Shown in pieces: positions 1 to 64,000 of a DNA stretch of 64,000 nucleotides. Numbering within the stretch: position 1 is the stretch's first letter; the number at the start of each line of letters is the position of its first letter. The position numbers were made by a program, and so were the translations under genes. The notes below the pieces were generated by a model that was not told the DNA's origin, did not search any database, and was given only the letters and a program-made list of their open reading frames with translations. Source of the DNA: Psychrobacter sp. PL19 (GTDB lineage: Bacteria; Pseudomonadota; Gammaproteobacteria; Pseudomonadales; Moraxellaceae); contig NZ_JAGING010000001.1 of assembly GCF_017875835.1 (NCBI RefSeq), positions 496,001-560,000 of the forward strand, read 5' to 3'.

Positions 1-1053
1 GCCTTATATTTATGGCAGCAAGGTGCGGTTGGTGTTGGTGCTATTGCAGCTGCAACAGCGATGGCCTTGCGATTAAATGGCCTAACCCGCTGGATCATGT
101 GGCAGACGGCAAGTTTGTTTGAGAGTATCGGTACCGTTCAAGACGGCATGCGTACCTTGTCTGCACCGCAAACCATCGTGGATAAACCCAACGCCCCAGC
201 CCTAAAAGTCACTAATGGTAATATAGTTTTTAATCATGTGGACTTCAGCTACGAGGGTGAGAATGGTGTGGCTGCGATCCAAACAGGTGCAAAAGTTGAT
301 GTGGTTAAGACAGCAGAAACAACGCTAGAAACCTCACACGTAAGACTGCTGGATGACTTTCATTTAAATATCAAAGCAGGCGAAAAGATAGGCTTAGTTG
401 GACGCTCAGGTGCCGGTAAATCAACCTTAGTTAATCTACTACTGCGCTTTTTTGATGTGGATAGCGGCAAAATTTATATCGATGGGCAAGCGATTAATGA
501 GGTTACCCAAGAGTCATTACGTCGACAAATCGGTATGGTGACCCAAGATACCTCGCTACTGCATCGCACTGTCCGTGAAAACATTGCCTACGGTCGCCCT
601 GATGCTACCGATGATGAAATCATATTTGCATCCAAGCAAGCACAGGCATGGGACTTTATCAAAGAATTATATGACGATAAAGGCAACACTGCCCTTGATA
701 CTCAAGTCGGTGAACGCGGGGTCAAGCTCTCTGGCGGTCAACGTCAACGCATTGCTATCTCACGGGTCATGCTCAAAAACGCGCCTATTCTATTACTAGA
801 TGAGGCCACTAGTGCCCTTGATTCTGAAATTGAATTTGCCATTACCGAAAGCTTAAACGATATCATGACCGGCAAAACTGTGATTGCTATCGCCCACCGT
901 TTATCGACTATTGCAGCACTTGATAGATTGGTAGTGATGGATAAAGGACGTATCATTGAGCAAGGCAGCCACAATGAACTACTGGCATTAAATGGCGTTT
1001 ATGCCCGATTATGGCATCGTCAAAGTGGTGGCTTCTTAGGGGAAGACAGCTAA
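1..1053 (+). CDS. ABC exporter, fused permease/ATPase (5' truncated)
   Basis: The reading frame is open from base 1, so this is the C-terminal 350 residues of a longer protein whose start lies outside the window. The visible part has the tail of the transmembrane domain followed by a full nucleotide-binding domain: Walker A GRSGAGKST, signature LSGGQRQR, Walker B ILLLDEATSALD and the H-loop in AIAHRLST. A permease fused to an ATPase is the half-transporter layout of MsbA-type exporters, which work as dimers in the inner membrane. About 30 residues between the first strands of the ATPase domain and the Walker A look like an insertion. The substrate cannot be inferred. A hydrolase gene follows after 48 bp. 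Confidence 0.9.
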   Translation, partial: ALYLWQQGAVGVGAIAAATAMALRLNGLTRWIMWQTASLFESIGTVQDGMRTLSAPQTIVDKPNAPALKVTNGNIVFNHVDFSYEGENGVAAIQTGAKVDVVKTAETTLETSHVRLLDDFHLNIKAGEKIGLVGRSGAGKSTLVNLLLRFFDVDSGKIYIDGQAINEVTQESLRRQIGMVTQDTSLLHRTVRENIAYGRPDATDDEIIFASKQAQAWDFIKELYDDKGNTALDTQVGERGVKLSGGQRQRIAISRVMLKNAPILLLDEATSALDSEIEFAITESLNDIMTGKTVIAIAHRLSTIAALDRLVVMDKGRIIEQGSHNELLALNGVYARLWHRQSGGFLGEDS

Positions 1054-1101
1054 ACGGCCAGAACTTCGCTGAATTAAACAACACGGGGATGTGGCATCAT
1101 T

Positions 1102-2055
1102 ATGGAAGAACTTGCAAAAAGTATTGCTATTAACGGGCAACAAGCGCGCTATTACGATTTGAGTGAACTTGATGAGACGGCTGATTCAGATGCCAACTTA
1201 CGGGTGCCGGCGCACTTTTATGCTGGCAATGGTTTCACAGTCGGTGCCTATACACCGTTATTGAAGGCGCTGGGTTCAGGTTTTGACATCTCATCATTGG
1301 CGATGCGTGGTTACTGGTACGATAAGCCGACCAGTAAACGACTCACTCGCGCCCAAGATGCCGATATGCTGATCGAGTTTTTAGAAAAAACCCAAGAGGC
1401 TCCTATCGTTGGTATTGGTCATTCGCAAGGGGCAACTGCCACCGCTATTGCTGCGGCCAAGCGTCCTGACTTGTTTTCACAGTTATATCTCATAGAACCA
1501 GTGACTTTCACCAAGGCGCAAACGCTACTGTATGACCTAATGCCACGCGCCCTCAAAATGACTCGTGAACCTTTCAAAAGCACATTAACCAAACAAACCA
1601 CCTGGCCAAGTGTGCAAGCCTTTTATGAGTACCTGCGTGCGCTGCGTGCCTATCGTCGTATTAGCAATGAGCATTTACAAGTATTCGCTGAACAAAGCTT
1701 AGTCGCACAGACAGATGACAGTTATGCCTTGATGTTTACTCCTGAGCAAGAGCTGGCCAACTATTTTGGCACCCCTTATATTGATGCGGCCCTCAAAAAG
1801 CTACGTTGCCCTTATACGCTTATTACTGGCAAGCCCACGCTATTTATTAATGATAAAGTCAGAAAACAGTGGCAAAAATTTGTCCCTGCTGAGCGCATTA
1901 TCTCTTTGCCCGATTACGGCCACTTGCTACCCATGGAAGCGCCTATAGAATGTGCTCGTCTTATCTTAAATGGCTGTGACCAGTATGATAATAGTAAAGG
2001 CGCTCAAGCTCAAAAGAGTAAAACAGCGGCGCACAATGAGATAAAGTCGAACTAA
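1102..2055 (+). CDS. alpha/beta hydrolase
   Basis: A 317-residue protein with the nucleophile elbow GHSQG (serine near residue 108), an early glycine-containing loop (YAGNGFTVGAY) and a late DYGHLLPMEAP segment that probably carries the catalytic histidine. These features fit the alpha/beta hydrolase fold; the substrate is unknown. There is no signal peptide, so a cytoplasmic location is likely. A GGGGAT stretch before the ATG can serve as ribosome binding site. The stop overlaps the start of the AlkB-like gene (TAATG), which implies translational coupling. The C-terminal 25 residues are polar and probably disordered. Confidence 0.85.
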   Translation: MEELAKSIAINGQQARYYDLSELDETADSDANLRVPAHFYAGNGFTVGAYTPLLKALGSGFDISSLAMRGYWYDKPTSKRLTRAQDADMLIEFLEKTQEAPIVGIGHSQGATATAIAAAKRPDLFSQLYLIEPVTFTKAQTLLYDLMPRALKMTREPFKSTLTKQTTWPSVQAFYEYLRALRAYRRISNEHLQVFAEQSLVAQTDDSYALMFTPEQELANYFGTPYIDAALKKLRCPYTLITGKPTLFINDKVRKQWQKFVPAERIISLPDYGHLLPMEAPIECARLILNGCDQYDNSKGAQAQKSKTAAHNEIKSN

Positions 2056-2801
2056 TGGACGATTTATTTGCGCCCCATCCTACTGAGAATTTATTGCCTT
2101 ATGATGGCCAGCTTTACGATTTAGGGCGGATAGATTTGCAACAGTTAGTCGATAGCTGTAGCTGTAGCTGTAACTCTGATTGTAATTATAGCGATGACCA
2201 CCTATACCAAAGGCTATTAACGACCCTACCCTGGCAGTCTGATATCGTCACTTTATTTGGTAAGACGCATATTACTAAGCGGCAAATTGTTTGGATGGGT
2301 GATGAGGGTTTGAGCTATCGCTACGCTGGGCATACCCGACAGGCCACAGGTTGGCATCCTATAGTATTTCATGTGAAACAAATTATCGAAGACAAAATAC
2401 GCGCTCTAAACCTTGATGTGGTTGATGCGGCTGATATGGTTAGCACTAATGGCCAAGATCATATCACTCAAGACCATCGCCCCTATTTTAATGCTTGTTT
2501 GCTTAATTACTATCCTTCAGGTGATGAGGGTATGGGCTATCATGCCGATGATGAAAAAGAGCTCGGCACCCAGCCTTTAATTGCCTCTTTATCTTTGGGG
2601 GCAACTCGTAAGATGCTGTTTAAGCATAAACCAGTTACAGGTGAAGAGAGGCAAGATAAAGTGGAGCTGTATCTTACCTCCGGACAGATTATCTTGATGG
2701 CAGGCGTTACTCAGCAGCATTGGAAGCACAGTATCACTAAAACTAAAAAGGTCAATGAAGGCCGTATCAGCCTCACTTTTCGGCGTATGATTACAGCTTA
2801 A
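2055..2801 (+). CDS. AlkB-like 2-oxoglutarate/Fe(II) dioxygenase
   Basis: A 248-residue protein with the AlkB-family iron site: H163-x-D165 in GYHADDEKELG, a distal histidine in WKHSI (about residue 225), and the 2-oxoglutarate-binding arginines in RISLTFRR. Family members remove alkyl groups from nucleic-acid bases by oxidation. The layout (NYYPSGDEGMGYHADDE) resembles the ALKBH2/3-like bacterial group more than E. coli AlkB. The start codon overlaps the preceding hydrolase stop. Near residues 34-39 a 6-bp in-frame repeat (gctgta, three copies) encodes alternating Ser-Cys, giving an unusual cysteine cluster in a low-complexity N-terminal loop. Confidence 0.88.
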   Translation: MDDLFAPHPTENLLPYDGQLYDLGRIDLQQLVDSCSCSCNSDCNYSDDHLYQRLLTTLPWQSDIVTLFGKTHITKRQIVWMGDEGLSYRYAGHTRQATGWHPIVFHVKQIIEDKIRALNLDVVDAADMVSTNGQDHITQDHRPYFNACLLNYYPSGDEGMGYHADDEKELGTQPLIASLSLGATRKMLFKHKPVTGEERQDKVELYLTSGQIILMAGVTQQHWKHSITKTKKVNEGRISLTFRRMITA

Positions 2802-2814
2802 CAAAACTCGCCAT

Positions 2815-2927
2815 TTTAGATAGTACAAGTTTAGATAGTACAAGTTTAGATAGCACAGGTTTGGATGACTATAATTGAAATCACTATAATTGAGATCACT
2901 ATAATTGAGATCACTATAATTGAGATC
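2815..2927. repeat. two adjacent 15-bp tandem repeat arrays
   Basis: Starting 14 bp after the AlkB-like stop, the unit tttagatagtacaag occurs three times (2815-2859, the third copy with two changes) and decays into a fourth. The unit actataattgagatc then occurs four times (2868-2927, the first copy with one change). Both arrays share the 15-bp period but not the sequence. The minus strand reads as a repetitive open frame (DLNYS repeats), which I take to be a by-product. The rest of the 2802-3117 gap shows no gene. Confidence 0.9.
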
Positions 2928-3117
2928 CATCTAATGGATGACCAGCCCTAGTTTTACCGTCGTTTATACTGCCGTATTAACCGCTACACTAAAACAACGA
3001 GGGTCAATAAGGCTAACAAGGTAATAATAGGGCATGTACAGCACCCACGCACAAAAGGTAAAAGTATGCAGCTGTAGTAATATACTGAAATTGGTCAGCA
3101 TACCCTTTTTGCTGTTT

Positions 3118-4125
3118 TTATACAGAGGCTTCTAAGACGATTTTGCCAAAGGTACCACCTTTTTGTAGCTCAAGGTGAGCCGCAACGACTTCTGACAATG
3201 GATAGCTTTGCTGAATATGTAAGGTTAACTTGCCATCAGCGACTTGCTGTAGCACACGCGCCATATCTTCACCACTGCGCTGAGCAGCATAACCAGCCAC
3301 AATTAGGTTTTTCTCATTGCCTGCACCTTTAAGCTTATCCACCCAAATGGTGGGTAACACATTAACCCGTCCACCTGATTTGAGGACACCAAGCGCACGT
3401 ACACCTGCTTCATCACCGACTAAATCAAGTAATACGTCGGCTTGCAAGTCAGGGAATGCCTCGTCTTTAGTGTAGTCAATCCAACCGGCAAGCTGATTTT
3501 TGTCTATTAGATCAGCCAGTTTATGATATTTTTCTGGTGAGCAAATAACGGTTACTTTAATATCATCTTGCGCCACTTTTTCCATTAATAGCTGAATTAA
3601 TAAATGACCGACCCCACCCGCTGGCGCATTCATCACCACGTGCTCGCCTTTTTTAATATCGGCAAACACTATAAACTGTAGCGCGGTTTGGCCAGCACAA
3701 GGTAGCGCAGCAGCTTGTTTTAGAGTCACTCCCTCTGGTACTTTAGCCAGTAGCTTGGCGTCTACCGCCACATATTCAGCATAACAACCGCCATCGAAGG
3801 TAAGGGCAGCAACTTTATCACCAACAGCGAACTGATCGCTATTACTGATGGCTACTTCACCGGCAACATCAAAGCCTAAAATGGCAGGCTCATTATGATC
3901 AAATTTATTTTTACGAATATTATCCGCGCCCCAGCCTTTGCCTTGGCGTGTTTTGTAGTCGACCGGATTGATACCTGCATAAGCTACCTTTATTAGTACT
4001 TGTCCTTCAGCAAGCTCTGGCATAGCAACACCGTCATGGTATTTCATAACTTCAGGCTCGCCAAATTCAAGAATAACGACCGCATGTTGACTGCTTGGTA
4101 GCTGCTGATTAAAAGCGTTAGACAT
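3118..4125 (-). CDS. MDR-family zinc-independent quinone oxidoreductase-like dehydrogenase
   Basis: A 335-residue medium-chain dehydrogenase/reductase. It has the GroES-like N-terminal domain (YAGINPVDYKTRQG, ILGFDVAGEVA), the catalytic-core helix ALPCAGQTALQ and a nucleotide-binding segment NAPAGGVGHLLIQL. It lacks the clustered cysteines of zinc alcohol dehydrogenases, so it belongs with the quinone oxidoreductase-like group that reduces quinones or enones with NADPH. The ending GGTFGKIVLE is typical of the family. AAGGA lies 9 bp before the ATG. It is monocistronic, on the strand opposite to the upstream AlkB-like gene. Confidence 0.88.
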   Translation of the reverse strand: MSNAFNQQLPSSQHAVVILEFGEPEVMKYHDGVAMPELAEGQVLIKVAYAGINPVDYKTRQGKGWGADNIRKNKFDHNEPAILGFDVAGEVAISNSDQFAVGDKVAALTFDGGCYAEYVAVDAKLLAKVPEGVTLKQAAALPCAGQTALQFIVFADIKKGEHVVMNAPAGGVGHLLIQLLMEKVAQDDIKVTVICSPEKYHKLADLIDKNQLAGWIDYTKDEAFPDLQADVLLDLVGDEAGVRALGVLKSGGRVNVLPTIWVDKLKGAGNEKNLIVAGYAAQRSGEDMARVLQQVADGKLTLHIQQSYPLSEVVAAHLELQKGGTFGKIVLEASV

Positions 4126-4266
4126 AGTAATACATCCTTATATTTTATATATCGGGGTTATTTATTAAGCGTTATTGTTTGCTTTGCAGGCCTTTTAAAT
4201 AGTTTCAATTATTTAAACGGGCTTTTTTCTTAAATAGACTTGAATAAATGGGTACCAGTAATGTAT

Positions 4267-5145
4267 TTATGGCAAAGCCAACTCTGCACTAATAGGCAGA
4301 TGATCTGATAGCGTAGACCACGGCTTGCCAGTATGCACCCAGGCATCCTTCACGATCAAATTGCGCACATAAATACGGTCTAAGCTCAGTACTGGTAACT
4401 TTGCTGGAAAGGTCGGTAGTAGTTTACCATGACAGGATTTAAATGCTTCTGTTAAGCCAAGGCTAGTTGCTAGCTTATCACAAGACATCTTCTTCCAGTC
4501 ATTGAAATCACCGGCCAGAATCAGCGGTTGGTCAGGGGCAATCGCATTACGCACATAGTCACTAATTGCCTGATATTGCTTGATCCGGTCACGCTCAAAC
4601 AGATTTAAATGCGCACACAATACCACTACTGGCATATCCCAGCCTATTGGTTGCACCTCACAATGCAAGACCCCACGTTGCTCCAACTTATTAACCGTGA
4701 TATTGACGTTATGTTTGGGGTCTAATGGAAAGCGGCTAAGTACGGCATTACCATGATGACCGTTTTCGTATTCCGAGTTTTTACCGTAGCTGTTTTGTAG
4801 CTGTAAGAACTCACCGAACCATTCGTGCTGCGACTGGTCAGGATATTCGTTGTATTGTATGTTACGCCTAAGATTTTGCCCTTGCACTTCTTGTAGACAC
4901 AATATATCTGCCCCCACTGCTTCCAACGCTTGGGCGATGCCTTGTATTTTTACTTGGCGGTTCAGTGGCGACATACCTTTGTGGATGTTATAGCTGGTCA
5001 GGACCAAAGAGGTTGTAGTATTCATATACTCAGTATTCATGGAATAAGGATTGGAGATAGTTATCATCATAATTTTAATAGAGTACTCATAAAAGTACTC
5101 ATAAAAGTACTCATAAAAGTACTCATAAAAGAGCCATAACGACAT
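4267..5145 (-). CDS. endonuclease/exonuclease/phosphatase family protein
   Basis: The EEP-fold motifs are in order: TSYNIHKG, ILCLQEVQ (metal-binding Glu), NAVLSRFPL, CAHLNL, LAGDFNDW, LSLDRIYV and the terminal LSDHLPISA. The family hydrolyses phosphodiester bonds in nucleic acids or lipid headgroups; which applies here is not evident. The conserved domain starts near residue 45. Upstream lies an N-terminal extension with FYEY repeated four times, encoded by a perfect 12-bp tandem repeat (5083-5130). The listed ATG has AGG only about 4 bp upstream. The internal ATGs near 5066 and 5020 are alternative starts that would place the repeat in the leader. Confidence 0.85.
   Translation of the reverse strand: MSLWLFYEYFYEYFYEYFYEYSIKIMMITISNPYSMNTEYMNTTTSLVLTSYNIHKGMSPLNRQVKIQGIAQALEAVGADILCLQEVQGQNLRRNIQYNEYPDQSQHEWFGEFLQLQNSYGKNSEYENGHHGNAVLSRFPLDPKHNVNITVNKLEQRGVLHCEVQPIGWDMPVVVLCAHLNLFERDRIKQYQAISDYVRNAIAPDQPLILAGDFNDWKKMSCDKLATSLGLTEAFKSCHGKLLPTFPAKLPVLSLDRIYVRNLIVKDAWVHTGKPWSTLSDHLPISAELALP
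5083..5130. repeat. 12-bp perfect tandem repeat, 4 copies
   Basis: The unit gtactcataaaa is repeated four times without a mismatch. On the minus strand it falls in frame at the extreme N-terminus of the EEP-family protein and encodes YEYF repeats. A copy change would add or remove four residues without a frameshift. If the real start is downstream, the array lies in the untranslated leader instead. Confidence 0.9.
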
Positions 5146-5445
5146 TACCTAACGTTGGGCTTATGACTATCATAGACCATCATTGGCAAAACAATCAGGC
5201 TAACCAATAAAAAGTAACAAACCGTCACTACTAGAATTTTAATAACAAGCCGCTTGATCAAACGACCCCGTCTACTAATCCTATTAGATTATTATGTCTA
5301 TCAAAAGAGTGAGAAATCAGACATTAAAACTAAGTCTCACTATTCGCCCCTGATTACTGATTGCCCTATGACTGCATTCTCAGCGATTTAATATTGCTAT
5401 ATACCGTCAATTGCTAGGTAAAACCAGCGTTTGCACCTATCCATA
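5146..5445. other. intergenic region, no recognised feature
   Basis: About 300 bp separate two minus-strand genes. I see no tRNA, no strong terminator and no ORF with a convincing ribosome binding site. It should hold the promoter of the EEP gene, but no clear -35/-10 pair stands out. Confidence 0.4.
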
Positions 5446-6258
5446 CTAGCCGTAAGTTGTATCTAAATAATCAATAATATCTGCTGATTCATACATCTTA
5501 GCGTCAGTATTAGGGTCAATCAGGTAAGGAAACTGTAGCTTACCATCCATTACTTGATTCATGATGCGCTCGCGTTTACCCCCTTTAATAGGATGGTATT
5601 CGCCAAGATTTAAACGCATCCCAAAGCCGCCGATATCCTGTATTTGTTCGCGCGCAACATTGTGGTTGATATAACCTATTTCAAGCTCGCTTAATTTTTC
5701 GCGTACCAAACGGCAAAATGGACTGGCTTCGAAACCATATAACTGTAGCGGTTCTTTAGGTTTACCACGCGCTAAGTTCTTTTTCGGATGGTCCGCTTTA
5801 ACACCACGCATCATCGAGGCAATACTAGTCGCTTTATTGCTCAAAGTGGCACTGTCTCCATTAGAGGCTCGATAGTTCTCAGGGGTAGTGCCTTTTTTAG
5901 AGTAATGGGTAAATAGATGATCAATGATGACTTGTGAGTCTGGTATTTTATCACCAGTATTTTCATCGATTAAAAATGGTACTTGCGCTTTACCCGCCAA
6001 TTCTTTAAGTTCGTCACGATAGACATGACCTTTATGCGGGCTGGGACGGCTTTCATAATCAAGGTTTAAGTGAGTCATCACTTCACGTACTCGGCGAGAA
6101 TGAGGGCAGGCTTCATGCTCGTACAAGATTAACGATTGCTCCGGCTGCATCGGTGTTGCTGTACCCATATTGCCTCGTCCACCTCGTAGTAACGTCGAAG
6201 TAGTAGCTTGTAGACTTTTTAGTTTATGTCCGATCATATTATTTGAAAAACCCATCAT
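5446..6258 (-). CDS. protein with two glutaredoxin/GST-N-like thioredoxin-fold domains
   Basis: A 270-residue protein with two similar thioredoxin-fold halves. The first opens LILYEHEACPHSRRVREVM and the second LQLYGFEASPFCRLVREKL; each continues to a PxLID segment and an SxxIIDYL or SQVIIDHL motif, as in the glutathione-binding domain of GSTs. No all-helical GST C-terminal domain is present. The first half carries CPHS and the second SPFC, so each keeps one cysteine. AAGGA lies 5 bp before ATG-ATG at 6258; the frame stays open upstream to a TTG at 6339, but that start has no ribosome binding site. A glutathione-linked redox role is inference. Confidence 0.8.
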   Translation of the reverse strand: MMGFSNNMIGHKLKSLQATTSTLLRGGRGNMGTATPMQPEQSLILYEHEACPHSRRVREVMTHLNLDYESRPSPHKGHVYRDELKELAGKAQVPFLIDENTGDKIPDSQVIIDHLFTHYSKKGTTPENYRASNGDSATLSNKATSIASMMRGVKADHPKKNLARGKPKEPLQLYGFEASPFCRLVREKLSELEIGYINHNVAREQIQDIGGFGMRLNLGEYHPIKGGKRERIMNQVMDGKLQFPYLIDPNTDAKMYESADIIDYLDTTYG

Positions 6259-6451
6259 CAGTGTCCTTATTGTCATAACTGTTGTTTGTAATTGCGACTC
6301 AAGGCTATTATTTGCATTTTTTATATTATTAGCATTCAAGTGATGTATGTTTAGTAGCGCTGATTGCTATTGATTTTAGTACCGCCTATTTATTCTCAGT
6401 GGTATCTGCTAAAAATTATTTTTGGACTATTTTTAGACTGACCAATATAAA

Positions 6452-6482
6452 AGGGCATTGACTCTCAACGAACCAATGCCCT
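6452..6482 (-). terminator. rho-independent terminator after the Balon-like gene
   Basis: Perfect 9-bp inverted arms (agggcattg / caatgccct) with a 13-nt loop, followed on the minus strand by TTTTATATT. It lies about 40 bp past the stop at 6524 and closes the transcript before the downstream thioredoxin-fold gene. Confidence 0.8.
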
Positions 6483-6523
6483 CATGACGTGCTTAATGCT
6501 TACTGCTTATTCGTTACCAATCA

Positions 6524-7636
6524 TTAATAACGAGTAACTAACGCAATAGGTTGGTCTTCGCCCATAATGTCTTTAGGCATGAATACCGCTTTGCCACCAT
6601 TATGAATCACATGTTCGATAATTTCGCCAATGGCATCATCGGTTACGCCCTCTGTGGCAGTGTCATCCGCCATGATCAAGGTCTGCGCTGTTTCGTCAAT
6701 CTTGGCAGGTTGCATATAACCGCGACGAACGTATAAAGTCTCGCCAGCACCTTGATAAGCAGCACGGTAAACTTCTTGCAGGTCAGTGCGTAACATCTGA
6801 GCACCACGGGCTTTGTCAATTTCGCTCAATGCCGCTTCATGTAGTGACGTACGATATTTTTCTACCGCTTCTTGCACGCCATCAATAATATGTTGGGCGT
6901 TGCCTTCTTCAAGTTCAGTCAGGTTCGAAACAGTAGCGATGATATTATCTGGACGGTCGCATACATCTTGATAATAGCTAATATTACGCGCATCACCGAC
7001 GATCACTAACGGCATTTTGTGTTCGCCCCACAGTTCTTGTACACTTTTGTCAACACGGTTAAAGAACTCTTTTAGATAACTGTTCTCGTTGTCTGCTGAA
7101 CGATCTGAACCGCCATCACCAGTCGTGTATAAGCTATTATTTTCGATAGGGAATGGGATACTTTCCATATGGTTTTGGCTATTAGAATCTTTGTCCATTT
7201 CAACCACGACACGGTCGTTCGACGCTTCAATTAAGCGGGCCTTATCACGAGTAAGCACCACAGTATAATAATGCACGGCACTGGCCATATCACGTACTAG
7301 GTCACGAGTAGCGAAACGATCTGAAATTACCACACGCTCTACAGTATCGATAGGCATACGAACAATTTGCACATCGTCAGTACTTGCAAAAACAGCTAAA
7401 GTATCGAGGTTATAATTATGATTTAACTCTTTAATTTCAGCATGAATTTTATCTAAGATGGTGGTCGCAGTACGTTTATCATATTCTTTAATTAAGCGTT
7501 CTTCGGCTACTTTTAGCTGATTTTTTAGCGCAATAGGATCTTTTTCATTTTCAGGATGTTCACGGTGAGTCTTCACAAAGATACTTACCGCTGGATTGGC
7601 TTTGGTTTCACGTAAACTTTTTAGAGTTGCTTTCAT
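6524..7636 (-). CDS. BaeRF-family (Balon-like) ribosome hibernation factor
   Basis: A 370-residue protein with the features of the bacterial homologues of archaeo-eukaryotic release factor 1/Pelota. The N-terminal part (about 1-140) ends in the family-typical YYTVVLTRDKARLIEAS. A central alpha/beta domain contains MPLVIVGDARNISYYQDV, and the C-terminal eRF1 domain-3-like part ends NGGKAVFMPKD...PIALVTRY. No GGQ peptide-release motif is visible. From memory, Balon of Psychrobacter urativorans belongs to this family and binds the ribosomal A site with EF-Tu during cold shock or dormancy; the same function here is inferred from family membership and host type. GGAG lies 8 bp before the ATG. The gene is monocistronic, with its own predicted promoter, a leader of about 190 nt and a terminator. 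Confidence 0.82.
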   Translation of the reverse strand: MKATLKSLRETKANPAVSIFVKTHREHPENEKDPIALKNQLKVAEERLIKEYDKRTATTILDKIHAEIKELNHNYNLDTLAVFASTDDVQIVRMPIDTVERVVISDRFATRDLVRDMASAVHYYTVVLTRDKARLIEASNDRVVVEMDKDSNSQNHMESIPFPIENNSLYTTGDGGSDRSADNENSYLKEFFNRVDKSVQELWGEHKMPLVIVGDARNISYYQDVCDRPDNIIATVSNLTELEEGNAQHIIDGVQEAVEKYRTSLHEAALSEIDKARGAQMLRTDLQEVYRAAYQGAGETLYVRRGYMQPAKIDETAQTLIMADDTATEGVTDDAIGEIIEHVIHNGGKAVFMPKDIMGEDQPIALVTRY

Positions 7637-7763
7637 AAATAGTTCTCCATATTTTATTGTTTTTGAGACTTAATCATATTTGATTACTAACATGATAAGT
7701 TAGCTTTATTAAATATTTATTATTTACTTTTTTTGCTAGGGATTAAGATGATAATAGAATTAA

Positions 7764-7793
7764 CCTCCTAAATTAATAACGGCCTGTTATTAA
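7764..7793 (-). promoter_or_regulatory. hairpin plus orphan AGGAGG in the Balon-like gene leader
   Basis: On the minus strand a perfect 8-bp dyad (ttaataac / gttattaa, 5-nt loop, 7773-7793) is followed after 3 nt by a full AGGAGG (7764-7769). No ATG, GTG or TTG follows at a usable distance, so the AGGAGG does not serve an obvious ORF. It lies about 130 nt upstream of the Balon-like start, inside the predicted transcript. Confidence 0.5.
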
Positions 7794-7832
7794 TGTAACA
7801 CTCATCAGCGTAATATTCTCAGTAATATAATA

Positions 7833-7861
7833 TTTATATTCCACTGCGTTCATCCTACCAA
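7833..7861 (-). promoter_or_regulatory. predicted sigma70 promoter of the Balon-like gene
   Basis: On the minus strand TTGGTA (7856-7861) is followed by a 17-nt spacer and TATAAA (7833-7838), a good match to the sigma70 consensus. A start near 7826 would give an AT-rich untranslated leader of about 190 nt. It is the best promoter I can find in the 600-bp gap before the divergent oligopeptidase gene, in which I see no other gene. Confidence 0.5.
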
Positions 7862-8238
7862 TTTCACCCTGCTGGCTGTAGGGTTAGTTTGCAAGCAAAT
7901 GATGACACTTTGTAAGCAAGTTAGTCAATATTGGGTATTTATAAATTCATTTGCTTAGGCTTCTGCTATTCAGGCAGAATACTTAGGCAGGTTATGACTT
8001 GTACAACTTAAAAACTAGGATTTGAAAGTATAAGTACTAGAGAATCTCAGTAGTTAGGCGTTGAGTACTTGAGAGTATAGATAATATGTATGTGCAGTAG
8101 GCCTAGGCTTGCATTCTTACCCCTCTATACCCATCTTTTAAGTAGCCATTAATATTTAGACCATTCTTAGCAATCTGCAGCCACGACCTACAAAATTTTA
8201 ATTATAAATAACACCATTTATTAATATTGGATCTCTTT

Positions 8239-10440
8239 ATGACTACTCTTAATTCGGATTTGCACCTTGTTGACTTTGCCGCTACTAATCCAAGCGATCT
8301 ACAGACGCAAGTAACCACGGCTATTGATCAGGCTAATACCTTTTTAGATGAGCTGGCATCGATAACGAATAATGATGAAGGTGCTGTTGGCATCAGCGCC
8401 AAGCAGGCACTAGCGGATGTCATGGCCTTTGATCATATCAATCTGGCATTGGATCGCAGTTGGGGTATTTTGTCGCATCTTAATGGCGTAATGAGCAATG
8501 ATGATATTCGTCATGTGCATCATGAGCTGCTGCCGAAGCTATCTGCTTATGGCACTCGGGTCGGGCAACATCAACCCCTATTTACTCGTTATCAAGCCAT
8601 TATTAATGATAAGGCATTTTTAGCGCAGCTGGAACCTGCTCGGGCGCGGGCGTTTGAACTGGCTCTACAAAGCTTTGAGTTATCAGGGGTGGCGTTACCA
8701 AAATCTGAGCAAGATACGTTTGCCGCTATTCAAAGCCAGCTATCGACCTTGTCTGCGACATTCTCAGACCATATTTTGGATGCCACCCAAGCTTATGTGC
8801 TACCTATTGAACAACCACAGTTGGCAGGCTTGACTGACGGTGGTTTAGCGCTATTAGCCGATGCTGGTGCCCAATATAAAGTACGCGAGTTGGCCAATGG
8901 CTCACTTTCGCAAGCTGAGAGTGATGCCCTGCCTACCCCTTATTATGTGGCTACCTTAAATATCCCTGTTTATCTAGCAGTCATGACTCATGCAAATGAT
9001 CGCAGTTTACGCGAAACGTTATACCGTGCTTATGTCACTCGTGCCTCGGAATTTGATAATCATACTAATAGCAAAGGTGAATCACTAAATAATGCTGACA
9101 TCATGAGTCAAATCATGCAACTGCGCGAGCAAAAAGCCCAATTACTAGGCTTTACTAATTACGCTGAGGTGTCTTTATCCACTAAGATGGCAGACAATGT
9201 ACCGGAAGTTGAAACCTTTTTACGCAGTCTAGCGGCGCAAGCAACACCAACTGCCAAACAAGACTTAACACAACTACAAGAATGCGCACGCGATTATGAC
9301 ATCACAGACTTGCAACCGTGGGATAGCGCCTATATTGCCGAAAAGGTCAAACAAAATAAGTTCAGCTTATCGCAAGAAGAGATTCGTCCCTACTTTCCAT
9401 TACCAAAAGTCATTGATGGTTTATTTGCCATTGTTAAGCGCCTATACGGTATTACAGTGCGTGAACAAAGTGCTTCTAACACTAGTGAAACTGTCGTATC
9501 ACGCTGGCATGACGATGTGCGTTTTTACCAGTTGTTTGATGAAAAAGACACCTTGATTGGTGGTTTTTACTTTGATTTATTTGCTCGCAGTGGTAAGCGT
9601 GGCGGCGCATGGATGAGTGGTTTTCAGTCCCGTTATAGTCATGAGGAGCTGAACCATCATCAGCTACCGGTCTGTTTCATGGTCGGCAACTTTACCCCAG
9701 CGCTTGACAGTAAACCAAGCTTGCTCACCCATGATGAAGTGTTGACCTTATTTCATGAGTTTGGTCATGGTCTGCATCATTTATTAACCCAGGTTACTGT
9801 TGGTGATGTCGCCGGTGTCAATGGCGTAGAGTGGGATGCAGTCGAGCTACCCAGTCAGTTTATGGAAAACTGGGCGTGGGATGCTGAAGGCATTGCACTC
9901 ATCAGTAGTCATGTAGAGACCGGTGAGCCATTACCCAAAGACAAGCTTGACGCCTTATTAGCGGCCAAAAACTTCCAAAGTGGTATGCAGACTCTGCGTC
10001 AGATAGAATTTTCACTTTTTGACTTACTGATTCACGCGCACACGCCAGCTTTAGATTATGACGGTATTCTCGCGACTTTAGATAATGTGCGCAGTGATAT
10101 TGCTATTATGGAAACCCCTGACTACAACCGTTTTACTAATGGCTTCAGTCATATCTTTGCCGGTGGTTATGCAGCGGGATACTATTCTTACAAATGGGCG
10201 GAGCTACTATCTGCAGATGCCTTTAGTAAGTTTGAAGAAGAAGGCATCTTTAATCCTATAACGGGTAAAGCTTTCCGTGACACTATTTTATCCGTGGGTG
10301 GCAGCTTACCCGCTAAGACTAACTTTGAGAACTTTCGTGGTCGTAGTGCTAGTATTGATGCCTTATTACGCCATAGTGGCTTTAGTAACGCGACTCAAAA
10401 TGAGGCGGCTAATACGCAGATCAAACGCGAGGTCAGCTAA
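8239..10440 (+). CDS. prlC: M3 family metallopeptidase (oligopeptidase A type)
   Basis: A 733-residue cytosolic zinc peptidase. The HEFGHGLHH motif (first histidine near residue 506) supplies two zinc ligands, and the downstream NGVEWDAVELPSQFMENWAW segment supplies the glutamate ligand and substrate-binding residues, as in oligopeptidase A. The enzyme degrades short peptides, including released signal peptides. I place the start at the ATG with GGA 7 bp upstream rather than the in-frame TTG at 8227. The stop overlaps the start of the next gene (TAATG). Confidence 0.93.
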   Translation: MTTLNSDLHLVDFAATNPSDLQTQVTTAIDQANTFLDELASITNNDEGAVGISAKQALADVMAFDHINLALDRSWGILSHLNGVMSNDDIRHVHHELLPKLSAYGTRVGQHQPLFTRYQAIINDKAFLAQLEPARARAFELALQSFELSGVALPKSEQDTFAAIQSQLSTLSATFSDHILDATQAYVLPIEQPQLAGLTDGGLALLADAGAQYKVRELANGSLSQAESDALPTPYYVATLNIPVYLAVMTHANDRSLRETLYRAYVTRASEFDNHTNSKGESLNNADIMSQIMQLREQKAQLLGFTNYAEVSLSTKMADNVPEVETFLRSLAAQATPTAKQDLTQLQECARDYDITDLQPWDSAYIAEKVKQNKFSLSQEEIRPYFPLPKVIDGLFAIVKRLYGITVREQSASNTSETVVSRWHDDVRFYQLFDEKDTLIGGFYFDLFARSGKRGGAWMSGFQSRYSHEELNHHQLPVCFMVGNFTPALDSKPSLLTHDEVLTLFHEFGHGLHHLLTQVTVGDVAGVNGVEWDAVELPSQFMENWAWDAEGIALISSHVETGEPLPKDKLDALLAAKNFQSGMQTLRQIEFSLFDLLIHAHTPALDYDGILATLDNVRSDIAIMETPDYNRFTNGFSHIFAGGYAAGYYSYKWAELLSADAFSKFEEEGIFNPITGKAFRDTILSVGGSLPAKTNFENFRGRSASIDALLRHSGFSNATQNEAANTQIKREVS

Positions 10441-10697
10441 TGCGTTATAAGTCTCCGCGCCCAAAACGGCAGTTTTTAGCAGGGGTTCGCTGCCCTAAAT
10501 GTGAAGCGGCAGATGCGGTAGTGCAAGTCAATATCGTGACACCTGAGCCTGATGAATATATTGAATGTACCCAATGTGGGCATACAGAACATCGTCCTGA
10601 CCCTGATGAAATTAGTGCCAAAAACCATGCAGAAGACCAGCTTGCGCGTGATGTCATGGCGACCGGCACAAGCGGTACTGTGAAATTTAAAATCTAA
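10440..10697 (+). CDS. YheV-type zinc ribbon protein
   Basis: An 85-residue protein with two CxxC knuckles, CPKC and CTQC, about 40 residues apart, followed by GHTEHRPDP, which matches the YheV/DUF2387 putative metal-binding family. The first residues (RYKSPRPKRQFLAGVRCPKC) are basic and typical of that family. The function is unknown. It overlaps the oligopeptidase stop by one base, so the two are probably co-translated. Confidence 0.85.
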   Translation: MRYKSPRPKRQFLAGVRCPKCEAADAVVQVNIVTPEPDEYIECTQCGHTEHRPDPDEISAKNHAEDQLARDVMATGTSGTVKFKI

Positions 10698-10769
10698 AGT
10701 TTCCAGACAGAATACTTAAGATCAAAACCTGAGTTCTTATGTTGACCCTTAAATAATATTTAAGACATT

Positions 10770-10795
10770 AGCCTATCAATAGATAGGCTTTTTGT
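10770..10795 (+). terminator. terminator after the yheV-type gene
   Basis: Arms agcctatc / gataggct with a 4-nt loop, followed by a T run, about 70 bp past the stop. Confidence 0.8.
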
Positions 10796-10868
10796 TATAG
10801 ATAGGTTTTTTATTTTGGATTTTAAGGTCTTAGACTGTTTTTTATACCACTTACTGTCACGAGATATC

Positions 10869-11006
10869 TATAGTCAATGAAAAGTAATATCGATACATAA
10901 CCTACTGCTGGTATAAGCTTTTCTTACTTGCTGTGCCTACGCAGACGGAGGCTGTAAAAAGCTTATACCAGCAGTACCGTAGTGTTTTTGAGGTATTTTA
11001 ACTATA
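10869..11006 (+). repeat. 138-bp dispersed hairpin element, copy A
   Basis: Bounded by TATAGT and ACTATA. Internal arms tactgctggtataagctttt and its complement (20 bp, perfect in this copy) enclose a conserved centre with tgcctacgcagac. The full-length copies at 15386, 52784 and 57465 have the same length, and a fifth is cut at 63883. It lies between the convergent yheV-type and pnp genes, past both terminators. Confidence 0.9.
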
Positions 11007-11130
11007 TTATGGCAGCTCTACAGTTCACTCATGCCCCCATAAAGTATCCCACTTTAGATATCAGCTTGTAAATTATTAACATGTCTCAGTTGTTTTTAAA
11101 TGACGGATCATACTCAAATTTTAAGCCCAT

Positions 11131-11175
11131 AAAAAAACCGCCTTGAGCACTAATAATAAGTGATTCAAAGCGGTT
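11131..11175 (-). terminator. pnp terminator
   Basis: A long imperfect hairpin (aaccgccttgagcact pairing with agtgattcaaagcggtt) followed on the minus strand by seven Ts, about 50 bp past the pnp stop. Confidence 0.8.
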
Positions 11176-11222
11176 CTTTTTATTGAGGCGACATTCTAGT
11201 GCTACATTAGTAGAATAGTCAC

Positions 11223-13334
11223 TTAGCTCTGTTCAATGCCTTTCATAGTCAATTTAATGCGACCACGGTTATCAACGTCTTGGACAAATACTTTAACGAC
11301 TTGACCTTCTTTGAGATAATCAGACACATTCTCTACGCGCTCTTCTGCGATTTGAGAGATATGGACTAGGCCATCAGTATTTGGTAGGACGTTAACGAAA
11401 GCACCGAAGTCAACGATACGAGCAACCGTACCTTCATAGATTTTACCTACTTCGACTTCTGCAGTTAAGGCTTCGATTTTACTAATAGCGGCTTTGGTCG
11501 CGGCTTTATTTTCACCAAAGATACGAATCGTGCCGCCGTCATCAATATCGATAACCGCGCCTGTTTCTTCGGTTAGCTGACGAATGGTTGCGCCGCCTTT
11601 ACCAATAACTTCACGAATTTTATCTGGGTTGATTTCAATCACTGCATAGTTAGGCGCATGTGCGTTGATTTCAGTACGGCTTGCGGGCAGTACTTTATTC
11701 ATCGCATCTAAGATATGGATACGACCAGCATGGGCTTGTTTGAGCGCTTGCTCCATGATGTCTGGGGTAATGCCTTCAATTTTAATGTCCATCTGTAGCG
11801 CAGTGATACCGTCTTTAGAGCCAGCAACTTTAAAGTCCATGTCGCCAAGATGATCTTCATCACCTAAAATGTCAGACAATACGGCAAAGCGCTCGCCTTC
11901 TTTAACCAGACCCATCGCGATACCAGCAACGGGTGCTTTCATTGGTACACCAGCGTCCATCAATGCCAAGCTGGCACCACAAACAGAGGCCATAGAAGAT
12001 GAACCATTTGACTCAGTGATCTCTGATACCACACGGATAACATACGGGAAGCGTTCGCTATCAGGAAGCATCGCTTGTACACCGCGGCGCGCTAAGCGAC
12101 CATGACCGATTTCGCGACGTTTAGGAATACCTTCACGGCCGGTTTCGCCGACTGAGAAATGCGGGAAGTTGTAATGCAACATGAAATGGTCACGAATAGT
12201 ACCACCTAGCGAGTCAATCATATTGACATCACGGCTGTTGCCAAGGGTAGTGGTCACTAATGCTTGGGTTTCACCACGAGTAAATAACGCTGAACCATGG
12301 GTAAATGGTAACACGCCTACTTGTACATCAAGGGCACGTACCGTATCAAGGTCACGACCATCAATACGTGGTTTGCCAGACAAGATGCTGTCACGAACCG
12401 TACGATATTTTAGCTCGTTATAGATTTCTTTTAGCTCAGATACATTGTTGCTATAAGCTTCTGACTCTGAATCACCTGCTAGTGTTCCGATAGCCGCTTG
12501 CTTAATATCATCCAACTTAGTGTAACGTTCTTGCTTGTCAGTAATGGTATAAGCGTCAGCAACTTGTACACCGAACTGCTCTTTCATAGCACTTTCAAGC
12601 GCTTGGTCGTGCTTAGGAGCAGTAAACTGTTGCTTAGCAGTACCTACTTCTGCTGCTAATGAGGCAATATTATCAATAACAATTTGCTGTTGCTCATGGC
12701 CATATAGTACAGCGCCTAGCATTTGGTCTTCTGATAGCTCTTTGGCTTCAGACTCTACCATCAATACTGCCGATTTTGTACCAGCGACGATTAAGTCCAG
12801 ATCACTCTCTTTAAGTTGCTCAAGCGTTGGGTTTAGAACGTATTCACCGTTAATAAAGCCAACACGTGCACCGGCAACAGGGCCGTTAAAAGGCGCGTCA
12901 GAGATAGATAACGCTGCTGAAGCGCCAATCAATGCGGCGATATCTGCAGATTGAGTTTTATCTGATGACACTACTGTAGCTGTGATCTGAACCTCGTTCA
13001 AATAGCCTTCAGGAAATAACGGACGAATTGGACGGTCAATGAGACGCGAGGTTAGGGTTTCAAACTCGCTAGCGCGGCCTTCGCGTTTGCCGTAAGCCCC
13101 TGGAATCTTACCAGCAGCATACATTTTTTCTTGATAGTTAACCGTCAATGGAAAAAAGTTTTGCCCAGCTTTTGCTTCAGACTTAACGACTGCTGCTACT
13201 AATACAGTAACGCCGCCCATGTGAACTAAAATAGAGTTGGCTTGGCGAGCAATACGACCAGTCTCAATGATAACTTGCTGGTTGCCATATTGGAATTCAC
13301 GTTTAATGGTGTTGAACATTGTCGGATTTGTCAT
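11223..13334 (-). CDS. pnp: polynucleotide phosphorylase
   Basis: A 703-residue protein with two RNase PH-like domains, a KH domain ([20 protein letters not shown]) and a C-terminal S1 domain ([26 protein letters not shown]), the full PNPase layout and normal length. It degrades RNA 3' to 5' by phosphorolysis and is a degradosome partner. It is the last gene of the conserved rpsO-pnp segment, but a 689-bp gap and the rpsO terminator separate them, so pnp probably has its own promoter and leader, where PNPase autoregulation usually acts. Confidence 0.97.
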
Positions 13335-14023
13335 ATAATTTTCCTAATGTTGGATGACGAAAATAATATCAGCGCTATAAGGAGCCTGATATCAGTCGTT
13401 AAAATTTTTCTGGCTATAACCGCTAACTGAAGAGCATTGTACTTGCGAGTTCTGCTCGTAAGTACGGTCACTGTTATGCATTTATCTTACGGATTTATCT
13501 ATACTGCTACATCTTTTAGTCGTTCAAATTCGATTGTCCATAAATATCTTTTCTATCAGTACCAATGAAGCTTTGACGTTATAAAGGCCACATTACATAC
13601 GGGCTATTAATTTTTTTACACCTACATCTATAGGTAAGCATGGCTATAAAAACTCACAGTGCACTATTTTACAGGGATTTCTAGCCATTGACCAATTAAT
13701 TACAAAACTGAGCGAATGTTAGTATTTCTCACTACTTTGTCTTGCAAATTGTCTGTGCTTAAACTTGTGCCTTTACTTACTATTCTACAGCTATAAAGCA
13801 GGCTATTATTACCTAGCTTTACCTTCTAAATTTGACGTAAAACCTCTAAACACAGTAGCCATAAAAAAACGGCGTGAAACTATTCCACACCGTTTTTTAC
13901 TACTCAACTATTATGTCAATAACAACAAACAAATACTCATAGAGCGATCACAAAGTATAGAATTATGCCAAAACATGTTGCACGTTCTAACTTAACGGTA
14001 CCTACTATAAGACTGTTGCTAGA
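13335..14023. other. pnp-rpsO spacer, unusually long
   Basis: Apart from the rpsO terminator near 13864, the spacer shows no tRNA, repeat or ORF with a ribosome binding site. It probably contains the pnp promoter and untranslated leader. Confidence 0.4.
13864..13898 (-). terminator. rpsO terminator
   Basis: Arms aaacggcgtg / cacaccgttt with one mismatch, followed on the minus strand by a T run, about 125 bp past the rpsO stop. Confidence 0.75.
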
Positions 14024-14290
14024 TTAACGACGTAGACCAAGCTGGCTGATAACCGTCGTATAACGACCAAGATCTTTGCCTTTTAAATAATCAAGCAGTT
14101 TACGACGAGTATTAACCATACGGATAAGACCACGACGGCTATGATGATCAGCTTTGTGTGCTTTAAAATGGTTCTGCAAATCGTTAATGCGGGCGCTTAG
14201 TAAAGCGACTTGAACTTCAGGTGAGCCCGTGTCGTTTTCGCCACGTTGGTATTGAGCAATGATTTGTTCGCGATCAGTATTAGTTAACAT
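14024..14290 (-). CDS. rpsO: 30S ribosomal protein S15
   Basis: An 88-residue protein with the S15 signature [36 protein letters not shown]. It binds the central domain of 16S rRNA early in 30S assembly. I chose the ATG with GGAG 6 bp upstream; an in-frame TTG 15 bp earlier would contain the ribosome binding site and is not credible. A TATAAT about 168 nt upstream (14458-14463), just past a terminator, may be the -10 of its promoter. The resulting long leader would suit S15 feedback control. Confidence 0.97.
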
Positions 14291-14457
14291 AGATTTCTCC
14301 GGCAATGCTAAAGGTTACAAGTGACATTCAATAAATTTGAACGCCTATGAAACGATAGAATAGTATAAATAAAATAGCTTACCTGCCATTCGGGACAACC
14401 CTGCATTACTAGAGTTGACCTAGTGGTCAGCAAGCACGATATATTGACTTGGGGGCG

Positions 14458-14463
14458 ATTATA
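14458..14463 (-). promoter_or_regulatory. possible rpsO -10 box
   Basis: A perfect TATAAT on the minus strand, directly after the T run of the preceding terminator. No good -35 is present at 16-18 bp, so support is limited to the hexamer and its position between genes. Confidence 0.35.
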
Positions 14464-14464
14464 A

Positions 14465-14515
14465 CAAAAAACTGCTGAACTAACAGCAACTTTCGGCAGT
14501 AGTTTCAGCAGTTTT
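14465..14515 (-). terminator. terminator after the 61-residue acidic protein gene
   Basis: A long hairpin with outer arms aaaactgctgaa / ttcagcagtttt (12 bp, perfect) and a T run on the minus strand. It separates the small gene at 14552 from rpsO. Confidence 0.85.
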
Positions 14516-14551
14516 AGAAAATAATCATGATGATAAATATGGTTCTACAGC

Positions 14552-14737
14552 TTACTTATCTTTTTTATTTTTGAGATCATCTTCGGTAGCATTGCTACCC
14601 AGTTCCTCATCTGCTAATGGCATGGTGGTTACCTCAGCCAAGCTATCTGGAACAATATCTTCACTTGGATTGATATCATCTGCTAACCGTTGTATGCTTT
14701 TTTCTTGCTTATCCATATTTTCTTTTGGCTTATCCAT
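14552..14737 (-). CDS. small acidic hypothetical protein (61 aa)
   Basis: A short protein with charged, repetitive ends (MDKPKENMDKQEKS, DDLKNKKDK) and an acidic middle. There are no hydrophobic segments or cysteines, so it is probably disordered and soluble. A strong AGGAGAG lies 5 bp before the ATG, and a terminator follows 36 bp after the stop; both argue that it is real. I do not recognise a family. It sits between truB and rpsO, beside another tiny charged protein gene of similar style. Confidence 0.7.
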   Translation of the reverse strand: MDKPKENMDKQEKSIQRLADDINPSEDIVPDSLAEVTTMPLADEELGSNATEDDLKNKKDK

Positions 14738-14796
14738 AATAACTCTCCTAGTTTATTTTATTATCAATAATATAATTTTAAAATAATCTAATGTTA

Positions 14797-14828
14797 AAAA
14801 TGCCAACCATTTGAACAGTTAGCATTTT
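14797..14828 (-). terminator. terminator after the 53-residue protein gene
   Basis: Arms aaaatgc / gcatttt with further pairing inside (aac / gtt), about 40 bp past the stop at 14866. Confidence 0.6.
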
Positions 14829-14865
14829 CAATTAGATACTCAAAACCTAAGCTAAAACAAAAAGC

Positions 14866-15027
14866 TTATTTTTCTTTCTTAGCTTTTTCTGCATTATCAG
14901 CGATACGATCTGCCGCTTCTTCCGTATCTTTTGTATAGTTGCTTTCAGTTTGGTTCTTTAATGAGGCAGTAGCTGCTTCAGAACGTTCTTGCTCAAGCTT
15001 AGTATTGTTGGGGTTAGGCTGTGACAT
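14866..15027 (-). CDS. small charged hypothetical protein (53 aa)
   Basis: A 53-residue protein beginning MSQPNPNNTKLEQERSEAA and ending in a helix-prone acidic/lysine-rich tail (EEAADRIADNAEKAKKEK). AAGGAAA lies 5 bp before the ATG. The frame is open further upstream to 15162, but that part has no ribosome binding site and reads as leader. The composition resembles hydrophilic stress proteins (CsbD-like or hydrophilin-like), but I cannot assign a family. It has its own terminator. Confidence 0.7.
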   Translation of the reverse strand: MSQPNPNNTKLEQERSEAATASLKNQTESNYTKDTEEAADRIADNAEKAKKEK

Positions 15028-15258
15028 AGTGATTTCCTTTTTTGTGTTATGAATGGATATAGTTAAGTCAAAATTTCTGTTAAATATGCAATTAGAGCTT
15101 GGTACATTCATATTTTTTGTATTATTATTTTTATGATTACGTTTTTTATTAGACTCTCTCATTCAGACTTTCTAATTTTTAGTCTTAATTTAATCTAGAT
15201 TTTTATCATTAATACAACTGTGCGTTATAGATATGTTTGGACTATTTAATGAGTATAT

Positions 15259-15292
15259 AAAAAAAGCAGGTTCCACTATAGGTGGAACCTGC
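15259..15292 (-). terminator. strong terminator of the rimP-truB operon
   Basis: Perfect 11-bp arms (gcaggttccac / gtggaacctgc) with a 5-nt loop, followed on the minus strand by seven Ts. It lies about 240 bp past the truB stop, with repeat copy B between stop and terminator, so the repeat is probably transcribed as 3' untranslated RNA. Confidence 0.9.
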
Positions 15293-15385
15293 AATAAAAT
15301 GTGACAGTATGTGATTAGTGTAAGGTGTTAGTAAGTTTTATAGAATTGAGGATCGTTTATTCTGATCCACCCTAAATGTACTAAC

Positions 15386-15523
15386 TATAGTCAATGAAAA
15401 GTGATGTCGATACATAACATACTGCTGGCATAAATTTTTCTTGCTTGCTGTGCCTACGCAGACAGAGGCGGCAAAAAGCTTATACCAGCAGTATCGTAGC
15501 GTTTTTAAGGTATTTTAACTATA
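15386..15523 (+). repeat. 138-bp dispersed hairpin element, copy B
   Basis: TATAGT/ACTATA ends and the same core as copy A, with several substitutions in the left hairpin arm (tactgctggcataaa). It ends 10 bp past the truB stop and lies before the operon terminator. Confidence 0.9.
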
Positions 15524-15533
15524 TGTTAATAAG

Positions 15534-16628
15534 CTACAAGTTGACTAGTTTTTTAGGTTGCAACCGACCATTCAAACTCACTGCGCCCAAACCAATGAAC
15601 TGCCCTTGCTGGTCTATTAAACGAATATCTACGGGTATTTCATAGAGTAATGGTTGAGCTTCGCTCTGCTGACCATCAAGATTACTACTGTTATGACTGC
15701 CGGTCTTATCACTATCATTTTGATAATTTGCATCATCTTTACTACTAGATGCATGCTGACTAACAGTATTTAAAATATAATCTTGCAAATCTTCAGTAAG
15801 CTGATCGAGTACGTTTAAACGCTGACCCATATGTACACGTTCAACTTGCACCGGTGTCAGTGTGAGTTTAGGCGCAATATTGACACAGGCATCTACCGAT
15901 AACAATTGAGCGAATCGACTGTCTAAAGTTTGTTGCTCTAATTGCACTAAGGTAATGGCCTGATCAACCTTGAAGTCGCCAACCTGCAGGCGACGCAAGG
16001 CTATCAGATGACCTAGTGTACCCAATACTTTGGCGATATCCTCAGCTAAAACGCGTACATACGTGCCCTTAGAACAGGTGACCGTCAGCTGGATCTGCTC
16101 TTGGTTGATCTCCACTAGACTAATGGCTTTAATAAACAGATCTCTTGGCGCACGTTCAACTTCTATGCCAGCGCGCGCATATTCATATAGCTTTTTGCCA
16201 TCTTTCTTTAAGGCGGAATACATCGGTGGTATTTGCTGCTGAGCACCCAAAAACTGCTGAGCGATATCTCTTAGCTGTGCCTGATCAAACTTAGGTATAG
16301 CAGCCTGTGCAATCACTTTACCATCAGCGTCGCCGGTATCAGTCTGAATACCCAGTAATATCGTCGCCTGATAAGATTTATCAGCATCAAGTTGGTAATG
16401 ACTAAACTTAGTCGCCTCACCTAGGCAAATGGGCAGTAGGCCTGTGGCCATTGGATCAAGCGTTCCAGTATGACCCGCTTTTTTACTGTCATGTATAGGC
16501 GACTTAAACAGATACTTAACTTTCGATACCACCTGTTGTGAGGTCATACCAATCGGCTTATCCACTAGAATGACCCCAGATACTTTCTGCTTACTGGCTT
16601 GATTGGCTGCTTGCTTCGCTATGGACAT
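15534..16628 (-). CDS. truB: tRNA pseudouridine(55) synthase
   Basis: A 364-residue protein with the catalytic segment KAGHTGTLDPMATGLLPICLGEATK (the Asp of GTLDP is the nucleophile) and TruB motifs SALKKDGKKLYEYARAG and CSKGTYVRVLAEDI. It modifies U55 of tRNAs. It is longer than usual (about 300-315) because of a polar, Ser/Asn/Asp-rich stretch of about 45 residues before the last conserved block, probably a surface loop. It follows rbfA by 9 bp and its ribosome binding site is weak, so translation may be coupled. Confidence 0.96.
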   Translation of the reverse strand: MSIAKQAANQASKQKVSGVILVDKPIGMTSQQVVSKVKYLFKSPIHDSKKAGHTGTLDPMATGLLPICLGEATKFSHYQLDADKSYQATILLGIQTDTGDADGKVIAQAAIPKFDQAQLRDIAQQFLGAQQQIPPMYSALKKDGKKLYEYARAGIEVERAPRDLFIKAISLVEINQEQIQLTVTCSKGTYVRVLAEDIAKVLGTLGHLIALRRLQVGDFKVDQAITLVQLEQQTLDSRFAQLLSVDACVNIAPKLTLTPVQVERVHMGQRLNVLDQLTEDLQDYILNTVSQHASSSKDDANYQNDSDKTGSHNSSNLDGQQSEAQPLLYEIPVDIRLIDQQGQFIGLGAVSLNGRLQPKKLVNL

Positions 16629-16637
16629 AATATTTAC

Positions 16638-17057
16638 TTATTGGTCAGTTTGTTTCTGATCTACTGCTTGCTCATCAGCTTCATTTTGCTCAGTTTTGGT
16701 GACTGCCTGACTGATCAAGTCCATCATATAGTTACCGCGAGCAGTGACTTCATCGTAATGAAAGCGCAGGCGTGGTGTGGTACGTGTTTTTAAGCTATGG
16801 CTCAGCTCAGTACGCAAAAATCCAGCAGCTTTATTAAGCACTTGCACACTCGGTTCATGATCAGTCTTGTTCATGCCACCGTTGAGTTCCGATTCCATGA
16901 TAGTCACGTAGATATCTGCATAGCCAAGGTCAGGGCTAACTTTGACACTCGATATAGTTACGAAACCTGTCAGACGTGGATCGTTGACTTCATCACGAAT
17001 AAGAACAGCAAGCTCGCGCTGAATTTGATCGGATAAGCGTTGTAGGCGTTGGTTCAT
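16638..17057 (-). CDS. rbfA: 30S ribosome-binding factor A
   Basis: A 139-residue KH-like protein with the RbfA motifs RLSDQIQRELAVLI, DPRLTGFVTISSVKVSPDLGYADIYVT and LKTRTTPRLRFHYDE. It acts in late 30S maturation and cold adaptation. The last 20 residues are polar and dispensable-looking. A terminator-like hairpin lies between infB and this gene. Confidence 0.96.
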   Translation of the reverse strand: MNQRLQRLSDQIQRELAVLIRDEVNDPRLTGFVTISSVKVSPDLGYADIYVTIMESELNGGMNKTDHEPSVQVLNKAAGFLRTELSHSLKTRTTPRLRFHYDEVTARGNYMMDLISQAVTKTEQNEADEQAVDQKQTDQ

Positions 17058-17116
17058 ATTATTATCCTGTTTTTAATACTATTAATTTGGCAATGTTAAA
17101 AATATATAATATACGA

Positions 17117-17151
17117 TAAAAAAGGCCTAGCAGGATGAACCTGTTAGGCCT
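17117..17151 (-). terminator. intra-operon terminator-like hairpin between infB and rbfA
   Basis: Arms aggcctagcagg / cctgttaggcct (12 bp, one G-U pair or mismatch, 5-nt loop), followed on the minus strand by six Ts. By form it is a rho-independent terminator, although rbfA and truB lie downstream on the same strand. It may attenuate the distal genes. Confidence 0.7.
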
Positions 17152-17227
17152 AAATACATCGTAATATCAGTAAGCAATGCGATGTATATCCAGCTGATTA
17201 AGCTTATAGCATGCTTAAATAACAGAT

Positions 17228-19951
17228 TTAGATAGTGCGTTCGAACTCTTGAATTTCAAAGACTTCGATTTTATCGCCCGCTTCGACATCATAACCACGA
17301 ACCGCTAGACCACATTCAATACCAGTGCGCACTTCATTAACGTCTTCTTTATAGCGACGTAATGACTGCAGTTGACCGGTAAAGATAACCTGGTCATTAC
17401 GCAGTACACGAATTGGCTTGTTGCGATAAATAGTGCCTTCAACGACCATACAACCAGCCGCTGCACCAAATTTACTAGAGCGGAACACTTCACGTACGTC
17501 AGCAACACCTAGGATTTTCTCACGATGTTCTGGCGCAAGCATACCACTCATTGCTGCTTTCACATCATCGATTAGACCATAGATGACACTGTAATAACGG
17601 ATATCCATATTAGCGGCATTCGCTTTGCGACGCGCGGTAGCATCTGCTCGGACGTTGAAACCTAATAGTACGGCTTCGCTAGACTCTGCCAGTGTCACAT
17701 CAGACTCTGAAATCGGACCGACACCTGAGCTGATAACTCTTACTTTTACTTCATCAGTTGATAATTCATCTAATGCGGCAAGTAAAGCCTCAAGCGAACC
17801 ACGAACATCAGTTTTTAGCACGATATTCAAGAACGACACATCGCCTTGTTCCATCTGCTCAAACATACTTTCTAGGCGCATTTTATTCTGGCGTTCAAGT
17901 TGACGCTCGCGCTCACGGTTAACTCTGAAGTCAGCAACTTCGCGCGCTTTCTTCTCGTCAGTAACCACTAAGAACTCGCTACCCGCAGCTGGCGTTTCAG
18001 GCAAACCTAAAATCTCAACTGGGATAGAAGGACCAGCTGACTGGATACGCTGACCATGCTCGTCCACAATGGCACGAACTCGACCATAGTACTCACCTGC
18101 TAGGACTAAATCACCTTGCTTCAATGTACCTTTTTTGACCAATACACTAGCGACAGGGCCACGACCTTTTTCAAGTCTTGACTCAATAACGATACCTTGA
18201 GCAGCCCCATCTAGCGGCGCTTCTAACTCCATCAGCTCAGCTTGTATGCTAATGTATTCTAAAAGCTCATCAATACCTTCGCCAGTTTTGGCTGAGATAC
18301 GTGCCATTGGGGTATCGCCACCCCATGCTTCTGATACCACTTGCTTAGCGGTTAACTCATTTAAAACACGATCAGGATCAGCACTTGGCTTATCCATTTT
18401 GTTAATGGCGACAATAATTGGTGTGCCTGCAGCACGAGCATGATCAATCGCTTCTTCAGTTTGCGGCATCATACCGTCATCAGCAGCAACTACTAGTACT
18501 ACAATATCAGTCGCTTGTGCGCCGCGTGAACGCATGGCACTAAAGGCTGCGTGACCTGGGGTATCAAGGAAAGTAATAACCCCGCGTGCGGTTTTAACGT
18601 GATAGGCACCGATATGCTGAGTGATACCACCGGCCTCGCCAGTGGCGACTTTGGTTTCGCGAATTTTATCAAGCAATGACGTTTTACCATGGTCAACGTG
18701 ACCCATAATAGTAACCACTGGTGGGCGCGCTTGTACGTTACTGCTACGCTCATCGACAGCGCTATGAAGGTCATCTTCAACCTTAGTATCGCTCACTGGT
18801 ACTGGATTATGACCCATTTCTTCAACGATCAGACTTGCTGTCGCTTGATCAATGGTATCTGTCTCACTAGCCAATTCACCCATTTTCATAAGTAACTTAG
18901 TGACTTCGCGTGCTTTGACCGCCATGCGTTGCGCCAGATCAGCTACTGCAATGTGCTCGCTAATTTCGACATCATAAACAATTTTTTCAACAGGTTTTTC
19001 AAACTTATGCTGACCGGCTTGGGTTGAACGTAAACCATTTTTACGGTTTTTTATCTCACGCTCATCCTGGTTCTTACGGCGACGACCACGGGTACCAGTA
19101 CTACTTGCACCGCGCTTAATTTCGCGACGTTCTTTTTCAAACGATTCTTCTAAAGCGTCGCCAACCAAGCCTTCGGCTAGAGGTTCATCTTTACGAACTT
19201 CAGCAACAGGTTCGCGATCTGTATACTGACCTGCCATTTTTCGCATCTGCTCAAGAGTACGTTTTTGCGTCTCTTCAGCTTGGGCTCGGCGGGTTTTTGA
19301 TTCGATTTGACGTAGACGTTCTTCTTCTACTTCACGTGCCTCACGAGTTTTTCGTTCAGCTGCGGTTTCAACTTTTGGCTTAGTAGCAGCGACTTTTTTC
19401 TTTTCTTTAGTTTTGATCTCAATAGCAGTTTTGCTGCCCTTTTTGACCACAACTGAAGAAGTAGAAGCTTCATCACTTTTGCCTGCTGAGCTTTTGTTAG
19501 ACCCTAAACTTGCACGCATAGCCGCTAAGGTAGCCGCTTGGCGCTCTTCAGATTTTTTCTTAGTCGCAGAACGCTCTTCAGCTTCTTTAGCAGCGCGGGC
19601 TTGTGATTCAATCAGTGCCTGTTCGCGTGCAGCCAACTCTTCAGCCATTTTTTCTGGATCAGGCTTCTCGAATACTTTCTTTTTACGTACTTCAACATTG
19701 ACGCTCTTAGATTTACCTGAAGAGCCGGTCACGCGCGCAGTACTCGTTGTCTTAGATTTAAGACTAATACGGCGCTTGTCTTGCTGACCATGACTTTGCT
19801 TTAAATACGTCACCAACTTCTCTTGCTCAAGTTCGGTGACTAGGTCATCCTCCCCACGAGCAGGTAGCCCAGCATCCACTAGTTGCTGCTTTACAGCGCT
19901 AGCGACTTTGCCTACCATATCTGCCAGTTCTTTGACGGTCTTATCTGCCAT
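17228..19951 (-). CDS. infB: translation initiation factor IF-2
   Basis: A 907-residue protein. It has an N-terminal IF2_N-like segment, a long charged linker rich in Lys/Glu/Ala (about 60-290), a second IF2_N ([34 protein letters not shown]), then the GTPase domain with [18 protein letters not shown] and NKMDKP, and the C-terminal domains that bind fMet-tRNA. Full length for a gammaproteobacterium. It delivers initiator tRNA to the 30S subunit; an initiator tRNA gene lies in the same cluster. Confidence 0.98.
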
Positions 19952-20102
19952 TGATTATCACCTACTGTCTATTATTTGCTATATGTTCAATTCAGTTGTT
20001 GGCTACAAATGATTGCGTTAAGGCTGATACTAGTTTTATATTAATACCAGCGCTCTATTATAAATAGCATATCACCAAAAGACAGCGATATGCAGTTAGA
20101 GC

Positions 20103-21587
20103 CTATTCATTGAACCAAGATTCCCGAGCTTTCATGATGAGTTTTCCTGCGGTTTCAGTGTCTAAGTCTTCAATATCTTCTAAATCAAATACAGCTTGTT
20201 CAGCTAGATCATCAACGGTAATGATGTCTTTTTCAGCCATTCTATAAGCCCAACTGACGGTCATACCTTCAAGATCTTGTAGCTCTTGACTTGGCTCTTT
20301 CATGTTCTGTTGTTTTACTAGCTCATCAGCGATTACCACTTCTTTAGCACGCTCTTGAATCATATCAATCGCTTCGTCATCTAAGCCTTCGATATCATAA
20401 AAAGTCTCAGCTGGCACGTAAGCCACTTCTTCGATGCTGGTAAAACCAATATCAACGAGCGCGTGTGCTAAATCTTTATCAACTTCTAGACGTTCATAGA
20501 ATAAGTCGATAAAGGCTTTTGACTCGTCTGCTTGACGTTGCTGATACTCTTCTTCAAGCATCATATTAAGCTTATAACCCGTCAATTCAGAAGCCAGACG
20601 TACGTTTTGGCCTTGTGAGCCAATAGCACGTGCAAGTTGGTCGTTAGTACTAAAGATAATATCAGCCGTTTGCGCATCTTCATCTAAGATAATGCTGCTA
20701 ACATCCGCCGGCTCAAGTGCACTGATGATGAACTGGGCGGGGTCATCTGACCATACCACGACATCAATACGTTCGCCGTCAAGCTCTTGCTGAACGGCTT
20801 GAATTCGCGTGCCACGCATGCCAATACAAGCACCAACTGGATCAATACGATGATCGTTGGTTTTCACGGATATTTTAGCACGAGTACCAGGCAAACGAGC
20901 AACGTTACGAATCTCAATAATTTGCTCGGCAATCTCAGGTACTTCTTTTTGCATCAAAGCTGAGAGCATTTCAGGATGGGTACGCGATAACAGTAGCTGC
21001 GCGCCACGATTGTCGCGGTTGACATGATATAAAATAGCATTGATGCGCGACTTTGCCCGCAGCTGCTCACGTGGCAACATCTGATCGCGTGACAGATAAC
21101 CTTCAGCACTATCACCAAGGTCAATAATATAGCCATCGCGAGTTTGTTTTTTTACTTCGCCATACATCATTTCGCCAACTCGTGGCTCAAAAGCGTCTGC
21201 CACCAGGGCACGCTCAGCTTCGCGAATCTTTTGGATGATGACCTGCTTAGCTTGAGTGGCTGCAATGCGACCAAACTCAATAGATTCAATCTGCTCTTCT
21301 TTAACATCGCCAATTGACCATTGTTCTTGATCAAGGTCGGTGATGGCAAGCTGACAGGCAGGCATCTCATGGTCTTCGTCTGCAACCACTGTCCAGTAAC
21401 GATAAGTATCATAATCACCAGTCGTACGATCGATGGCTACCCGCACTGCCACTTCTGGCTGTTCGGTATATACTTTTTTCTTGGTCGAAACCACCAAAGC
21501 TTCTTCAATTGCTTCAAAGATATCTTCAGGGTTCAAGCCTTTTTCATTACTGACAGTTTCTACTACCGTTAAAATTTCACGACTCAT
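20103..21587 (-). CDS. nusA: transcription termination/antitermination factor NusA
   Basis: A 494-residue protein with the N-terminal RNA polymerase-binding domain, an S1 domain (EVKKQTRDGYIIDLGDSAEGYL), KH domains (VGACIGMRGTRIQAVQQEL and AIGSQGQNVRLASELTG) and two acidic C-terminal repeats as in E. coli NusA. It controls pausing, termination and antitermination. infB follows at 151 bp. Confidence 0.97.
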   Translation of the reverse strand: MSREILTVVETVSNEKGLNPEDIFEAIEEALVVSTKKKVYTEQPEVAVRVAIDRTTGDYDTYRYWTVVADEDHEMPACQLAITDLDQEQWSIGDVKEEQIESIEFGRIAATQAKQVIIQKIREAERALVADAFEPRVGEMMYGEVKKQTRDGYIIDLGDSAEGYLSRDQMLPREQLRAKSRINAILYHVNRDNRGAQLLLSRTHPEMLSALMQKEVPEIAEQIIEIRNVARLPGTRAKISVKTNDHRIDPVGACIGMRGTRIQAVQQELDGERIDVVVWSDDPAQFIISALEPADVSSIILDEDAQTADIIFSTNDQLARAIGSQGQNVRLASELTGYKLNMMLEEEYQQRQADESKAFIDLFYERLEVDKDLAHALVDIGFTSIEEVAYVPAETFYDIEGLDDEAIDMIQERAKEVVIADELVKQQNMKEPSQELQDLEGMTVSWAYRMAEKDIITVDDLAEQAVFDLEDIEDLDTETAGKLIMKARESWFNE

Positions 21588-21874
21588 GCTATACCTGTCC
21601 TATCATTTTATAATTGGCTTTAATTTTGTGATTTGTGCGTTAACATTACGTTATCGCTGTAGGCCATACGCTATTTAAGAATTAAGTAATTTACGTATTA
21701 TGGCTAACCAGTACATTTAGTTGCTTGTGCACCTAACGACCTTATAAAATACTTTTAACCACTATTTCATAGTCAGTCATTTTTCATTTATCTAATAGTT
21801 AGTTATTTTTGGTCACTTACTTATTTTACTGGCACCTATCTACTGTCACTTATATTGCATGTCTGGCACAATAA

Positions 21875-22375
21875 TTAAGCGTCTTCATAAATTAAATTGG
21901 CTTTATCGATGTTACTCAAAGCAATCTCAAACTGCTCATTATCAGTGGCAGTCAGCTTTAGGAAGGTTGTATCTATACTGTCCAATCTGCCTGTTACTTT
22001 GCGGCGTTTTTTGTCGCCTTCTCCAATAGCCTGTATTAAGCGCAAGCTAACTGTTTGGCCCACATAATCATACATTTGCTCATCTGAGAAGAACGCACGA
22101 TCAAAGCCAGGTGAAGAAACTTCTAATATAAACTCACCAGCAATGGGGTCATGTACTTCTAGAATCCCACTCACTTGATGGTTAACCGCAGCGCAATTCT
22201 CGATCGTCACCTGCTTATCTTGAGCTTGTTCTTCAGGTAATGACTCAATATAAATACGTAGCAAAGAACGATTGCCTTGTGGGCCAAACTCTACACCCCA
22301 CAACGCTACATCACAAGCTGCTACTGCAGGAGCAATGATATTAGTTAGTTCTGCAACCTTGGTCGAAAGTTTCAT
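21875..22375 (-). CDS. rimP: ribosome maturation factor RimP
   Basis: A 166-residue protein with the RimP pattern LWGVEFGPQGNRSLLRIYIE, VNHQVSGILEVHDPIAGEFILEVSSPGFDRAFF and a C-terminal SH3-like part. It is needed for 30S assembly. It lies upstream of nusA in the standard order, with a 287-bp spacer that shows no gene. Confidence 0.95.
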   Translation of the reverse strand: MKLSTKVAELTNIIAPAVAACDVALWGVEFGPQGNRSLLRIYIESLPEEQAQDKQVTIENCAAVNHQVSGILEVHDPIAGEFILEVSSPGFDRAFFSDEQMYDYVGQTVSLRLIQAIGEGDKKRRKVTGRLDSIDTTFLKLTATDNEQFEIALSNIDKANLIYEDA

Positions 22376-22827
22376 AGTCTATTTATAGTATCCTATTTGC
22401 TGGTCTATCGTACTCAATGAACCATACTACTTATTATTGTTTGTACAGATCACGGTAATCGTTTTGTTGGTAAGGGTTGTAGTAACGGTTGTCTATTCTA
22501 CTGCCGTTATGACATCTCTAGCTCGACGTCGCATTTATTATACATCTCTGTAAAGATGAAACACTTGAACTTCAAACTCGGCTTATCAATGCTCTTATTA
22601 TTAATCAAGCGGAGGTATCAGTAAAAGAGTATAAAACAAAAGACAATGTCGCTTACGAGTAATCGCTCAAATGGCGTAGTATTATCGTACTCTATGGATA
22701 TAGAGCTTAGCATAGGTAGGATTGATACCGCGATAACCCTGACCATCAGATACAAAAAAACCCACAAACATAATGGTGGGTTGATTGTCACTGACAGATT
22801 TAGTATACAAAATATCAGTATAGAAAA
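22376..22827. other. spacer between the tRNA genes and rimP
   Basis: Apart from the tRNA-side terminator near 22759, I see no convincing gene. The promoter of the rimP operon probably lies here. Confidence 0.4.
22756..22782 (-). terminator. terminator after tRNA-fMet
   Basis: Arms aacccac / gtgggtt, followed on the minus strand by a run of Ts, about 45 bp past the tRNA 3' end. Confidence 0.75.
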
Positions 22828-22904
<77 letters not shown>

Positions 22905-23028
22905 TCAATCTAGAACGCATATTATAGGGAGGTTTTATATAACTGTCAATCTTTATTTCAAATAAACTTTAAACTAAAAATATCGTTGCTATAACTACTA
23001 ACCTAATATTGTTCTATATAAAAAAAGT

Positions 23029-23112
23029 TGGTGCGATTGGGGGGACTTGAACCCCCACAGCTTTCGCCACCACCCCCTCAAGATGGCGTGTCTACCATTC
23101 CACCACAATCGC
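23029..23112 (-). tRNA. tRNA-Leu (GAG)
   Basis: A class II tRNA of 84 nt with a long variable arm and encoded CCA. The acceptor gcgattg pairs with caatcgc. The anticodon loop ttgaggg gives GAG, with stem ccatc / ggtgg including one G-T pair. The D arm tggaatggtagacacgc is typical of tRNA-Leu. It lies directly downstream of secG, as in other gammaproteobacteria. Confidence 0.95.
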
Positions 23113-23323
23113 TTATGTCTATTTGTTACTTTAACTTTTTTTACTAACCTGTTTTAGCTCGCTGCTCTTATTCTATTACTGCGTACCATGAGGATGATAC
23201 TTACGATAAGTACAGACTGCTAAAACAGGAAAGCATTGTAAAACTAACACACTAGAATAGCAAGGGCTGCTATTAAAATAACGCAGACACTATAATAGCT
23301 AGAGCCTGCTGGATCAAATATAG

Positions 23324-23632
23324 CTACTGAGGATTTTGTGTCAAAGGACGCGGCGTTTGCGGTGCTGACACTGGCGCGTCTAGGCGAAACTGATCTTCAG
23401 CTTGCTTACGTGCATTTACCGCAAGGGTCATGCTGGTTATAAAAAATACGACTGTTAATGCTGCCGTGGCACGAGTCAAGAAGTTCGCTGTCCCCGCCGC
23501 ACCAAACACGGTACCAGACGAGCCAGCCCCAAAAGAAGCTCCAGCGTCTGCCCCTTTACCATGTTGGATCAAAATCAAGCCGATCATGGCAATGGCCACG
23601 ATAATGTGCAGGGCTAATATAAACGTAAACAT
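23324..23632 (-). CDS. secG: preprotein translocase subunit SecG
   Basis: A 102-residue protein with two membrane segments (FILALHIIVAIAMIGLILIQ and ATAALTVVFFITSMTLAV) around the conserved GKGADAGASFGAGSSGTVFGAAG loop. It is the small SecYEG channel subunit that assists SecA-driven export. The C-terminal tail is polar and proline-rich. The location between tpiA and the tRNA genes matches the usual order. Confidence 0.95.
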   Translation of the reverse strand: MFTFILALHIIVAIAMIGLILIQHGKGADAGASFGAGSSGTVFGAAGTANFLTRATAALTVVFFITSMTLAVNARKQAEDQFRLDAPVSAPQTPRPLTQNPQ

Positions 23633-23854
23633 GGTGGCCTCTTTTGCCGCTTAATGACGACTGATAACGGGAGTAAAATCTTAGGATCTAATACTATCTA
23701 TAGATAGAAGTACACTGATTATAAAAGTACAATGACGTTAAATAAGGCGCATTGTACACGATTGCAAGGGTACTGTTAAACCAACTTTTATCAACTTACC
23801 AAGGCACTTTAGGTGCTGAGTCGACGCTAAGTACGCTAACTTTGGTGATAGAGG

Positions 23855-24676
23855 TTACCCTTTGGCACAAGTGAAGGCGTTAGCAATGGCTAAAAAGTCT
23901 GCTGCCTTTAGGGACGCGCCACCAACCAATGCGCCATCTATCATAGAGTCTGCTGCAAAACTATCGGCATTATCCGCGTTGACGCTACCACCATACAACA
24001 CACTAACAGCAGCTAACTCTGGCGAAAAACTGCTTATCGTTTGTTTAATATAGTGATGAGTGGCGCTCACTTCAGACACGGTTGGTACTTTACCAGTGCC
24101 AATCGCCCAAACTGGTTCGTAGGCAATAATTAGACGTTCAGCTAGAACTTCCACAAAGCCAGGTTGCTCACCTGCTTGCTGATCGAGCACATCTTTTATG
24201 ACTGTTAGTTGTGTATTAAGCACCTCTAGGGTTTGCTTAGCATCATATTGCGCTTGAGTTTCGCCCACACACAGTACAATACCTAAGTTTTGCGCCAACG
24301 CATGAGTGAGCTTTTGTACCAGGATATCATGACACTCCTGGTGGTATTGTCGACGCTCAGAGTGACCAAGTATCGTCCACGTTGCACCCGCATCTGCCAC
24401 TTGCTGTGCTGAGCAATCACCCGTATAGGCGCCGGTACTATTGCTATGAGCGCTAATATCTTGAGCAGCACACATGACTGAAGATCCTTGCAGACGCGAG
24501 CTGACAGCTGCCATATGAATGCAACTTGGCGCTACCATCAACTGACAGTTAGTCGCTGAGTCTGTTGCAGTCGATTCTTGAGCACTAATGGCAGTTAATA
24601 GATCATTTATAAGTGTATTAACACTATGGCTCGTTGCTGGATTCTGCTTCCAATTTCCAATTACCCAAGCTTGCAT
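23855..24676 (-). CDS. tpiA: triosephosphate isomerase
   Basis: A 273-residue TIM-barrel enzyme with the catalytic Lys in GNWKQN, His in LGHSERR, Glu in [12 protein letters not shown] and the phosphate loop LYGGSVN. It interconverts dihydroxyacetone phosphate and glyceraldehyde-3-phosphate. A GTG lies directly before the ATG; AAGG is 7 bp from the GTG and 10 bp from the ATG, so either could start translation. It is somewhat longer than E. coli TpiA because of a polar stretch near residues 35-45. Confidence 0.96.
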
Positions 24677-24823
24677 CACACATCTACCTTGTATCGTTTA
24701 TCATTGCCAGTGCGGCTAACATGCGCGCCAGTATAACAAATATTTCACAAGTGCTATAGTTATAGTATAGTGCTGATGAGACTGAGGTTGGTTTATTAGG
24801 ACCCTTATGATAGTCACGATTGC

Positions 24824-24868
24824 CATAGAACCCTGAATAATAGAACCCTAAACAATAGAACCCTGAAT
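24824..24868. repeat. 15-bp tandem repeat, 3 copies
   Basis: The unit aatagaaccctgaat is repeated three times with a few changes. It lies in the spacer upstream of pilB, about 50 bp before its ribosome binding site. Confidence 0.8.
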
Positions 24869-24920
24869 AGTGTTTTGGTTTTGAGCAAGTTTATGGCACA
24901 TTCGTTACCAAGGAGAGTTA

Positions 24921-26633
24921 ATGATGTCCACCACAACCAGCAAGTTTGGTGGTCTAGCGCAACAGCTGATTAGTGAAGGCATTGTCAGTGAAGCGCACAT
25001 GAAAGCGGCGCAGACTGAATCGCTGCAGCAGCAAATTGGACTGGTCTCTTATCTGGTAGATAATAAAATAGCCAATGCCTATCAGCTAGCGCAAATGCTA
25101 TCACAAGCGTTAGGCGACCCTTTATTTGACCTTAATGCACTTAGTGACGAGGTCATTCCAAAAGACTTGGTTGATGAAAAAATTGTCCGCAAGTTTAACG
25201 CGCTGCCCATCTTCAAGCGCGGGCAACGACTGTTTGTGGCATTGAGTGATCCGACCCGTGTAGACGCGATTGATGCGATTGCCTTTAACTCGCGGTTGTC
25301 CGTCGAGACGGTGGTGGTCGAAGAAAACAAGCTTAAAAAACGTATTGATAGCCTCTATGCAGATACCATGCACAGTTTTGGAGGCTTTGCGGATAACGAC
25401 CTGAAAGTCGATTTTGAAGATATCAAAAAAGAGGATGGAGAAACCAAACTTTCCGATGGGGTCGATGAAGCACCGGTAGTAAAGTTTATAAATAAAATGT
25501 TGGTGGATGCTATTCGTATGGGCGCCTCAGATCTACATTTTGAGCCCTATGAAAAGACATTTCGGGTACGCTTTCGCGTGGATGGAGTGATGCAAAAGAT
25601 GGCCAGCCCACCAGTACAGCTTGCCAGCAAAATTGCTTCACGCTTAAAAGTTATGTCACAAATGGACATCTCAGAGCGGCGTGTACCGCAAGATGGCCGT
25701 ATCAAGCTGAAACTATCTAAAGATAAAGCCATCGACTTTCGGGTAAACTCCTTACCGACCCTATTCGGTGAAAAAATCGTTCTGCGTATCCTAGACCCCT
25801 CTTCAGCAATGCTCGGTATCGAGGCTTTAGGCTATGAACCCGATCAAAAGAAAATGTTTTTAGAAGCGCTACATAGGCCTCAAGGCATGCTACTGATTAC
25901 CGGCCCTACCGGCTCCGGTAAAACAGTCTCACTCTACACTGGTATTAATATCCTCAATACGGGCGAGACCAACATTTCGACCGCTGAAGACCCAGTTGAG
26001 ATTAACTTGGAAGGGATCAATCAGGTCAACGTCAACCCTAAGGTAGGTTTGACTTTTTCTAATGCCCTCAAATCATTCTTACGCCAAGACCCTGATATTA
26101 TTATGGTGGGTGAGATTCGTGACCTTGAGACTGCTGAGATTGCTATTAAAGCCGCGCAAACTGGTCACATGGTACTTTCGACCCTTCATACTAACTCTGC
26201 TCCAGAAACTTTAACGCGTTTACGTAATATGGGAGTAGCCTCATTTAACATCGCCACTTCAGTAAACCTAGTTATCGCGCAAAGGCTAGCAAGGCGCTTA
26301 TGTAAAAACTGTAAAAAACCCGTCATTATTCCACGCCAAAGCTTACTTGAAATTGGCTTTGCGGATGCTGATTTCCATAATTCAGAAAACACGATTTATG
26401 AGCCTGTAGGCTGTGGTGAATGCCGCGATGGTTATAAAGGTCGCGTGGGTATTTATGAAGTGATGAAAGTTAGCCCAGATATTTCGCGAATTATTATGGA
26501 AAATGGTAATGCGATAGACATTAAGGACGCAGCGCTCAGAAATGGTTTTCGAGATTTGCGCCGCTCTGGTGTGCTAAAGGTATTGCAAGGGGTTACTAGT
26601 GTTCAGGAGATGATGCGGGTCACCTCTGAATAA
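24921..26633 (+). CDS. pilB: type IV pilus assembly ATPase PilB
   Basis: A 570-residue GspE-family motor. It has an N-terminal MshEN-like domain, Walker A GPTGSGKT, the Asp box around GETNISTAEDPVEI, Walker B IIMVGEIRDLETAEIA, the His box GHMVLSTLHTN and a four-cysteine zinc motif (CKNC ... CGEC). It powers pilus extension. AGGAGAG precedes paired ATG codons; the second ATG, one codon on, is an equally good start. It heads the pilB-pilC-pilD cluster. Confidence 0.96.
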   Translation: MMSTTTSKFGGLAQQLISEGIVSEAHMKAAQTESLQQQIGLVSYLVDNKIANAYQLAQMLSQALGDPLFDLNALSDEVIPKDLVDEKIVRKFNALPIFKRGQRLFVALSDPTRVDAIDAIAFNSRLSVETVVVEENKLKKRIDSLYADTMHSFGGFADNDLKVDFEDIKKEDGETKLSDGVDEAPVVKFINKMLVDAIRMGASDLHFEPYEKTFRVRFRVDGVMQKMASPPVQLASKIASRLKVMSQMDISERRVPQDGRIKLKLSKDKAIDFRVNSLPTLFGEKIVLRILDPSSAMLGIEALGYEPDQKKMFLEALHRPQGMLLITGPTGSGKTVSLYTGINILNTGETNISTAEDPVEINLEGINQVNVNPKVGLTFSNALKSFLRQDPDIIMVGEIRDLETAEIAIKAAQTGHMVLSTLHTNSAPETLTRLRNMGVASFNIATSVNLVIAQRLARRLCKNCKKPVIIPRQSLLEIGFADADFHNSENTIYEPVGCGECRDGYKGRVGIYEVMKVSPDISRIIMENGNAIDIKDAALRNGFRDLRRSGVLKVLQGVTSVQEMMRVTSE

Positions 26634-26640
26634 TAGCGAT

Positions 26641-26664
26641 AAGCAACTGAGCAACTGAGCAACT
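26641..26664. repeat. 8-bp tandem repeat, 3 copies
   Basis: The unit gcaactga is repeated three times (the last copy with changes) a few bases after the pilB stop, another case of a short array close to a gene end. Confidence 0.75.
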
Positions 26665-26874
26665 GCCAAAATATAGCTGGAATTAAATTTCCATAAGCAA
26701 CCTTCAGTACTTAATAGCACCGGATATCAAAACCCTAAAAAGGTCTAATCACTGATAGTTACTCATTTTTTACGCCAATATAAGACACATAAGTTTAATA
26801 CTGTGGTTAAGAAATTCGGGCATCTTTTTATGTTTTTAAATCGTCCACATTAGATAATACTCGAGGGTAAAAAC

Positions 26875-28098
26875 ATGGCAAAAGCTAAGACTGATATGCT
26901 ACTAGACTTTGTCTATGAAGGGGTTAATCGCCGCGGACAAAAAGTCAAAGGTGAGACTACCAGTCGTAGTTTAGAGCTGGCCAAAGCGACCTTACGCAAA
27001 CAAGGCATCACCGTCAAAGGCATTAAGAAAAAGCCCAAGCCCATATTTACCTTCAAAAAAGCCATTAAGCCTATTGATATTGCCATTTTTTCGCGGCAAC
27101 TGGCAACGATGATGAAAGCGGGCGTCCCATTAACCCAGTCTTTTGAGATCGTCGCTGACTCGCTTGATAATCCCAGTATGAAAGACCTGGTATTGCAAAT
27201 AAAAGCTGATATTGAAGCGGGAGGCACTTTTACTTCTGCACTACGTAAGCATCCGCGCTACTTTGACGATTTGTTTTGCTCACTGGTCGATTCTGGTGAG
27301 CAGTCAGGGGCGCTAGAAATTATGCTAGAACGGGTAGCCACTTATAAAGAAAAGAGTGAGCTGCTAAAAGCCAAGATTAAAAAAGCCTTGAAATACCCAA
27401 TAGCGGTCGTGGTGGTCGCGGTTATCGTGACTATTATCTTGCTGGTCAAGGTCGTCCCGGTATTCTCCGGACTGTTTGAATCTTTTGGTGCAGAATTACC
27501 CGCTTTTACCAAAATGGTTGTACACATGTCAGAATGGATGCAGTCTTATTGGTTTATTTTGATTATCATGATTGGTGCCGCGATTATTGGCTTTTCTGAA
27601 GGCAAAAAACGGTCTAAGAAGTTTCGTGACTTTTTAGACCGCGCCACATTAAAGACGCCGATATTTGGTAAAATTGCTTATCAGGCGGTTATTGCGCGTT
27701 TTTCTCGTACACTATCCACCACCTTTGCCGCTGGCGTGCCGTTACTGGATGCTCTAGAATCTACCGCCGGTGCGACCAACAATGTAGTGTTTTATAATGC
27801 CACTCAGCAAATAAAAAATGACGTCTCTACAGGACAACAGTTACAGTTTTCGATGCGCACTACCAATTTATTTCCAAGCTTGGCCATTCAAATGGTAGGT
27901 ATCGGTGAAGAGTCCGGTAGCTTGGAAGAAATGCTTGATAAAGTGGCTGTATATTATGAGAACGAAGTCGATAATGCCGTCGATGGTTTGACCAGTCTAA
28001 TGGAACCACTGATTATGGCAGTACTGGGGGTGTTAGTCGGTGGCTTAGTGATTGCCATGTATTTACCAATCTTCCAAATGGGCTCAGTGGTAGGCTAA
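26875..28098 (+). CDS. pilC: type IV pilus inner-membrane platform protein PilC
   Basis: A 407-residue protein with two GspF domains (FSRQLATMMKAGVPLTQSFEIV and FSRTLSTTFAAGVPLLDALEST) and three membrane segments, the last near the C-terminus (EPLIMAVLGVLVGGLVIAMYLPIF). It anchors the assembly machinery and couples PilB to pilin insertion. It lies 241 bp after pilB, long for an operon spacer, and 25 bp before pilD. Confidence 0.96.
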   Translation: MAKAKTDMLLDFVYEGVNRRGQKVKGETTSRSLELAKATLRKQGITVKGIKKKPKPIFTFKKAIKPIDIAIFSRQLATMMKAGVPLTQSFEIVADSLDNPSMKDLVLQIKADIEAGGTFTSALRKHPRYFDDLFCSLVDSGEQSGALEIMLERVATYKEKSELLKAKIKKALKYPIAVVVVAVIVTIILLVKVVPVFSGLFESFGAELPAFTKMVVHMSEWMQSYWFILIIMIGAAIIGFSEGKKRSKKFRDFLDRATLKTPIFGKIAYQAVIARFSRTLSTTFAAGVPLLDALESTAGATNNVVFYNATQQIKNDVSTGQQLQFSMRTTNLFPSLAIQMVGIGEESGSLEEMLDKVAVYYENEVDNAVDGLTSLMEPLIMAVLGVLVGGLVIAMYLPIFQMGSVVG

Positions 28099-28123
28099 AG
28101 GCCAATTAAAGGACAGCGACTTA

Positions 28124-29023
28124 ATGCAATTCGTACAGTTATTACAAGAAAACCTTACCTTGGCTTTAATCGTATTTGCGGTATTGGGTCTTTGCGTGGG
28201 CAGTTTTTTAAACGTAGTCATTCACCGTATTCCATTGATGATGGTTTATGGCTGGCGGCAAGAGTGTAGCCAGTTCTTATCTCAGCAAGTAGATATAAAC
28301 CCTGAGCACGCCGCGGGTTTAACGCACATGGTTGCCAACGATCTGCCGCTTACTTTAAGCACACCTGCCTCGCGCTGTCCCCACTGTGCCCACAAAATTA
28401 AGTGGTATGAAAACATTCCTTTGATAAGTTGGATGGTTTTGCGCGGACGCTGCTCAGATTGTAAGGTGGCTATTGGTCTGCGTTATCCTATCGTTGAGTT
28501 GATCACTGCGCTGTTATCAGTGTTGATCATTTATCAGTTCGGCGTTAGTGCGACGGGTCTATCAGCATTGATATTGGTATGGACCCTGATTGCCTTGACA
28601 GGTATTGATTTTGATACCCAACTGCTACCCGATCGTCTCACTTTTCCTTTAGCAGGATTGGGCTTGGCAGTCAACTCGCAAGGCTGGTTTGTATCACCAA
28701 CCCAATCAATTTGGGGCTTATTATTAGGGTTTTTATCACTGTGGATAGTGGTCAAGGTATTTTATCTGATCACTAAAAAACAGGGTATGGGCCAAGGTGA
28801 TTTTAAGCTACTCGCAGTAATGGGCGCCTGGCTTGGGCCACTGATGTTGCCATTGATTATTCTACTGTCGTCCCTACTTGGTTCGATCGTTGGGATTATT
28901 CTCATGAAGAAACAAGGCGAAAGTAAACCTTTTGCCTTTGGTCCTTATATCGCTATCGCTGGAATCATCGCTTTACTTTATGGCTCAGATATCATCAACT
29001 GGTACTTAGGCATGTATGTCTAA
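28124..29023 (+). CDS. pilD: prepilin peptidase/N-methyltransferase PilD
   Basis: A 299-residue multi-spanning aspartic protease. It has the N-terminal FLNVVIHRIP motif, a cytoplasmic zinc-binding loop with CPHC and CSDC, and the catalytic aspartates in TGIDFDTQLLPD and GMGQGDFKLLA. It cleaves and methylates prepilins. It is followed at once by a 13-bp tandem array and then coaE, the usual neighbour of pilD. Confidence 0.96.
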   Translation: MQFVQLLQENLTLALIVFAVLGLCVGSFLNVVIHRIPLMMVYGWRQECSQFLSQQVDINPEHAAGLTHMVANDLPLTLSTPASRCPHCAHKIKWYENIPLISWMVLRGRCSDCKVAIGLRYPIVELITALLSVLIIYQFGVSATGLSALILVWTLIALTGIDFDTQLLPDRLTFPLAGLGLAVNSQGWFVSPTQSIWGLLLGFLSLWIVVKVFYLITKKQGMGQGDFKLLAVMGAWLGPLMLPLIILLSSLLGSIVGIILMKKQGESKPFAFGPYIAIAGIIALLYGSDIINWYLGMYV

Positions 29024-29030
29024 AGGCTAT

Positions 29031-29095
29031 TCTTAAGTACTACTCTTAAGTACTACTCTTAAGTACTACTCTTAAGTACTACTCTTAAGTACGAT
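29031..29095. repeat. 13-bp tandem repeat, about 5 copies
   Basis: The unit tcttaagtactac is repeated four times without error, with a fifth, changed copy, starting 7 bp after the pilD stop. The unit length is not a multiple of three, so it is clearly non-coding. Confidence 0.92.
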
Positions 29096-29208
29096 GCTTA
29101 AGGTCGCTATATCGCCCGACTCGGCCTGTGTTATTATGTTTATTGGTTATTATATTTATTTATTGATTGTTTTTATTCTTTATTCTATCAGCCAAATAAG
29201 TCATTCCT

Positions 29209-29910
29209 ATGTCAACAAACTTTAATTTACCGTCTAATCATACTAGTGCTAATAATAACTTAATGCGCCAGCAAACTAAAAACAAAACCTTGGTCGTAGG
29301 TCTGACTGGGGGTATCGGTAGTGGCAAAACTGCTGCCAGCGACTGGTTCGCTGAGCAAGGAATTGATATTATTGATGCTGATGTGATTGCTCATAAAGTG
29401 GTCGATAAAGGCAGTATTACCCTACGTAAAATCCAGAAAAAATTTGGTGATTGGGTGATTAATGCTGGAGGAGAAATGGATCGTGCCGCGGTACGTGCAC
29501 ATGTATTTACCCATCCTGAAGCGCTCATTGAGCTGGAAGCGATTACTCATCCAGCAATACGTGAAGCGGCAAAAGTACAGCTAGCAGCCAGCACATCAGC
29601 TTATGTGGTGCTATCTGCTCCTTTGCTTATTGAAGCGTCAGAGGCCGGTCTGGCCAATTTATGCCAGCGTATCCTAGTGATTGATGTGCATGAAGATACA
29701 CAGCTTATGCGCGCAGGTCTGCGTGATGAGCAGAGCACGGCAAAGATTAGAGCCATTATGGTCAATCAACTTAGCCGCGAAGAACGCAATCGCCATGCCG
29801 ATGATGTGATTACTAATGAAGACGACTTGGCTGCATTACGCTTGCAATTGCAGCCGCTACATCAAACCTACCTCACTCTTGCTCAGCAGCTAAAGTACGC
29901 TGTCGATTGA
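29209..29910 (+). CDS. coaE: dephospho-CoA kinase
   Basis: The P-loop GLTGGIGSGKTAAS, the DADVIAH motif and HPAIRE identify CoaE, which catalyses the last step of coenzyme A synthesis. From the listed ATG it is 233 residues with a polar Asn/Gln-rich extension of about 25 residues. The internal ATG at 29263 gives a length closer to the family, and neither has a clear ribosome binding site. Its 3' end overlaps that of the convergent rlmB gene by 38 bp. Confidence 0.93.
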   Translation: MSTNFNLPSNHTSANNNLMRQQTKNKTLVVGLTGGIGSGKTAASDWFAEQGIDIIDADVIAHKVVDKGSITLRKIQKKFGDWVINAGGEMDRAAVRAHVFTHPEALIELEAITHPAIREAAKVQLAASTSAYVVLSAPLLIEASEAGLANLCQRILVIDVHEDTQLMRAGLRDEQSTAKIRAIMVNQLSREERNRHADDVITNEDDLAALRLQLQPLHQTYLTLAQQLKYAVD

Positions 29911-30643
29911 TCTCATAAAGCGCCATACCTGTAGCGACACTGACGTTGAGGCTTTGTAAATTGCCATGCTCATTACCTGACATGGGAATATAAACTAATT
30001 CATCACAGCTCTCAGTAGTCAGACGACGCATACCGTCACCTTCAGAACCCATAATAAGCGCAGTTTTGCCAGTCAAATCTGCGGCATGTATGGGTTTGGC
30101 ATCGGCGTTAAGTGCCGTACCAAATACGAATACACCGGCACTTTTAATCTGCGACAGTGTACGCGCTAGATTAGTCACACTAATGATAGGCATCATCTCC
30201 GCTGCACCGACTGATACTTTGGCAACTGTTGGCGTTAGACTGGCAGCATGATGTTTTGGACAAACAACCACATCGACACCCATCGCCACAGCGGTTCGCA
30301 AGCAGGCACCGAAGTTATGCGCATCCGTGATCTGATCCAGTACTAATATCAAACACTGATCGCGGCCGATGACCTTGTCCAATAAACCCTCATCCGCAAA
30401 ACTTAACGGACGGGCGTGCAGCACCACTCCTTGATGCTGCGGACTGCCACACAGCTGGGTCAGGTTATCTTTTTGGGTAGGCTGGATACTCACACCATTG
30501 GCTTCTGCTTGCACGATAATAGCTTGTACATGGCTATCATTTTCGCGGCCTTGCTGCACAAATAGACTGAGTGCATCAATGGGACGATATTCGAGTAAGG
30601 CATCAATGGCATGAATACCATAAAAATAGCTGGGTTTTGCCAT
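29873..30643 (-). CDS. rlmB: 23S rRNA (guanosine-2'-O)-methyltransferase RlmB
   Basis: A 256-residue SpoU/TrmH protein. It has an N-terminal substrate-binding domain (FYGIHAIDALLEYRP), then the knotted catalytic domain with LVLDQITDAHNFGACLRTA, IMGSEGDGM and IPMSGNEHGNLQSLNVSVATGMALYE. It methylates G2251 in the peptidyl-transferase region. The chosen ATG has AGG 6 bp upstream; the frame stays open for 29 codons before it, without family similarity. Confidence 0.95.
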   Translation of the reverse strand: MAKPSYFYGIHAIDALLEYRPIDALSLFVQQGRENDSHVQAIIVQAEANGVSIQPTQKDNLTQLCGSPQHQGVVLHARPLSFADEGLLDKVIGRDQCLILVLDQITDAHNFGACLRTAVAMGVDVVVCPKHHAASLTPTVAKVSVGAAEMMPIISVTNLARTLSQIKSAGVFVFGTALNADAKPIHAADLTGKTALIMGSEGDGMRRLTTESCDELVYIPMSGNEHGNLQSLNVSVATGMALYEINRQRTLAAEQE

Positions 30644-30998
30644 AATAGACCTGCTGATTAAAAGATGGGTATCGCTAGATGCGATAGAAAGTGAGTTACG
30701 GCTATAAATTATGTCAATGAAAAGAAACAAACAAAATCAGAATGATCTTATTCGTTTATTTTCAATTGGTAATGCTACGGCCTCTAATTTGACGATCTAC
30801 AGTTTTTGGCTATCATTTTAAGCGATAATCTTGAGCGATAGTTTTGAGCGGTAACTTTTGATCTGTCGAGCATTTATAGTGAAACGAACATAAAATACTT
30901 AGCTGCTTACCGAGTAAAAACTATAGGGAGCCTATCAAATTAGCGGTATTAATCAAGTCTGACACGCGTGACAGACTGATAGTTGAATCATTATAACA
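30644..30998. other. intergenic region, no recognised feature
   Basis: AT-rich spacer between two minus-strand genes. I see no tRNA, repeat or convincing small ORF. Confidence 0.4.
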
Positions 30999-31334
30999 CT
31001 AACCTTCTAAATGACAGACATACTGGACGATTTCTTCAGTACGTAAGTTAAAACCGCTATTACCTTCGACCACGAATGACTGGCCAGCACGGTAGTAGCT
31101 AAATCCTTCATCACCATTAATTTTAACTTCACACTCGCCGCTGATGATCTCAATACGTTCGGAAGTATTGGTGCTAAAGTGATATTGTTCGACCATATTA
31201 TCGCACGGTAGAATGACGCCTAATGTTTTATGGCGGCCGTCTTCGAACATGATGGTGTGGCTTGAGCAACGCCCATCATAAGATATTGTGGCCTGAGCAT
31301 TGACTGTCACATTAGTAAATTGTGCCGCTGTCAT
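30999..31334 (-). CDS. ppnP: pyrimidine/purine nucleoside phosphorylase (PpnP type)
   Basis: A 111-residue cupin-like protein matching the PpnP/DUF1255 family: KTLGVILPCDNMVEQYHFSTNTSERIEIISGECEVKINGDEGFSYYRAGQSFVVEGNSGFNL. Family members split nucleosides with phosphate to base and ribose-1-phosphate. About 15 residues longer at the N-terminus than E. coli PpnP. It is monocistronic. Confidence 0.88.
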   Translation of the reverse strand: MTAAQFTNVTVNAQATISYDGRCSSHTIMFEDGRHKTLGVILPCDNMVEQYHFSTNTSERIEIISGECEVKINGDEGFSYYRAGQSFVVEGNSGFNLRTEEIVQYVCHLEG

Positions 31335-31958
31335 AGTGGCTTCCTTATCAAATAATTATTGCTAAACTAAAAAATAAGCGACTGATTGAATCACGGTGGA
31401 AATGGTTATTTCTAAACATAGATATAGATATAGATATAGAGTCTAAATGTGTGTAGAGACTTTAAAATAAACGCCTTAAGGTGCTGAGTTACTGAACCAC
31501 TCTACTCACCGTATTTTGTTCTACAACGCGTTGACCTCCTATAATGTAACTTGATGTATGTGATGCATTGTAGCAAGAGTTTATCATTATGTGAGATAAT
31601 GCTACCACATTATGTCTACCAAATTTGTTACAGCGCCACCGTCATTATAAAAGAATATTAAGACAAAATGCTAAACGTGGTTGCATGCCATGCTATTGCT
31701 TTTAAGAAAACTTATGGTTAGGCTAACTACTCTAATGATGTTTGTTAACGACTTTTTTACAGTACTTAATGCAGGTCATGCTATATGGGTTTATGTGATT
31801 CGTCGTTCCTAACATTTGTATTTAAAGCGTTTTGACACCATACTATTTACCGGTAATTCCTATTTATTAATAACCGTCAATTGACCTTACCAACCTATTG
31901 TCGCTATAACTTACCTGAGATTTTACTTGATGTTAATTGTCTGCCATGAGAGGCGTTG
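31335..31958. other. recN upstream region
   Basis: A 624-bp spacer containing a short (atagat) hexamer run near 31422-31440, a promoter-like pair and a stem-loop, listed separately. I see no protein gene with a good ribosome binding site. Confidence 0.5.
31516..31605 (+). promoter_or_regulatory. promoter and stem-loop about 400 bp upstream of recN
   Basis: TTGTTC (31516-31521), an 18-bp spacer and TATAAT (31540-31545) form a plausible sigma70 promoter. About 25 nt downstream, gtagca (31570-31575) pairs with tgctac (31600-31605) and ttatc with gataa inside it, giving a stem-loop near the RNA 5' end. It could be a long recN leader or a small RNA. Confidence 0.4.
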
Positions 31959-33638
31959 ATGCTATTATCATTATCTTTATATCAGTTTGCATTAATAGCC
32001 AAGCATGAGCTGAACGTCGCTGAGGGCTTTAATGTCATCACTGGTGAAACAGGAGCTGGTAAATCGCTGTTACTTGATGCGCTATCATTATGTGTTGGTG
32101 AACGAGCAGATAGTGCAATGGTCAGACATGGCGCGGCTCATGCTGATATTTATGCCCAATTTGATGTGCAAGGTAATGGTGTCATCGCTGATTGGTTCGT
32201 TGAGCATGACCGACTATTGGATGAGCCGGAAATATTGATTCGCCGGCAATTGAGTAGTAATGGACGCTCAAAAGCTTGGCTGAACGGCACGCCTGTAAGT
32301 TTGGCTGAGCTGAAAAACCTGGGTAGCTTATTGGTTAATATTCATAGCCAGCACGCCCAACAAGCATTGCTGAAACCACAGTTTGTCGTGCAGTGGCTTG
32401 ACGAGATGGCGCAAATATCAGCATTAGCGGCGCAAACGGCGAGCCATTATCAGCAGTACCAACAACTACAACGCCGTGCTGATGACATTGCTAGCCGCGA
32501 GGCTCAGCGGCAAGATAAAATTCAACTATTGCAAAGTCAGCTGACCGATATCGCACCGCTCCTGAGCGTTGATTATCAAGAGGTTGAAGCTGAGCATGAA
32601 GAATTATCGAATATTGAAGCATTAATGCAAGAAGCCAGTCATGGCTTGCATCTACTGGATAATGATACTGATGAGCCAGATGTCATGACCTTGCTCGGAC
32701 GGGCTATCAAATTATGTGACAATCAAGTGGGTGTCAGTCAAACCTTTGTGCAAGCCTCTGAACAACTACATTTAGCCCAACAACAAATCACCGAAGTGAC
32801 GGCCCTACTTTCAGATTATGCTGAGCAACAATTACCTGACCCTGAACGTCTACAAGCATTAGATAGCTTAATAAGCTTGGGGCATCGATTATCACGCAAG
32901 CATGGCTTGCCAGCGAGTGATTTGATTGCCGAAGCACGAGCGTGGCAAGAGCAATTAGAGCAGCTAGAAAATGAACCTAGCAGTGATGCCCTTGCTGCGC
33001 AAATCGAGCAAGCATGGCAAGATTATCTACAGTTAGCGACCCAGCTGAATGATCAACGGTCACAAGCAGCACCGATTGTCTGTACCCAGCTGGTTGCCCA
33101 GTTGCAACCATTGGCGCTACCTAATGCGCGCTGTGAGTTCGTCTTCACTGAAAAAGCCGACCCCGCTCGTTATAATGCGCAAGGCTGCTTTGATATTGAC
33201 TTATTGTTTAGCGCTAACGTTGGTATGCCGATGCAGCCGCTGCATAAGATTGCTTCAGGTGGCGAACTCTCACGCATGGCATTAGTCATGCAGGTACTGC
33301 AAGCGACCAATGCCGATAATAATGCTGCCAAGCCAATGTTGGTATTCGATGAGGTCGACGTTGGTATCAGTGGCGGTACCGCACAAGTAGTCGGCGAGCT
33401 ACTGCGCGCCCTTGGCCAGACTCAACAGCTATTAGCTATCACCCATCAGGCACAAGTCGCTGCGCAAGCACATCAGCATATCTTGGTACAAAAGCATCAT
33501 CATGAACAAACCCAAAGCGAACTGTTAATCTTGACTGACAGTGAAAAAGTAGACGAGCTGGCACGAATGTCCGGTGGCGTGACGATCACTGAAGTTACCC
33601 GTGAGCATGCTCGCAGTTTATTGACTGATGTTAAATGA
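31959..33638 (+). CDS. recN: DNA repair protein RecN
   Basis: A 559-residue SMC-like ATPase: Walker A GETGAGKSLLLDAL at the N-terminus, a long coiled-coil middle, then the signature ASGGELSRMALVMQ and Walker B MLVFDEVDVGISGG. It acts in recombinational repair of double-strand breaks. GAGAGG lies 5 bp before the chosen ATG; a TTG directly before it is less likely. No operator for a LexA-type repressor was recognised upstream. Confidence 0.96.
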   Translation: MLLSLSLYQFALIAKHELNVAEGFNVITGETGAGKSLLLDALSLCVGERADSAMVRHGAAHADIYAQFDVQGNGVIADWFVEHDRLLDEPEILIRRQLSSNGRSKAWLNGTPVSLAELKNLGSLLVNIHSQHAQQALLKPQFVVQWLDEMAQISALAAQTASHYQQYQQLQRRADDIASREAQRQDKIQLLQSQLTDIAPLLSVDYQEVEAEHEELSNIEALMQEASHGLHLLDNDTDEPDVMTLLGRAIKLCDNQVGVSQTFVQASEQLHLAQQQITEVTALLSDYAEQQLPDPERLQALDSLISLGHRLSRKHGLPASDLIAEARAWQEQLEQLENEPSSDALAAQIEQAWQDYLQLATQLNDQRSQAAPIVCTQLVAQLQPLALPNARCEFVFTEKADPARYNAQGCFDIDLLFSANVGMPMQPLHKIASGGELSRMALVMQVLQATNADNNAAKPMLVFDEVDVGISGGTAQVVGELLRALGQTQQLLAITHQAQVAAQAHQHILVQKHHHEQTQSELLILTDSEKVDELARMSGGVTITEVTREHARSLLTDVK

Positions 33639-33826
33639 CAATCGCTGCAGTTCATTCACTATTGATGTGTGGTGGTTCAGATTACTTTTGAATGACCATC
33701 GTCCTTTAGTTAGTATCCGTCAGGTATCTTCATACCTACAGTCTGTTGATTTTTAGCTTCAGTTGATTTCTTACTCAATAACACCATATAGTAATATCCC
33801 AACTCATTTATATTGTACATGCCCCT

Positions 33827-34390
33827 ATGCCTAGAGCTAACTTGACCCATCATTTCTTAATTGCAGCGCCAGAACTGTCGGACCCTCGGTTTGAACAGGC
33901 GCTAATCTATATCTGTCGCCATGATAAACAGGGCGCACTGGGTCTGATGGTCAACCGTCCACTAGAACGATCGCGTGTAGGTAAGCTATTAGAAGATTTA
34001 AATATTGAGGTTACTGAGCCGCAAGTGATGGAAGACTTGGCTTTAGAAGGGGGACCTATGTATCCTGAAGTGGGTTTTGTGCTGCATACCGGTCAACCAG
34101 AATGGGCGTCATCATTTGCCATCTCGGAGAACGTTTGCATCACGACCAGTCAAGATATTCTTCAGCGGATTGCTGCTGGTGAAGGGATTGGCCATTATCA
34201 ATTGTGCTTAGGTCATGCCAGTTGGGGCAAAAAACAACTTGAACGCGAACTTGATAGCGGTGATTGGTTAGTGTGTCCTGCTGATTTAACGTTATTATTT
34301 GACACACCGTTTGAAGAACGTTGGCAGCTCGCGGCAGAAAAGATTGGGATAAATTTTGATTATCTAAGTAGCGACATCGGTCATGCTTAA
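33827..34390 (+). CDS. YqgE/AlgH family protein
   Basis: A 187-residue protein with the family blocks [51 protein letters not shown] and [26 protein letters not shown]. The biochemical role of the family is unsettled. The location just upstream of ruvX is the common arrangement. Confidence 0.93.
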
Positions 34391-34681
34391 TAATTAGGCT
34401 GATCGCCATACCTATAAACATGATATCGCCAATTTCGTCAGGACTAATGCGCTCAAAACTATTTTCCCCCAAGTTTATTTCCTCATAATACAATCAAAAA
34501 CTTTCGCACTATCAGCTGTAAGATTGTCGAGATCTTCCATTTATTTTCTCAAAATTTTAGCTTGTATGTGTTGAATAAGAAATACACAATATAAAATAAG
34601 CAAAGCTACATAAAATTATCTTGATAAAAATCATCTTGATAAAAAATAAAATTTATAAAGAAGCTTTAATAAAAAATCTTA

Positions 34682-35227
34682 ATGGAAAAGGAAGTACCCC
34701 TTATTATGGTAGATAGTCATACCACCGTTGAAGTCGATGATCCTAGTATTGCTGAGCCCGCCACCAAACCTCATCTCATATTAGCACTAGATTATGGGGT
34801 CAAAAAAATGGGTATGGCGCTAGGTAATACCATTACTGAGACTGCGCGCGCGTTCGATATTTTAGCGATGAATAATGGGCAACCTGACTGGGATAATTTA
34901 CTCGGGATCATCGAGGTTTGGGGGATCGCCCAAGTAGTGGTCGGGCTACCGCTAAATATGGATGGCAGCAGCTCTATGCTATCGAAGCGTGCTCATAAGT
35001 TCGCCCGCAGGCTAGCGCATCGCTTATTAGAGCAGCACTCACCGGCGACCGTGATACTTTGTGATGAGCGCTTGACCTCAGTAGAAGCCCGTGAGCTGGC
35101 GTGGGAACACGGCTGGATCAAGAATGAACGTGACCCAATTGATGATGTCTCTGCTTGTATCTTAATGTCTACTTACTTCGCTGAGCCTAGTAGCAGTATC
35201 GCCATTGATGCTGTACAAGCTGATTAA
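34682..35227 (+). CDS. ruvX: RuvX/YqgF family Holliday-junction resolvase-like nuclease
   Basis: A 181-residue RNase H-fold protein with LALDYGVKKMGMALGN (metal-binding Asp), VVVGLPLNMDGSSS, LCDERLTSVEARE and the terminal DPIDDVSACILM (catalytic Asp). Homologues are linked to pre-16S rRNA 5' processing and to Holliday-junction cleavage. The listed ATG lacks a clear ribosome binding site; an ATG eight codons on has GGAAG about 12 bp upstream. The first 30 residues are variable. Confidence 0.93.
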   Translation: MEKEVPLIMVDSHTTVEVDDPSIAEPATKPHLILALDYGVKKMGMALGNTITETARAFDILAMNNGQPDWDNLLGIIEVWGIAQVVVGLPLNMDGSSSMLSKRAHKFARRLAHRLLEQHSPATVILCDERLTSVEARELAWEHGWIKNERDPIDDVSACILMSTYFAEPSSSIAIDAVQAD

Positions 35228-35319
35228 AACTATTGTTGGGCGATCAGTTGTTAGACCAACAATTATCAGTATATTTATACCTCTGTTAATAATATTTACC
35301 TAAAGGATGGCTGATTGTT

Positions 35320-35826
35320 ATGACTCATGCCCCAGACCAATCCACACAGTACGGCTTTACTCCGCTTGCGGTTACTCGCATTAAAGGGGCACAGCGAGCG
35401 AACCAAATTGCGGTATACCTGATTTATGCTGCCATCTTTGCCTTTATGGTTTTTGGCACAATAGCCAGCATAAAGATGTTTCATGACAACCAACTGCTGT
35501 ATCGATTGTTTTTTAATCTACCCTATGTATTGATTGCCCTGACCATTCCTATTACCCTTTATGATGCCTTTATTATTTATCGCTATCGGCTCAATCAAGC
35601 ATCGATGGTTATTATGACTGTCGGGGTCTCGAGCATTATTCTTGTCGGCGGGTTGCTGTTTGCTGATACCGCTTGGCTGGGATTGGCTTCATGGCTTGGT
35701 GTGGCATTTTTATTTAAAGTTAGTTTTAAACGCTTTTTTGACTTTTTAGAAGTAGAAGAAGAACCTGAAATCATTGAAGACTCGAAAGTAGGTAATGTTA
35801 TTGAGTCGGAAGACTCTTCACTATAA
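35320..35826 (+). CDS. hypothetical membrane protein, four predicted TM segments
   Basis: A 168-residue protein I do not recognise. Hydrophobic segments lie near residues 30-50, 63-83, 92-113 and 116-130, followed by a strongly acidic C-terminal tail (EVEEEPEIIEDSKVG). The N-terminus is polar without a signal peptide. It stands between ruvX and tusA on the same strand with spacers of about 70-90 bp and may be co-transcribed with them. Confidence 0.8.
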   Translation: MTHAPDQSTQYGFTPLAVTRIKGAQRANQIAVYLIYAAIFAFMVFGTIASIKMFHDNQLLYRLFFNLPYVLIALTIPITLYDAFIIYRYRLNQASMVIMTVGVSSIILVGGLLFADTAWLGLASWLGVAFLFKVSFKRFFDFLEVEEEPEIIEDSKVGNVIESEDSSL

Positions 35827-35895
35827 AAGAGCTATAAAACAACCGAATCGCCACCACTATTTCAATTCATTAACTTACCTTTTAAAGCTGCGACT

Positions 35896-36156
35896 ATGAC
35901 AACTTCGACGCCAGACACTACTATTAATCATCATTTGGACACCCAAGGGCTGATTTGTCCTGAGCCAGTAATGATGCTCCATAAGACCATTCGTAAAGCG
36001 GATGGCGGTGATGTTATCGAGATATTAGCCACTGATCCCGCTACTACGCGCGATATTCCTAATTTTTGTCGCCATCTGGGGCACACGCTTGTCCATCAAG
36101 AAACGCTAAATGAGGCGCCAACGTATCGCTATTTAGTAAAGAAAAAGAGTGCTTAG
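35896..36156 (+). CDS. tusA: sulfurtransferase TusA family protein
   Basis: An 86-residue protein with the TusA signature GLICPEPVMMLHKTIRK, including the catalytic cysteine of CPEP, then GDVIEILATDPATTRDIPNFCRHLGHTL. It relays sulfur for tRNA thiolation in E. coli. The length matches the family. Confidence 0.93.
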   Translation: MTTSTPDTTINHHLDTQGLICPEPVMMLHKTIRKADGGDVIEILATDPATTRDIPNFCRHLGHTLVHQETLNEAPTYRYLVKKKSA

Positions 36157-36295
36157 TAGTTACTAATCATCGGTTGCCAACTTGTATGCATTCAGGTTTA
36201 CTCACAGCTACTTAGCACTGTATCGTTTTTAAATTAAATCGATTATATCTTTGCATTGTAGAAAATATATCATTCACAGGTTAAAGGTAGGCAGC

Positions 36296-37504
36296 GTGTT
36301 ACCAACAGAAAAGCAGTATGTGCAGTGGCACGAAAACGAAACCTTACATAATGCCCGCTGGTTGTCCCAAAGCAACCAAGTGCCACCTGTACGTATTGTT
36401 TTGATCGACGATAAAACGACAGCAGATGAGGCCTATCGTTTGGCTTGCGCGGGCACTTCAATGCTGTGGCACGGCGACTTTCAGAATGCACGGCAACTAC
36501 TACAAGCCATCAATCGACGTATTGAGCGCTCTGAGCAGCGCAAAATTAGCAAGGCAGCCAATAAAAATAAGTCGACTAAAACCACGGCTGAGCCCTTAGT
36601 AGTTTCTAAACAGATACCGAACTTGTTTCATCAACAGCGCCAAGCTCAAGCCCAGCGTTCACGCGTATTAAGCCGTTTGCTATTAAAGCTTGATGCCAGT
36701 TATGTCAGTCAGTTACATCGCGCCCCCGATATCAGTGCGGCTTGTACTGCGGCTTTTGGCCAGTTAGATGAGGGAATGGATGAGTCGTGCTTACTCTCGT
36801 TTCGTGACCTGCAAGGTGCCTTAGGCGCGGCGGGATGGCGTGCAAAAGGGGTACCGATTGAAAGTTTAGGTCTATCGATTTTCCCGCATTATGGTGTGTT
36901 TGCGCCAACCCGTCATGAGTATGTGCAGCTATTGCTTGATGCACGACTGCCGAATGCTTGTGATGTGGCCTTTGATATTGGTACTGGCACCGGTTTGCTA
37001 GCCATTATCTTAGCGCAGCGCGGTATGCAACAGGTGATTGCGACCGACTTAAATCCACGTGCTTTGGCCTGCGCCAGCGAGAACTTTGCGCGTTTAGAGT
37101 CAGCCGTGCAGTTACAGCAAGCAGATTTGTTTCCGACTGACGCGCCGTTAGCCAATCTGATTGTTTGTAATCCACCTTGGTTACCAGCTAAGCCAACCTC
37201 GCCATTAGAATACGCTGTCTATGATGCCAATAGCGCGATGTTGCGTGGGTTTTTGCAGGGCGCAAAACAGCATTTGGCCGAGCAGGGAGAAGTCTGGTTA
37301 ATTCTGTCAGATTTGGCTGAACATTTGCAGTTGCGCAGCCGTGATGAGTTATTGGGCTGGTTTGCCGATGCTGGTTTAGAGGTTAAATACCGTCTCGATA
37401 CCCAGCCTAAACACAGTCGTAGTCAAGACACTACTGACCCACTGTTCGCTGCGCGCAGTGCGGAAATCACCTCGTTATGGTGTTTAGTGCCTGTTGATAA
37501 TTAA
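36296..37504 (+). CDS. class I SAM-dependent methyltransferase
   Basis: A 402-residue protein. A poorly conserved basic N-terminal half (about 1-190) precedes a Rossmann methyltransferase domain with motif I VAFDIGTGTGLLAIILAQRG, motif II VIATDLNPRAL and the NPPW catalytic motif in LIVCNPPWLPAK. NPPW/NPPY enzymes methylate amino groups on nucleic acid bases or glutamine; the substrate is unknown. I chose the GTG start because AAAGG lies 8 bp upstream; the frame is open to a TTG at 36251 without a binding site. Confidence 0.85.
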   Translation: MLPTEKQYVQWHENETLHNARWLSQSNQVPPVRIVLIDDKTTADEAYRLACAGTSMLWHGDFQNARQLLQAINRRIERSEQRKISKAANKNKSTKTTAEPLVVSKQIPNLFHQQRQAQAQRSRVLSRLLLKLDASYVSQLHRAPDISAACTAAFGQLDEGMDESCLLSFRDLQGALGAAGWRAKGVPIESLGLSIFPHYGVFAPTRHEYVQLLLDARLPNACDVAFDIGTGTGLLAIILAQRGMQQVIATDLNPRALACASENFARLESAVQLQQADLFPTDAPLANLIVCNPPWLPAKPTSPLEYAVYDANSAMLRGFLQGAKQHLAEQGEVWLILSDLAEHLQLRSRDELLGWFADAGLEVKYRLDTQPKHSRSQDTTDPLFAARSAEITSLWCLVPVDN

Positions 37505-37586
37505 AGTAATAGCTGAATAGTAGCTAATGCATAAAAATTGCCTAACAAAAATTTTATTAACATTATGGCCAGTTCAAAATAAGAGG

Positions 37587-37701
37587 GAGTCATTCCTATC
37601 AACGTGCTACTGGTATAAATTTTTCTTGCTTGCTATGCCTACGCAGACAGAGGCTGCAAAAAGCTTATACCAGCAGTACCGTTCCTAAGTTGGATTGACT
37701 C
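37587..37701 (+). repeat. variant hairpin element with GAGTCA/TGACTC ends, copy C
   Basis: The central core (ctggtataaatttttcttgcttgct ... aaaaagcttataccagcagtacc) matches the 138-bp element, but both outer arms are replaced. Here the ends are GAGTCATTCC and its near complement GGATTGACTC, giving about 115 bp. It lies between the methyltransferase and xerD genes. Confidence 0.8.
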
Positions 37702-37774
37702 TATTCTGTATTAGGTTAGGTGGTAAACGTCTACACCAATCAACCTGTTCTGTACAACCACCGAGAATTGTCTT

Positions 37775-38713
37775 ATGAGCCGCGACCGTGCCGTGCAACA
37801 GCGCCAACCAAAAGCGCTAGCAGTAGATGACGAGCCGATTTATATGACCGAGTTTCGTCAGGCTATGCTCGCTCGTGGTTTGGCGACCCGCACTCGTAAC
37901 GCTTATGTACGCGATCTGCGCTCTTGTGAGCTGACCAGTCATACCGCACTGACACTTTGGCAGCCCGATGAAGTGCTACATTGTCTATCAATCCTCGCCC
38001 AAGACAGTAAAACTCCACGCACTCAAGCACGTATGCTATCTAGCCTACGCCAGTTTTATCTATGGATGATTGCTAGCAATCTACGCGAAGACAATCCTTG
38101 CGAGCGTATTAAAACCCCCAAGATTGGCCGTCCACTACCAAAAGACTTAGCCGAAGCTGATGTCGACAACCTACTGGCAGCGCCCGATAGCAGTACCGCG
38201 CTTGGTCTACGTGATAAAGCCATGCTAGAGGTACTATATGCCTGTGGTCTGCGGGTCAGTGAACTGGTTAATCTATCAATAGAACAAGTCAATCTAAATG
38301 CTGGCTGGCTACAAATCACTGGTAAAGGCAATAAAACCCGTTTAGTACCGTTAGGAGAATATGCGGCAGACGCGCTTGAAGATTATTTAGCCCATGGACG
38401 CGGTGATTTGGTTGCGCATCTAAAGGCAGGGAATTGCCAAGCAGTATTCTTGACCGCGCAAGGCGGTTATATGACCCGGCAAAACTTTTGGTATCTGCTA
38501 AAAAAATACGCCAAAGTGGCTAGTATTGATAAAGACTTATCACCGCATACCCTACGCCATGCATTTGCTACTCATCTACTGAATCATGGTGCGGATTTGC
38601 GTAGTGTGCAATTACTCTTAGGCCATAGTGATTTATCGACTACCCAGATATATACTCATGTGGCGACGGCTCGATTGCAGAAATTGCATGCTGAGCATCA
38701 TCCTAGGGGATGA
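37775..38713 (+). CDS. xerD: site-specific tyrosine recombinase XerD
   Basis: A 312-residue protein with an N-terminal SAM-like core-binding domain and catalytic residues Arg in LYACGLRVSELV, Lys in TGKGNKTR, HxxR in SPHTLRHAFATHLL, His in LLGHSDLST and the nucleophile Tyr in TQIYTHV. With XerC it resolves chromosome dimers at dif. No adjacent integron or phage signature was seen, so this is the housekeeping enzyme. Confidence 0.94.
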   Translation: MSRDRAVQQRQPKALAVDDEPIYMTEFRQAMLARGLATRTRNAYVRDLRSCELTSHTALTLWQPDEVLHCLSILAQDSKTPRTQARMLSSLRQFYLWMIASNLREDNPCERIKTPKIGRPLPKDLAEADVDNLLAAPDSSTALGLRDKAMLEVLYACGLRVSELVNLSIEQVNLNAGWLQITGKGNKTRLVPLGEYAADALEDYLAHGRGDLVAHLKAGNCQAVFLTAQGGYMTRQNFWYLLKKYAKVASIDKDLSPHTLRHAFATHLLNHGADLRSVQLLLGHSDLSTTQIYTHVATARLQKLHAEHHPRG

Positions 38714-39030
38714 TTCATAAACTAAAAGTGATCATTTAGTGTATATTTTGGCTCTAGTCAGCTTTACACAGAAGCTTACAACCTTTTTATAAGCTTAAAT
38801 TAACACACCAAGTGCAACGCTAAATGATGTCATAGAATACCTGATTAATTTTTTAGATTGTTCATAGTATTTCATCCATGATATAGCTTATGATCCTGAT
38901 TTAGGACGAGCTTATTTCTAGTTGAACCAAGCGTTTCACACAATACTACTTCGTGTAGAAAATTAATTTTTGCGAGCTGTTCGGTGCGCTGGAAGAATCC
39001 TACAAAACTGTTTATGGACAAACGAAGCAA
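38714..39030. other. xerD to DMT-transporter convergent spacer
   Basis: A 317-bp spacer between convergent genes. I see no strong terminator, repeat copy or ORF. Confidence 0.4.
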
Positions 39031-39945
39031 TTATTGCCGTAAGGACATGAATCCTGCTACGACAATCAAGAAGATTCCAACTAGAGATAACATGTCTGGA
39101 ACTTCGGCAAAAAATACTAGCCCCCATAATATAGCAAATCCAACATACGCAAAGTCAAATGTACCAATGACTGCGGGCGGTGCCTTTTGATAAGCGATTG
39201 CTGCTCCTACACTACCTATCAGAATTGCAACTGCCAACAGTGCCATTAACGCCCATTCTACGAACCCCATGTTTGTCCATGAAGCCAATAAGAAACCTTT
39301 ACGTGGTTCAGAAACAATTGACGAAATCAAAACCGCAGCCAATGTCCCTACGACAACGAAAGTCAAGTTCAGTACGAGCGATAGCATGACTGGATTAACG
39401 TCTCGGCACTTGGTACGAGTTAGGATCATTGACAAGGCATAGAGCACAGCGGAGATTAACGGCAAAATAGCAAAAAGGTTAAAATCTCCAGCTTTTGGAC
39501 GAAGTATTAATAGGACCCCTAAAAATCCGACGGTTACTGCCATCCATCCGAGACGACTGATTTTGTCACCAATGAATACGGCTGAAAAAAGAGTGATAAA
39601 AATAGGGAGTGTATAGTAGGTCGCGGCAGCAATCGACAAGTCTAGATTTGGTAAAGCCAGGTAGTAAGCGAGCCACATGCCAACTAGCATAACGCTGCGA
39701 AGCATTGTCCAGCCTAGCGCTGGTGGAACAGATAAGGCACTTGGCACTTTAATCCAAAGGTAAAGCAGAAGAATAGGCATCACTAGGAGCGAGCGCAGAA
39801 CAAATATTTGCCAAATAACAAACTCTGCGCTAGTGAACTTGATTAGTGCATCACCTAGTGAAAGCGCTAATACCGCTATGATAATTACCAATACTGCGAG
39901 AGGTAAGTTATCTTTATATTCTTTAAGGTGTGTACTAGATTTCAA
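39031..39945 (-). CDS. DMT-superfamily (EamA) transporter
   Basis: A 304-residue protein of about ten hydrophobic segments arranged as two EamA repeats; the second begins near LFAILPLISAVLYALSMILTR. The substrate is unknown; the family exports amino acids and other metabolites. The start is a TTG with a strong AGGAG 7 bp upstream; the next in-frame ATG is well inside the first repeat. The gene stands alone between xerD and a divergent methyltransferase gene. Confidence 0.88.
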   Translation of the reverse strand: MKSSTHLKEYKDNLPLAVLVIIIAVLALSLGDALIKFTSAEFVIWQIFVLRSLLVMPILLLYLWIKVPSALSVPPALGWTMLRSVMLVGMWLAYYLALPNLDLSIAAATYYTLPIFITLFSAVFIGDKISRLGWMAVTVGFLGVLLILRPKAGDFNLFAILPLISAVLYALSMILTRTKCRDVNPVMLSLVLNLTFVVVGTLAAVLISSIVSEPRKGFLLASWTNMGFVEWALMALLAVAILIGSVGAAIAYQKAPPAVIGTFDFAYVGFAILWGLVFFAEVPDMLSLVGIFLIVVAGFMSLRQ

Positions 39946-40156
39946 GCAGATACTCCTGATAGGTCGAGCTGTAAATATTAAACTAACCTACCCTTGTACC
40001 TACTTCAACCCCAACTCTCAATTCTATCAATCCATAGCTGCAAACCTGCCCTTTTCTCGTTACAATGTGCACTATAAGGCGTTCGCTTATTTTGACTTAT
40101 TAATTGTCATAAATCGCACGCACTCACCTTTTACTTATCCATTATTCGAGAATCTC

Positions 40157-40765
40157 ATGAGCCATAGACCTCCCACTGACCTATTAGAAAAAGCCAAACA
40201 CTGGCGCGATGATATTAATTTTCGTCAAGATGTACTGGGCAAGCCTTTTGACTTTGCGACCACTTGGGGCATTTTTTCTCCGCAAAAGCTCGATGACGGT
40301 AGCTTGATGCTCCTCGATTATATTGATTTTGAAGCGGATGATGACTCAATAGATTTGGGCTGTGGCTATGGCGTATTGGGCATGGCAGCAGCGCGTGAAT
40401 GTCCAGATGGTCAGCATACCTTGATTGATAAGGACTTTATGGCAGTAGAATATGCGCGCCGTAACTGCGAGAAGAACGGTTTGAATAATGTCGATGTGCA
40501 TTTATCTAACGGCTTTAATCATGTGGATAAAGCCAAGGACTTTAGCCTGGTGATGTCAAACTTGCCAGCCAAGGTAGGTAAAGAGCAGCATTATCTCTAT
40601 TTCCTCGATGCGCATGCGCGTATGCGTAAAGGTGGCCGCTTTTATGTGGTAACGATTAATGGCTTACGTCAATTTATGAAGCGCTCATTTACCGAAGTGT
40701 TTGGTAATAGTGAGAAAGTAAAACAAGGCAAAACCTATACGATTACTATGGCAACTAAAGACTAA
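40157..40765 (+). CDS. RsmC-like class I methyltransferase
   Basis: A 202-residue protein with FDFATTWGIFSPQKLDDGSLMLLDYI, motif I SIDLGCGYGVLGMAAAREC and the SNLPAK catalytic loop (an NLPA variant of NPPF). It resembles the catalytic half of RsmC/RlmG rRNA guanine methyltransferases without their N-terminal half. The ATG has GAG 6 bp upstream. The frame is open for 108 codons before it, but that part overlaps the divergent transporter gene and shows no family similarity. Confidence 0.85.
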   Translation: MSHRPPTDLLEKAKHWRDDINFRQDVLGKPFDFATTWGIFSPQKLDDGSLMLLDYIDFEADDDSIDLGCGYGVLGMAAARECPDGQHTLIDKDFMAVEYARRNCEKNGLNNVDVHLSNGFNHVDKAKDFSLVMSNLPAKVGKEQHYLYFLDAHARMRKGGRFYVVTINGLRQFMKRSFTEVFGNSEKVKQGKTYTITMATKD

Positions 40766-40800
40766 TCAAACTATTTATGAAGCCGTGAAATTTCAGTCAA

Positions 40801-40840
40801 AAAAAGCACGCTGAATCTGTCATGATTTAGCGTGCTTTTT
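40801..40840. terminator. bidirectional terminator between methyltransferase and lptG
   Basis: Arms aaaaagcacgct / agcgtgcttttt with further pairing inside; A and T runs on both sides let it work for both convergent genes. Confidence 0.85.
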
Positions 40841-40869
40841 TAGGTCTATCTATATCAAAGCGTATCAGT

Positions 40870-42123
40870 CTACATCTGCCGTTTTAGTAGATAGCCACCC
40901 AATAAAGCACTAGCAATAATAGGTAATAACACCATCAATAGGGGCGAAAATCCAGTTGCCAGCGAGATAAAGCCGACCAAATCCTGAATATAACTAAACA
41001 GTAAACCGAATAATAATGCTACTACGATACGCAGACCCAAGCTATGCGTACGCAAGGAACCAAAGACGAAGGAGCAGGCGACTATAACCAGCGATAAAAT
41101 AGATAAGGGTGACAGGAGTTTTTGCCAAAATGCCAGTTCGTGACTTAACGAGCGTTTATCTTGCTGACGCATGAATTGTCGATGTTGATAAAGCTGAGTG
41201 AGCGATAAGTCTTCAGCTTGACGTGTGAGTAGGTAGACAGACTCCGGCGCAAAAGGCAGGCTTAAAGTATCTGTTTCTGACTTTGCTTGCGTGCTATCAA
41301 AACCTTTATTGATCGTCAGCTTAGTCATATTATTTAACTGCCACTCGTAGCGATATTGCTCGCGAGGCTTAGCATTTGGGGTGTCAATAACTATACGACC
41401 CGTATACTGCCCCCCTTTAGCATGAATAGCAGTTTGTAAGTTGCCATTGTTATCTAAGTGCCAACGCTTGACCGTACCGATATTGCCTTGTACATCAGCG
41501 TAATCAATATAGAGAATATCGCTGCCATCTGGCTGTACTTCTGCCGTACCTGAGTTCTTACTAGAATCACTACTGTCGGCAGCGGCTTTAAAGCGCGGCT
41601 GCATGGTCCAATAACCACGCACTGAAGTGATTGATGCGCCGCTATCTTCGCTATTAATATCATTCGCTAACTGATTAGTGTGCGGAAGTACAAACTGATT
41701 AATGGCCAATGCCAATAGTGCAAAAACTAGGGCTGGCTGCAACACCCAACCGACGATACGATAAAGGCTGACCCCTGAGGCACGCATGACCACCAGCTCA
41801 CTTTTATTCGCCAGCAGTCCCAAACCAATTACCGCACCCAATAAGGCACCTGTCGGCATAAATTGTTCTAAAAAATAGGGTGAGCGATAAAGAATGTATT
41901 TAAGCACATCAGACATCGTATAGCTGTCGGTGAGTGCATCAAGTTCAGACAAATAAGAAAACAAAAGTTGTAAAGCCCACAAGCCTAATACTGCGGCAAT
42001 AATTGCCAGTAAGGCATTGGTTTTGACATAGCGTCCAAGTACTTTTAGGCTGGCATGTTGAGCATTAGCAGTCTGATTTTGAGATGGTTTTTTAGAGAGC
42101 TTGGTAAGTAGTGAGGCGCGCAT
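40870..42123 (-). CDS. lptG: LPS export permease LptG
   Basis: A 417-residue protein with the LptF/G layout: three N-terminal membrane segments, a large periplasmic domain (about 135-300) and three C-terminal segments. The conserved block LGLLANKSELVVMRASGVSLYRIVGWVL marks the coupling helix that contacts LptB. With LptF it extracts lipopolysaccharide from the inner membrane. Its start overlaps the lptF stop (TAATG). The periplasmic domain carries a Ser/Asp-rich insertion near residues 185-195. Confidence 0.94.
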   Translation of the reverse strand: MRASLLTKLSKKPSQNQTANAQHASLKVLGRYVKTNALLAIIAAVLGLWALQLLFSYLSELDALTDSYTMSDVLKYILYRSPYFLEQFMPTGALLGAVIGLGLLANKSELVVMRASGVSLYRIVGWVLQPALVFALLALAINQFVLPHTNQLANDINSEDSGASITSVRGYWTMQPRFKAAADSSDSSKNSGTAEVQPDGSDILYIDYADVQGNIGTVKRWHLDNNGNLQTAIHAKGGQYTGRIVIDTPNAKPREQYRYEWQLNNMTKLTINKGFDSTQAKSETDTLSLPFAPESVYLLTRQAEDLSLTQLYQHRQFMRQQDKRSLSHELAFWQKLLSPLSILSLVIVACSFVFGSLRTHSLGLRIVVALLFGLLFSYIQDLVGFISLATGFSPLLMVLLPIIASALLGGYLLKRQM

Positions 42124-43439
42124 TATGATGGCCCTCCATGTGAGCCATTGCTTTGAGTCTCAGCAGAGACCAGCGTATTACCTTTCACACGGAAGCGCAG
42201 ACGGTGTTGAATTCGGGTACCCCAGTTCAGATAAAGCGCTAATGCCATAAATCCTAAAATCAGCCACGCATACGACCATACGCTAATACCACCTTTACTC
42301 ACGGCATTCTTGAGCGAGATAATACCTAACGCACAGCTGACAAATAATAAAATCGATGGAAATAGTCGCAGCCAGCGCCCTTGGCGAGGACGCACTTGCG
42401 CCAGCGGTACCGCTAGCATAGGGGCAATGATCATCAGCCATGGTAGCGCCAACCGATAGCCCAGTTCAGCTTGGGCAGCACGCATAGCATTGACGCTGCC
42501 CACTTGTGCAGTACCAGTCGCGGCTTGCCATAATGGCATAATAGCTTGGGTTTCGATGTTGTCTTCGGTCATTACTTCCTTGGACGGTTCAGACAAGGTG
42601 ATGCGATATCTGTCAAAACTGACCTGATTATACCTCAGGCTTCCGGCTCCCACTTCATAACGCCGCCCTTGGAATAAATCCAATTGGGTCACGCCGTCAC
42701 CGCCAGTATCCACTTGCTGTGCCCGCTTAGCTAAAGTAATGGTGTCTTTGCTAATGGCCAGATCGCTACTGTCAGCTTGGTCAACCAGCGCTTTAGGCAA
42801 ATCACTAGGCAAATCACTAGGCAAATCACTAGGTAGCTCTGGAATGCTACGCTGTTCAGTCAGCTCAGCGGTTGTACTTTTAGCGCTCGAGCCTTTTTCT
42901 GTGGGTTCAGATTGAATCAATACTACGTCTTGCAGTTGTTTTTTATCGTCGCTCAGACTGCCCACATACAGATGATAATTGCCAGTACTGATAAACTCAT
43001 TGGGCCGTATTAAATCAAAAGCGCTGGTCAGTGCCTGCTGCTGCCAAATGGTCTCTGAAGAGCGCACGCCCCAGGGTTTAGCAATCACAGATAACGCCGC
43101 CTCGCCTACGAATAATATCAAAATTAATGGGGTCATCATTCGTGCAAGCTTACCGCGAGAAATACCACTACCGTTAATCACCGCCATTTCTTGGTCGACA
43201 TACAAGCGCCCAAATACCAACATTAATGCAATAAAAAAAGCTAACGGTAAAATCAGCTCTAAAAAATACGGCAAGTTATAGCCAATAATACTAAATAACA
43301 AGCTGATATCTAAGCGACCTTCAGCAGCAATACCGAAGTAGCGTATTAGGCGACCACCAAGCATGAACACCATCAAAAAACCCAATACCAAAGCAGTGGT
43401 CGAGGCAACCTGACGGGTCATGTAGCGGCTTAATATCAC
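42123..43439 (-). CDS. lptF: LPS export permease LptF
   Basis: A 438-residue partner of LptG with the N-terminus ILSRYMTRQV and the coupling segment LYVDQEMAVINGSGISRGKLARMM. The start is a GTG, supported by alignment with the E. coli LptF N-terminus from memory and by AAGAG about 8 bp upstream. It is longer than usual because of a periplasmic insertion near residues 185-225 containing an in-frame 12-bp tandem repeat (SDLP repeats). Confidence 0.94.
   Translation of the reverse strand: MILSRYMTRQVASTTALVLGFLMVFMLGGRLIRYFGIAAEGRLDISLLFSIIGYNLPYFLELILPLAFFIALMLVFGRLYVDQEMAVINGSGISRGKLARMMTPLILILFVGEAALSVIAKPWGVRSSETIWQQQALTSAFDLIRPNEFISTGNYHLYVGSLSDDKKQLQDVVLIQSEPTEKGSSAKSTTAELTEQRSIPELPSDLPSDLPSDLPKALVDQADSSDLAISKDTITLAKRAQQVDTGGDGVTQLDLFQGRRYEVGAGSLRYNQVSFDRYRITLSEPSKEVMTEDNIETQAIMPLWQAATGTAQVGSVNAMRAAQAELGYRLALPWLMIIAPMLAVPLAQVRPRQGRWLRLFPSILLFVSCALGIISLKNAVSKGGISVWSYAWLILGFMALALYLNWGTRIQHRLRFRVKGNTLVSAETQSNGSHGGPS
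42796..42831. repeat. 12-bp in-frame tandem repeat inside lptF, 3 copies
   Basis: The unit ggcaaatcacta is repeated three times without error; on the coding strand it gives SDLP repeats in a polar loop of the periplasmic domain. Copy-number changes would keep the frame. Confidence 0.9.
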
Positions 43440-44043
43440 AATAGGTACTCTTAGCAGATGGCGTTCTCGCGATTTCTCGCGTATTTATTAGTAGGTTTAT
43501 AAATAATATTTGGCGGTTGTCGTGTTAAGAATAAGCCAGGGCTAACTGTATAATGCTATAGTTAAGCCACGCTTAAGGTCACACCTGTATTTGTTAGCGC
43601 AAGAGAAATCATGACACAGACCGATATAGCTGCTAATGCTAGCATATTTTTGTAAAAAATAGCGGTGAAATGTGTTCGAAAATATTACCTAACCCTTACT
43701 GACTACCCACTTATGTTTTTAGATATCCTGCTGTTAGTTTCTGGCTTAACAGCATAAAAACCAGCCCTTTTCTTCACTTTATTTAAACGGGTTTGTGTGT
43801 TGTTGGTATCTAGCTCTAATTATTGTCGAGATTAGTTGTTAGAATTTGCTGTCATACCTTTTTAACTCATACCTTAAAGTCGAAACCGAATAATTTTAAT
43901 ACTTTCTTTTGATAGTTGTGATAAAAGCACATCAATCGATAACAACCAAGCACTGACTGTCGCTACTTATCAAGGTAGGTACGGCAGGCTAGTTGGCTAC
44001 GGTATTGGATTTATATAGGTTTAATTATACAACGGAGAATAAA
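43440..44043. other. lptF-hydrolase spacer with a direct repeat
   Basis: A 604-bp spacer between divergent genes. Positions 43669-43714 match 44830-44875 upstream of pepA. No other gene or terminator was recognised. Confidence 0.5.
43669..43714 (+). repeat. direct repeat, left copy
   Basis: About 46 bp, including atgtgttcgaaaatattacc, recurs with few differences at 44830-44875. The two copies flank the isochorismatase-like gene. Confidence 0.85.
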
Positions 44044-44649
44044 ATGTCTGTTCCCTCTACACTACTTAATCTAGCTGGCGGACAATTTGAGCCGATTGAT
44101 TGGTCAAATTGCGCTATCGTCTTCATTGATTATCAGAATGAATATGTTGACGGTGCCATGCCTTTAGGTGAACTAGGTGTCAAAGCAACTGCAAACGCAC
44201 GCCTACTACTCGATAAAGCCAGAAAGGAAAACATTCCTGTTTTTCATATGGCGCATCATGGCGAAGACAATGACAAGGTTTTTGATCCATTGACTTCTAA
44301 AGTAGACATCGTTGAGGTGTTAAAGCCCAGCGACAATGAAAAAACCATCACTAAAAAGCACCCCAACTCATTTTATGACACGCCGCTGCAGGAGCTTATA
44401 GCCGCCGCCAATAAGCAGCAGATTATTTTTGCTGGCTTTATGAGTCACATGTGTGTCAGTTCGAGCGTGAGAGCAGCCTTTGACCTTGGCTTTCAGAGTT
44501 ATGTTTGCCATGATGCCTGTGCCACTCGTGCCTTACCAAGTGCTGCAGGACAAGCTATCAGCGCTGAAGTTGTACATGATACGGCGATGGCGGCTCTACA
44601 GGATAGATTTGCAGCCCTAGTATCGACCGATCAGCTGGTCAACGGTTAA
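44044..44649 (+). CDS. isochorismatase-family cysteine hydrolase
   Basis: A 201-residue protein with the catalytic triad of the nicotinamidase/isochorismatase fold: Asp in VFIDYQNEYVDG, Lys in ITKKHPNSFYDT and Cys in GFMSHMCVSSSVRAAFDLGF. The substrate is uncertain. GGAG lies 6 bp before the ATG; the frame is open for 17 codons before it. It stands between lptF and pepA, which are usually neighbours, and is flanked by a direct repeat, so it may be an insertion. Confidence 0.88.
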   Translation: MSVPSTLLNLAGGQFEPIDWSNCAIVFIDYQNEYVDGAMPLGELGVKATANARLLLDKARKENIPVFHMAHHGEDNDKVFDPLTSKVDIVEVLKPSDNEKTITKKHPNSFYDTPLQELIAAANKQQIIFAGFMSHMCVSSSVRAAFDLGFQSYVCHDACATRALPSAAGQAISAEVVHDTAMAALQDRFAALVSTDQLVNG

Positions 44650-44718
44650 TAGCAGTCATTGATTATTGGCCGGTACCTCGACCAGTAAAACCCGCCAGGC
44701 TGTTAATTAATCATACTA

Positions 44719-44816
44719 TTAATAGTTGATCACAGTATTATTTAATAGTTAATCACAGTATTATTGGTTAATCGTACTATCAATATTATGGCGGGTCGCT
44801 GCGTTTGCAGGCGACC
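44719..44816. repeat. 22-bp tandem duplication and hairpin after the hydrolase gene
   Basis: Two copies of ttaatagttnatcacagtatta (44719-44763) are followed by a hairpin of ggtcgc / gcgacc with tgc / gca inside (44794-44816). Outside these, cccgcca (from about 44687) is complementary to tggcggg (from about 44789), so the whole could fold into one long structure. No T run follows. Confidence 0.6.
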
Positions 44817-44829
44817 AGATAGTACGGCA

Positions 44830-44875
44830 AATGTGTTCGAAGATATTACCTAACCCTTGCTAAACACGCACTTAG
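44830..44875 (+). repeat. direct repeat, right copy
   Basis: Near-identical to 43669-43714, including atgtgttcgaagatattacc. It lies just upstream of the pepA promoter region. Confidence 0.85.
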
Positions 44876-44884
44876 CTCTTGATA

Positions 44885-44893
44885 TGGTACACT
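44885..44893 (+). promoter_or_regulatory. extended -10 candidate for pepA
   Basis: TGGTACACT has the TGN extension directly before a TATAAT-like hexamer. A similar TGGTATACT stands before erpA. No good -35 is visible. It lies about 120 bp before the pepA start. Confidence 0.35.
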
Positions 44894-45013
44894 GTAAAAC
44901 TAGCTTGTTAGGCCAACAAATATAACTCACAACCTAATGCGCCTCGCACTCTAACTGACATTGATACTTTTTTGCACTAAAACTTTCTTTGCACTACACA
45001 AGGATAAAAATAT

Positions 45014-46660
45014 ATGAATATTAAACTAACTGAGCAGTTACCAAAAACTCATAACCAAAAAATTCTCAAAAAAGAAGCGATAGACAAAGACGCCTCCTGT
45101 CTGGTGATCTTAGTCGATGATAAAAAAAATATATTAGCTGAGTCCGCTTTAAGCGATTACCAAACCCGTATTGAGCAACTGATTGAAGTCTCACACTTTA
45201 ATGGCAAAGCTTGTGAAACTGTTGCTGATTACGCATTGGCAGGTGATAAAAAGACCACCAAGCAAAACCCTGTCCAGCTATTATTAGTTGGTGTTGGTTG
45301 CTGCGATAAGCTCAATAACACCGTGCTGCAAAAAATTGCTAATACCATCTACAAGAGCACACAGAAACGTGTTGCGTCTATTACCGTCGCCTTAGGTGAT
45401 GCCTTAGAAGAAGAGCAGTTTGGACAATTTGCTCTCAATCTGTTGGCTGCAAGCTATCGTTTTGATAAGTATAAGTCTGAACAAACAACACCGATATTAA
45501 CTGATATCTACTTGCTCGCTGATGACGCTCTACAGCCCGCATTAGACTTTGCACAGTCTGTATTTATCGGTCAAAGCCTGACTCGCGATGTGGCCAATGA
45601 GCCAGGTAATATCTGCTTCCCAGTCTTCATGGCAGAGCAAGCACAAGAATTAGCCAACGCCTATCCTGACTTGTTAAAAGTGACCGTACTGGGCGAAGAC
45701 GACATGTCAGCATTGGGCATGGGCTGTTTCTTAGCGGTATCTCAAGGGTCAACTAAAGAAGGCCAATTGGTACTTTTAGAATATCAAGGCAAATCAAAAT
45801 TCAGTGCTAACACTGCCAACAACAGCGCAAAGGTTAGTGGCGGTCTAAAAATTCTTACCGATAAACTACCAATGAAAAAAGCCAGTAAAAAAGCCGACAA
45901 AAACAATGCTGATAATGCTCAAATCTCAAACGATGATGCGCCTATCGTACTAGTCGGTAAAGGTGTCACCTTTGATTCAGGTGGTATTTCAATTAAGCCT
46001 GCCGCTGCTATGGATGAGATGAAATTCGACATGGGTGGTTCAGCCGCTGTATTGGGCACGATGAAAGCCCTATGCGAGGCCCGTCTACCAATCAACGTTG
46101 TTGGTGCTCTAGCCTGCGCAGAAAATATGCCATCAGGTGATGCTACTCGTCCTGGTGATATCGTAAAAGCTATGAACGGTAAGTCGGTCGAAATATTAAA
46201 CACCGATGCTGAAGGCCGTTTAGTGTTGGCAGATACCTTATGCTACGTACAGCGCTACTATCAGCCAAAAGCTATCATCGATGTTGCTACCTTAACTGGT
46301 GCTTGTGTGGTTGCCTTAGGCCATGTGCGTTCAGCAGTATTTAGTAATGATGAAGATGTACTGTTTGCACTCGAAAACGCCAGCACCCAATCAGGTGATT
46401 TAATTTGGCATATGCCAATGGACGACGAATACCAATCACTCATCAACTCGCCTATCGCTGATATGCAAAACATTGGTGGTAAAGGTGCAGGGGCAGTAAC
46501 TGCAGCATGCTTCTTATCGCGCTTCGTTGAAGACGGTCAAGCATGGGCGCATTTAGATATTGCCGGTACCGCATGGAACTCAGGTAGTGAAAAAGCAGCA
46601 ACCGGTCGTCCTGTGCCATTATTCATGCAGTATCTAAAGAACTGTGCAGGCATGGCATAA
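45014..46660 (+). CDS. pepA: leucyl aminopeptidase (M17)
   Basis: A 548-residue protein. The C-terminal catalytic domain has the metal ligands in VGKGVTFDSGGISIKPAAAMDEMKFDMGGSAAV and the signature NTDAEGRLVLADTL. The family forms hexameric two-metal exopeptidases; PepA also acts in Xer recombination at plasmid sites. It is longer than usual because of a Lys/Asn-rich insertion of about 40 residues (near 265-310) between the domains. AAGGA lies 9 bp before the ATG. Confidence 0.95.
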   Translation: MNIKLTEQLPKTHNQKILKKEAIDKDASCLVILVDDKKNILAESALSDYQTRIEQLIEVSHFNGKACETVADYALAGDKKTTKQNPVQLLLVGVGCCDKLNNTVLQKIANTIYKSTQKRVASITVALGDALEEEQFGQFALNLLAASYRFDKYKSEQTTPILTDIYLLADDALQPALDFAQSVFIGQSLTRDVANEPGNICFPVFMAEQAQELANAYPDLLKVTVLGEDDMSALGMGCFLAVSQGSTKEGQLVLLEYQGKSKFSANTANNSAKVSGGLKILTDKLPMKKASKKADKNNADNAQISNDDAPIVLVGKGVTFDSGGISIKPAAAMDEMKFDMGGSAAVLGTMKALCEARLPINVVGALACAENMPSGDATRPGDIVKAMNGKSVEILNTDAEGRLVLADTLCYVQRYYQPKAIIDVATLTGACVVALGHVRSAVFSNDEDVLFALENASTQSGDLIWHMPMDDEYQSLINSPIADMQNIGGKGAGAVTAACFLSRFVEDGQAWAHLDIAGTAWNSGSEKAATGRPVPLFMQYLKNCAGMA

Positions 46661-46733
46661 GCTTTTATGACTGGTACAGACCTTCATGGCCATTATTAAT
46701 TGATGACTACTATTAATGTAGAGGGTTTGCACC

Positions 46734-47210
46734 ATGCAAATTAGTTTTTATGTGTTAAGTGAGAATAAGGCCCAAGATTTCTTGGGCTTTGTTTGTCAAT
46801 TGACCCAAACAGCGTTAAACAAAAGCAATCAGTCGCTATTAATCCTTACTGAGGATGACGCGTTACTTGACGATTTTGATCAAGCGCTATGGGCCCATGA
46901 TGCCAGTAGCTTTATTCCGCACCAACGTTTGGCGTCTGATACGACTATTGTCTCTGCAAATAGTTCCTTAGCGACAAATAAAATGTTAGCACCCGTCTTA
47001 CTGGGTACTTATTTACCAGCAGAGTTCAATGGTATTATTATCAATACCACCTCCCATCCCATCAACGACTTTATGACTGCAACCAGTAATGCGCAGCCAA
47101 CCCGTATCCTTGAAATCATCAAACCGGACGCCGCCAGTGTGCAAGAGGGACGTATTAAATATAAGCGTTATCAACAATTAGATTATAAGCTGACTCATTT
47201 TAAAGTGTAG
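46734..47210 (+). CDS. holC: DNA polymerase III chi subunit
   Basis: A 158-residue protein with the chi pattern ISFYVLSENKAQDFLGFVCQLTQTAL, LLILTEDDALLDDFDQALWAHDASSFIPHQ and a late ILEIIKPDAASVQEGRIKYKRYQQLDYKLTHFKV. It links the clamp loader to SSB. Location after pepA is the usual order, but valS does not follow. Confidence 0.92.
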   Translation: MQISFYVLSENKAQDFLGFVCQLTQTALNKSNQSLLILTEDDALLDDFDQALWAHDASSFIPHQRLASDTTIVSANSSLATNKMLAPVLLGTYLPAEFNGIIINTTSHPINDFMTATSNAQPTRILEIIKPDAASVQEGRIKYKRYQQLDYKLTHFKV

Positions 47211-47234
47211 TACTACTCTCAGCCCTATTCATAA

Positions 47235-47282
47235 TCCCAATCCCAATCCCAATCCCAATCCCAATCCCAATCCCAATCCCAA
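47235..47282. repeat. 6-bp tandem repeat, 8 copies
   Basis: The unit tcccaa is repeated eight times without error, starting 25 bp after the holC stop, in the 372-bp spacer before sstT. The rest of the spacer is AT-rich and shows no gene. Confidence 0.95.
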
Positions 47283-47582
47283 AAAATAAGCTCACATCGT
47301 CAGGCTTCCTAGACCTATTAGTGTCATATATACACTCTTCTTTATCTTTAATTTTAATTTTTTAAAATGGCTTAAATACTGATTTATAGTGAACCAGCTA
47401 CCATTAAACCTATCTGCTTTTATATAGTCTACTTACTCTGACTCTAAGCCGTAAATCCATACCGTCGCTGTATTGCAGTAGGCGAATATGTAAAAAAATG
47501 CTACCATCGCCTGATTATTATATTATTGATATGATTAATTTTTCATTATTAAATTTTTATTAACTCGGATAAAGGTGGTGTG

Positions 47583-48785
47583 ATGCGTTCATTATTTATG
47601 ATGTACCAACGTATAGGTCTGGTACCGCTGATTATTATTGGCTTAATATTAGGGGTATTAGTCGGCTGGCTGGCTCCCAGTATCGGTATTGCATTAGGAC
47701 TACTGGGCACACTGTTTGTCGGCGCGCTAAAGGCAGTTGCTCCAGTACTGGTGTTTATTTTGGTGATGTCGGCCATTTGCCAACACCGTAGTGGTAGTGA
47801 GGTTTATGTCAAACCCGTGCTGATTATGTATATCTTCGGCACTTTTTTTGCAGCACTTATCGCGGTCGGGGCCAGCTTTTTGTTTCCAACCGAGTTGGTT
47901 TTAGTTAATGCCACTATTGAGCAAGTACCACCAGCTGACCTAAAAGAAGTTCTTACCAATCTGCTACTCAACCTGGTCGCAAACCCGGTCAATGCGATCG
48001 CTGAAGCCAATTATATTGGCATCTTAGCTTGGGCAATCATTATTGGCTTTGCCCTTCGTCAAGTCAGTGAAACCGCGCGCACCGTGGTAGTGGACTTTGC
48101 TGATGCTATCTCGCAAGTGGTAAAATGGGTTATTGCGCTGGCCCCTATTGGTATCTTAGGCTTGGTTGCCAATACGGTCGCTGAAACCGGCTTTGCCGCG
48201 CTGGCAGGCTATGCACGTATTTTATTAGTACTAGTCGGTTGTATGCTATTTATTGCTTTGATTGCCAACCCCCTAATCGTGCTGGTAAAAACTGGAAAGA
48301 ATCCTTATCCACTAGTCTTTACCTGCCTACGTGAGTCAGGGATTACAGCATTTTTCACTCGTAGTTCTGCAGCAAACATTCCAGTCAACATGAATCTTGC
48401 GCGTAAACTGGGTCTGCATGAAGATACTTATTCAGTGACTATTCCACTGGGCGCCACTATCAATATGGCTGGCGCGGCGATTACTATTAACGTCTTAACG
48501 CTGGCCGCTGCTCATACTTTGGGAATCGAAGTGAGCTTTGCCTCCGCCCTACTATTAAGCTTAGTCGCTACCATTAGTGCTTGCGGTGCGTCCGGTGTGG
48601 CGGGTGGCTCCTTACTACTTATTCCACTAGCAAGTAGCTTATTTAGCATCCCTAACGACGTGGCCATGCAAGTGGTGGCCATCGGCTTTATTATTGGGGT
48701 GGTGCAAGATTCAGCAGAAACTGCGCTGAACTCATCAACTGATGTGCTATTTACAGCAGCCGCTGACCCTAAATATGCCCGTTAA
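47583..48785 (+). CDS. sstT: serine/threonine:sodium symporter SstT
   Basis: A 400-residue protein of the dicarboxylate/amino acid:cation symporter family, with [20 protein letters not shown] and [25 protein letters not shown] matching SstT. AAAGG lies 7 bp before the chosen ATG; a GTG one codon earlier is an alternative. It is followed by a perfect palindrome and then a terminator. Confidence 0.94.
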
Positions 48786-48836
48786 TTGCGGATATATGAG
48801 TCATCTATAATGCGACGGTTTAAAATACTATTTTTT

Positions 48837-48866
48837 AAAGTACTATTTTTTAAAAAATAGTACTTT
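48837..48866. repeat. perfect 30-bp palindrome downstream of sstT
   Basis: Two perfectly complementary 15-bp arms (aaagtactatttttt and its complement) with no loop. A shorter partial copy of one arm (atactatttttt) lies directly upstream. It may reinforce termination with the T-rich hairpin 19 bp downstream. Confidence 0.8.
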
Positions 48867-48884
48867 GCGATACGATTATTTCAT

Positions 48885-48917
48885 AAAAAAAAGGGCCTAT
48901 TAATGTCCTTTTTTTTT
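48885..48917 (+). terminator. sstT terminator
   Basis: A hairpin of aaaaaaaagg pairing with cctttttttt around a 12-nt loop, ending in the T run. Confidence 0.7.
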
Positions 48918-49284
48918 GGCTAAAATTTGTCGAACTCTCCCTACCTTTGGCATGCAATGACTGCTAGCTTATACACTTTTATAAGCATATGATAAAGCCC
49001 TCACTTTATAATCTAGTCTTAATAGTGAAAGGTTCATATTAACCTTTATATAGTCCAAAACTATGATTCCAAACAATAAAATCATCATACGTAGTAAGGG
49101 TTTCGTGCTTAACAAAACGGTACATACCGGCATACGCATACTGTGGAAACGCAGCTATACTGCACGCCCCGTTCAGACTCTAGTTACAACACCCAGTCTA
49201 TCTAGTAGTTAACTTTATAGCCTCGTCACCAGCAACTTTGGCGCTTAATAACCTCTATTTATAAAAGACCATCATGTCTTGCCA

Positions 49285-49312
49285 CCCTAACCATTCATGG
49301 AAAGGGTTTTTT
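49285..49312 (+). terminator. attenuator-like hairpin upstream of the leader ORF
   Basis: ccct-aa-cca-ttca-tgg-aa-aggg forms a hairpin with one symmetric internal loop, followed by six Ts. It ends 24 bp before the start of a small ORF that leads into the MFS gene, a position suited to controlling read-through. Confidence 0.5.
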
Positions 49313-49335
49313 ATCTATTATTAAAAGAAGTTAAC

Positions 49336-49476
49336 ATGAACATTAATGAAAAAATGAACATTGCCAGCTTCACTTTCAATATATTCTGCATTACTCGTAC
49401 AACCTACATGGCCTATATAACCCGTATGGCTATGACTAATATAGCCTCTATAGCAACAGGAGCAATCACTATATGA
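49336..49476 (+). CDS. 46-codon leader ORF overlapping the MFS transporter start
   Basis: The ORF starts ATG AAC ATT, has AGAAG 5 bp upstream, and its TGA stop overlaps the ATG of the MFS gene (ATGA). The peptide begins MNINEKMNIASF and is rich in Thr, Ile, Met and Ala, without a clear membrane segment. The exact stop-start overlap and the terminator-like hairpin upstream suggest a translationally coupled leader peptide. I know of no homologue; coding status is inference. Confidence 0.5.
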   Translation: MNINEKMNIASFTFNIFCITRTTYMAYITRMAMTNIASIATGAITI

Positions 49477-50660
49477 GTATCGACGATCATCAAGTATCTG
49501 CCCCTGTTGCTCCCAGTTTACCTATTTGGAAGCTGCTAGCATTCACCTTGGCAGGTTTCCTCGCTATCATGACTGAAACCATGCCAGCAGGTCTACTGCC
49601 GCAAATAAGTGAGTCGTTAGGCGTATCCAAAGCGCTGGCCGGTCAACTGATAACCTTCTATGCGCTAGGCTCAGTGCTAGCCGCTATCCCAGTTATCGCC
49701 GCTACCCGCAGTTGGAACCGCAGGCGACTGTTCATGTTGGCAGTCGGTGCCTTGTTAGTGTTTAATATTGTCACAACCTTGTCCAGCAGCTATGCCATCA
49801 TTATAGTGGCACGCTTTGCCGCAGGGATGGCAGCTGGGGTAATATGGGGATTGTTACCCGGCTATGTGTTACGAATGGTGGCCGACAATATGCGAGGTCG
49901 TGCATTGGCCATAACGGGTGTGGGTCAACCCATTGCTCTCGCCCTTGGAATTCCATTAGGAACTTGGTTAGGAATGCTGTTTGACTGGCGTGGAGTGTTC
50001 TGGATCATGTCAGCGCTAACCTTATTATTGTTAATCTGGGTACGACTAGCGATACCAGACTTTGCGGGACAGTCGGTTAAACAGCGCTTGCCTATTAAAC
50101 GCATTTTCTTGATGCCAGGTATCCGTCCCGTACTGCTCACAGTGTTCGTCTGGATAACCGCGCACAATCTACTTTATACCTATATCGAACCGTTCTTAGC
50201 CTCGGTTGGGTTAGCAGAGCGGGTCGACGCTGTCCTATTGCTATTCGGCATGGCTGCCATGGTTGGAATCTGGCTGACTGGGCTGTTAGTCGATCACTGG
50301 CTACGGGCTATGGCTTTGATAGGTCTGAGTGGATTTGCGGTAGCTGCATTAATATTGGGCTTCTCTGGTGGCTCAACGGCACTCGTGCTAGTGGGCATAG
50401 CCCTATGGGGTATCACCTTTGGTGGCGCACCAATAATGCTACAAACTGCGCTAGCGGGTGCAGCGGGTAAGAATGCCGATGTGGCACAATCAATGTTTGT
50501 GACCGTATTTAATTTGGCAGTCGCTAGCGGCGGGGTAGCGGGTGCACTACTATTACAGCACCTTGGGGCAGTGTCATTCCCATGGGCAGTACTCGCGCTA
50601 GCACTAATAGGTTTGTCGATCGTATGGACTGCTAGAATAAATGGTTTCCGCGCTAAATAA
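49473..50660 (+). CDS. MFS transporter, sugar/nucleoside-efflux type
   Basis: A 395-residue major facilitator with about 12 membrane segments. The first segment carries the TETMPAGLLPQIS motif of the AraJ/NepI-type drug:proton antiporter-1 family, and the segment 2-3 loop is SWNRRRLF. The likely role is proton-driven export of sugars, nucleosides or drugs; the substrate is not evident. GGAG lies 10 bp before the ATG, which overlaps the stop of the 46-codon upstream ORF. Confidence 0.9.
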   Translation: MSIDDHQVSAPVAPSLPIWKLLAFTLAGFLAIMTETMPAGLLPQISESLGVSKALAGQLITFYALGSVLAAIPVIAATRSWNRRRLFMLAVGALLVFNIVTTLSSSYAIIIVARFAAGMAAGVIWGLLPGYVLRMVADNMRGRALAITGVGQPIALALGIPLGTWLGMLFDWRGVFWIMSALTLLLLIWVRLAIPDFAGQSVKQRLPIKRIFLMPGIRPVLLTVFVWITAHNLLYTYIEPFLASVGLAERVDAVLLLFGMAAMVGIWLTGLLVDHWLRAMALIGLSGFAVAALILGFSGGSTALVLVGIALWGITFGGAPIMLQTALAGAAGKNADVAQSMFVTVFNLAVASGGVAGALLLQHLGAVSFPWAVLALALIGLSIVWTARINGFRAK

Positions 50661-50742
50661 CAATCTAGACACTATAATCTAACGGGAGAAATACTAGCTT
50701 AAGTGTTTATCTATGACAGACAAGGCGGTTATCTATAACCAT

Positions 50743-50769
50743 AAAAAAGGGCTATAACAGCCCTTTTTT
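50743..50769 (+). terminator. terminator after the MFS gene
   Basis: Perfect arms aaaaaagggct / agccctttttt with a 5-nt loop. It could also serve the minus strand. The rest of the spacer to 51020 shows no gene. Confidence 0.9.
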
Positions 50770-51020
50770 GTTGTCTGCAATTTATATTTAACTTTTAATA
50801 ACTGCCCGATTATTTGCCCACTTTAGCTGGTCTATTTTGCAGAGAATACAGTATGGCTAGAAAAAATCTATGAAGCCTCTAGCATATATCAAGTTCACAG
50901 CAAGCAACTTTTTTAGCGGTCGCGTGAAGTTATATCTCGTTTTTATTCAATATCATCGGAAACGAGTTTGGCCATGTCATTAGAATACTTTAAGCGACTA
51001 AACTGATTTAAGCTGATATA

Positions 51021-51344
51021 TCACTTTAAATTGCTAATTTCCACTTCAATCATTGATGACTCAGCGTCCCATTGGCGTTTGAACTGACGCAGTTGCTCAA
51101 GCTCATCTAATAGCTCAATAATCAAACCAATCGCTGGCACGCTGGCTTCAAAGTCGCGACTCAAACGAGAAGCGCGGCGAACGGTGGTCAGTTGATAGCC
51201 GCTAAACTGTTCGCTGTCAGGCACGTCATATTCAATGACGCTCTCTTCAATCAAAGCAATGACCCATTGACGATCCTGCCCACAAGCAGACACCAGTTCG
51301 TCTAAGTTCATGATAATGTCGGTTAATTCAGGCGAGTGTTTCAT
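51021..51344 (-). CDS. cbpM: chaperone modulator CbpM
   Basis: A 107-residue protein with the MerR-like CbpM pattern LDELVSACGQDRQWVIALIEESVIEY and LTTVRRASRLSRDFEASVPAIGLIIELLDELEQLR. It binds and inhibits the J domain of CbpA. It lies downstream of cbpA as usual, although the spacer here (282 bp) is long for an operon. Confidence 0.92.
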   Translation of the reverse strand: MKHSPELTDIIMNLDELVSACGQDRQWVIALIEESVIEYDVPDSEQFSGYQLTTVRRASRLSRDFEASVPAIGLIIELLDELEQLRQFKRQWDAESSMIEVEISNLK

Positions 51345-51626
51345 AATTATTATCCTCGTTTGCTCTGTATGTCATCGGTACCATATAGTCATCATTTTTA
51401 CGGCTGTTATCGTTAACACTGCGATAGTGGAATACCAGCATAAGTAACCTTTGCGCTTCTGTGCTTTATAGCCAGTTCTAAAAACTTATCGCTATTTTTA
51501 AAAGACTGATTTCATTAGTCGCAAGCTATCATAGTTCATAAGCGGTTAAAATCGTTTCAGCGTCCTTAATAAATGCTATTCATAATACTATTATGTAGTA
51601 CAGCTACTATTGACTCACACTATTGA

Positions 51627-52634
51627 TTAGCGGCTAATACTGCTATCAGTAAAGGCTTGTTTTAACTGCTCATAAGCCTCGGTTGCTGCATCGGTATTGA
51701 CCTCAGGATTGACAATATTTAAGGTTAAATATAAATCACCCGCTTCTTTAGCAGGAATACCTTTGCCTTTTAAGCGTAAATTACTCCCTGATTTGCTGTT
51801 CTTAGGAATGCTAACGCCTAGGGTACCCGCTGGGGTACTGACATTAATTTTCTCACCAAGCGCCGCTTCCCATGGGGTGATATTGACCGTTTGATAAACA
51901 TTGGCCCCTTCTAGACGGATATTGTCAGCATAGGTAATCTTGACCTTTAAGAATAAATCACCATTTTTGCCACTACCACTGCCAGCCGCGCCTTGCCCGG
52001 TTAAACGGATTTGTTTGCCCTCAGTAATGCCTTTGGGAATTTTTATTTTGAGGGTTTTATTATCGTAGCTGACCTTGCCATTAGCTTGGCGAACAGGAAC
52101 ATTTAACTTAATACTATAATCGTCGCCATTATAGACTGACGCCAGATCGACATTAATCTCCGCATGTTGATCCTGACCTTTACTATCTTGACTGCCGAAC
52201 CCACCACCGAATTGATCAAAGCCACCATGCTGCGATTGTCCACCACTTTGCCCGCGTGCCCCGCGACCAAATGCTGAAAAAATATCGTCGAAGCGAAAAC
52301 TACCATCACCAAAGGCTTCGCCCTCACCAAACTGACCTTTCATATCTTCCCAGCGTTGACCACCACTGCCCGCCTGCCCATTAGAGCTGCCACCGAAGCT
52401 GCCACCCTGACCAGCAAATGGATTGTTGAGCATGGCATCATATTCAGCGCGCTTGTCTTGGTCTCTGATAGTCTCATAAGCATTGTTAATCTCGGCAATC
52501 TTATTGTCGGCGTCCGGATCGTCGCTGACATCAGGGTGGTATTGGCGAACGAGCTTACGGTATTTTTTTTTGATATCCGCATCTGAGGCGTCTTTTTTGA
52601 CCCCTAAGATTTCGTAATAGTTTTTCTCAGCCAT
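51627..52634 (-). CDS. cbpA: curved-DNA-binding protein CbpA (DnaJ-like co-chaperone)
   Basis: A 335-residue class B DnaJ protein: a J domain with YYEILGVKKDASDADIKKKYRKLVRQYHPDVSDD (HPD present), a Gly/Ser/Gln-rich linker (about 75-165), then two beta-sandwich substrate-binding domains without a zinc finger. It stimulates DnaK and binds curved DNA. The chosen ATG has GAGG 9 bp upstream; an in-frame TTG at 52649 overlaps that site. Repeat copy D lies 150 bp upstream. Confidence 0.94.
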   Translation of the reverse strand: MAEKNYYEILGVKKDASDADIKKKYRKLVRQYHPDVSDDPDADNKIAEINNAYETIRDQDKRAEYDAMLNNPFAGQGGSFGGSSNGQAGSGGQRWEDMKGQFGEGEAFGDGSFRFDDIFSAFGRGARGQSGGQSQHGGFDQFGGGFGSQDSKGQDQHAEINVDLASVYNGDDYSIKLNVPVRQANGKVSYDNKTLKIKIPKGITEGKQIRLTGQGAAGSGSGKNGDLFLKVKITYADNIRLEGANVYQTVNITPWEAALGEKINVSTPAGTLGVSIPKNSKSGSNLRLKGKGIPAKEAGDLYLTLNIVNPEVNTDAATEAYEQLKQAFTDSSISR

Positions 52635-52783
52635 GTTATGGTTCCTCAAAATAGAAGCTTTTTAATTATAGTGGCGTACAAATTTTAAAATACAGAGTAG
52701 TGGACAAGGTTTTTTTAATTCTATTTTTAAGTTCTATCTGACTGTTAAACCACAGTTCTCAATTTGAGGCTTGAAACGATAGC

Positions 52784-52921
52784 TATAGTTAAAATACCTT
52801 AAAAACGCGGCGGTACTGCTGGTATAAACTTTTTGCAGCCTCTGTCTGCGTAGGCACAGCAAGCAAGAAAAACTTATGCCAGCAGTAGGCTATGTATCGA
52901 TATTACTTTTCATTGACTATA
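52784..52921 (-). repeat. 138-bp dispersed hairpin element, copy D
   Basis: TATAGT/ACTATA ends, in the opposite orientation to copies A and B. Arms tactgctggtataaact and aacttatgccagcagta pair with a G-T and a mismatch. Confidence 0.9.
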
Positions 52922-52932
52922 GCAGTGCCTTA

Positions 52933-53166
52933 CTAATAATAATACCAAGCAACAGCAGTAGCTGTAACACTATCTGCATTATTCACTGCCCTATTATTAT
53001 AATGACTGACAATAATTCTAGCATCATTATTTTTTGACAGCTGTTGTCGCAATGTCAGTTCAGTTTGAGAGAGTGTTGGGCGACCTTCACGCTTACTAGT
53101 AGTATAAGACAACTCAGCAGCTTGGCCACAAGAACTATACGTATTACCGACAACGCAAATTACCAA
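52933..53166 (-). pseudogene. possible small secreted-protein remnant
   Basis: A 77-codon frame without a ribosome binding site or ATG. Upstream, out-of-stop codons continue a hydrophobic stretch (LFIIFTLLVICVVGNTYSSCG), like a signal or lipoprotein leader, which a +1 shift would join to an ATG at about 53199. This could be a frameshifted gene, or chance. No family recognised. Confidence 0.2.
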
Positions 53167-53382
53167 TAACGTAAATATTATGAATAGAATTATTCATAGA
53201 CTACCCATACAAACAAGCATGTGTACACTAGAGAAGCCTTTGACCTTGAGTATTTTTTACAAGACTGTAAGAATATAACAAGCTTTTTATTGTAAAATAA
53301 CTATATTATTCAAACTCATAGGGAGTATGGATAACATAGGCAAGCGTATCTGTCTATCTTATAAATCACGAAAAGGTATTAA

Positions 53383-53745
53383 ATGTCTTATTTAATCAAG
53401 TCTTTAGTTATTACGTTATCAATACTGTTAAGCACCTCCGTTTTTGCTGGTAACACCAGTTACTATGGCAATAAATTTCATGGTAAACGTACAGCCAGTG
53501 GTAGTATCTTCAATATGCATTCTCTGACCGCCGCGCATAAAACGCTGCCGTTTGGTACGAAGGTACGAGTAACTAACAAAAAGACAAAGCAGAGCGTGAT
53601 AGTGAAAATTACGGATAGAGGACCTTTTATCAGGGGCCGAATTCTTGATTTATCTAAAGCCGCTGCTGGTAAAATAAACTGCCAACTTTGTACGACTAGT
53701 ATGAAGATATTATCTTACGGTGATGGTAAATACCGTAGACAATAA
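53383..53745 (+). CDS. small RlpA-like double-psi beta-barrel protein
   Basis: A 120-residue protein with a Sec signal peptide (LVITLSILLSTSVFAG) followed by a single DPBB domain: NTSYYGNKFHGKRTASGSIFN, THKTLPFGTKVRVTN-like core and ITDRGPFIRGRILDLSKAAA. The conserved Asp/Arg of TDRGPF are present. RlpA proteins cleave denuded glycan; this one lacks the SPOR domain and is much shorter than E. coli RlpA. It is monocistronic with a strong terminator. Confidence 0.88.
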   Translation: MSYLIKSLVITLSILLSTSVFAGNTSYYGNKFHGKRTASGSIFNMHSLTAAHKTLPFGTKVRVTNKKTKQSVIVKITDRGPFIRGRILDLSKAAAGKINCQLCTTSMKILSYGDGKYRRQ

Positions 53746-53767
53746 CTCAGTAGAGTCATAATGTAAT

Positions 53768-53799
53768 AAAAAGGGGAGAGCTAGCGCTCTCCCCTTTTT
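53768..53799. terminator. bidirectional terminator between the rlpA-like and ABC-F genes
   Basis: Perfect 14-bp arms (aaaaaggggagagc / gctctccccttttt) with a 4-nt loop; suited to both converging genes. Confidence 0.92.
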
Positions 53800-53832
53800 A
53801 TGTCTCATTTACTCATTTATGGCTATTTTTGC

Positions 53833-55905
53833 TTAGCTAAATTCAGCTTCCATTTCTTCTAAAGTCGTCATCGCCAGCAGTAAGCTCTCTTCATTGTCAC
53901 TGTGCTGCTGCTGTAACGCTGCTTGCTCATTGAGTAATTTTAGTAGATCCGACTTACGGCTGTCTTCATAAAGATCGGTATCGCCAAGCTTAACCTCTAG
54001 ACTTGCCAGCTTATCGTCAATTTTCGCCAACGCTTTTTCTGTATCTTCAATCTCGCGGCGAACAGGCGCAGTAAGCTTGCGCTGCTCAGCGGCCAGTTTG
54101 CGCTGCTCTTCTTTGGTGAGCGATGACGATGCAGTCGTGCTTACACTTGAACTAGGATTTGCTAGTTTTTTTTTAGCCTGCTTTGAGTTATCAAGCTGAG
54201 CACCGCTAGTATTGGCATTTGTTCCATGTGAAACGTCGTCTTTATTAACGAATTTTTTCTTGGCCTTTTTGCTCTTGCCTTTTTTGTCAGCGCCTTTGTC
54301 TGGACTATTGGCTTCCTTACGTTTATCCGACAACCATTTACCATAGTCGTTGATGTCGCCATCAAACTCTTCGATGATACCGTCATGTACCAGGTACAGC
54401 TCATCACAGACGTTGGCAATCAATTCACGATCATGCGAAACCAGCACCACTGCGCCTTCAAAACCTTGTAATGCCATAGTCAATGCTTGGCGCATTTGTA
54501 AGTCTAAATGGTTGGTAGGCTCATCAAGCACTAAAACGTTTGGACGTTGCCAAACAATCAAAGCCAAGGTCAAACGCGCACGCTCACCCCCTGAGAATAA
54601 CTCACTTGGAGTATCAATACGGTCGCCTCGGAAGTCGAAACCACCCAAAAATGAACGCAATTCAGCATCAGATGTCTTACCAGCCAAGCGGCGCATCATC
54701 TCTAGCGGGGTGGCGACAGCGTCTAAAGCATCCATTTGATGCTGGTTAAAGTAGCCTAATTTGAGCGTATCTGACACACTATAAGTACCAGATAATACGC
54801 CAAGCTCACCGACCAGTGCTTTAATCAAGGTCGATTTACCCGCACCATTCATCCCAAGTAGACCAATACGCGTATCAGGGGTCACTTGCACATTGGCGTT
54901 ATGGAGTAGCGGGGTGTCGGTATAACCAATATCAGCATTGGTCAGCTCAATCAAGGGCGAGCTCATATTGGCCGGTTTATAGAAACGGAAAGTGAACGGA
55001 TTATCCGCCATCATTGGTGACAGCTCACTCATACGCTCCAGCTGTTTGATACGGCTTTGCGCTTGCTTGGCCTTACTGGCTTGGGCGCGGAAACGACGAA
55101 TAAAGTCGTCTAAATGTGCCTTAGTCGCTTCTTGCTTCTCAAACGCTTGCTGCTGCTGCGCCATACGCTCATGACGAGTACGGATAAACTGCTGGTAGTT
55201 ACCGGTATATAAGGTGACTTTCTTTTGCTCAACGTGCAAAATATGACCAACGGTATTGTCCAAGAACGTTTGGTCATGGGAGATGACAATAACCAGACCG
55301 GTAAAGGCATTAATCCAAGTCTCTAACCACAAAATGGCATCCAAGTCCAAATGGTTAGTAGGCTCATCAAGTAACATTAAATCGGCACGACTCATCAAGG
55401 TCTTAGCTAGATTTAAACGCATACGCCAACCACCCGAAAAACTGTCTACGGGCAGCTCGTGTTGCGTGGTGCTAAAACCCAAGCCCGCCATGATTTGGGC
55501 CGCTTTAGTGGGAGTGCGATAGCCGTCAATTTCATCAAACTGCTGATGTAACACCCCAATTTGATCATCACTGACCGTACTCAAATCACTCAAAGCCTCA
55601 TTAATTTTATACCACTGCTCATCACCACTAAGTACATAATTAATCGCCGTTTGGTTACTCGCGCCCACTTCCTGCGCCATGTGCGCCACCTGCCAACCAT
55701 CCGGGATAGACACTTCACCGCGATCGAGCGTCACCTCAGTATCACCAGTGCCCATGCGGGTTAGTAATAGCGCAAATAGGGTAGATTTGCCAGTGCCGTT
55801 ATTGCCCGTTAAGCCCACTTTGTGGCCCGGATGCAGCTGAAAGCCAGCACCGGAAAATAATTCACGACCATCACGGCGAACACCAACGTCTTTAAATTCG
55901 ATCAT
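53833..55905 (-). CDS. ABC-F family ATPase (YheS-like)
   Basis: A 690-residue protein with two ATPase domains and no membrane segments. The first has Walker A GNNGTGKST, signature FSGGWRMRLNLA and LLLDEPTNHLDLDAI; the second has GMNGAGKST, FSGGERARLTLA and LVLDEPTNHLDLQM. The linker RFRAQASKAKQAQSRIKQLERM between them is the ABC-F interdomain element that reaches the ribosomal P site. The length and the N-terminus MIEFKDVGVRRDGRELF fit YheS. A Lys/Ser-rich linker leads to a C-terminal coiled coil. Confidence 0.93.
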   Translation of the reverse strand: MIEFKDVGVRRDGRELFSGAGFQLHPGHKVGLTGNNGTGKSTLFALLLTRMGTGDTEVTLDRGEVSIPDGWQVAHMAQEVGASNQTAINYVLSGDEQWYKINEALSDLSTVSDDQIGVLHQQFDEIDGYRTPTKAAQIMAGLGFSTTQHELPVDSFSGGWRMRLNLAKTLMSRADLMLLDEPTNHLDLDAILWLETWINAFTGLVIVISHDQTFLDNTVGHILHVEQKKVTLYTGNYQQFIRTRHERMAQQQQAFEKQEATKAHLDDFIRRFRAQASKAKQAQSRIKQLERMSELSPMMADNPFTFRFYKPANMSSPLIELTNADIGYTDTPLLHNANVQVTPDTRIGLLGMNGAGKSTLIKALVGELGVLSGTYSVSDTLKLGYFNQHQMDALDAVATPLEMMRRLAGKTSDAELRSFLGGFDFRGDRIDTPSELFSGGERARLTLALIVWQRPNVLVLDEPTNHLDLQMRQALTMALQGFEGAVVLVSHDRELIANVCDELYLVHDGIIEEFDGDINDYGKWLSDKRKEANSPDKGADKKGKSKKAKKKFVNKDDVSHGTNANTSGAQLDNSKQAKKKLANPSSSVSTTASSSLTKEEQRKLAAEQRKLTAPVRREIEDTEKALAKIDDKLASLEVKLGDTDLYEDSRKSDLLKLLNEQAALQQQHSDNEESLLLAMTTLEEMEAEFS

Positions 55906-56399
55906 AGGGTTTTTTCATCTCAAAAGTTTTGTAGAAAGTAAAATATTTTGTAAAATGTATATTTAACAACAACAAGTTCATAGGCACAGCACACTAATGG
56001 TGTACCAACTGGCGGCTATTATTTCAAACGCCTACTAGATAGGCAAACAATTAAATAAGTATTTCATCTTTAAGCGTTTAATATCGATAAACTAAGCTTT
56101 TATGAGCAGCAAACAGCGCTTTTTTAATAAACTAAGCTTTTCTTTTGACAACCGCTGCTATCACTCTTGACAAACTTATCGCGACCCCAATTATGGTATA
56201 CTGTTATAACACTATTGACATCAGGCAGTTAAGCGCCAGCAGCCTTCGCTTTGGCCTAATTACTTTGCCACCATGATCAACCCAATCAAAACAACGGTGC
56301 TACGTCCTATTATTAATAAGCAAGTATTGCTAAGCAACGCCTATACCTATTAATAAATAAGGACAACGACATTATTTGATTTTAGCAACTGAGGTAAAT
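55906..56399. other. divergent spacer between ABC-F and erpA genes
   Basis: A 494-bp spacer holding the erpA promoter candidate; no gene or repeat copy seen. Confidence 0.4.
56194..56202 (+). promoter_or_regulatory. extended -10 candidate for erpA
   Basis: TGGTATACT, that is a TGN extension plus TATACT, about 200 bp upstream of erpA. TTGACA occurs at 56167 but 24 bp away, too far for a standard -35. Confidence 0.4.
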
Positions 56400-56780
56400 A
56401 TGAACGCAGCAACCAACCAGTATAGTCCAACTACCAACCAGCCTGTGGATCCCACCATCTTAAGCCTCACCGATAGTGCCGCTCAAAAAGTACGTCGGTT
56501 GCGTGAAGAAGAAGGTGATAGTAACCTTATGCTGCGCGTTTATGTCACCGGTGGCGGCTGTTCAGGCTTCTCTTATGGTTTTAACTTTGCCAATGATCTG
56601 AATGAAGACGATGCCAATTTTGATAATGGTGACGTCACCTTAGTGATTGACTCTTTAAGCTATCAATATCTACAAGGCTCTACCGTTGATTACACCGAAG
56701 GGTTAGAAGGGGCACGATTTGTGGTGACCAACCCCAATGCCACCACTACCTGTGGTTGTGGTTCGTCGTTCTCTATCTAA
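56400..56780 (+). CDS. erpA: iron-sulfur cluster insertion protein ErpA
   Basis: A 126-residue A-type carrier with the three cluster-binding cysteines in [11 protein letters not shown] and [11 protein letters not shown]. It passes Fe-S clusters to apoproteins. GAGGT lies 4 bp before the chosen ATG; the frame is open eight codons earlier without similarity. A small gene follows after 55 bp, and a terminator comes after both. Confidence 0.95.
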
Positions 56781-56835
56781 GCTGGATTTTATCTTTAATA
56801 TTTATGTTTCTTGATCTATTCATAGTTAAGGTAAT

Positions 56836-57159
56836 ATGGCTAAATTGCCATTAGAGGCATTAAACGATATAGACGGCTTTATTGCAGCGGCATTAGTTGA
56901 TAGTGAAACCGGTTTAACCCTTGCAATATTAGGTACCGATGTTGACCTTGAGCTCGCGGCTTCCAGTAACACTGACGTTATCCACGCCAAGCGTAAAGTG
57001 GCTAATGTATTGGGTGTTGATGAAAACATCGAAGACATTTTAATCACTCTAAGCAGTCAATATCACCTGCTACGGCCATTAGCGCGTAATGCTAACTTGT
57101 TTTTATATCTAGTGCTTGATCGCCAAAAATCCAATCTAGCAATGGTCCGTTATCACTAG
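56836..57159 (+). CDS. roadblock/LC7-like small protein
   Basis: A 107-residue protein whose pattern LNDIDGFIAAALVDSETGLTLA, a helix and then ILITLSSQYHLLRPLARNANLFLYLVLDRQKSNLAMVRY fits the roadblock/LC7 (MglB-like) alpha/beta fold. Such proteins bind or regulate small GTPases and scaffold complexes. AAGG lies 5 bp before the ATG. It is very probably co-transcribed with erpA. The family call is by pattern, so moderate. Confidence 0.75.
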   Translation: MAKLPLEALNDIDGFIAAALVDSETGLTLAILGTDVDLELAASSNTDVIHAKRKVANVLGVDENIEDILITLSSQYHLLRPLARNANLFLYLVLDRQKSNLAMVRYH

Positions 57160-57318
57160 CAATGGCCCGTTATCAATTGAAAGGCTTTGAGACTGAACTT
57201 GATTTCTCATAAGCAGGCTTGTCAGAGGCGACTTATAGATGCATGATCTATTAATACCAGTCGTCATACATATCGTGATATCAATAATGGTGTCAGTATA
57301 GCTTGATTGCAAACCTCT

Positions 57319-57347
57319 AAAGCATCGCCCTCATGGGTTGATGCTTT
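57319..57347 (+). terminator. terminator of the erpA transcript
   Basis: Arms aaagcatc / gatgcttt with a 13-nt loop and a short T run. Confidence 0.7.
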
Positions 57348-57464
57348 TCTTGTTTTGTAGCTTGATAACTTTTGTTAATATTAGTAGCTCGGTATAAGCA
57401 CTATATCGGTATCAATACTAGAAAATTGCCACAAATAACAATACTGTGACCATAAAATTACCGC

Positions 57465-57602
57465 TATAGTTAAAATACCTTAAAAACGCGACGGTACTGC
57501 TGGTATACGCTTTTTGCAGCCTCTGTCTGCGTAGGCACAGCAAGCAAGAAAAACGTATGCCAGCAGTAGGTTATGTATCGATATTACTTTTCATTGACTA
57601 TA
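57465..57602 (-). repeat. 138-bp dispersed hairpin element, copy E
   Basis: TATAGT/ACTATA ends, same orientation as copy D. In the hairpin both arms carry the same exchange relative to copy D (ggtatacgc and rc ggcatacgt), keeping the pairing. It lies past the erpA terminator in the 631-bp spacer before gshA, where I see nothing else. Confidence 0.9.
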
Positions 57603-57790
57603 TAGTCTTCGTGATAATATAGCGCCAGCTAATGAGGCAAATACCACAAAGTCGCTACAAGCAAAGCTTACTGGTTTTGTAATTACACGTAGTTTTTAAA
57701 CCAACTTTGGTCTAAACTGACGTGATTAGACCTCTCAAATTTTGAGCAAATACCAGCCGGTTCTCGCTCTGCCATAATGAATAACAATAG

Positions 57791-59386
57791 ATGAGTATTA
57801 TGAGTAATTTTGCCCCTACCTTTGCCAATTTTGAAATCCCCAGCTGGTTTGACAGTCAACATCTAGAAGGAATGCTACGCGGCATCGAAAAAGAAGGTCT
57901 GCGTGTCAAATCTGATGGTTATTTGACCCAGACCCCTCATCCTGCAAAGCTTGGGTCAAAATTGACCCATCCGTTTATTACCACTGACTATTCAGAAAGC
58001 TTGCTTGAGTTGATTACTGATCCTAGAAGCACGCCTAAAGAAACCCTAGTTATGCTACGTCAACTCCATGTTTTGGTTTATCGGGCATTACCTGAAGACG
58101 AGCTGATGTGGCCACTGTCAATGCCATGCATGCTCTCAGCTGATGATGCCGATATTCCGCTAGCAGATTATGGCAGCTCGAATACTGGCAAACTAAAAAC
58201 CCTTTATCGTAGCGGTCTTGGCATACGTTATGGTCGCCGCATGCAGACGATCGCCGGTCTGCATTATAACTTATCATTTGGGGACACTCTATTTACTGAG
58301 TGGCAAGCCCAAGCAGGGGTTATTGATCCTAATACCAAGTTGCAGTCGCTAACAGAATTTAAAAACGATAAATACTTAGGTTTAATTCGTAACTTTAAAC
58401 GTCTGACCAGCTTGATACTGTATTTACTGGGTGCCAGCCCAAGCGTTTGTCCTTGCTTTTTGGCAGGACGCGAGCATGACTTAGAACGGCTCAATGAATC
58501 CACCTATTATAAGCCTACCGCGACTAGCCTACGTATGGGCAAACTTGGCTACACCAATAGTGTACAAGAGCATCTCGATATCCGCTATAACAACCTGCCA
58601 GAGTATGTCGATGGTCTGCGCCGCGCTATCCAAACGCCCCATGAAGGCTTTGAAAAACTTGGCTTAAATGATGCAGATGGCAATCCTATTCAAATTAATA
58701 ATCATGTTCTACAAATAGAAAACGAATACTATAGTCCCATTCGCCCCAAACAAATTGCCGCACGTGGCGAGACTCCAACCGAGGCGCTCGAACGCCGTGG
58801 TATCGCCTATGTTGAATTCCGAGCTATTGACTTAGATCCTTATAGTGATATTGGTATTCGTCTCTCTAGCGCCTGTTTCTTAGAGGTAATGGCTTTGTAT
58901 TGTCTACTAAATGACTCACCTGAGCTCATGCCTGAGGAAGAGGAAGAGCTAGCGATTAACCTTGAGCGTGTGGTCAATGAAGGTCGCCGCAATGGTTTAC
59001 ACATCGTTAATAATGGCACCGAGCAATCACTAGAGAGTTGGATGCTAAAGCACTTAAGTAACATGCGTCCATTAGCCGCACTACTTGATGCGCACTATGG
59101 TGGCAACGACTACCGTGCCGCTGTAACGCTAATGCAAGGCAAAGCCGGCCATTCTGAGTCAACCATATCAGCACAAGTGAATGCTGATAGTGAGCGTTTG
59201 GGTAGCTTGTGGAAACTGGGCTTTACCCTAGCGCATCAGCATCGTGAGTCTTTACTGCAGCAGACCCTAAGTCCAAACACCCAAGCTAAATACGAAGTCC
59301 TAGCCGAAAAATCGATATTACAGCAAGCTGAAATTGAAGAAGCCGAAACTGAAGACTTTATGGAGTACATACAGCAATATCGTTAG
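57791..59386 (+). CDS. gshA: glutamate-cysteine ligase
   Basis: A 531-residue protein of the gammaproteobacterial GshA type: GMLRGIEKEGLRV, TTDYSESLLELITDP, GLHYNLSFGD, LYLLGASPSVC and LENEYYSPIRPK-like and YVEFRAIDLDPYSDIGI blocks. It catalyses the first, rate-limiting step of glutathione synthesis, in line with the glutaredoxin-like gene elsewhere in the window. Two near ATGs (57791, 57800) compete; the second has GAG 4-5 bp upstream. Confidence 0.95.
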   Translation: MSIMSNFAPTFANFEIPSWFDSQHLEGMLRGIEKEGLRVKSDGYLTQTPHPAKLGSKLTHPFITTDYSESLLELITDPRSTPKETLVMLRQLHVLVYRALPEDELMWPLSMPCMLSADDADIPLADYGSSNTGKLKTLYRSGLGIRYGRRMQTIAGLHYNLSFGDTLFTEWQAQAGVIDPNTKLQSLTEFKNDKYLGLIRNFKRLTSLILYLLGASPSVCPCFLAGREHDLERLNESTYYKPTATSLRMGKLGYTNSVQEHLDIRYNNLPEYVDGLRRAIQTPHEGFEKLGLNDADGNPIQINNHVLQIENEYYSPIRPKQIAARGETPTEALERRGIAYVEFRAIDLDPYSDIGIRLSSACFLEVMALYCLLNDSPELMPEEEEELAINLERVVNEGRRNGLHIVNNGTEQSLESWMLKHLSNMRPLAALLDAHYGGNDYRAAVTLMQGKAGHSESTISAQVNADSERLGSLWKLGFTLAHQHRESLLQQTLSPNTQAKYEVLAEKSILQQAEIEEAETEDFMEYIQQYR

Positions 59387-59440
59387 TCAATATTAATGGA
59401 AAATATTAAAAGTAAGCCCTTGTATAGAGAATATAAACGT

Positions 59441-59465
59441 TCAGAACGCACAGGTTCTGAGCTTT
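59441..59465 (+). terminator. terminator after gshA
   Basis: Arms tcagaac / gttctga with a 6-nt loop and a short T run, about 55 bp past the stop and just before dsbB. Confidence 0.6.
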
Positions 59466-59501
59466 TAACACCTTAGTTTGTCGCCAAACCAACCAAATAC
59501 G

Positions 59502-60065
59502 ATGTCCGAATTGACACCTAATAAGAGTGCTTACTCCATGCTACAACTGACCACTTATCGTAATTTACAAGTGTTTTTGGTATTGATGACCGTGATAGGC
59601 ATGAGCTTTGCTGTATTTCTTTTGCAACGTTATATGGGCTTTTCACCTTGCCCACTGTGTATTTTTCAGCGGATCGGGCTGATGATAATGGGTGGCTTTG
59701 CCTTATTCGCGGCTCTACTTAACCCAAAATCGATGATTATTAAGCTGTTGTTATGGCTAGGAAGTCTAGCAGGTATTGCTTGGGCTACTGCGGTGGCGGC
59801 ACGCCATGTCTGGCTACAACATTTACCGGCTGATCAAGTGCCGTCGTGTGGACCCGGTCTAGATTATTGGCTAGATACCCTACCGATGCAGCAAGTACTG
59901 AACGAGGTATTAGCTGGCTCTGGCGAGTGTGCGTCAGTTGATTGGCGATTTTTGGGATTGAGTATCCCTGAACAGTCATTAATCTTTTTTAGTTTTTTAT
60001 TAGTTATTCAGATCCTGGTATTATGGCGTATCTTTCGACCTGCCATATCGACTCGCCCTACCTAG
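59502..60065 (+). CDS. dsbB: disulfide bond formation protein DsbB
   Basis: A 187-residue inner-membrane protein with four membrane segments. The first periplasmic loop has the CPLC redox pair and the second has the cysteines of PSCGPGLDYWL and SGECASV. It reoxidises DsbA using quinones. The start is uncertain: TTG 59478, ATG 59502 and ATG 59538 are in frame and none has a strong ribosome binding site. Confidence 0.93.
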   Translation: MSELTPNKSAYSMLQLTTYRNLQVFLVLMTVIGMSFAVFLLQRYMGFSPCPLCIFQRIGLMIMGGFALFAALLNPKSMIIKLLLWLGSLAGIAWATAVAARHVWLQHLPADQVPSCGPGLDYWLDTLPMQQVLNEVLAGSGECASVDWRFLGLSIPEQSLIFFSFLLVIQILVLWRIFRPAISTRPT

Positions 60066-60218
60066 GCATCACGCTTAGTTGATGGCTAGTCCTATATGTC
60101 ACTATTGTCCTTTAATACCTATCCTGCCCTTTCTTAGTCCCAGATCACTTAATGGAAGTCATTGAGTAAGGGCCAGTCATTAAAACCAGTCATTAAAAAT
60201 AGTGTGTAAGGGTCCCGT

Positions 60219-60290
60219 CACACTATTTATCACACTATTTATCACACTATTTATCACACTATTTATCACACTATCTATCACACTGTCTTG
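60219..60290. repeat. 12-bp tandem repeat, 5-6 copies
   Basis: The unit cacactatttat is repeated four times perfectly, then once with one change and once degenerate, starting about 150 bp after dsbB. The same heptamer in reverse (agtgtg) stands just before it. The rest of the 548-bp spacer shows no gene. Confidence 0.92.
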
Positions 60291-60613
60291 CCATCACACG
60301 CCTCTTGTTAAACCCTATTGCTAAGCCTCCCTAACCATTCAGACTGATGAGTCTTACCATTATCATATTTATATCTATTTCATAATTACCACAGGCCTTA
60401 TTTTGAATTACTCCTAATTACATCCACAACAAAAAGTCCACATAAGCATCTACAACCTTTGTTATCTTAGAACAGTTTATAGGACTTATCCATGTTTAGA
60501 CTTATCTCATGCATTTAATACTCTAAACGCTATTAATAGGTTGAGTTGTGAATAATAAATGACTGCTATAACTTTTATAGCTATTACTTAAAGAATGTTG
60601 GTTTGTTATTGGT

Positions 60614-61261
60614 ATGATCATGATATGTTCTTCGCTTAGGTTCTCTACTACTACTGTTGTCATAAAACGCTTTAGACGGCTATTTTTAGTGCTGCCTATT
60701 TCCATGCTGCTGATTGGCTGTGACAGTCCATCATCTACTAGGCCTGCTGCTAACAGCAGTAACTCGCAAGCTTCACCTATCAAGAGTGCGCAGAATACTG
60801 ACCGTCAGAATTCAGCAGAAACCTCGCAAGATACTGATAGTAGCAAGGCTAATTCAAACAATGCAATAAACGACATAGATGACAGTCAATCGCTCATTGC
60901 AGCTACTAGGTCAGATGATAGTGGGCCACCAATGTTCTCAGGAACGCGTAATAACAGCGCTCTACAGGCAACCTTGATGGGAGATTATGGCGGTATATTG
61001 CCTTGCTCCTTTTGTGATAATATTGATATCACCCTAAATTTATTTGCTGATAGCTCAGTGTTAAAGACCACTATCTACAACAATCCAACACCCCCTAAAG
61101 TGCCCTTAATTGAGTCCGGTATTTATCGCCAAGATGACGATACGATTACCATTATCTATGAAACCAAGGTTATCGAGACTTATCGTATTCAAGAGAATCA
61201 TTTAGTAATGCTGGATCAAGACCAACAACCCAATGCGGACTATACTCTGTCGCGTAAATAG
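60614..61261 (+). CDS. NlpE-like lipoprotein
   Basis: A 215-residue protein with a lipoprotein signal peptide ending in the lipobox LLIGC, a Ser/Asn/Asp-rich linker of about 70 residues, then a domain with GDYGGILPCSFCDNIDITLNLF and ESGIYRQDDDTITIIYE. The CxxC and surrounding pattern match the N-terminal domain of NlpE, the outer-membrane copper/surface sensor lipoprotein. Here the domain follows a long linker and no second domain is present. Confidence 0.82.
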   Translation: MIMICSSLRFSTTTVVIKRFRRLFLVLPISMLLIGCDSPSSTRPAANSSNSQASPIKSAQNTDRQNSAETSQDTDSSKANSNNAINDIDDSQSLIAATRSDDSGPPMFSGTRNNSALQATLMGDYGGILPCSFCDNIDITLNLFADSSVLKTTIYNNPTPPKVPLIESGIYRQDDDTITIIYETKVIETYRIQENHLVMLDQDQQPNADYTLSRK

Positions 61262-61640
61262 CCTTTTGCGTCAATGAATTTTTCCTGTTATAAGTCGCTT
61301 GTTATAAGTCGCTTGTTATCAATCACCTGTTATCAGTATCCTTCAGATAGACGATCTCTATGAAAGATGACACCTAATACTCGTAAAAATCATAGTCTGT
61401 TGTAATAACGTGATTGGATAATTAGATTTTACGAGCTGAATGACGCCTACTTGTTAGGCGTTTTTTATTGGTCATCTAATGGGGTTTACTTTACAATAAG
61501 CATTCGTTTATCGTCAATGATGTACCGTCTACTAACTGCTGTTTTTAGGACGGTATGCAAAGGCTGAGTGGGGCTTTGATACCGCACCCTTTTGATGGTA
61601 TGACTCTACATTTTTTTATTTAAGCTGGCACGGAACGTCT
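61262..61640. other. spacer before mpl, with a short repeat
   Basis: About 380 bp containing a 14-bp near-tandem repeat (gtcgcttgttataa, 61290-61320) and a terminator near 61443. No gene seen. Confidence 0.5.
61443..61467 (+). terminator. terminator after the NlpE-like gene
   Basis: Arms acgccta / taggcgt with a 5-nt loop followed by six Ts. Confidence 0.85.
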
Positions 61641-63209
61641 ATGCATATTCATATTCTTGGTATTTGTGGTACTTTTATGGGCTCATTAGCCTTGCTAGCG
61701 AGAACACTTGGCCATACGGTGACCGGCTCAGACACCAACATCTATCCGCCGATGTCCACCCAACTTGAGCATGCTGGAATTACTATTGCAGAAGGCTACC
61801 TGGTACAGCATCTGCAGCCAGCGCCGGATTTGGTAGTGGTCGGTAATGCTATGAAACGTGGCATGGAAGTGGTTGAATACATGCTAGACACGGGTCTTCG
61901 CTACACCTCAGGACCACAATTTTTATCTGAACAAGTCTTGCAGTCCCGTCATGTGTTAGCGGTTGCGGGTACTCATGGTAAAACCACCACCACCACTATG
62001 CTCGCCTGGATACTTCATTATGCAGGTATCGATGCTGGGTTTTTGATTGGCGGCGTGCCGTTAGTGAACACCCCTGATGAACACTTGCAACAGGTATTTG
62101 CTCATAGCAGTTATTTGGGCGCAGACGATAGTACCAGTGGGACAAACAATAGCGAGAACGAGACCACAGCACAGCCGAAACCTGGCTATTTTGTCATCGA
62201 AGCCGATGAGTACGACTCTGCTTTTTTTGATAAGCGTTCAAAGTTCGTTCATTATCGGCCACGTACTGCGATTCTAAACAACCTTGAATTTGATCATGCT
62301 GATATCTTTGCGGACCTAAATGCCATTCAAACTCAGTTTCACCATATGGTGCGCATGATTCCAAGTACGGGCAAAATCATCATGCCTGCAGCGACTATTA
62401 GTCTAGAAGAGACGCTGGCTAAGGGCGTTTGGACGCCGATTTGGCGTACTGCCATCATTGATAAGCAGTCCGATAGTGAACAAGATATTAATGGTCAGTC
62501 ACTTGATAATCAGCTGCATGACCAGCAAGAAGATAGTGCCGCAATCAACAGCAGCTGGCAGGCCGAACTTATTAACCAAGATGGCAGCCAATTTAAAGTA
62601 AGCTTTGCGGAAAGTATGACAGCCGATACCGAAACGACCGCTATTGTAAACTGGTCGATGAGTGGTATTCATAACGTCAATAATGCCTTAGTGGCGGTCG
62701 CTGCTGCTTATGATATTGGCGTAAATGTCACTACTGCCTGCGCAGCCTTGTCAGCATTTGCTGGCATCAAGCGCCGGATGGAATTGATCGGTAATATTAA
62801 TGACATTTTAGTTTTTGATGACTTTGCTCATCACCCCACGGCTATTACTACCACTTTAGATGGTGCTAAAAAGAAACTGTCTGGCAGAAGAATTTGGGCC
62901 ATTATTGAGCCCCGTAGCAACACGATGAAGATGGGTATTCATCAGGACAGTTTGGCGCAATCGGCAACATTAGCAGACCATACACTATGGTATGAACCTG
63001 CTGACCTAAAATGGGGTCTAAAAGACATCATTGATCGTGCCCAAATGGACGATGAGCACCATGGCACTCAGCAAGTGATTCGTAGCGTCGACGCGATTAT
63101 TGAGCACGTCATCACGCATGCTCAAGCGGGCGATGCGATCATCATTATGTCCAATGGTGACTTTGAGGGAATCCATGAGCGCTTATTAACAGCCTTGCGC
63201 CAGCTCTAA
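61641..63209 (+). CDS. mpl: UDP-N-acetylmuramate:murein tripeptide ligase Mpl
   Basis: A 522-residue Mur ligase: an N-terminal Rossmann part (HILGICGTFMGSLALLARTLGHTVTGSD), the ATP-binding motif GTHGKTTTTTMLAWIL, EADEYDSAFFDKRSKFVHYRP and DDFAHHPTAI. It recycles murein tripeptide by attaching it to UDP-MurNAc. Longer than E. coli Mpl because of polar insertions near residues 165-180 and 275-300. Confidence 0.95.
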   Translation: MHIHILGICGTFMGSLALLARTLGHTVTGSDTNIYPPMSTQLEHAGITIAEGYLVQHLQPAPDLVVVGNAMKRGMEVVEYMLDTGLRYTSGPQFLSEQVLQSRHVLAVAGTHGKTTTTTMLAWILHYAGIDAGFLIGGVPLVNTPDEHLQQVFAHSSYLGADDSTSGTNNSENETTAQPKPGYFVIEADEYDSAFFDKRSKFVHYRPRTAILNNLEFDHADIFADLNAIQTQFHHMVRMIPSTGKIIMPAATISLEETLAKGVWTPIWRTAIIDKQSDSEQDINGQSLDNQLHDQQEDSAAINSSWQAELINQDGSQFKVSFAESMTADTETTAIVNWSMSGIHNVNNALVAVAAAYDIGVNVTTACAALSAFAGIKRRMELIGNINDILVFDDFAHHPTAITTTLDGAKKKLSGRRIWAIIEPRSNTMKMGIHQDSLAQSATLADHTLWYEPADLKWGLKDIIDRAQMDDEHHGTQQVIRSVDAIIEHVITHAQAGDAIIIMSNGDFEGIHERLLTALRQL

Positions 63210-63537
63210 TTACCCAATGATATTAACAATACCAGTAGTCTAATCATACGCCGTGTACAAGCTACGCTATTTTTATGTCCAGTGCTTGGTCATCTACTGT
63301 TATAGGTGCAACATGCGACGGCGCCTAGGGTAATCTTTTAACCTTCCATTTACCTAACCTGACTTAACAATAGCAAATAAGCAGATTTTCTCACATAGCC
63401 CCTACACTGGTAACATTTTGCGCTTACTTTTAAGTGCAACAAGTGATTACACTGTAGTCATCAACATTAAGTCATCAACATTAGCAAGACCCTATTAACT
63501 ACAATAAAATTAATTACTATAAATTAGGAGAGAAATA
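63210..63537. other. spacer before the GlsB-type gene
   Basis: About 330 bp. A 13-bp direct repeat (gtcatcaacatta) occurs at 63457 and 63471. No gene seen. Confidence 0.45.
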
Positions 63538-63792
63538 ATGGGCTTTATTTGGATGATTATCGTAGGTTTGGTTGCCGGCCTATTAGCACGAGCTATCAAA
63601 CCCGGGTCTGACCCAATGGGCTGGATTATGACTATTGTACTGGGTATTGTAGGCGCAATGCTAGGTGGCTTTATTGCTGGGCTTATTGGTATCAATGCCG
63701 ATGGTGGCTTTACCAGTCTGATCTTCTCAGTCATTGGCGCAATCATTTTACTGTTCCTATACGAAATGATAATGAGCAAGCGCCGCGCATAA
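63538..63792 (+). CDS. GlsB/YeaQ/YmgE family stress-response membrane protein
   Basis: An 84-residue protein of three hydrophobic segments with the family pattern GLVAGLLARAIKPGSDPMGWIMTIVLGIVGAMLGGFI. Homologues are induced by stress or in stationary phase. TAGGAGAG lies about 5 bp before the ATG. Followed by a terminator. Confidence 0.93.
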   Translation: MGFIWMIIVGLVAGLLARAIKPGSDPMGWIMTIVLGIVGAMLGGFIAGLIGINADGGFTSLIFSVIGAIILLFLYEMIMSKRRA

Positions 63793-63830
63793 CTGAGCTT
63801 TATAAAACACCAATCACAGATCTAGTAGCG

Positions 63831-63858
63831 AAAAGACCTTAAGTAAGGTCTTTTTTTA
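63831..63858 (+). terminator. terminator after the GlsB-type gene
   Basis: Arms aaaagacctt / aaggtctttt with a 4-nt loop and a run of Ts. Confidence 0.9.
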
Positions 63859-63882
63859 TTGTCTTTTTAATTTATCGACAGA

Positions 63883-64000
63883 TACAGTTAAAATACCTTA
63901 GAAACGCGACGGTACTGCTGGTATAGGCTTTTTGCAGCCTCTGTCTGCGTAGCCATAGCAAGCAAGAAAAACTTATGCCAGCAGTAGGTTATGTATTGAT
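63883..64000 (-). repeat. 138-bp dispersed hairpin element, copy F (cut by window end)
   Basis: Begins TACAGT instead of TATAGT and otherwise follows copies D and E until the window ends inside it. It lies 25 bp past a terminator. Confidence 0.88.

Follow-up and report, generated by a model that had tools for sequence, protein, structure and literature searches.

The open reading frame at positions 6524-7636 of the window, as we call the whole 64,000-nucleotide stretch of the Psychrobacter sp. PL19 genome analyzed here, encodes, with a probability that we put at about 0.96, the Psychrobacter orthologue of Balon, a hibernation factor of the ribosomal A site; this estimate covers both the identity of the protein and its role. 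The Balon protein itself is already known, and ordinary for the genus. Upstream of the gene lies a conserved control region, probably an activator-dependent promoter, that is new as far as the literature searched goes: no description of this module was found there, mostly among papers free of subscription.

Identity of the window protein

The gene is intact and starts with an ATG on the minus strand (Table 1), in agreement with the 370-residue reading frame of the preliminary description. The NCBIfam equivalog AOC03_06830_fam_RHF (NF052287) matches residues 5-370 along the entire model (1-361 of 361) with 521.1 bits, 191 bits above its cut-off of 330. Among the Pfam families, baeRF_family3 (PF18845) covers residues 122-296 with 110.7 bits (gathering score 31.5), and the baeRF families 7, 6, 11 and 8 match more weakly, only family 7 of these lying above its cut-off. 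Among solved structures, chain 8rd8_B matches best (E 9.4e-205, residues 1-370) and is identical to the window protein in 308 of 370 aligned columns (83.2%) over the full length; cut into three parts at boundaries of our own choosing, the identity amounts to 103/121 (residues 1-121), 133/155 (122-276) and 72/94 (277-370). A profile of 12 relatives retrieves the same chain (E 1e-211), with no other match reaching an E-value under 0.5. The Balon-like, BaeRF-group identity proposed beforehand is thus borne out by the equivalog, by baeRF_family3 and by the end-to-end alignment to 8rd8_B. Since this alignment has just one gap, of one residue, no whole loop is missing; the published lasso loop, bL27 trap and EF-Tu beta-loop come without residue numbers by which to place them in the accessible text. 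In the PDB, the molecule name of 8rd8 chain B is "Methyl-accepting chemotaxis protein", a label that could mislead annotation.

Neither of the two strings by which aeRF1 is recognized, GGQ and NIKS, occurs in the 370-residue protein, as had rightly been said of GGQ. In place of NIKS or of loop A, we found an HP motif at residue 27; in a set of 12 aligned sequences, P28 does not vary and H27 hardly does. The segments quoted in the preliminary description are all present (YYTVVLTRDKARLIE at residue 123, VIVGDARN at 211, NGGKAVFMP at 346 and ALVTRY at 365), yet the first of them, which had been placed in the N-terminal part, instead opens the middle domain as delimited by baeRF_family3.

The AlphaFold model, based on 12 sequences, is of moderate confidence (mean pLDDT 63.7, pTM 0.50), and its stretches under pLDDT 50 include residues 1-27 and 94-120. 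Three P. urativorans Balon chains occupy Foldseek ranks 1-3, over 366-368 columns, followed below rank 3 by aRF1, mycobacterial Balons, eRF1 and Pelota; the Foldseek titles name 8RD8, 8RDV and 8RDW as Balon complexes, and PMC10901736 includes these entries among the structures of the Balon study. This ranking points to a three-domain fold of the aeRF1 type, in a model of moderate confidence with TM-scores near 0.5. Despite 83% identity, the TM-score to 8rd8_B is 0.49 with an rmsd of 12 A, and the model therefore does not reproduce the relative placement of the domains. The comparison with ribosome-bound Balon that had been suggested as a check thus holds for the ranking of the Balon chains and not for their domain arrangement.

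With P. urativorans Balon, AOC03_06830 (8RD8, 8RDV, 8RDW), the window protein shares the genus, the high full-length identity, the HP motif, the lack of GGQ and NIKS, and the presence of a RaiA-type gene in the genome; it differs in having 370 rather than 369 residues and in 62 of the 370 aligned columns (gap included), and it is known here from sequence. The mycobacterial Balons Msmeg1130 and Rv2629 agree with it in overall fold, taking Foldseek ranks 5 (8v9j_z), 6 (8v9l_z) and 8 (8v9k_z), but share only 13-14% identity, and the MSMEG_1130 equivalog model gives 26.3 bits on the window protein against a cut-off of 480. With aeRF1 and Pelota, the protein shares an aeRF1-like architecture by structure search, but has neither GGQ nor NIKS.

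Proposed role in ribosome hibernation

By orthology, and in line with the role suggested beforehand, the window protein would be an mRNA-independent plug of the A site that acts with EF-Tu(GDP), binding both the ribosome and EF-Tu. Upon cold shock or starvation, it would enter an empty A site without reading mRNA, with the HP motif of its N-domain touching the decoding centre; it would sit beside the peptidyl-transferase centre, devoid of a catalytic GGQ, and its C-domain would hold EF-Tu(GDP). The outcome would be the storage of vacant ribosomes, together with RaiA, and of ribosomes that are still loaded. According to PMC10901736, the HP motif of the published Balon contacts the decoding centre, and Balon was seen to occupy the A site both upon treatment with ice and in the stationary phase. 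That work was done with P. urativorans and with a balon knockout of P. arcticus, which is described there as growing slightly faster in optimal conditions and as having a growth defect on the first recovery day after three months' dormancy (PMC10901736).

That the protein is a member of the wider baeRF group that has drifted to another ribosome task (e.g., rescue or nascent-chain release) rather than hibernation appears extremely improbable, as the weaker matches to the other baeRF families and the structural matches to aRF1, eRF1 and Pelota are set against the absence of GGQ and NIKS and against an equivalog match and a full-length identity that indicate Balon itself. A point against the Balon reading is the location of raiA, which most often adjoins Balon genes (PMC10901736), whereas the two genes stand apart in the PL19 genome, a single contig of 3,119,997 bases with a single copy of balon (balon at 502527-503636, raiA at 301804-302097). 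This genome has one S30AE (RaiA/HPF) gene, as do all 26 of the Psychrobacter genomes searched, and no match to RMF, for which the E. coli control did match.

Distribution of balon

The Balon model matches 64 of the 149 genomes of the family, 61 of them above the cut-off, and one of 14 control genomes, below the cut-off. Psychrobacter accounts for 41 of the 64 matches, PL19 included, and among the 20 genomes listed out of the 85 without a match, none belongs to this genus. In named genomes we found 67 balon loci, with best-segment identities of 67-87%, and all 67 carry Psychrobacter titles, which fits the earlier remark on a Psychrobacter-type genome. Two copies look either broken or affected by a sequencing error: that of Psychrobacter sp. 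WY6 (L059:5001-6104) has an in-frame stop, and that of JCM 18901 (L064:5113-6110) is matched in two pieces. In the Moraxellaceae genus g15, two weak partial matches with two TAG stops inside (G110:C1:878260-878541, L171, and G143:C88:224940-225221, L170) are possibly remnants or due to chance. A genome of genus g2 carries a distant, near-full-length relative (G049:C43:53236-54315, L169; 150 bits against the cut-off of 330, 22% identity).

Genomic setting

The divergent gene upstream of balon presumably encodes a PrlC/OpdA-like oligopeptidase. A terminator-like stem-loop lies just 3' of balon, from a scan that yielded 3 such sites in 2 kb versus 1.5 expected, and the next open reading frame on the same strand starts at 6339, 184 bp past the balon stop. 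The gene is thus most likely monocistronic, as the preliminary description had it, on the evidence of the nucleotide sequence only; it would be transcribed alone, from a genus-conserved and probably activator-dependent promoter module about 210 nt upstream of its ATG. In 66 of the 67 named Psychrobacter loci, balon has an oligopeptidase-like gene upstream in divergent orientation, the exception being a locus with just 411 bases on that side (L057). The GST-like gene found downstream of balon in the window is present in only 9 of the 67.

Table 1. Positions of balon and of the elements around it in the window.
Feature	Position	Strand	Description and basis
balon open reading frame	6524..7636	-	370 codons, 370 aa; intact, ATG start; AOC03_06830 orthologue
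HP motif	7553..7558	-	codons 27-28
Ribosome-binding site	7644..7648	-	GGAGA, 7 nt 5' of ATG; sequence reading, bin -20 to -11 with 0.76 agreement
Terminator-like stem-loop	6451..6483	-	14 pairs, just 3' of balon; terminator scan
Predicted 5' leader	7637..7845	-	about 209 nt; start deduced from the -10
Extended -10, TGGTAGGAT	7852..7860	-	TGnTAnnnT, 27 bp after the box
Conserved CCCTACAG	7876..7883	-	over the -35 position, non-consensus -35; alignment and column statistics
28-bp box	7888..7915	-	half-sites TTACA, CATCA and TTGCA, CA-to-CA spacing 11 and 10 bp; candidate site of an activator
Oligopeptidase gene (presumed)	8227..10440	+	divergent neighbour upstream of balon

Several other sites of the window deserve mention. 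Upstream of the oligopeptidase gene, positions 8108-8137 (plus strand) read CTTGCAT-N15-CCCATCTT, partly within a bin conserved between species, and bear what we take to be a resemblance to the sigma-32 heat-shock promoter consensus. A perfect 12-bp tandem repeat of 4.2 copies (5082-5131) encodes FYEYFYEY at the start of the open reading frame 4267-5145, whose actual start probably lies more internally. Perfect or nearly perfect short tandem arrays are found at 29027-29102 (13-bp units), 47233-47282 (6-bp) and 60218-60284 (12-bp).

A conserved promoter module upstream of balon

We aligned 650 nt upstream of balon from the window and 74 other loci (75 sequences, distinct in their last 200 nt), to which 98 loci were reduced by dropping L064 with its split match and by merging identical upstreams. 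A block approximately 280-250 nt before the ATG of the window stands out from poorly conserved surroundings, with an agreement of 0.77-0.86 in 10-nt bins; other well-kept bins lie at about -640 (0.75) and -500 (0.82), toward the oligopeptidase, and at the ribosome-binding site. The box of the module carries CA at positions 3-4, 14-15 and 24-25, and in 51 distinct elements the middle one is kept at 95% or more, though it is not part of the composite pattern described below. Among the 48 distinct named loci that pass the box-score cut, the offset of TGnTAnnnT behind the box is 27 bp without exception, as it is in the upstreams that carry this composite pattern, while the distance from the box to the ATG ranges from 150 to 512 bp (sd 72) in the 48 loci.

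Allowing up to three mismatches, the 28-bp pattern has one match in the PL19 genome, and a 40-bp pattern is found in 86 of 105 Psychrobacter genomes, in one copy each, and in none of the other 19; its reversed control gives no match in the same 105 genomes. Wherever balon coordinates are also listed (35/35), the 40-bp element lies upstream of the gene on the same strand, 138-348 bp from the ATG. At that stringency, six of the 41 balon-bearing Psychrobacter genomes have no match, three of which (L070, L071 and L095) display the same geometry with changed letters, and the other three (L069, L080 and L088) fail the composite pattern given below. The spacing of 11 and 10 bp between the CAs recurs even in the divergent lineages L057, L070, L071 and L095, in none of which the box profile found a match.

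A composite pattern (TTACA, the third half-site, 28 bases and TGnTAnnnT) is present in 68 of the 75 upstreams, in none of their 75 reverse complements and in none of 3000 dinucleotide shuffles, counts that are not independent evidence because the pattern was built from these same, related sequences; the shuffles tell only that it does not arise by chance. The seven misses are L080, L067, L088, L069, L062, L063 and L094, of which L067 is arranged in the same way but shorter by one base, and L094 comes from another genus. L069, which like L080 and L088 fails the composite pattern, is recovered by the box profile (E 2.5e-5), as the only match among the 14 sources given to it. A generic promoter scan, with 8 sites versus 7.5 expected by chance, did not list the module, and no such element was recognized by eye in other Moraxellaceae genera, among nine upstreams from 11 regions (L170 and L171 giving no balon match in this comparison).

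The sequence and length of the predicted leader differ between species. Its fold is unremarkable (z-score -1.54, with 16 of 200 shuffles no less stable) and no Rfam family exceeds its cut-off over positions 5000-11300, and we therefore rejected a structured leader RNA.

How the module may work

PhoB/OmpR-type boxes consist of half-sites in tandem, spaced by 10-11 bp, and precede a promoter whose -35 is poor. The balon box is similar in its half-site spacing and poor -35, but differs in its half-site (nnnCA), in having three copies and in ending 30 bp before the -10 hexamer. The spacing of 10-11 bp, in a box that stops shortly before a non-consensus -35, suggests an activator that binds in tandem, e.g., of the OmpR/PhoB type. 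We tentatively propose, at somewhat less than even odds, that the triple CA box, a single-copy site, is where a dedicated activator turns on balon; this activator would probably be a response regulator of that type, binding in tandem.

A simpler possibility, which we regard as rather unlikely, is an ordinary sigma-70 promoter that is kept for its unusual -35 and works without an activator. The -35/-10 spacing of 17 (in our placement) and the extended -10 are typical of such promoters, and regulators usually have several sites, whereas the PL19 genome holds no convincing second copy of the box: with a profile of 38 elements, the second-best match is partial and has an E-value of 0.06 (150 of 1207 first-look candidates scored). 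The lack of a convincing second site thus points either to a regulator whose sites are few or degenerate, or to an unusually built promoter that is constitutive. Against a plain sigma-70 promoter stand the 28-bp box upstream of the -35 position, which is conserved more than the spacer, and the persistence of the CA spacing in the four divergent lineages.

It is less probable still that the block acts on the divergent oligopeptidase gene, or on both, rather than on balon alone. Its place between the two genes speaks for this, as does a spacing to the approximate start of the oligopeptidase (151-497, sd 60 in the 48 loci) that is no more variable than that to balon; but the extended -10 is at a fixed distance from the box in the direction of balon, the reverse strand of the 75 upstreams gives no match, and another conserved block, that at about -500 from the balon ATG, is nearer to the oligopeptidase.

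Other candidates for the regulatory circuit were tried and rejected. A multi-gene regulon was discarded on the single strict match in the PL19 genome and on the partial second match of the profile among the 150 scored candidates of 1207; a very loose pattern of two half-sites gave 99 forward and 90 reverse matches versus 67 and 72 for its reversed control. We do not propose a regulon shared with raiA either: the geometry upstream of raiA is different, and the box profile finds none of the five raiA loci that it was run on. In Acinetobacter, the sister genus, BfmR acts as a stress regulator of the OmpR type, and it was considered here for this reason. It was dropped as the regulator of the box, as no BfmR consensus was found in the accessible text of PMC5967708, PMC11784087 and PMC4888885.

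The upstreams of raiA have features of their own. In an alignment of 24 of 26 Psychrobacter loci (L130-L153; L154 and L155, where no start was recognized, were dropped), most sequences, L133 among them, carry two TTACA repeats 10 bp apart together with the string TTGCTACT and a block, TTTTCATGACAAATTAGAG, that is very conserved.

Implications

As another orthologue within a family that was discovered in Psychrobacter, the protein has little impact taken alone, and the greater interest lies with the promoter module. The main text of PMC10901736, in which neither "promoter" nor "upstream" occurs, leaves aside what prompts Psychrobacter to produce Balon. If a dedicated activator does act at the box, Balon would respond to a signal other than that of raiA, and the long, fast-evolving leader would add a second layer of control. 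The 64-bp element, whose first 40 bp are those matched in 86 of 105 Psychrobacter genomes, offers a direct handle on this regulator in P. arcticus, for which a balon knockout exists.
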